From positions 1 through 24,863 of IMG/VR virus record IMGVR_UViG_3300025146_000064: a stretch of DNA of 24,863 nt; one strand, written 5' to 3'. Both the position numbers and the translations under genes were made by a program. Position 1 is the stretch's first letter; each line of letters opens with the position of its first letter. This DNA comes from a virus. Positions 1 to 24,863 of this stretch are shown here, one piece after another. Below the pieces are notes generated by a model that was not told the origin of the DNA, ran no database searches, and saw only the letters and a program-made list of their open reading frames with translations.

Positions 1-156
1 GAGCCGATCTACACAACGAGGCCAACCGTCACGGCATGTTCCAACGTGCCGCGTCCACGCAGGTCCGGTGTAGCACGGTGAATCGCAATCGACGGGTGCG
101 ACGATTACAGGATCGGCGCACGCGACAAGCAGGACACTGCACACAACACGTTTCAT
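1..156 (-). CDS. Partial Cys-rich lipoprotein (runs off left edge)
   Basis: The ATG is the complement of 154-156, and the frame stays open for 52 codons to the window edge. It overlaps the stop of the upstream minus-strand gene as ATGA, which is typical phage gene coupling. The N-terminus has a basic n-region (MKR), a short hydrophobic core and a lipobox ending LVAC at Cys13, so signal peptidase II processing and lipid anchoring are predicted. The visible mature part is Cys-rich (Cys24, 28, 41, 48 in addition to Cys13). Phage lipoproteins are known as outer-membrane spanins or superinfection-exclusion proteins, but nothing visible separates these or identifies another role. The C-terminus is outside the window. 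Confidence 0.6.
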   Translation of the reverse strand, partial: MKRVVCSVLLVACADPVIVAPVDCDSPCYTGPAWTRHVGTCRDGWPRCVDRL

Positions 157-461
157 TTAGATTTTGCGAACAGCTCAGGCGCGAGCACTTCTGTGGCACA
201 CCGAATTCGCTCGGCATCGCTGTCACTGGGCACGCGTCCGGCGGCGTTCAGTGCTGCTTCAATTGCGGCGAGCTCGTCACCTGGCATGCAGTCGTCGGAA
301 TCAACCCACTCAATAGCGCGTGCCGCGTGAGCGCAAGCGCGAAGCAGTACAGCAAATGCTGCACGTGCCTGCCACGTGGTCGAGTGCGCCGCGCGACATG
401 AGATGTCGTCAGCGAGTTCTTCGAGTCTTCGGTACGCGTAATCGTAGCTCCCGCCGCTCAT
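153..461 (-). CDS. Small phage protein with SGGSYDY N-terminus
   Basis: This is a 102-residue protein beginning MSGGSYDYAY. Small phage and prophage proteins beginning with a similar SGGS-(F/Y)-x-Y motif are recurrent, but their function is unknown to me. I chose the ATG at 461 rather than an in-frame TTG six codons upstream because the conserved motif starts exactly there; a GAGG lies about 12 nt upstream. The protein is predicted to be mostly helical and acidic, with no signal peptide or membrane segment. It lies between the gpF-like gene and the lipoprotein gene, overlapping the latter by 4 nt, so all three minus-strand genes probably share a transcript. Confidence 0.7.
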   Translation of the reverse strand: MSGGSYDYAYRRLEELADDISCRAAHSTTWQARAAFAVLLRACAHAARAIEWVDSDDCMPGDELAAIEAALNAAGRVPSDSDAERIRCATEVLAPELFAKSK

Positions 462-486
462 GGTTTGAGCGTGCCTCAATCAATGT

Positions 487-1251
487 CTATTCGACAACCG
501 GCGCGACCGTGCATCGGCAGTTGATTACATGCTCGGGCGGACCGTCGAAGTGTGCTGGAAACTCGAGCTCGGTGCCGTCAGGCAGCGTGAAGGGCTCACC
601 GATCTTTGCGCGCACGCCGTGCATGGCTTCATGATCGGGTCTCACGCGGTCGTCACGAATCGAGATCCATTCGAGCATCTCGAAGCCTGAGTCGCTGAGC
701 CCGGTCACGATCCCGAAGTTTTCCGCTTGCGCTGTTTCCGTTCTCGCAATCACTTCAGCCCGTGCGCGCGAGAACGTTCCGTGGTCTCGGAGACTCGTGA
801 ACAGCCGACGCGCGGTCTCGTCGATTGTTGCGGTTTCGCTTGCCGTGGAAATCACGTGGCGCACGCGATCTGCGAGATCGATTCGGGCTTCATAAAGAAA
901 CTCGCGAATCTTCACCTCCTTTGCTGCGAGCATCGTGTCGCGTTTCGTGTCGCGCCGAACCACGCCAATTCGAAATCCTGACGTGAAATCGCGGCGCGCT
1001 TCGGTGAAAACTTGAATATTCGCATCTTCAATCAGCTTCCAAATCGAGTCTTCGTCTTCACTCGTAATTGCCTTCCGAATTTTGCTTATGCCTTTCAGCT
1101 GCACAGCACGCAAGACTTCACGTCGGATGATACGCGCGAATTCGGCGGACAAGCGAACACGCAGCTCAGTCTCGACGCGTGCTGTTTGCGATCTCAGCTT
1201 GCGACGTGTTGATGCGAGCTCGGCGGGCGAAATACGTGGAGGCACAAGCAA
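487..1251 (-). CDS. Mu gpF-like head morphogenesis protein
   Basis: This 254-residue protein has the C-terminal signature of the Mu gpF/SPP1 gp7 minor head protein family. It has ARTETAQAENFG at about residue 168, then EWISIRDDRVRPDHEAMHG, and finally a Pro-rich segment ending in INCRC close to the C-terminus. The N-terminal half is helical and charged. Family members bind the portal and assist head assembly, sometimes entering the host with DNA. The start is uncertain: TTG at 1251 or GTG at 1245, neither with a clear Shine-Dalgarno site; an in-frame stop (complement of 1279-1281) limits any extension. The oddity is orientation: this gene normally lies directly downstream of the portal on the same strand, but here it is divergent from it. 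Confidence 0.85.
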   Translation of the reverse strand: MLVPPRISPAELASTRRKLRSQTARVETELRVRLSAEFARIIRREVLRAVQLKGISKIRKAITSEDEDSIWKLIEDANIQVFTEARRDFTSGFRIGVVRRDTKRDTMLAAKEVKIREFLYEARIDLADRVRHVISTASETATIDETARRLFTSLRDHGTFSRARAEVIARTETAQAENFGIVTGLSDSGFEMLEWISIRDDRVRPDHEAMHGVRAKIGEPFTLPDGTELEFPAHFDGPPEHVINCRCTVAPVVE

Positions 1252-1255
1252 ACTA

Positions 1256-1269
1256 TTGCACGTTGCACG
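1256..1269. repeat. Tandem TTGCACG repeat in divergent gap
   Basis: Two perfect adjacent copies of TTGCACG lie in the 42-bp region between the divergent gpF-like and portal genes. There is no good sigma70-type -10 box at the right distance on either strand. The repeat could be a pair of protein-binding half sites or chance. Confidence 0.35.
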
Positions 1270-1293
1270 CGCGTCGTTCTACGCTTTCGTGAC

Positions 1294-2739
1294 GTGGCAG
1301 ATTTCACGCCGCTCGGACGCACTGGGCTCAAGCAAGCTGCCGGCTCGATTCGCGAAGAGTTTCACCCTCGACTCGCCGGGCGCAAAGCCGCAAAAGTCTA
1401 CACCGAGATCCGGGATAACGACGCCACAGCGGGCGCGGCGCTGCACGCAATCGATACACTTGTCAGACAAGTGCCGTGGATTTGGTCCGCGTCGGGGCAG
1501 GACACGGGTTCTCTCGCAGCTCTCGACTTCGCACGCTCGCTCGAATCAGATCTCTCGCAATCTTGGAGTGATCTCATTTCAGAGATTTTCTCTGAGCTCG
1601 TGTTCGGTTGGAGCTACTTCGAGGTTTGCTTGAAGCCGCGAAGCTCGGGCGAATCAGCTTACAATGACGGGCGAATCGGTTTACGTAAAATCGAGATTCG
1701 CGCGCAAGAGTCACTTGATCGCTGGCAGCTCGACGACGATGGCGGGATTCGCGGCCTGGTTCAGACGCTCGATCGCGGAACCGTTTTCTTGCCGATCGAA
1801 AGGTGCGCGCTGTTTCGCACGCAATCTGCAAAAAACAATCCTGAAGGAAGATCGCTACTGCGCAACGCTTATCGGAGCTGGTATTTGCTTAAGCGCCTTC
1901 AGGAGATCGAAGCGATCGGGCATGAGCGGAACCTCGCCGGGCTCCCTGTGCTCGAGGTTCCGCCGGCGATCATGGATCCGAACGCAGCAGGCGTAGAGGC
2001 CTCGACACGCACTGAGCTCGAAAAGCTGGTCCAGGAAATTCGCACGGACGAGCGTATGGGTCTCTTGATTCCGTCGGAGCTCGACGCCGACGGCAAGCCT
2101 ACGGGCTACAGGTTCCGGTTGCTCTCGACAGGCGGGCGGGATCTCACGGCGATTGGTGGCGCGATCGATCGTTACCGTCGAGAGATCGCGGCAACGTTCA
2201 ACGCGAATTTTCTCACGATTGGTGAAGGCGCAGGAAGCTACGCGCTCGACAAGAACAAAACCTCATTTTTCATTCTCACGCTCTACACGCTTCTCGGTGG
2301 CGTGCGCGATACGCTTCAGCGATTCGTGTTCGACCGCGTCTTCGATCTCAATTCGATTCCAATTGCACTGCGTCCAACTCTAAGCCACGGCAAGGTCGCG
2401 GCATCGTCGCTCGAAGAGACGGCCACGTATCTTTCGAGCCTCGCCGGTTTCGTGCAACCGCGAGCCGAGCTCGAAGACCAACTTTTGCGTGCGGCAGACT
2501 TGCCTGTACCTGAACGTGTGGCCACGAACGAAAGCGACGCCGGTACACCACTTGCGCAGCAGATTGGCGTTGGCGGAACACAGTCGCTGGTCGAAATCGT
2601 GCGAAACGTGCACGAGCGCCAGATTCCTGCTGAGAGTGGAATCAAGATGATCGTGGCGCTGTTCGGGCTGCCCGAGGATCAAGCTGCTGCGATCGTCGGC
2701 GAAGTGAGTGACGAGGTGAAGCCTAATGCTAACGCCTGA
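1294..2739 (+). CDS. Portal protein (DUF935 / Mu gp29-like)
   Basis: A 481-residue protein, near the usual portal length. The N-terminus has the family pattern: a Gly-Leu start region, GSIREEFHPRLAGRKAAK, then IRDNDATAGAALHAIDTLV and a VPWIW motif around residues 45-75. It is followed by a helical region and the FGWSYFEV segment near 110. Portals form the dodecameric ring at the capsid vertex through which DNA is packaged. The start is GTG at 1294, the first usable start after an in-frame TGA at 1210-1212; there is no convincing Shine-Dalgarno site in front of it, and the start could be wrong by a few codons. The 3' end overlaps the protease gene by 14 nt. It is the first gene of the plus-strand block. 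Confidence 0.9.
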   Translation: MADFTPLGRTGLKQAAGSIREEFHPRLAGRKAAKVYTEIRDNDATAGAALHAIDTLVRQVPWIWSASGQDTGSLAALDFARSLESDLSQSWSDLISEIFSELVFGWSYFEVCLKPRSSGESAYNDGRIGLRKIEIRAQESLDRWQLDDDGGIRGLVQTLDRGTVFLPIERCALFRTQSAKNNPEGRSLLRNAYRSWYLLKRLQEIEAIGHERNLAGLPVLEVPPAIMDPNAAGVEASTRTELEKLVQEIRTDERMGLLIPSELDADGKPTGYRFRLLSTGGRDLTAIGGAIDRYRREIAATFNANFLTIGEGAGSYALDKNKTSFFILTLYTLLGGVRDTLQRFVFDRVFDLNSIPIALRPTLSHGKVAASSLEETATYLSSLAGFVQPRAELEDQLLRAADLPVPERVATNESDAGTPLAQQIGVGGTQSLVEIVRNVHERQIPAESGIKMIVALFGLPEDQAAAIVGEVSDEVKPNANA

Positions 2740-3772
2740 TGCAATTGAACGCCGCGACGATTTTCTTACGCGCTACATGACCGACGCTGAGATGCTCGCC
2801 GAATATCCCGACGACGATCGGCGCTACGCTATGGCGGTCTCGACGTGGAATCAGCACGCGCACAAGCAAAGTGTCGAGAGCGCGATCACTGAAGCGCGTG
2901 ACAACCTGCGTCACGGAAGTTACGCCGTGATCACACGTGCGCTCAAATCAACACTGCTCTACTGTCCACGAGTCTTCGTGACGCAAACGTGTTTCTCGCC
3001 TGACGAAGTTGTGGCGTTTCGCAAGTATTACGACGCGTCGATTCCTGTTGCGCTTCCCGATTCGATCCCCGCTGAGACCGTCGAGGTGATCGCACTCGGG
3101 CGTGGCACGGAACGCGAGTGCCGCGAGCTTCGGCCCGATATCGCAGTGCACTTTCTGCCGCACCCGGCTTCGCTCGCAGGATTGAACGCACAACCGGAGA
3201 AGGTCACGAAGCGGCTCGCTGAGATCTTGAAATCGAGTGCAGCAACGAAAGAGTTGCAATCGACACCTAAAGGTGCGCTACAATCTACGCGAGGCGATAG
3301 CCTCGGCTCGTTGCAGGTTGCGATCCGCAAAGATTACGAGCCCAAGCAAATCGTGTACGCCGTGGTTTTGGATCCGTATCAGTTCGACGCGCACGGTGAC
3401 TGGACGCCGCCGAGGCACGTCGAGGACGCCGCACACAAATTTATGCGCGAGTCTCGCGTGATCGGCAGAGGCCATTCGTTGCCTGCTGACGCCTACGTCG
3501 TGGAGTCCTGGATCGAGCGATATCCGAGCACCGTCGATTACCAGAAGGCGATCGACGGCAAAGAGCATCGCGCGTTCAAGCTTCCGTTCGGCAACGACAC
3601 AGTGCATTCGGGCGCCTGGGTTCTCGGAATCAAGCTCGGTGACTTGGAATGGGCTGCGTACCGTGACGGTGAAATCGACGCGCTTTCAATCGGAGCGAAT
3701 GGATTTCGGACGCCTGCAAGCGAAGCCTCGATGCCGAAGGTCGAATTCGTAGACCTGAGCGGCAGTAGCTAA
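2726..3772 (+). CDS. XkdF-type prohead protease
   Basis: A 348-residue protein with two parts. Residues 18-43 contain EYPDDDRRYAMAVSTWNQ, resembling the short segment often found at the start of XkdF-type proteins. Residues 205-340 match the XkdF putative serine protease family: IVYAVVLDPYQFDAHGDW, AAHKFMRES, VVESWIE, SGAWVLGIKL and ALSIGANGF. Prohead proteases of this group have a herpesvirus-assemblin-like fold with His and Ser catalytic residues; His250 (in GRGHSL) and Ser321 (in ALSIG) are candidates by position only. It would cleave the scaffold and capsid N-termini during maturation. The ATG at 2726 overlaps the portal and is preceded by GAGGTGAAG. A linker of about 60 residues rich in Ser/Thr/Lys separates the two parts. 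Confidence 0.85.
   Translation: MLTPDAIERRDDFLTRYMTDAEMLAEYPDDDRRYAMAVSTWNQHAHKQSVESAITEARDNLRHGSYAVITRALKSTLLYCPRVFVTQTCFSPDEVVAFRKYYDASIPVALPDSIPAETVEVIALGRGTERECRELRPDIAVHFLPHPASLAGLNAQPEKVTKRLAEILKSSAATKELQSTPKGALQSTRGDSLGSLQVAIRKDYEPKQIVYAVVLDPYQFDAHGDWTPPRHVEDAAHKFMRESRVIGRGHSLPADAYVVESWIERYPSTVDYQKAIDGKEHRAFKLPFGNDTVHSGAWVLGIKLGDLEWAAYRDGEIDALSIGANGFRTPASEASMPKVEFVDLSGSS
3254..3304 (+). promoter_or_regulatory. Possible internal promoter plus hairpin (weak)
   Basis: TTGCAA (3254-3259) and TACAAT (3279-3284) are separated by 19 nt, longer than the preferred 17. They are followed by a perfect 5-bp stem with a four-base loop (GAGGC at 3291, GCCTC at 3300). All this lies within the low-conservation linker of the protease gene, where it could drive scaffold and capsid genes. 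It may be coincidence. Confidence 0.15.
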
Positions 3773-3826
3773 CACAACTTTTCGCGGCAATCTGTCGCGC
3801 ACAACAACCAACAACTAGGAGGCTCC

Positions 3827-4630
3827 ATGCCGGAGCTCAACGTCCTCACCGACCTTGAGGTCAGTGAAGTGTCACTCGTGCAGCGCGGTGCGAATCAAAA
3901 ACGCATCGCACTCGTAAAATCGGAGGATCGAATCGTGAAGAACGCAACGCTCAAGAGCGCGCTCGAGACGGCGTGCAAGCTGGAAGACAGCATCAAGCTG
4001 GACGGTCCAGACGGCGAGGCCGCGCGCGTTGCGCTGCGCGCTCTCTCTGCCTTCGACAATCCGGAGATCAAGGCACAGGTCACGAAGGCACTCGGTATCG
4101 AGACCGCAAAGCCTGACGCGCCGAAGCCGACCGGCGAGATCGCGAAGGCCGATATCGAGAAGACCACGGATCCCGAGATCCGCGCGAAGCTCGAAGCTGT
4201 CTTCAAAACACAGGAGACGCAGCGGGTCGCGCTCGAGAAGGCCGAAGCATCGCGTGTCGAGCTTGAGAAGCAGCTCGCCAATGATCGGCGCGCGACCGCG
4301 CGCAAGGAGCTCGTCAACAAAAGCGAGCTTGCGCTCGCTCCGGGCACGCCCGACGAGAAGGCAGATCTCATCCTCGCCGTGCGAGACGTGAGTCCTGAGC
4401 TTAGTGCGAAGCTCGAAACGATGCTCGCGACGGTCGCGAAGCAGTTGGGCCAGAGCGAGCTGTTCAAGACTCTCGGCGCTCCGGGCAAGCAGTCGGGTGC
4501 ACGAGACGAGCTCGAGAGGCGCGCGGTTGAGCTGCGTAAGAGCAACACGAGCTGGAGCGCGCAGAAGGCGCGTGTCGAAGTTCTGAAGTCGGATCCGGCG
4601 CTCAAGGCCCGCATCCGTGAGGAGGCGTAG
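3827..4630 (+). CDS. Capsid scaffold protein
   Basis: A 267-residue, strongly charged and helical protein between the protease and the decoration/capsid genes, the standard place for a scaffold. Residues 10-32 carry EVSLVQRGANQKRIALVKS, which resembles the motif commonly found at the C-terminal end of XkdF-type proteases and may be a processing or docking segment. Residues about 105-175 are rich in Glu/Lys/Arg/Leu with heptad character (QRVALEKAEASRVELEKQL), indicating a coiled coil. There are no cysteines except one near residue 50. The ATG has an excellent AGGAGG site (3817-3822). Scaffolds direct capsid assembly and are removed by the protease. Family assignment rests on position and composition more than on sequence. 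Confidence 0.7.
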   Translation: MPELNVLTDLEVSEVSLVQRGANQKRIALVKSEDRIVKNATLKSALETACKLEDSIKLDGPDGEAARVALRALSAFDNPEIKAQVTKALGIETAKPDAPKPTGEIAKADIEKTTDPEIRAKLEAVFKTQETQRVALEKAEASRVELEKQLANDRRATARKELVNKSELALAPGTPDEKADLILAVRDVSPELSAKLETMLATVAKQLGQSELFKTLGAPGKQSGARDELERRAVELRKSNTSWSAQKARVEVLKSDPALKARIREEA

Positions 4631-4632
4631 TC

Positions 4633-5028
4633 ATGAGTGTTGATCTCGCATCGGGGTCTCTCGTTCTCAGTTTCAAGGCGGGCGCGGATCTCTCCGCGAA
4701 GCAATTCATGTTCGTGAAAATGTCGGCGGCCGACACGGTGATCTTGTGTGCCGACGCGACGGACAAGCCGATCGGCGTGCTTCAAAACAAGCCGACGAGT
4801 GGTCAGATTGCGAGCGTGCTCGTGATTGGCTGCACGAAGGTCAGCTCTGATGCTGCGCTCACGGTCGGTACGCTGATTGGTACGCAATCTGATGGCCAGG
4901 CTGACGCAAAGACGCCGGGCACGGACACGACTGAGTACACGTGCGGCCAGGTGATCGTCGCGTCGGGCGCAGCCGCCGGGCTCGCAACCGCAGTGATCAA
5001 CTGCGCCAATCTCGGAAGGGCCGCGTAG
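4633..5028 (+). CDS. Capsid decoration / head stabilisation protein
   Basis: A 131-residue, beta-rich protein directly upstream of the major capsid gene. It has the pattern of DUF2190-like capsid cement proteins: KQFMFVKMSAADTVILC, then PIGVLQNKPTSGQIASVLVIG and TKVSSDAAL, followed by a Gly/Thr/Ala-rich end. Such proteins bind the outside of the expanded capsid and stabilise it. The start ATG at 4633 comes two bases after the scaffold stop, with GAGGAGG in the end of the scaffold gene as ribosome binding site, so the two are translationally coupled. Gene order (scaffold, decoration, capsid) supports the call. Confidence 0.75.
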   Translation: MSVDLASGSLVLSFKAGADLSAKQFMFVKMSAADTVILCADATDKPIGVLQNKPTSGQIASVLVIGCTKVSSDAALTVGTLIGTQSDGQADAKTPGTDTTEYTCGQVIVASGAAAGLATAVINCANLGRAA

Positions 5029-5064
5029 CCGTTAGGCGCGCGCTACACGGAGGACTAGCAGACA

Positions 5065-6009
5065 ATGCCGCAACCAACTCTCTCTGACGTGCACGTCGAT
5101 TCCCTACTCACGGACATGAGCGTGAGCTACGTTCAGGACGCGAAGCTGTTCGCAGCTGAGCGAATGTTTCCGGCGATCAACGTCGCGAAGCAGAGCAACA
5201 AGTATCGAATTTACACGAAGAACGACTTTCGTCGAAACGAGATGAAGCGTCTCGGACCGGGCGCAGAGTCGTTTGAAGCGGGCTACGGGCTGTCGAGCTC
5301 GACCTACTCTTGTGACGTGTGGGCGCTTGGTCATTTCGTTGACGATCAAATCGCCGCGAATTACGACGCGCCGGGCGGCGCCGAGGAAGACGCCGCGATC
5401 TTGCTGTCTCAGATGGCGCTGATTAATCGCGAAGTTGAGTTCATGACTGCGTTTTTCACGACCTCGATCTGGGGCACGGATACGACCGTTGGCGATCAAT
5501 GGAGCAACTCCACGTCTGACCCCAAGTTGGACGTGCAGGGCGCGCAGTCGCGCATGCTCAAGAGCACGGGGCAGTTCCCGAATCGCATGCTCGTCGGTTA
5601 CGAGGTGCACCAGGCACTTCAGCGCCACCCGCTCGTGCGAGAGCAGTTCAAGTACACGTCGGCCGATTCGATCGACGAAGCGATGCTCGCTCGATTCTTT
5701 GGTGTGGATCAGTACGTCGTAGCAGCCGCAAGCTACTCGACGAACAACGAGGGCGAAACCGCGGCAAACGCGTTTATCGCGGGCAAGCATTGCCTTCTGG
5801 CGTACGCGGCGGATCGACCGTCGCCGATGCAACCAAGCGCTGGCTACACGTTCCGTTGGGCTGGACTCGCGGGAGCCGGTGACGGTTCGCGAATCCTACG
5901 CTTCGAGGTGCCGACGCGACACGGCGTGAAGCTCGAGATTCAGAGCGCCTACGATATGGTGGTCACGGGCTCAGATCTCGGCGAGTTCTTCCCAAGCGTG
6001 GTCGCGTAA
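5065..6009 (+). CDS. Major capsid protein (HK97-fold)
   Basis: A 314-residue protein at the expected place after scaffold and decoration genes. It follows a recurrent phage capsid pattern: FPAINVAKQSNKYRIYTKND near residue 33, RLGPGAESFEAGYG near 62, TYSCDVWALGHFVDD near 79, then a long helix with INREVEF. It continues with PNRMLVGYEVHQALQRHP around residue 172 and ends with SAGYTFRWAG and SDLGEFFPSVV. No separate N-terminal delta domain is obvious, consistent with a separate scaffold gene. It forms the icosahedral shell. GGAGG lies upstream of ATG 5065. The leader of 36 nt after the decoration gene shows no terminator. Confidence 0.9.
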   Translation: MPQPTLSDVHVDSLLTDMSVSYVQDAKLFAAERMFPAINVAKQSNKYRIYTKNDFRRNEMKRLGPGAESFEAGYGLSSSTYSCDVWALGHFVDDQIAANYDAPGGAEEDAAILLSQMALINREVEFMTAFFTTSIWGTDTTVGDQWSNSTSDPKLDVQGAQSRMLKSTGQFPNRMLVGYEVHQALQRHPLVREQFKYTSADSIDEAMLARFFGVDQYVVAAASYSTNNEGETAANAFIAGKHCLLAYAADRPSPMQPSAGYTFRWAGLAGAGDGSRILRFEVPTRHGVKLEIQSAYDMVVTGSDLGEFFPSVVA

Positions 6010-6033
6010 TACGCGACAGAAGGAGGGTGCTCG

Positions 6034-6528
6034 ATGGGCGCCACGAAACGCGAACAGGGTCGCGTGATCTTCGATTCACCGGTACTCGGGAAGACGATCA
6101 CGCGGACGCTGAAATACGAGATCGGTGCGGCTCCGACGGGATCCGAACAGGACACGGGAATCGATCTCCCGGCGAAGTGCATCGTGCGCGATGTCTTCGT
6201 GGACGTGACCACAGCTGAGACGACCGGCGCTACGAAAACGATGGACGTCGGACTACTCGCGAGCGAGTCCGGCGGTGACGCCGACGGCTTTCTCGTGGGG
6301 ATTTCGTTCGTCGCGGTGGGGCTGAAGAAAGGCACGCTGATTTCGTCGGGCCAAACATTGGGCGCGTTGTTGCGCGTTGATGAGAGCGGCTCGGCGGCAC
6401 TCGTTCCGGAGCCGCATCTCAGCGACGCGGTGACGGCGAAGTCTATCAGCTTCACGGCAGGATCTGCCGATTGGGTCGAGGCCCGCGGTGCGATCTACGT
6501 GGTGATCGAGGAGATCGCTACGCTGTAG
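6034..6528 (+). CDS. Conserved capsid-adjacent structural protein, unknown role
   Basis: A 164-residue, beta-rich protein immediately downstream of the major capsid gene with a strong AAGGAGG site. Visible features are DTGIDLPAKCIVRDVFVDVT near residue 41, a Lys/Thr-rich strand (KTMDVGLL), GDADGFLVGISF and a C-terminal GAIYVVIEEI strand. Proteins of this appearance often follow capsid genes in siphoviruses; I do not know an established function. A minor capsid, decoration or head-fibre role is the natural inference from position. There is no signal peptide or membrane segment. Confidence 0.65.
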   Translation: MGATKREQGRVIFDSPVLGKTITRTLKYEIGAAPTGSEQDTGIDLPAKCIVRDVFVDVTTAETTGATKTMDVGLLASESGGDADGFLVGISFVAVGLKKGTLISSGQTLGALLRVDESGSAALVPEPHLSDAVTAKSISFTAGSADWVEARGAIYVVIEEIATL

Positions 6529-6535
6529 GTGACGA

Positions 6536-6979
6536 GTGACGTGGACCTATACCAACACGCTTGCGACGAATCGGGATCGTGTCAGACACCTGATACGCGA
6601 TACCGATTCGTCGCGGCAGATCCTCCAGAACGAGGAAATCGATTGGCATCTCACCAATTCCACGAACGTTTGGATCGTCGCGGCTGAATGCTGTGAAGTG
6701 ATCGCGGCAAAGTTCGGGCGCATGATCGATCGTTCGGCCGTTGGTATTTCCGACTCGCCGCAAAGCACGGCGAAGTTCTGGACCGATCTCGCCGACAAGT
6801 ACCGACGGCGTGCGAACTCGACGTTGAGCGTATTCGCTGGCGGGCGTAGCGTGCAGGGCAAAGCAGACCTCGCGAACGAAGACGACGCTACGCAACCCGC
6901 ATTCGCAGTCGGACTCGACGACGCGCCGAACGCCGTCGATCAAAACGCAGGCGAAGGCCGTTACAACGTGGGAGACTGA
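6536..6979 (+). CDS. Head-tail connector protein (gp6/adaptor-like)
   Basis: A 147-residue protein starting with GTG at 6536. The N-terminal half has the adaptor signature RDRVRHLIRDTDSSRQIL followed by NEEIDWHL, then an Ala-rich helix (VAAECCEVIAAKFG), RSAVGISDS and a helix FWTDLADKYRRRA. Head-tail adaptors of the HK97 gp6/SPP1 gp15 type are small helical bundles that form a ring under the portal. The C-terminal third is acidic, Asn/Asp-rich and probably flexible. It lies between the capsid-adjacent protein and the gpG/gp10-like protein, as expected for a neck gene. No strong Shine-Dalgarno site is visible before the start. Confidence 0.75.
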   Translation: MTWTYTNTLATNRDRVRHLIRDTDSSRQILQNEEIDWHLTNSTNVWIVAAECCEVIAAKFGRMIDRSAVGISDSPQSTAKFWTDLADKYRRRANSTLSVFAGGRSVQGKADLANEDDATQPAFAVGLDDAPNAVDQNAGEGRYNVGD

Positions 6980-6983
6980 CGCG

Positions 6984-7583
6984 ATGTCGGCCGGAAGCGC
7001 GGGAATCCAGATCAACGAAAACGTGACACGCTGGGCGATCGCGTTTGATCGCAAGCTCGCGTCGGATCTCAAGAGCGGCAGCGGCGCACGCAAAGCGCTC
7101 GAGGTGATTGCCGGAAACATTCGCAAAGAGATTGCAGACTGGACGAGCCAGACCGAGGGACGTAAGACAGGCGCGCTCTCACGATCGTTTCGACCTCGCG
7201 TGAAACTCTCCACGGCGCACGACGGCACAACCGCGGTCTTTGGCGTGTTCTCGGTTCTGCCGTACGCTGGGATCCACGAGACGGGCGGTGTGATTCGTCC
7301 GAAGAAAGCCCGAGCGCTTGCGATTCCAGTTACAGCTGAAGCACGACGCGTAGGCTCGCCGAGAGCTTTTCCGCGCAAGCTATTCGTGATCGATCACGGT
7401 TCAAAGCCTGCGCTCGCTGAGACCCTCGGTACAAAGCGCAAGCGCCTCAAGGTGCACTACGTGCTGCGCTCGTCCGCCACGATTCGCGCGAAGAAGTATC
7501 TCTCGAAGGCGAACACAGCATCTACTGAAACCGTAGTTCGATTGATCGGCCAAGCCGTAGATACGGTGGTGACCTCGACATGA
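6984..7583 (+). CDS. Neck / tail completion protein (HK97 gp10 or Mu gpG-like)
   Basis: A 199-residue protein. The diagnostic segment is LPYAGIHETGGVIRPKKA followed by RALAIPV, near residues 89-115. This motif typifies the HK97 gp10/Mu virion morphogenesis (gpG) families, which form the neck or complete the tail. Upstream is GRKTGALSRSFRPRV, also usual for the family. The C-terminal part is basic (Lys/Arg-rich around residues 150-175). The ATG at 6984 is preceded by GGAGA in the end of the connector gene. The stop overlaps the next gene as ATGA. Assignment to one of the two related families cannot be settled by eye. Confidence 0.75.
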   Translation: MSAGSAGIQINENVTRWAIAFDRKLASDLKSGSGARKALEVIAGNIRKEIADWTSQTEGRKTGALSRSFRPRVKLSTAHDGTTAVFGVFSVLPYAGIHETGGVIRPKKARALAIPVTAEARRVGSPRAFPRKLFVIDHGSKPALAETLGTKRKRLKVHYVLRSSATIRAKKYLSKANTASTETVVRLIGQAVDTVVTST

Positions 7584-8053
7584 CAATCGCGCGACGCCTT
7601 ATACTCGATCGTATCAAGGTTGCGCTTGAAGGAATCGACGGCACTGGTGTCTACGTGTCCACCGTAGACACCGTGCATCGACACGCGCGAACCTGGAACG
7701 AGACGCGTTTTGATGATCGGATTTCGGTGTGTATCGCGCCGAGGCTTGAAACTTATCGCTACCAGCCAGCGAACATGTTGCGCGTCGAGTTTATTGTAGA
7801 CCTACTCGCGTTCGTCAACGCTGCAACGGACAGCGAGGACGCACGGATCAACGCAATTAACGATCTCCTCGACGACATGATCGCAGCCGTCCACGCGAAT
7901 CAAACTTGGCGCGGCGCCAGCAACACCGACCAACAAGCGATCGCTACTTCGATCGTCGAAGCCGAGACAGACGAAGCCGACTTCGAAGGCCAAGAGACAA
8001 TTCGGTTGTCGATTAAAGTGATCTACGATCGCACGATTGGAGTGACAGCATGA
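7580..8053 (+). CDS. Tail terminator protein
   Basis: A 157-residue protein starting at the ATGA overlap with the neck gene. It has N-terminal ARRLILDRIKVALEGI, a central strand pattern with FIVDLLAFV, the helix ARINAINDLLDDMIAAVHAN at about residues 90-109, and a C-terminal strand ETIRLSIKVIYDR. This alpha/beta layout, the length, and the place between a gp10-like gene and the tail tube match the tail terminator (lambda gpU/SPP1 gp17 type), which caps the finished tube and joins it to the head. The call rests on position and secondary-structure pattern, not on a diagnostic motif. Confidence 0.65.
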   Translation: MTIARRLILDRIKVALEGIDGTGVYVSTVDTVHRHARTWNETRFDDRISVCIAPRLETYRYQPANMLRVEFIVDLLAFVNAATDSEDARINAINDLLDDMIAAVHANQTWRGASNTDQQAIATSIVEAETDEADFEGQETIRLSIKVIYDRTIGVTA

Positions 8054-8232
8054 GCGTTCGACTGCTCCAGACTGTTGTGCTCTCGCCCGAGGAACTTACA
8101 CTTCCCGCGGGATCCATAATCACCGATCCAAAGCTCGTCGCACGATTGTCGCGTGAGAGTGTAGAATCGTGCGACGCGCCGGACTCGCTAAGCGGCGATT
8201 CGCTAAGCGACGACGCGTCAGAGGAGAACTAA
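8050..8232 (+). CDS. Small acidic tail-module protein
   Basis: A 60-residue protein with an ATGA overlap to the tail terminator gene. The first 35 residues (SVRLLQTVVL, then LPAGSIITDPKLVARL) resemble small phage proteins with a pattern of strand, PAG, strand and short helix that often occur in head-tail modules. The C-terminal 20 residues are Ser/Asp/Glu-rich and include a short duplicated SLS unit. Function unknown. Coupling and codon use like its neighbours support a real gene. Confidence 0.6.
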   Translation: MSVRLLQTVVLSPEELTLPAGSIITDPKLVARLSRESVESCDAPDSLSGDSLSDDASEEN

Positions 8233-8235
8233 CCA

Positions 8236-9474
8236 ATGCCCGCCGCAACTCCTTACGTTCTAGGCCGCACTCAACGCTTCTGGCTCGCTGTCGAGTCAAC
8301 CTTTGGGACCTACGTCTATCCGGCCGCGCAAACGACCACGAATCGTGAGATCCGTGTGCCGCGTTCGGTGCTCGGTACGAAGATCCAGCGCGACATCCGA
8401 AGCGACGCGCGAAGCACACGATCGCGACTCGAACACGTCACGGGCAAGACCACGAATCAGTGTGAAATCGAAGCCTACTTGCTCGGCTCGGGCACGGCGG
8501 GCACGCCTCCAAATATTCACGCGATCCTGCTCGCAGCGATGGGCGGAACCACCGGGTACACAAACACACCTGCAACCTCGGACGTGTACGCGCTTGGTGA
8601 TTTGCAGGGTGCGTTGCCGTCACTCTCGTTCGCGCGACACTTCGGTGACGGCGCGCTCGCTGGCGTGTACCAGGATCAAGGTGCGGGTTGGTTGATCAAT
8701 GAGCTACGCATTTCGGCGAGCGGCGGTGAGCAGCCGAAAATCGTGGCGAGCGGCCCGTTTAAGACGCACAAGCACGCAGGTTACTCGACGGTCGCGAGCA
8801 ACACAGCAACTACAGTCACGGTGCAGACCGCCGACGCTAACAACTTCGAGCTCGGCGACGTGCTCGAGATCGACGGCGACGACGGTACGGACGATCTCGG
8901 CTATTACGTGAGCGTGAAAGCCGGTGCTGTGCTCACGCTCGTGAACGTGTCTGGCGGCGGGCCTCCGTCTTTTGGCACGCTCACGGGCGATCCTGTACGT
9001 CCACACTTGCCTTCAGGTTCGACGACTGGATCTCCGATCTCCGGCAACCTTGGGTCGCTGTCACTCACGCCGTCAGGTGGATCCGCTTACGCCGGTGGAG
9101 CTCTGCCGATCACGGCGTTCGAGCTCACGCTCAACAACAATCTAAAGGTGATCGACGACGAGCTGTTCGCAGCGGAAATCAGTGACGCGATTCCCGGACA
9201 CCGAGAGCTCACTGGATCGATGAGCTTCCGGTGTCGCCGAGACTTATTGGTTATCCTTGGCCAGCGAAAGGCGCTCACGGCACACGATATCGTGGCAACC
9301 TTCGGATCGGTTGCGGGCTCGCGCTGCCTCGTAACGGTGAAGGCTGAGCTTGATTTCTCGGACATGGATGTACCCGAAGTCGGCGACACGGATGCAGCCG
9401 AGGCTGTCGTTTCGGTGCCGTTCCGTGGTCTTGCCACAAGTGCAGCGAACGAACTAACGCTCAGCTACACATGA
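8236..9474 (+). CDS. Major tail tube protein
   Basis: A 412-residue, beta-rich protein with AGGAGA upstream of ATG 8236. It starts with YVLGRTQRFWLAVESTFGTY, a usual opening of tail tube proteins, followed by a region around residues 60-100 with HVTGKTTNQCEIEAYLLG and the helix IHAILLAAMGG. The C-terminal region has AFELTLNNNLKVIDDELF, a GHRELTGSMSFRCRRDLL segment and an FRGLATS end. The protein polymerises into hexameric rings around the tape measure. Length exceeds the simplest tube proteins by about 150-200 residues; the extra central Gly/Thr-rich part (about residues 170-285) could be an exposed Ig-like insertion. Position just before the chaperone and tape measure is decisive. Confidence 0.8.
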   Translation: MPAATPYVLGRTQRFWLAVESTFGTYVYPAAQTTTNREIRVPRSVLGTKIQRDIRSDARSTRSRLEHVTGKTTNQCEIEAYLLGSGTAGTPPNIHAILLAAMGGTTGYTNTPATSDVYALGDLQGALPSLSFARHFGDGALAGVYQDQGAGWLINELRISASGGEQPKIVASGPFKTHKHAGYSTVASNTATTVTVQTADANNFELGDVLEIDGDDGTDDLGYYVSVKAGAVLTLVNVSGGGPPSFGTLTGDPVRPHLPSGSTTGSPISGNLGSLSLTPSGGSAYAGGALPITAFELTLNNNLKVIDDELFAAEISDAIPGHRELTGSMSFRCRRDLLVILGQRKALTAHDIVATFGSVAGSRCLVTVKAELDFSDMDVPEVGDTDAAEAVVSVPFRGLATSAANELTLSYT

Positions 9475-9905
9475 TCACGATTCGCAGCTCAGAGCTCGAC
9501 CATCCTGAAGGCGTTTGGTTCGCGCCTGACCTCGACGACAATCGAGAGCGCCCTGAGCCGGAGCGTGCAGCCGTGCTGCTCGTGCCGATGTCTGCGCGCG
9601 AGTTTCAAGCCCATCAGCAATCGCAAGTTCTCGTGACCAAGAAACGCATGAAGGACGTAGGCGCATACGTCGAGCGTCGCGAGTTCGCGGTCAAGTTAAA
9701 GTGCCTCGACGCTCGCGTGAAGGACGTGCGCAACTGGTTCGTAGAGGACAAGAGCGGCAAGCGTGAGCTGAAGACGTGGGCTGAATTGCGGGATGCGCTG
9801 CTAGGTTCCGCCGACGCCGTGCACCTTGCCGTGATCAACGAAATCTTCGGTGCGCTCGTCGAGCATTCGGCGCTTGAAGACGGCGCTTTGCGGGAATCAG
9901 TCTAG
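9471..9905 (+). CDS. Tail assembly chaperone (upstream frame)
   Basis: A 144-residue protein starting at an ATGA overlap with the tube gene and lying just upstream of the tape measure. This is the position of the lambda G / G-T tail assembly chaperones. The sequence is charged and helical, with a region around residues 55-105 containing ERREFAVKLKCLDARVKDV and NWFVED, and a C-terminal helix (VHLAVINEIFGALVEHSAL). Chaperones of this kind coat the tape measure during tail assembly and are not found in the virion. It ends at TAG 9903-9905, but the -1 frame is open from 9878 and codes for a further domain. Confidence 0.7.
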   Translation: MITIRSSELDHPEGVWFAPDLDDNRERPEPERAAVLLVPMSAREFQAHQQSQVLVTKKRMKDVGAYVERREFAVKLKCLDARVKDVRNWFVEDKSGKRELKTWAELRDALLGSADAVHLAVINEIFGALVEHSALEDGALRESV

Positions 9906-9970
9906 CGGCACGCTTCGCAGCCAGCGGTGACCGCTCGTGGGATTGGAGCTGCGAGGAGTGCAAGGGCGAC

Positions 9971-10291
9971 GTGTCCGGTAACGATCTCCGTGAGGCTCGC
10001 AATTGCACCGGCAAGGGATCCGGCGACACGCTTCACTTCGCGTTTGCGCCTGATCTTCGACGCTGCCCGTGGTCCGTGATCTCCGAATCGACGTGGATTT
10101 GGCTGCGTGCTTACGGTGCGTGGAAGACACTCAGCGCGACACCCGAGATCGGCGATACAGGATCGCAGCCGCTAGCGTGGTTCCAAGCGATCACCGAAAT
10201 TACCAACACGATCGCGAAGCAGCAAGAAACCGAAACGCGAAAGCTCCAAGCACAGAGTGCTAAACTGGAGGCCCATGGCAGACGCACGTGA
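9971..10291 (+). CDS. Tail chaperone extension (-1 frame), Cys-motif protein
   Basis: The ORF has a GTG at 9971 giving 106 residues, but coding-like sequence in this frame begins at 9878, just after a TGA. The stretch before the GTG reads RFAASGDRSWDWSCEECKGD, placing a CxxC upstream of the only start codon. It continues with a third Cys (RNCTGKG), then RRCPWSVI and a helical part with WLRAYGAWK and WFQAITEI. This C-x2-C, C, CP layout with a following Y-x2-W helix recalls small proteins commonly placed between tail chaperone and tape measure. It is -1 relative to the upstream ORF, so a programmed frameshift (G-T type fusion) is likely; no canonical slippery heptamer is visible. The 3' end overlaps the tape measure start by 17 nt. 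Confidence 0.6.
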   Translation: MSGNDLREARNCTGKGSGDTLHFAFAPDLRRCPWSVISESTWIWLRAYGAWKTLSATPEIGDTGSQPLAWFQAITEITNTIAKQQETETRKLQAQSAKLEAHGRRT

Positions 10292-12290
10292 AATCGGAAT
10301 CACGCTTCGTGTCGTCACCGCGAGCGCAAAAACCGCCGTCGGTAAATTCGTCGCTGATTCCAAGCGCCAGTTCTCGGCGCTACGCGTGGGGCTCGCGAGC
10401 GCGTTCAGCGGCCTCGACAAGATCAAGGACTACTTCACACCGCTTAATCAGATGTTCGAGATGTTCAACAAAATCAGTCGTGCTGCTAGCGCGGTCGCGC
10501 AAACAGTCGGCAAGTGGGTTGACGCTGCGAGCGGACAAGAGCGCGTCGAGATTCGTCTAGCAGCTGCACTGCGCGAACGTGGAGTCTACAGCGACAAGCT
10601 GAACGACTCGCTCAAGCGCCAGGCGGCGCTAATGCAGAGCGCGTTCGGCCTTGGGGACGACGCAATTGTGCAGATCCAAGGAACGCTCTTAGCGATGGGC
10701 GTCGCCAGTGACAAGATCGAATCAGCAGTGCGCGCGACTGTCGGGTTCGCACAAGTGACAGGTGATTTGGGATCGGCTGCGTCAGTGGTTGCGAAGGTCT
10801 ACCAAGGTAAAATTAGCGTGCTGCAGCGCTACGGCGTGCAGGTGCACTCGACGGCTGAAGCGATTGCGTTTCTCGCAGGCAAGTTTCAGCTCGCCGAAGC
10901 GCAGGCAGACACGCTCGACACGAAGCTCAAGAGCCTCGGCCAAACGTGGGGCGATATCGACGAAGAACTCGGGCGCGTGTTCACGCAGAGCGCAGCGGCC
11001 AAAGATGGAATCGACGCGCTCATCACAACGACTGAAGGCCTAGGCCTCACGATCGCTTGGGTGCGCGATAGTTTTGGTGGATTCGACGGTGTGTTGAAAC
11101 TTGCTGTGGGTACGCTCAGCACAATCCTTCCACCAATCAAGGGTGCAGCCGGTGCGTTTGCGGAACTGTACGGCGCAATGTTTCCAGATCTCGACGCGGC
11201 CGAGGCGAAGCGCAAAGCAGCCGAGCAGGATTTCAAGCGCGGCATTCAAGAGCGAAGCGCGCTTCTCGGACGCTTTGACAGCTCAAGCAGGGCGACAGGT
11301 GACGGATTTGCGGGTCTCGAAGCGCGCCTCGGCGCATTCGATCGGAGCTTGCATCGGACATCGCAGAACACAATCGAACGAATCAAAACCACACACGCGT
11401 CGAAACTTGCTGACGAGGCTTCGACAGCAGCGATACACCGTCACGCCGAAGCGCTGCGCATGATGGCCGATGCGGCCGAGGAGTCTCGCAGACGTGCAGC
11501 TACAGCAACGCTTGCGCCTGATAGCGTCGCTGTCGCAGCAGATCCCACCGGGCTCGGCGGAGAGCTGATTCGCCAGCGTGAGATTGAAGGGCTCACGCAA
11601 CACTACGAAAACTTGGCTGCGTTGCGCGCAGAGTACGACGCAGTCATATTGGCGCAAGATGCGGTATCGAGCGAAGCGCGGTTCGCACTCGAGCTCGACG
11701 CGTACGATACGCAACAAGCAAAACTTGTCGCAAAGACCGACGCTACAAAGGCACACAGCAAGCAAACCGTCGATTTCCTTGCGAGCAACTTTTCTTCATT
11801 GTTTATTGGCGCGCTCAAAGGTGGAGAGTCGTTCATCAATGTTCTCGATCAAATCGCTAGTCAAATGTTGGCAATGGGCGCGCTGCAAATCTTCAAGACG
11901 ATTTTGAATCTCGCGACCGGCGGTGTAGGAGGTGAAATCTTCAACACGATTGGATCACTGTTGTTCGCCTCACATGGTGGCCGCGTACCCCACGATCTCC
12001 AACCACGTCGCTTTGCTGGCGGCGGATTCGCTGTGCCGAATACCGGATCTGATCGTGACGTGTTTCCAGCGCTGTTGCGACGTGGCGAGTACGTGCAAAC
12101 ACCGGAAGAGCGTGCGTCGCAAGGAGCGCAACAGATCGTGGTGAACGTCGCGACGCCGATCAACACGCTCGCGATTCCTGATCGAACGACGGTTGCAAAA
12201 CAGTTTGCAGCGCACGTTGTTCCCGTGCTCGATCAAATTCGGGCCTCGGGCAAGGTGACGCAATTCTCGCGTGCTGTGAGGAGTCGCTAG
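10275..12290 (+). CDS. Tail tape measure protein
   Basis: A 671-residue protein. I chose the ATG at 10275 because GGAGG lies three bases upstream (short spacing); a GTG at 10257 would add six residues. The N-terminal third is Ala-rich and helical (SAKTAVGKFVADSKRQF, then repeated Ala/Gln/Lys helices). A long coiled-coil middle follows, then a hydrophobic stretch at about residues 505-570. The C-terminus has the usual tape-measure ending: HGGRVPHDLQ, RRFAGGGFAV, DRDVFPALLRRGEYVQTPEE. The protein sets tail length; 671 residues at about 1.5 Å each gives about 100 nm (inference). No lytic transglycosylase or peptidase domain is visible. Confidence 0.85.
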   Translation: MADAREIGITLRVVTASAKTAVGKFVADSKRQFSALRVGLASAFSGLDKIKDYFTPLNQMFEMFNKISRAASAVAQTVGKWVDAASGQERVEIRLAAALRERGVYSDKLNDSLKRQAALMQSAFGLGDDAIVQIQGTLLAMGVASDKIESAVRATVGFAQVTGDLGSAASVVAKVYQGKISVLQRYGVQVHSTAEAIAFLAGKFQLAEAQADTLDTKLKSLGQTWGDIDEELGRVFTQSAAAKDGIDALITTTEGLGLTIAWVRDSFGGFDGVLKLAVGTLSTILPPIKGAAGAFAELYGAMFPDLDAAEAKRKAAEQDFKRGIQERSALLGRFDSSSRATGDGFAGLEARLGAFDRSLHRTSQNTIERIKTTHASKLADEASTAAIHRHAEALRMMADAAEESRRRAATATLAPDSVAVAADPTGLGGELIRQREIEGLTQHYENLAALRAEYDAVILAQDAVSSEARFALELDAYDTQQAKLVAKTDATKAHSKQTVDFLASNFSSLFIGALKGGESFINVLDQIASQMLAMGALQIFKTILNLATGGVGGEIFNTIGSLLFASHGGRVPHDLQPRRFAGGGFAVPNTGSDRDVFPALLRRGEYVQTPEERASQGAQQIVVNVATPINTLAIPDRTTVAKQFAAHVVPVLDQIRASGKVTQFSRAVRSR

Positions 12291-12291
12291 C

Positions 12292-13209
12292 GTGGCGCTC
12301 TCTTCACTCGCAATCAGCGCAGCACAGCTTGCGGCGCAGGCTCGCGGAGCACCGTGCTTCGTAGGTGCGAATGTGCTCCGCGGCTCGACAGCAGCGTGGC
12401 ATATCGGGGATCGATTCTCGGGCACGCAACTCGACTACCAAGATCTCGCGACGCACCAGACAAACTTCGCGATGAATCAATTTCCACATGTCGGGTCTCG
12501 ATGCCTGAGCGGTTACGCCGCGAGCTATTACTTCTACGCAACGCTTACAGCTGAAGCTGAAATTGACACGCTCGCGATCAATCTGCTGTACGCGCAACAA
12601 GTCCCGACGATCACGCTGTTCGTCGCCGACAACGCGACGATGACCGGGCGCGCGACTGTCGGATCGGTCACAGCTGTGCCGTCTCAATCGCGTGGTTTGT
12701 TACTCGCGGGCACACGGTATTCGGGCGTGACGCACGTGCAAGTGCAGCTAGACGTCACGCCAAGTAACGTCTCGCCAATCGTGGGCGAGATATTCGTCGG
12801 GCGCAGGCGGCAGCTTTCACGAAAGTTCTCCGCAGGCTTCGACGACTATCCGTTTGGGGCCGATATTGCAGACTTCGAACCACGCTCGCGAGAGAAGACA
12901 CGTTACGCGCTCGCAGAAGGCTACAGCGATTTCGCGGGATCGTATCCACTCGGCGCCGAGCACGAAACGCTAAACGACGAGATAGAGATTCGTAGTGCGT
13001 TCACTGCCGCGAATTACGGCACGTCGCTTGTGTGTTTCGTGCTCGACCCTTCGACGGCGACAGCGGCGTTCCCGCATCGCTATCATCTTGGCTATTGCAG
13101 CGACTCGTTGATCACACCGCAAGCGCACGGCGCGCACGGTCGCGAATGGAGCTTCAACTTCCGTGAGGTTCCTCCATTCTACGCGCACGCGGCGGGATAC
13201 GCACGATGA
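12292..13209 (+). CDS. Distal tail-like tip protein (copy 1)
   Basis: A 305-residue protein starting with GTG at 12292, with AGGAG about 10 nt upstream. It follows the tape measure and precedes the hub protein, the slot of distal tail/minor tail proteins. It is beta-rich with an N-terminal ligand-like region (about residues 20-165: AWHIGDRF, YYFYATLTAEAEIDTLAINL) and a second part with GEIFVGRRRQLSRKF, LNDEIEIRSAF, VCFVLDPSTA and WSFNFREVPP. The same landmarks recur in order in the gene at 20518-22176, so the two are paralogues. Exact family is not identified; a role as the baseplate ring linking tube to hub is inferred from position. The stop overlaps the next gene (ATGA). Confidence 0.65.
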   Translation: MALSSLAISAAQLAAQARGAPCFVGANVLRGSTAAWHIGDRFSGTQLDYQDLATHQTNFAMNQFPHVGSRCLSGYAASYYFYATLTAEAEIDTLAINLLYAQQVPTITLFVADNATMTGRATVGSVTAVPSQSRGLLLAGTRYSGVTHVQVQLDVTPSNVSPIVGEIFVGRRRQLSRKFSAGFDDYPFGADIADFEPRSREKTRYALAEGYSDFAGSYPLGAEHETLNDEIEIRSAFTAANYGTSLVCFVLDPSTATAAFPHRYHLGYCSDSLITPQAHGAHGREWSFNFREVPPFYAHAAGYAR

Positions 13210-15371
13210 CACTAAGCCCCACGCAGAATTGGATTGATGCGTTCTCGGTCGCCGATTGCGCACCGATCGTGCTCGTCGAGGTGAACGTCAACCGTCGGCT
13301 GTTTGTCAGCGTGGATGACTTCTCGATTGCGTCAAGCAACGAGATTCAGATCACCGTCAACGCGACGGTCTACACGTTTATTGCGGGCACGTCGTTTGTG
13401 ATTGGCGGTTCGAACGAATCGATGGCGACAAACGCCGCGAACGCGATCAACATCCACACAAGCAATTTATTCTCCGCGTGGGCGACTGGCGCCGTAATCG
13501 AAATCGTGGTCGCGAAACAGAGTGTCGGTGTGGATCTCGCGGCAACTGCGACTACAGGTGCGAGTGTCGCGGTCACGGGATCGTCAATGGCCGTACGCCC
13601 CGGATCGGCGCCGACAAGCTACAAATTCGTTTCGGGCTCGCGACCGTTCCTCAACGGCTCGAGTGTGTATCCCAATTCAATCGATCGCGTGGGCACGATC
13701 GGCGCGTCGATTGATCCAGTCTCGCGGAGCTATTCGGCGGGCGCGTTCGATATCACGTGGTTTGATGACGGGCGCCTTCGGGATCTCGTGCTCAAGTATC
13801 CACTACGCGGCAATAGCGTGAGCGTGTACCTCGGCACGTTGGAGTTGTCAGAGGCCAACTTCCTCAAGCTCACGACTCTGTACGTCAAGGATGTGACGCC
13901 CGTGCGCGGCGAGCGTAAGCTTCGCATGGAGCTCGAAGATGTAATGTGGACGATTGGTTCGCGGACGTGGAAAGGCGAAGTGATCTGCTTGCATCCACTT
14001 GAGGTGATCGCACATGTGCTCAGTCAAGTGCGCGCAGTCGCGGGCACTGATTATGATGCCACGACATTGACGCCACTATCAGCCTCGCCCGCAACTGCGC
14101 ATCACGTGCTGTCGCGTATGACGAGCGCCGAACCTCCAAGACCAGAGATTGATAACGCTGTCACCTCACCGATAGAAGTGCGCAGCCTTATCTCTGAGCT
14201 CTGTGTGCTAACCGGCGGAAGCTGGTACCCCAATGCTAACGGGTTGTACGGGCATCGCGCCTACGACGACACGACAGCGATCGCACGAACACTCGCGGCT
14301 GGCGCGCTCACAGGCCACGACTGTGAGCTTCTCGAAACGCCATCGACCGTTGAGAATACGATCAACGTCGTTACGATTACGTACGGTCACAACAAAACTC
14401 TTGGACCGATAGCTTTTGTTCTTGCCGACGACACCTCGATCAATCAATTCGGCGAACACCCCTACGATATCGAGACACGATGGCTCGCAGGGATTGGGAC
14501 GCTGGCGCTGTTCGAAACACTTTCAACCTACGCGACTGTCGCAGGCACAGTGCACGGAATTGCGGGCTGTGGTGGGTTGACGACAGGACCCGCGGGGCCG
14601 ATCGGCCCGACGGTCAATCAAGCCGCAGGCTATCAGCTCTCGACCTCGCGCCGTGCAATTCTGCATCTGTTCACGTTCTACGCGTCAAACATTGTGCAAG
14701 AGTACGTCGCTTGCCACGAGGCGCGAGCACGCGACACGATTAACGACACTTGGGACACGCCGTTTGACAACGCGCGGTACAACGTCGCAGCGCTGCGCAA
14801 AACGAGCGCGCATCTTCAGGCCCTCGACGCGCCCGTGCGCTACTATTTCGATTCGAACTACAACGAAGATGGATTTACAGCGGGACGTGAAGGCTTTGGC
14901 ACAAGTATACAATCAATGATCGGCCCGCCTGGGTTCTTCTCTTACGCGCTCGACGCAACGATTCCGTGGGAGATCGCGAAACGCATCCTACGCCGATTCA
15001 AATACGGCTGCCCGCGTGTTGTTGTACGTTGTTCGTTGCGCCACGTAGATCTTGAAATTGGTGATTTCGTCGCACTCTCAGGTGATGACACGATGCTTCG
15101 CTGGCGGCACGATGGTGCTGAGGCGACAACAAAATGGGAAATTACACGTCGAGATATTGAGCTGATTGGATCCACGCCACACGTCGAGATCGAGCTCGCA
15201 TTCGCGAAAGACTCGTGGGTGCCCGCGCTCTCGGTCGCGCCGACACCAGGTCTCGGACATCTCCCTTCAGGCCCGAGCTCTGAAGAATTGATTACCGATA
15301 ACGCGCTCGTGGACGTGTATATTGACTCAGACGGAGACGGGCTCGCTGACACTGGCGTGACGAGGATCTAA
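13206..15371 (+). CDS. Tail hub / tip attachment protein
   Basis: A 721-residue protein beginning at the ATGA overlap with the distal tail-like gene. It is beta-rich with a mid-part containing FDITWFDDGRLRDLVLKYPL (from about residue 179), RKLRMELEDVMWTIGSRTW and LEVIAHVLSQ, consistent with a tail-associated hub. Near residue 460 a short collagen-like run GPAGPIGPT occurs. The C-terminal domain includes RRFKYGCPRVVVRCSLRHVDLEIGD, resembling the hub part that follows a domain fold in other phages. The last 19 residues contain DSDGDGLADTG, matching the calcium-binding thrombospondin type 3/dockerin-like loop pattern DxDxDGxxD. The protein would contact the distal ring and carry the fibre. Confidence 0.65.
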   Translation: MTLSPTQNWIDAFSVADCAPIVLVEVNVNRRLFVSVDDFSIASSNEIQITVNATVYTFIAGTSFVIGGSNESMATNAANAINIHTSNLFSAWATGAVIEIVVAKQSVGVDLAATATTGASVAVTGSSMAVRPGSAPTSYKFVSGSRPFLNGSSVYPNSIDRVGTIGASIDPVSRSYSAGAFDITWFDDGRLRDLVLKYPLRGNSVSVYLGTLELSEANFLKLTTLYVKDVTPVRGERKLRMELEDVMWTIGSRTWKGEVICLHPLEVIAHVLSQVRAVAGTDYDATTLTPLSASPATAHHVLSRMTSAEPPRPEIDNAVTSPIEVRSLISELCVLTGGSWYPNANGLYGHRAYDDTTAIARTLAAGALTGHDCELLETPSTVENTINVVTITYGHNKTLGPIAFVLADDTSINQFGEHPYDIETRWLAGIGTLALFETLSTYATVAGTVHGIAGCGGLTTGPAGPIGPTVNQAAGYQLSTSRRAILHLFTFYASNIVQEYVACHEARARDTINDTWDTPFDNARYNVAALRKTSAHLQALDAPVRYYFDSNYNEDGFTAGREGFGTSIQSMIGPPGFFSYALDATIPWEIAKRILRRFKYGCPRVVVRCSLRHVDLEIGDFVALSGDDTMLRWRHDGAEATTKWEITRRDIELIGSTPHVEIELAFAKDSWVPALSVAPTPGLGHLPSGPSSEELITDNALVDVYIDSDGDGLADTGVTRI

Positions 15372-15374
15372 GCA

Positions 15375-18300
15375 GTGGTAGTTCACTCAACACTCACAGG
15401 CGCAGATCTCCACCCGCCAGCGGGCGCGTACACTGCGGGCGCGCTTACGCTCACGGACAATCAACCGAACGCGATGCTTTGGCGTGAGCCGTCAGCGTCG
15501 CGTGTCATCCTTCGATACACGACCACGACGAGCGCTCACAGCTGGACCTTCGGAAACACAACCGACGCACCTGACGTGACCTTCGCTGGGCTCACGTCTT
15601 CAGAGTTCAATCTCGACTCGAGCCACATTCTGCTTTGCGACGGCAACACAATTCCGGCCGTTGACGCGGGACTCTGGATCCAGCGCACGGCTTCACTGTT
15701 CCACGGAATCGTCTGGGACGAAAGCGCCGACGAATGGGTCGCCGCGTCGGTCACAGCAGAACCGTGGGGCACGTCCGATCTCACGCTCATTGCGCTTCCA
15801 TTCCGCTGTGCAGGTGCGTTCGCTAACTCGTTGACTCTCGCCGAGCAGGGCAGTGACGTGGCCACAGGCGCGAATGTTGGCGCGCTCTACACAAAGGATG
15901 ACGCAGGAACCACACACTTATTCTACCGCGCGAACTCAAACGGCACGGTCTATCAGCTCACGCCGCCAGGTACCGCGATAGACCACGGCGGTCTCACAGG
16001 TCTCGGCGACGACGACCACACACAATACGCGCTACTTGCTGGACGCGCTGGCGGTCAAACATTGATCGGCGGCACAGCAGCAGGAAACGATCTCTCCTTC
16101 GAGACCACGTCGCACGCTACAAAGGGTACGTTTATCTGGACGGGTGCGTGCGACTGGAGCGTCGGCGGCGGCGTCGGAAGCGCGGCGCAAGTGCTCACGT
16201 CGAATGGCGCGGGCGCGGCTCCTACGTGGCAGGCTGTTGCTGGCGGCGGAGGCACGCTCGACGCAGCTTATGACTACGGTGGCGCTGGCGCGGGGCGCAC
16301 GATCACAGCGGACACCGGCGCCGTACTTATCACTGACGCGACGGCTGCGCGCACTGCGTATCTGCTACATATCGACAATGGCGCGGCCACATTCACAGGC
16401 ACGCCTCACGGGATCTTGGTTGATTTCGTAAGCGCCACGCAAATCTCGAACGCTGGCAACGTGTACGGCGCGCGCTTCGAGGGCAAGTCGAACGATGGTG
16501 CGGGTATGACTGTCGGCATCTCACTTGATAGTGGCTGGGATATCGGAATCGAAATTGCGTCGGCTAATCACGCGATCAAGCTCGCTGACGGCGCTGTACT
16601 TGGATCCGTCACCGGGTTGACAGCAGTTACAGGCACGCTCGCAATTCTCACTGGAACATTTGCCGGGACCTACGCACCAAGCAACGGCAGCGTGCACATT
16701 GGCGACGACCTCGGCAACGCGAGCGCCACATCGCAAGGCACTGGTTGCGTTGTTATCGGTTCGCAGGGGGCCTACGCGCGGAACGCCGCGGACTACGCGA
16801 TCGCGATCGGCTACTCCGCGAACGCGGCTTCGAGCTCAATCGCAATTGGCCACGTCGCCACAGCCTCAGCGACGGAGTCGATTGCAATCGGAAACAGCAC
16901 TCCGACGGCCGCGGGCGCACGAAGCATCGCGTTCGGTCGTGGCGCGAACGTTGGAAGCTCAGGCACCGAATCGATCGGTATCGGCTACGGCGTTTCGACG
17001 AACAACGCCAACTGCGTCGTGTTGGGTCGCGGTGCGACTTCAACCGCGGCGAATCAATTCGTGCTTGGCTCTAACGGTTACGAGACGAGCCAGGTATTCT
17101 TCGGCGAGGGTGTTGTTGCTGCAACAGTACCGACTTCAATCTCAATCAATCCAACTGGAGCCAGCGGCACTGATATAGCGGGCGGCTGTACGTTCTACCT
17201 CAACGGTGCGCGTGGCACTGGAACCGGTGTCGGTGGTGATCTCGTATTTCAAACCGCACCTCCCGGCGGAACAGGAAGCACTCCAGGTACGCTTACTGAG
17301 CGACTGCGAATTGACGATAACGGCATTGTGACTTTCTCATCTACGGCGAGTGTTCGTCACAATGGGCTGACGCTTGAGCTGAATGCTGATGCTGATGCTG
17401 GTACGGCGGAAACAGTATCACTGGGTCTGTCGTCCGGTGATGGCGCAACGACTCTGCACAAACATGCTTGGCGTGTCGTCTCGACGAACTCGTCCGTGCT
17501 GAATTATGTGCATACCGAGAATGGTGCTGTTTCGGCCTCGACAAATTTGCGCTTGGGTGATGCGTCATCGACGGCGACACAGACGTGTAATATTTATCTG
17601 CACTCGTCGAACGGCACGAATAGGTACGTGCTGTTCGCGCTGAATTCGTCAAATTCGTTCACAGTATCTTCAGATCCAGTAACAGCGGCTGGATTGAAAT
17701 TCTTTCTCGCGTCTGGCGCTGCGACTGGAGACGTTCTTCTTGGTTTCGACGGCGACGTGACAGACACGTATCTCGGGATCGACGATTCGGACGCTGACGC
17801 GTTTCTGATCGGCACTGGGACTACAGTCGGGTCCAACGTGGTTGCACGTATAGCGACTGGCGCAAGTGATCGTGGGGCACTTACTTGGAATTTGCCGGAT
17901 AATTTTACAACAGCGTACGTGCTGCGTGAGAGCGCAAATACGTACTTCTCGATCAACACGACGAATAGCAGCGAGCTTGTGGCTTTGGGCGTCTCCGGTG
18001 TAGGCACCACGACCGTGCAGGGCCTGGCAGTAATTGTGAACGCAGTTGGCGGAGCCCTCAATCTCGGTAGCGTGAACACGACCAAACTGTCGCTAATCGT
18101 ACCGGACAACACGACCTCTGCTTTCGTGCTGACAGAAGGTGCCAACGAATATATCGAGCTCAAGACAACCAACACGGCCGAACGGCTGACGCTCGGCTTC
18201 AATCAGCAAATCGTGCTCGATGAAGCCGGCGACTGGATCTCGTTCAATTCGCTCGTCGGCGCGGCGATCGACCAAACGCTTTACTGCAAGACCGCGTCAC

Positions 18301-18620
18301 TCAACACAGCAAGCACGAGTCCTGCGATGCTTGCGTCTCTTGCGACAGCCAGCAACACGAGCGGTTGGGCTGAAGCGCGAGTTGCGTGCAGACAATCGAC
18401 GGACTCGGCCGCATACGTGATTCGCGTGAAGTGGGAGAACGCTGCGGGTACAGTCACGCTTGGAACGGTCGCGACAGATTGGAGCGATGAGGATGCAAGC
18501 ATTTCGGGCAATGCAGTGACGTTTGTCGCGAGCGGCGCCAACGTGACGGTACAAGTGACGCCCGCAAACGCGACTTCAATGAATTGGGTTGCGAGCTTTG
18601 ACTTGCAAGGAGTGGTGTAA
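15375..18620 (+). CDS. Long tail fibre with YadA-like and beta repeats
   Basis: A 1081-residue protein, the largest in the window, starting with GTG at 15375 with GAGG about 10 nt upstream. Near residue 204 it has HGGLTGLGDDDHTQYALLAG followed by QTLIGG, a well-known phage fibre motif that lies before trimeric shafts. Residues about 475-565 carry YadA/Hep_Hag-type head repeats (AIAIG, SIAIG, SIAIG, SIAFG, SIGIG at irregular 14-18 residue spacing). Residues 842-872 and 911-941 form a second repeat with DN-x-T-x-A-(Y/F)-VL and a TTN-x-x-E core. The last 80 residues are a separate beta-rich tip with WAEARVACRQ. It is probably the trimeric receptor-binding fibre. No chaperone or peptidase domain is seen. 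Confidence 0.8.
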   Translation: MVVHSTLTGADLHPPAGAYTAGALTLTDNQPNAMLWREPSASRVILRYTTTTSAHSWTFGNTTDAPDVTFAGLTSSEFNLDSSHILLCDGNTIPAVDAGLWIQRTASLFHGIVWDESADEWVAASVTAEPWGTSDLTLIALPFRCAGAFANSLTLAEQGSDVATGANVGALYTKDDAGTTHLFYRANSNGTVYQLTPPGTAIDHGGLTGLGDDDHTQYALLAGRAGGQTLIGGTAAGNDLSFETTSHATKGTFIWTGACDWSVGGGVGSAAQVLTSNGAGAAPTWQAVAGGGGTLDAAYDYGGAGAGRTITADTGAVLITDATAARTAYLLHIDNGAATFTGTPHGILVDFVSATQISNAGNVYGARFEGKSNDGAGMTVGISLDSGWDIGIEIASANHAIKLADGAVLGSVTGLTAVTGTLAILTGTFAGTYAPSNGSVHIGDDLGNASATSQGTGCVVIGSQGAYARNAADYAIAIGYSANAASSSIAIGHVATASATESIAIGNSTPTAAGARSIAFGRGANVGSSGTESIGIGYGVSTNNANCVVLGRGATSTAANQFVLGSNGYETSQVFFGEGVVAATVPTSISINPTGASGTDIAGGCTFYLNGARGTGTGVGGDLVFQTAPPGGTGSTPGTLTERLRIDDNGIVTFSSTASVRHNGLTLELNADADAGTAETVSLGLSSGDGATTLHKHAWRVVSTNSSVLNYVHTENGAVSASTNLRLGDASSTATQTCNIYLHSSNGTNRYVLFALNSSNSFTVSSDPVTAAGLKFFLASGAATGDVLLGFDGDVTDTYLGIDDSDADAFLIGTGTTVGSNVVARIATGASDRGALTWNLPDNFTTAYVLRESANTYFSINTTNSSELVALGVSGVGTTTVQGLAVIVNAVGGALNLGSVNTTKLSLIVPDNTTSAFVLTEGANEYIELKTTNTAERLTLGFNQQIVLDEAGDWISFNSLVGAAIDQTLYCKTASLNTASTSPAMLASLATASNTSGWAEARVACRQSTDSAAYVIRVKWENAAGTVTLGTVATDWSDEDASISGNAVTFVASGANVTVQVTPANATSMNWVASFDLQGVV
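16797..17072 (+). repeat. YadA/Hep_Hag-like coding repeats
   Basis: These are degenerate repeats within the fibre gene coding for units with a core S-I-A-I-G, spaced about 14-18 residues. The five clearest cores are AIAIG, SIAIG, SIAIG, SIAFG and SIGIG, followed by two weaker ones (CVVLG and FVLGS). The pattern is that of trimeric autotransporter head domains, which form left-handed beta rolls. At DNA level the units have diverged and are not simple tandem copies. Confidence 0.6.
17898..18197 (+). repeat. Two-copy 31-residue repeat in fibre
   Basis: Two copies (17898-17990 and 18105-18197) encode aligned segments of about 31 residues. Both begin DN(F/T)TT(A/S)A(Y/F)VL, continue through an E-x-AN-x-Y motif and end with a TTN motif and a LG. 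They are separated by a 38-residue Gly/Val/Asn-rich spacer. They are likely repeated strands of a beta-helical shaft. Confidence 0.6.
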
Positions 18621-18881
18621 ATGGCGACGAAACAGGTGAACGCGATTAGCCTAACGATTCGTTTCGAGGTTCCGATCGTGTACCCACTATCAGTGGCAGC
18701 GGCGATCGAATGGGAGGCGTCGGGCCTCAGCGAGATGGGTGGTCGGCACGCGTCATTGAGCGGATCGATTCCGAGCGGCTCGGTAACGATCGCGCAAATC
18801 ATCAGCGCGTTGAAGGCACAGCTACAGGCGCAGCTTGAAAACGAAGGCTCGGGCAATCACACTGTTGTGGATCGTGCGTAA
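18621..18881 (+). CDS. Small fibre-associated protein, unknown
   Basis: An 86-residue protein directly following the fibre stop (TAAATG) with AAGGAG upstream. The sequence has a beta-like N-terminal half (ISLTIRFEVPIVYPL) and a C-terminal helix AQIISALKAQLQAQLENEG with an Ala/Gln/Leu heptad pattern. It might be a small fibre-tip subunit or a fibre assembly factor; neither can be shown. There is no signal peptide. Strong ribosome site and tight spacing support a real gene. Confidence 0.6.
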   Translation: MATKQVNAISLTIRFEVPIVYPLSVAAAIEWEASGLSEMGGRHASLSGSIPSGSVTIAQIISALKAQLQAQLENEGSGNHTVVDRA

Positions 18882-18894
18882 AGGAGACGAATCA

Positions 18895-19551
18895 ATGAGA
18901 ACCTTGTTTGTCTGTCTAGCTTTCTCGCTGTGGCCTGCACTTGCGGTCGCCGCACTCCCGGGCTTACCTGTCGATCTCGGCGCACCGCAAAACTACGCGC
19001 GCGCCGGTCAGTGCACGGCGGGTCACGAGGTCTACGTTGCCACGCCAGGAACGAGCTACGTGCGCACGTCTACAGCGATCTCAGCAGACAACTGGAATCG
19101 TCCAATGCTCGTGCCGTTCGGTTCGCTCGTCAGTCTCACGTGCGACGCTGACGTGATCGCGTGTTGGGTGCAGGCTGAAGCGACAATCACTTCGACAACC
19201 GGCGTGCTCACCGACGCGGGATCTACGAGCGGCGAGACTGTCGGGATTGGCGGGTGCTTCAAGATTGAAGCCGGGAGCTATCGCGATCAAACACTCTGGC
19301 GTTCGGCGTCGATGCCGAGCACCGACTACGGTAACGCACACCGACAGCTCTCGACGCGTGACATCTCGTGCGATTCGACTGACGCAGAGACTTCAGCCGC
19401 AATCGACGGCTACCCGTGCGATGCAGCGTCAGACTGTTACTACACAGCGACGACGTGCACGAGCGCGAACGGTACGCCCGCTGGAAACTTCCTTGCGCTT
19501 CGCCCGGCAGCTGCGAGCGCGACTTCGTGTTGGTTCTGCCTGGAGCGCTAA
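18895..19551 (+). CDS. Cys-rich protein with Sec signal peptide
   Basis: A 218-residue protein. I use the ATG at 18895 because AAGGAG lies nine bases upstream; an earlier in-frame start at 18835 would add a non-signal segment and no better ribosome site. The N-terminus is a clear Sec-type signal: MRTLFVCLAFSLWPALAVAA, with a likely cut at AVA-A. The mature part holds ten cysteines, with a cluster in its second half (ISC, YPC, SDC, TTC, then SC and FC near the end), suggesting disulphide bonds formed in the periplasm. I do not recognise a domain. It sits in the tail-tip operon between the fibre and a LamG-like protein, and its stop overlaps the next start as TAATG. Possible roles include an exported adhesin or a superinfection factor; none is supported further. 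Confidence 0.7.
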   Translation: MRTLFVCLAFSLWPALAVAALPGLPVDLGAPQNYARAGQCTAGHEVYVATPGTSYVRTSTAISADNWNRPMLVPFGSLVSLTCDADVIACWVQAEATITSTTGVLTDAGSTSGETVGIGGCFKIEAGSYRDQTLWRSASMPSTDYGNAHRQLSTRDISCDSTDAETSAAIDGYPCDAASDCYYTATTCTSANGTPAGNFLALRPAAASATSCWFCLER

Positions 19552-20507
19552 TGAGACGCGTGTCTACAGCACTTGCAATCGCCTGTGTGACGGTCTTCGG
19601 GCTCGTGCAATTACCGGCATACTTTGAAGATCAACTTGCGCTTGCGTCGAATTCGCGTCTACGCGGTCACTCCTCACTTCCTAGTGCCCGTGGGGGCAGC
19701 GCTCAAAGCCATCGATCTGATGCGAGCGCGTCTGACACCGGGCCTCCCGATACCGGCATCAACATCTTCGAGAGCTTCACGTGGGACTATTCTTGGAGCG
19801 GTCATCAGGCCGCCATGGCACAGTGGATCTCGAGTTCACCCGACGGAGGTGTCACGCTCGCCGGTGTGGATGCGTCGGTGCCTGCCTCGATCGATCAATC
19901 AACAGCGGGCCTGACTGTGTCTGGCGGAATCGGCGAACACCGTGAAAACAAGGCCGTGGCCTACGGTGCCGGGACGGCGGGCTTCGTGAACGCGAGCTCT
20001 CTCACGTGGAGCAATGGAGACGACTGGCACGCGCGATTCCTGGTCAGCATGGCGGGAGTCACAAGCGGCAGTTACTTGCTCGAGTGCGCCGTTGGGTCCA
20101 CCGATTTTGCGCGGATCCAGATCACCGGAAGCACGTCGAAGACGGTGAATATTTACGTGCGTGACGATAACGACGGGACAAATTTCAACAAGAGCTCGGG
20201 CGTCTTCGCGAGCTCGGCCGGTTGGCAACTGATCGACCTGAGCTACTGTCACGATTGCGGTGCGGGTGGCTTTTCAGAAGCGAAGGTCTACGTCAACGGT
20301 GACGACCTGTCTCCAGCAGTGCATACCGCCGCGATCTCGTTTACTGGCGCGTGTGCTCTCGCCACATACGGACTCGGCGTCGGCTCCACCCGTTCTGGCA
20401 CGTCGGCGTATACTGGTACCAGTCGCGTATTGTTCGTTGGCGTGCGATTCGGTGCGGCGATGTCACTGGCGCAACACCAGGCGGACGCCGTGAGCGTGGG
20501 GCTGTAG
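19551..20507 (+). CDS. Signal-bearing LamG-like (ConA-fold) protein
   Basis: A 318-residue protein starting at the TAATG overlap at 19551; an earlier in-frame start at 19416 lies inside the preceding gene and gives an unlikely N-terminus. The first 25 residues (MRRVSTALAIACVTVFGLVQ) are a signal sequence or signal anchor without an obvious cleavage site. A Ser/Gly/Arg/Asp-rich linker follows (about residues 34-70). The rest is beta-rich with LamG/concanavalin-like features: WSNGDDWHARFLVSM, ARIQITGS, NIYVRDDNDG, WQLIDLSYC and KVYVNGDDLSP, in which a tyrosine strand precedes an NG turn, as in LamG. It could be a surface or virion lectin. The adjacent gene also ends in such a fold. Confidence 0.65.
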   Translation: MRRVSTALAIACVTVFGLVQLPAYFEDQLALASNSRLRGHSSLPSARGGSAQSHRSDASASDTGPPDTGINIFESFTWDYSWSGHQAAMAQWISSSPDGGVTLAGVDASVPASIDQSTAGLTVSGGIGEHRENKAVAYGAGTAGFVNASSLTWSNGDDWHARFLVSMAGVTSGSYLLECAVGSTDFARIQITGSTSKTVNIYVRDDNDGTNFNKSSGVFASSAGWQLIDLSYCHDCGAGGFSEAKVYVNGDDLSPAVHTAAISFTGACALATYGLGVGSTRSGTSAYTGTSRVLFVGVRFGAAMSLAQHQADAVSVGL

Positions 20508-20517
20508 CTGAAATCGA

Positions 20518-22176
20518 ATGGTTTATTCGAGCACACAACTCTCGACGGACGAGATCGCGGCTGAAGCGAGCGGCGAGCACTTGATCCTCGCGCACAACGT
20601 CATTCGTGACGCTTCAATGCGCGAGTGGCACGCTGTAGATCTCACGCTTGGCGTGCCGCTCGACGTGACTGATGCTGCGTATCCACAGCGTCACACCTAC
20701 GACGGCAAGCGATCCACGATTTCACGCCCCACAGACGAGACTACCAGTGTCTACTGGTTGTATTATCAGTGGACCGCCGGCGTCACGATCGACACGATTT
20801 ATATTTCACTCGGTGGCTGCGCCGCATCGCTAAGCGTGGTCGTAGAGATTGCGGACGACTTCAATCCGAGCACGAACCGAATCGCGATCTACTCGCAATC
20901 AACTGCGCTGTCCGGCGCAACAATCCTTGCGCTCGACCTCGACAACGACGCCGGAGGGCCGAGCAGTTTGCATCAACGATTCTCGAACGTGCAGGCCCTG
21001 CGTATCACCCTCACAAACACCGACGGATCGAACACGATTCCACAAGTGCGCCAAGTGTTCGCCGGCCGACGTCGCCAACTAAACGGTCGCGCGAGTATGC
21101 CGTGGGACGAAAAACCGTTTCGCTCGCATGTCGCCGAGACCGCAGGTAGCGGACGTCAGCTCGGAAGCTGGATCGAGCAAACGGGACTGCGCGTATTCGA
21201 TGGATCGTATCTGGCGGTCACTGGTTCGACGCGCTACCAGACGCTTGATGACGCGGTGACGATTCGCGCAATCGCGAGCGACTCGAAGCTCGGAACGCGC
21301 GCCGTGGTCTTTGTTGAGAATCCAGCAACTGCGCGCAACGCCGGATCACACGTCGCCTATCTCGGATTCTTCGACGCGGGTCTTGCGGCGCCGACGCACG
21401 GTCCATTCACGCGACGTGTTTCACTTGATTTTATCGAGCAGCCGCCAGGCCTCGAGCAAGATCCACCAACAGGAATCGTTGGCGATACGTTCGAGTTCGA
21501 CGGCTTCAACGAGTACTTATCAGTGGCACACGTGAGCGGGCAGCTCTTGTCTGGTGCGTTTACCGCGGCCTTCTGGACGTACACAACAGAAACCAACGCC
21601 AACGACCAGTTCGTCTCGAAAGAGAATGTGAGCGATCGCGGTTTCGCTATTAAACATGCGGCGTCATTTTGGGACCGGCTGCGCGTGCATATCGCAACGA
21701 GCGCATCCGACCAAGGAACCTACGGCGCGTGGAACGGCATACTTGCAAATCTAGTGTGGCAGCACTTCGTCGTCGTGTTCGATGGATCTCTGAGCGGCAA
21801 CGCGAATCGTCTGAAGGTGTTCCTCAATGGCGTGCTGCTTACCGCGGACGCGTACGTGGGTACGATTCCGGCGACGCTCTATCCTAGTGTCGCGCCAATT
21901 CGGTTTGGAGCTGGCGCTGGTGGTATAGGGGCACTAGACGGCAAGCTGCACAACGCAGCCGTGTTTAACGCCGCGCTCTCTGCCGCACAAGTTGCTGCGG
22001 TCTACAACTACCGGTCCAACGACTTGCGAGATCTCTCGTTCAGCGGATCGTTGATCTGCTATCCCGGACTGATTGATCCAGAAACCGCGTTTCCAACAAT
22101 CACGGATTACGCCGGGCTCAGCTCAGGTATAGCCGTGGATATGGAAGCGGCAGACATCACCGAGGATCGACCGTGA
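20518..22176 (+). CDS. Distal-tail paralogue fused to LamG domain (copy 2)
   Basis: A 552-residue protein starting at ATG 20518 with no clear Shine-Dalgarno site. Residues about 20-320 repeat the protein at 12292-13209 over its whole length: IDTIYISLGG matches IDTLAINL, VFAGRRRQLN matches IFVGRRRQLS, LDDAVTIRA matches LNDEIEIRS, VVFVENPATA matches VCFVLDPSTA and SLDFIEQPPG matches SFNFREVPP. A short Pro-rich linker (EQDPPTGIVGDTF) joins it to a LamG-like domain at about residues 325-525: FEFDGFNEYLSVAHVS, AFTAAFWTYT, WQHFVVVFDGS, RLKVFLNGVLL and KLHNAAVFNAALSAAQV. It is most likely a tail-tip receptor-binding subunit that docks through the duplicated ring domain. Confidence 0.75.
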   Translation: MVYSSTQLSTDEIAAEASGEHLILAHNVIRDASMREWHAVDLTLGVPLDVTDAAYPQRHTYDGKRSTISRPTDETTSVYWLYYQWTAGVTIDTIYISLGGCAASLSVVVEIADDFNPSTNRIAIYSQSTALSGATILALDLDNDAGGPSSLHQRFSNVQALRITLTNTDGSNTIPQVRQVFAGRRRQLNGRASMPWDEKPFRSHVAETAGSGRQLGSWIEQTGLRVFDGSYLAVTGSTRYQTLDDAVTIRAIASDSKLGTRAVVFVENPATARNAGSHVAYLGFFDAGLAAPTHGPFTRRVSLDFIEQPPGLEQDPPTGIVGDTFEFDGFNEYLSVAHVSGQLLSGAFTAAFWTYTTETNANDQFVSKENVSDRGFAIKHAASFWDRLRVHIATSASDQGTYGAWNGILANLVWQHFVVVFDGSLSGNANRLKVFLNGVLLTADAYVGTIPATLYPSVAPIRFGAGAGGIGALDGKLHNAAVFNAALSAAQVAAVYNYRSNDLRDLSFSGSLICYPGLIDPETAFPTITDYAGLSSGIAVDMEAADITEDRP

Positions 22177-22274
22177 CTGCAAGCTTGCGTCGCATTCGTG
22201 GATTCGCGCACACTGAGCCCGTGAATCACGTCGTCCGCGTCTTTCGCCTGACAAGGAAAAGCGACAGTGCGTGA
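22173..22274 (+). CDS. Possible 33-residue small ORF
   Basis: A GTG overlapping the previous stop (GTGA, 22173-22176) opens a 33-codon frame ending TGA at 22272-22274, which itself overlaps the next gene start. The product would be basic (RRIRGF, VRVFRLTRKS). It fills the otherwise unexplained 90-bp gap and uses the same overlap style as its neighbours. It could equally be untranslated spacer carrying the ribosome site of the next gene. Confidence 0.3.
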   Translation: MTASLRRIRGFAHTEPVNHVVRVFRLTRKSDSA

Positions 22275-22521
22275 CGATGAATCCAACGCGGTCGCGCTCG
22301 CTGAGATTCGGATGCGGCTCCAAAGCATCGACGAAAAACTCACGGCGTTAGGCGAAGACAAACGAGAGCTCTCGGCGCGACTCGACGGTGTAGACTCTGA
22401 AGTGCACGGTCTAAAACTTGAGCTCGCGCGCTTGAAAACGATTGGAATTTTCGCGGGACTCGGCGCCGTCGGTGGAGGCGGAGCTCTCGGCGCAATTTTG
22501 AAGCTACTCGCTGGCGGGTAG
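22267..22521 (+). CDS. XhlA-like coiled-coil membrane protein
   Basis: An 84-residue protein with GTG at 22267, preceded by AGGA. Residues about 8-55 are a heptad-type coiled coil (LAEIRMRLQSIDEKLTALG, then LDGVDSEVHGLKLELARL). Residues 58-82 are a Gly-rich membrane segment. This N-out coiled coil plus C-terminal membrane helix layout is that of XhlA-type proteins, which are encoded beside holins and help in host lysis. The protein could also be an i-spanin-like or antiholin component; the layout alone does not decide. It precedes a two-membrane-segment holin candidate by 14 nt. Confidence 0.6.
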   Translation: MRDDESNAVALAEIRMRLQSIDEKLTALGEDKRELSARLDGVDSEVHGLKLELARLKTIGIFAGLGAVGGGGALGAILKLLAGG

Positions 22522-22535
22522 CTAGGAGAAGAACA

Positions 22536-22724
22536 GTGCAGTTGATCAAACTTGAACCCCGAAAACAAAGCGTCGTACTCGCGATCCTTTCGCTCGTCGC
22601 GCTTGCCGCGCACATCGGCACGTCTCTCGTGTCAGGCTCAGCGATTGACTGGGGCACGACCGTCGTCGCTGCTGGTACTGCTCTAGCGGTTCTTGCTCGC
22701 GGCTCGCAGGCGCCGGGAGCGTGA
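22536..22724 (+). CDS. Holin candidate (class II-like)
   Basis: A 62-residue protein with GTG at 22536 and a good AGGAGA site. After a charged N-terminus (KLEPRK) come two hydrophobic segments: SVVLAILSLVALAAHIGTSL at about residues 12-31 and TTVVAAGTALAVLA at about 41-54. The size, charged ends and two membrane segments suit a class II holin, which permeabilises the inner membrane to release or activate the endolysin. The stop overlaps the next start as GTGA. No endolysin gene follows in the window, so the call rests on layout. Confidence 0.55.
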   Translation: MQLIKLEPRKQSVVLAILSLVALAAHIGTSLVSGSAIDWGTTVVAAGTALAVLARGSQAPGA

Positions 22725-22960
22725 CAGTGCGAGCTCTACCGCAAACCGAATCGCTGACGCTCTCCGAGCTTTGGAAACGCATCACGCGACTCGAAGCTCA
22801 ACACGCAAAGATCGTTGCGCGACTCGGCGACATGTCCGAAGTGCTCGACGAGCTCGGCGATCGCGAAGACGCAAGCGACAGCACGCAAGGCGTTGACGAC
22901 GATCTGCTCGCAGTTCTCGATCCACAACCTCGGCGAAAACGCCGACGTTCAAGCGGCTGA
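22721..22960 (+). CDS. Small coiled-coil protein with basic tail
   Basis: A 79-residue protein starting at a GTGA overlap with the holin candidate. Residues about 12-48 are a coiled coil (LTLSELWKRITRLEAQHAKI followed by VARLGDMSEVLDEL). An acidic stretch (DREDASDSTQGVDDD) and a basic end RRKRRRSSG follow. There is no membrane segment. The role is unknown; placement suggests a lysis-cassette accessory or a link to the metallopeptidase gene. It is translationally coupled to its upstream neighbour. Confidence 0.55.
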   Translation: MTVRALPQTESLTLSELWKRITRLEAQHAKIVARLGDMSEVLDELGDREDASDSTQGVDDDLLAVLDPQPRRKRRRSSG

Positions 22961-22978
22961 TTTACAGCTTGGAGGCTC

Positions 22979-23347
22979 ATGACACGCGCTGAGATTCTGA
23001 TGTTTCTCCGCACCAAAGCCGACGCGCTTGGTCTTCGCGATTGGACCATCGAGCTCTCAGACATGCCAGCGGACCCGGAACACGAAGCCGATATCGACTT
23101 CGACGAACACAAACGAACGGCTGTCTTGCGTGTCTGTTCGGGCTTCAGCGATTTAACGCTAACAGAGCAGCGCGGACTGCTTGTGCACGAACTTGCGCAT
23201 CTGGTTCTTGATCCGATCGACGCTGTGATCGATCAAGCGTGCGAAGCTATGCGAAGCGCCGAAGCTCGGAAGATGCTTCGCACAGCTTACGACGCAGCAA
23301 ACGAGCGTGTCGCGTGGGCCTTGGCGCGTGCGGTTGTGGGGATCTGA
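22979..23347 (+). CDS. Small zinc metallopeptidase (HELAH)
   Basis: A 122-residue protein with GGAGG seven bases upstream of ATG 22979. The key motif is LLVHELAHLVLDP, giving a zincin HExxH with His70, Glu71 and His74 as predicted zinc ligands and catalytic residue. The upstream segment DWTIELSDMP and the strand RTAVLRVCSG are like phage-encoded short metallopeptidases of unknown target. The third ligand is not evident; Glu in the C-terminal helix NERVAWALARA is one possibility. It ends with a TGATG overlap to the metallophosphoesterase gene. It might process a virion or host protein, but no lysis enzyme signature is present. Confidence 0.7.
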   Translation: MTRAEILMFLRTKADALGLRDWTIELSDMPADPEHEADIDFDEHKRTAVLRVCSGFSDLTLTEQRGLLVHELAHLVLDPIDAVIDQACEAMRSAEARKMLRTAYDAANERVAWALARAVVGI

Positions 23348-24519
23348 TGGCAAAACCAGCACGATCCAAGGCACCCACAACCAAAACACGTCGTTGCGCG
23401 CGCTGCCGCAAAGACTTGCCGGTGTCAGATTTTCGCCCTGACACAAACAACACTGTGTCAGGACTGAAATCGTGGTGCCGCGTATGCTTCGCCGAAGACA
23501 ATAAACTACGCCGTGCAAAACGTCGAGCAGCGCGGCTCGTGTTGAGCGTTGAACAGTTGCAGCAGAACGACTCCACAGCGCGGCTCTTGAAGCTCACGCG
23601 CCAAGGACCGATTACAGTTGAGACTGCATGTAATGCGCTTGATCTATCGCCGAACCGAGTGCGTTTCTTAATCACGCAACTTCGGCGCTCTGGCGTACAA
23701 GTTGACGTCGAGCACGATCATATCGGCGTGCAGCTGGAAACGTGCGTCGAAAAGGTGCAGGCGATCAAGGTCGCGCCAACAACTTCAGGGCGCGCAAGGA
23801 TCGCAGTTATCAGTGACACGCATCTTGGATCCAAGTACTGCTTGCGTGCACAGCTCGCCGAATTCATACACTACGCCTACGCTCAAGGCGTGCGCGAAGT
23901 GCTGCACGCGGGTGACGTGATCGACGGCGACTATGCGCATGCGCGTTTCGAGATGTCACACGTTGGCCTCGAGGATCAACTTCGAGATCTGCACGAGACT
24001 TTGCCGCAGCTGCCAGGGCTCACCTATCACGCGATCGCGGGCAATCATGATTTCACGTTCACGGAGCGGAGCGGGATCAATACAGGCCGATCAATCTCCC
24101 GTTACTTTCGCGATCACGGACGCGACGATTTCACCAGTTACGGCGATCGCAGCGCGTTCGTGCGCATTCACGGCGCGCTCGTGCATCTCTGGCACCCTCG
24201 AGCAGGTGGAGCCTACGCGCGAAGCTATCACCTTCAGAAACGCGTGGAGGCTTACGCTGGCGGCGAGAAACCGCAGATCCTTCTTGCCGGGCATTGGCAC
24301 ATGTTCTGTCACGTCTTTGAGCGCGGCATTCACGCGATTGCGTGCCCGACGTTCCAGGGTGGAGGATCCGCATTCTCGAAATCGCTTGGCGGCTCGCCCG
24401 CAATCGGCGGTTTGATTCTATCGTGGGAGCTGACACGAGACAGCACCATGCGCGCCTTCTCGATTGAGTCGCGCAATTACTTCGAGCGCGAGGGCGTCGC
24501 AGCCGTTGCTACACGTTAG
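23347..24519 (+). CDS. Zn-ribbon + HTH + metallophosphoesterase fusion
   Basis: A 390-residue protein starting at the TGATG overlap (23347). Three parts can be seen. Residues 17-47 have CARC and CRVC, a zinc ribbon like those in HNH and phage DNA-binding proteins. Residues about 75-120 have LTRQGPITVETACNALDLS and NRVRFLITQLRRSGVQV, a winged helix-turn-helix. Residues about 150-370 are a calcineurin-like metallophosphoesterase with D157-T-H159, GDVID at 189, GNHD at 232-235, and GHWH at 315-318, so the metal-binding set appears complete. The Mre11/SbcD-like order suggests DNA or nucleotide hydrolysis, targeted by the N-terminal DNA-binding parts. Function in the phage is not known. Confidence 0.8.
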   Translation: MAKPARSKAPTTKTRRCARCRKDLPVSDFRPDTNNTVSGLKSWCRVCFAEDNKLRRAKRRAARLVLSVEQLQQNDSTARLLKLTRQGPITVETACNALDLSPNRVRFLITQLRRSGVQVDVEHDHIGVQLETCVEKVQAIKVAPTTSGRARIAVISDTHLGSKYCLRAQLAEFIHYAYAQGVREVLHAGDVIDGDYAHARFEMSHVGLEDQLRDLHETLPQLPGLTYHAIAGNHDFTFTERSGINTGRSISRYFRDHGRDDFTSYGDRSAFVRIHGALVHLWHPRAGGAYARSYHLQKRVEAYAGGEKPQILLAGHWHMFCHVFERGIHAIACPTFQGGGSAFSKSLGGSPAIGGLILSWELTRDSTMRAFSIESRNYFEREGVAAVATR

Positions 24520-24823
24520 CCTTGCGCAGAAGGTTTAGCGTGATGATCAGCAGCTTCGCACGTTCAGGCGCACCTGCGCACGCGCACACCAACTGAATTG
24601 CGTCACTACGGCAAACGTCGATCATGTGTTCGTGTAACACAAACGCGTGGCGGCTTGCGCAATATGGACACGTGTAAATTCCACCGCCGTCTTCCCGCCA
24701 CGCGTAAAGACACAGCTCTGCACCGAGGCGTCTGACAACAATCCCACGAATGCGCTCGAACTTACGCGCGAGCTCGCGTGTTAGTAGTGCGGTCACTTCA
24801 CACGCTGCGTCTGCGGCCTTCAC
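24509..24823 (-). CDS. Small Cys/His-rich protein, unknown
   Basis: A 104-residue minus-strand protein starting with GTG (complement of 24821-24823), overlapping the upstream gene's stop as GTGA. Around residues 50-82 it has YTCPYCASRHAF, then HEHMIDVC and LVCACAG, so zinc binding through CxxC plus His/Cys residues is plausible but not established. The N-terminal half is helical and charged (LTRELARKFERIRGI). The 3' end overlaps the convergent metallophosphoesterase gene by 11 nt. The family is not recognised. Confidence 0.55.
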   Translation of the reverse strand: MKAADAACEVTALLTRELARKFERIRGIVVRRLGAELCLYAWREDGGGIYTCPYCASRHAFVLHEHMIDVCRSDAIQLVCACAGAPERAKLLIITLNLLRKANV

Positions 24824-24863
24824 TCCACCGCCTCATCGATCCACTCACCGACGGTTTTGTCTT
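24820..24863 (-). CDS. C-terminal end of an unknown gene
   Basis: The last 13 codons and stop of a minus-strand gene entering from the right edge, ending DKTVGEWIDEAVE then TGA (complement of 24820-24822). The GTGA overlap with the next gene supports that it is real. Too little is visible to identify it. Confidence 0.45.
   Translation of the reverse strand, partial: DKTVGEWIDEAVE

Follow-up and report, generated by a model that had tools for sequence, protein, structure and literature searches.

Two adjacent genes at positions 18895-20507 of a phage fragment encode proteins whose N-termini resemble Sec-type signals, and both lie among genes of the tail. The question raised by this locus is whether the two products leave the cytoplasm of the infected cell, and what they would do there, or whether they belong to the virion or to the lysis programme.

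Genomic context

The window, by which we mean the whole 24.9 kb stretch analysed (an environmental viral record of IMG/VR), is a fragment of a tailed phage with approximately 28 genes and a GC content of 58.7%. Family matches identified head morphogenesis, portal, protease, and major capsid proteins. The head genes are followed by a tape-measure-sized gene, two tail protein genes, and a tail-fibre-like gene (Table 1), the tape-measure, tail, and fibre labels resting mostly on gene order and size. Downstream of the fibre gene, an 86-aa gene precedes the pair, which is followed by the gene of a 552-aa protein and by two small, probably holin-type genes, the first XhlA-like by a weak match and the second encoding a membrane protein. 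The pair had been placed in the tail-fibre region in an earlier note, and this placement holds: it occupies a late tail operon, between fibre-block genes and presumed lysis genes. The relatives of the capsid protein, examined as a guide to the host, are all distant and come from mixed proteobacteria and from a Nostoc bin.

The 552-aa protein is a paralogue of the product of 12292-13209 (31-34% identity); the tail protein appears to have been duplicated, with the second copy acquiring a Laminin_G_3 domain relative to the first. Toward the ends of the window, a lipoprotein-like reading frame on the minus strand (1-156), which begins MKRVVCSVLLVACADP, runs off the window end, and a single reading frame at 23239-24519 joins an endonuclease-VII-like N-terminal part to a calcineurin-like phosphoesterase part.

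Table 1. Features at and around the gene pair, in window coordinates
Feature	Position	Strand	Remarks
Tail protein	12292-13209		Label mostly from gene order and size
Tail protein	13206-15371		Label mostly from gene order and size
Tail-fibre-like protein, 1081 aa	15375..18620	+	C-terminal ~860 residues 80% identical to L070 fibre
86-aa protein, upstream of the pair, travels with the fibre	18621..18881	+	53% identical homologue behind L070 fibre
Shine-Dalgarno of first gene, GGAG within AAAGGAGA	18883..18886	+	Read from sequence
First gene: 218-aa protein, Sec-type signal, ten mature cysteines, no known family	18895..19551	+	
Predicted cleavable signal of first protein, residues 1-19, cut between AVA and A	18895..18951	+	Cut site by inspection
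Shine-Dalgarno of second gene, GGAG, within the 3' end of the first gene	19542..19545	+	Read from sequence
Second gene: 318-aa protein, N-terminal signal or anchor, no known family	19551..20507	+	
Predicted signal or membrane anchor of second protein, residues 1-23	19551..19619	+	
Virion-type protein, 552 aa, no signal, Laminin_G_3 domain	20518..22176	+	Pfam E 9.7e-15
Two small proteins, probably holin-type	22267..22724	+	Weak family matches only

The two genes

Both genes are real. In codon usage, the annotated frames scored 0.103 (first gene) and 0.039 (second gene), all other frames lying between -0.026 and 0.024, and each start is preceded by a GGAG, located 8 nt upstream of the ATG at 18895 and 5 nt upstream of the ATG of the second gene. 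An upstream TTG start for the first gene, at 18835, was rejected because the strong ribosome-binding site belongs to the ATG at 18895. The stop of the first gene and the start of the second share one base (19551), forming the TAATG overlap described in the earlier note. Only 13 bases separate the pair from its upstream neighbour and 10 bases from its downstream neighbour, and no private promoter or terminator was found at the pair. These spacings argue for late co-transcription with the neighbouring genes, which, like the export of the products, we infer from sequence.

Signal-like N-termini

The first protein begins MRTLFVCLAFSLWPALAVAALPG, and the second begins MRRVSTALAIACVTVFGLVQLPAYFED. 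Signals were called by a simple rule-based Sec-signal test, not by SignalP; as a control, the rule recognised 10 of 10 known signals, which were typed from general knowledge. Among the genes called in the window, these two alone passed; the 62-aa membrane protein at 22536 is accepted only if every start codon is considered. The rule accepts about 1.6% of shuffled N-termini overall, and the observed strength was reached in 0.2-1.0% of shuffled N-termini of the same composition for the first protein, and in 0.3-1.4% for the second. Since shuffles rarely match the observed strength, two adjacent chance signals are unlikely.

The textbook signal and cut site that had been ascribed to the first protein were recovered by this test, with an n-region of MR, a hydrophobic core starting at residue 3, and a predicted cut near residue 19. 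The N-terminus of the second protein, earlier described as a signal or an anchor, passed likewise; an alternative cleavage is predicted after residue 32 (ALA, before S), and the segment may be either a cleaved signal or an uncleaved anchor, as both fit. From the annotated starts, neither protein has a lipobox, which the rule does find in Lpp, Rz1, and N15 Cor, and the only hydrophobic segment in each protein is the N-terminal one. A signal-like N-terminus is nevertheless no proof of export. The rule also accepts short proteins beside the capsid gene, as well as a tail protein J homologue in locus L057 (5243-8113, minus strand; PHROG E 7e-189), of which the first 22 residues are Sec-signal-like and the PHROG profile match begins at residue 23.

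Other signal-like N-termini were observed in the compared loci. A 635-aa protein without a family match, encoded within a tail gene cluster (L055, 5418-7325), carries one, and a Sec signal is combined with a PEP-CTERM motif (PF07589) in a protein encoded on a viral contig whose capsid protein is related (L047, 11717-12424; the same in L048), which is possibly a phage-borne exosortase substrate.

Cysteines, domains, and homologues

The first protein contains 11 cysteines. C7 lies inside the signal, leaving an even number, the ten cysteines of the earlier description, after cleavage; cysteine accounts for 10 of the 198 mature residues, versus 0.9% in the other window genes (binomial P ~1e-5). 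The second protein has four cysteines outside its signal, and a Ser/Ala/Gly-rich linker that connects the N-terminal segment to the C-terminal region. This region is LamG-like by weak resemblance only. Laminin_G_3 (PF13385) gave no Pfam match to it up to E 10, whereas the downstream neighbour, used as a positive control, matched at 1e-14, and a collinear single-sequence hhalign alignment of the second protein with the LamG domain of that neighbour was not significant (P 0.22). The label "LamG-like" given to the second protein in the earlier note is therefore not sustained, and the clear LamG domain is that of the next gene.

No significant family match was found for either protein in Pfam, PHROGs, NCBIfam, or PADLOC. 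The PHROG search was empty at E up to 1, and the domains listed to E 10 were chance-level matches; the PHROG result weighs only weakly against a place in the virion, as many tail proteins of the same phage are also without a PHROG match. PADLOC gave no match to a defence system, the spanin families gave none, and neither protein matched Ail_Lom (PF06316), to which lambda Lom, the positive control, matched at 1.1e-53. Structure prediction and a search for the pair in other phages, both proposed earlier as checks, did not place the proteins either: AlphaFold2 models made without an alignment were too poor to use (pLDDT 38 for the first protein, mean pLDDT 36 for the second), and no homologue of either protein was detected. 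Nothing significant was found for either protein in viral contigs, phage records, solved structures, and a set of comparison loci, for the first protein in bacterial genomes and 15 related viral records, or for the second in plasmids and in phage L070. Contigs L003-L005, which are near-identical and come from the same phage, end before position 18895.

A variable slot behind the fibre block

Phage L070 has a GC content of only 36%, compared with 58.7% in the window, and the fibres of the two are 80% identical in amino acids over the C-terminal ~860 residues, and 81% identical in DNA over 1.4 kb. Its counterpart of the 86-aa gene (53% identity) has the same place behind the fibre, and is followed by the gene of a small protein that belongs to a known PHROG, and by further genes, none of them with a signal. 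A fibre block (15375-18881 in the window, 8001-12322 in L070) thus appears to have been exchanged between phages of very different composition, and since the genes that follow differ, this block moves between phages without the pair. In L013 (IMGVR_UViG_3300032770_000034), whose capsid protein is 43% identical to that of the window, the stretch between the fibre and holin-like genes is occupied by a different pair, with which the window pair shares no detected sequence similarity. The design and the location are alike: two adjacent genes with Sec-like signals overlap (as GTGA) in the interval that separates the tail fibre from holin-like genes. No such signal-bearing pair was seen at the corresponding place in L012, whose capsid protein is 41% identical. 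On the contents of these three phages, the position is most readily understood as an accessory slot of variable content, which would sometimes hold exported proteins.

Known exported genes beside tail genes

The earlier note took exported proteins to be foreign to the tail-gene region, and this premise is wrong. The lambda lom gene is located between J and the side-tail-fibre gene, and N15 cor between the tail-tip-fibre and tail-fibre genes; when the Sec rule was applied to the late regions of lambda and N15, lom and cor were marked, and no other tested gene was. The llp gene of T5 adjoins the gene of the receptor-binding protein (PMC9586334), and the superinfection-exclusion lipoprotein genes of the mEp phages sit within the structural cluster (PMC11893012). 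An "undescribed system", as the locus had been called, is accordingly too strong a term. N15 gp22/gp23 occupy the slot as well and overlap as TAATG, but they have no signals and were not used as a precedent for export.

The likeness to these systems is one of place and export, and not of family. Lom shares the Sec signal and the late-operon position between tail-tip and tail-fibre genes, but it is an outer-membrane beta-barrel that matches PF06316 (1e-53), as neither protein of the pair does, and it is encoded by a single gene rather than by an overlapping pair. The gene of Cor (N15 and related phages) holds a comparable position and its product is exported, but Cor, a lipobox-bearing lipoprotein, has only 78 residues, against 218 and 318 for the products here, which lack a lipobox. 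T5 Llp is likewise exported, encoded next to the receptor-binding-protein gene, and disulfide-containing (PMC9586334), but it is a small periplasmic lipoprotein that jams FhuA, and the pair matches it in neither size nor lipobox. The mEp (immI) proteins are also exported, and their genes belong to the structural cluster (PMC11893012), but these proteins are lipoproteins that were tested for exclusion, whereas the pair lacks a lipobox. By the family and lipobox tests, the pair falls outside the Lom, Cor, Llp, and mEp groups; judged by where it lies, by its signals, and by its presumed late expression, it would work most like them.

Alternative explanations

The main rival to export is that both products are made in the cytoplasm as virion proteins, associated with the tail tip or fibre, with hydrophobic N-termini whose purpose would be assembly or contact with a membrane, and not Sec export. 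The place of the pair, between the fibre-block genes and the LamG-bearing tail-protein paralogue, fits this reading, and a lectin-like domain, which the second protein may carry, would suit it as well. Signal-like N-termini do occur on virion proteins, as in the tail protein J homologue of L057 and in Porphyromonas phages, where signals were predicted not only for genes of no known function but even for major capsid proteins (PMC10367356). However, ten cysteines behind a textbook signal and cut site are better suited to an oxidising compartment, the two signal-bearing genes are adjacent while the neighbouring tail genes all lack signals, and neither protein matches a tail family; a virion role is thus considered unlikely, though it has to be taken seriously. 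That the hydrophobic N-termini arose by chance and have no targeting function is very improbable: the rule does pass some shuffled N-termini (~1.6%), but the observed strengths are reached in only ~0.2-1.4% of shuffles per protein, and the genes stand side by side.

Two further readings accept export but assign it another purpose. Known spanins carry signals, and the pair, presumably late, lies 1.8 kb upstream of the first holin-like gene, so that spanin-like proteins or helpers of a holin or endolysin, rather than surface modifiers, may be envisaged; lom has also been co-transferred with a holin gene (PMC9836094). Against a part in lysis stand the missing lipobox, the lack of a second hydrophobic segment and of any lysis family match, and the virion-type gene between the pair and the holin-like genes, which together make it improbable. 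The pair might instead act in lysogenic conversion, as an adhesin or surface coat that benefits the lysogen and is not directed against other phages. Lambda lom, which is strongly expressed in the lytic cycle, has been described as such a conversion gene (PMC9836094), and the second protein may be glycan-binding, but no lysogeny gene was recognised among the fragment genes examined, and no private promoter was found at the pair; this, too, would be a long shot.

Proposed role and implications

The best explanation, to which we give a probability of about 0.5, is an accessory pair exported to the envelope from a variable slot, changing the cell surface or receptor late in infection. The pair would be a moron-like insertion that separates the tail-fibre block from the tail and presumed lysis genes that come next; its two genes would be co-transcribed with the late genes, and their translation would be coupled. 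The first product would pass through Sec, be cut near residue 19, and adopt a disulfide-rich fold in the periplasm or beyond, while the second would either stay in the inner membrane through its N-terminus or be cleaved, with its linker and C-terminal domain exposed to the envelope. Adsorption or injection by sister phages and by progeny would be prevented through this change of the infected cell's surface or receptor.

The claim of export made in the earlier note stands as the best reading of both N-termini and of the cysteines of the first protein; the surface role that went with it is drawn by analogy. Receptor masking and a superinfection block are plausible on the same analogy, and the pair perhaps blocks re-adsorption or superinfection, but a receptor role, taken by itself, is put forward tentatively and judged somewhat unlikely. 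Against the best explanation, the pair has no homologue, functional family, or usable model, and no link to a receptor. A bolder version, which we regard as quite unlikely, is a two-component exported surface system produced late, in which a disulfide-rich periplasmic or secreted protein and a membrane-tethered glycan-binding protein act together to mask or remodel the receptor of the phage's own fibre, encoded in a slot that recurs in this phage group and is filled by unrelated pairs of the same design.

What is new here is confined to the protein families and to their design as a coupled pair. If the two proteins are exported late, they would bring previously unseen protein families, and an uncultured group of phages, into the pattern of lom, cor, and llp, in which modification of the host surface is encoded beside the adsorption genes, and their place beside an exchangeable fibre block predicts that the pair matches the receptor used by that phage.
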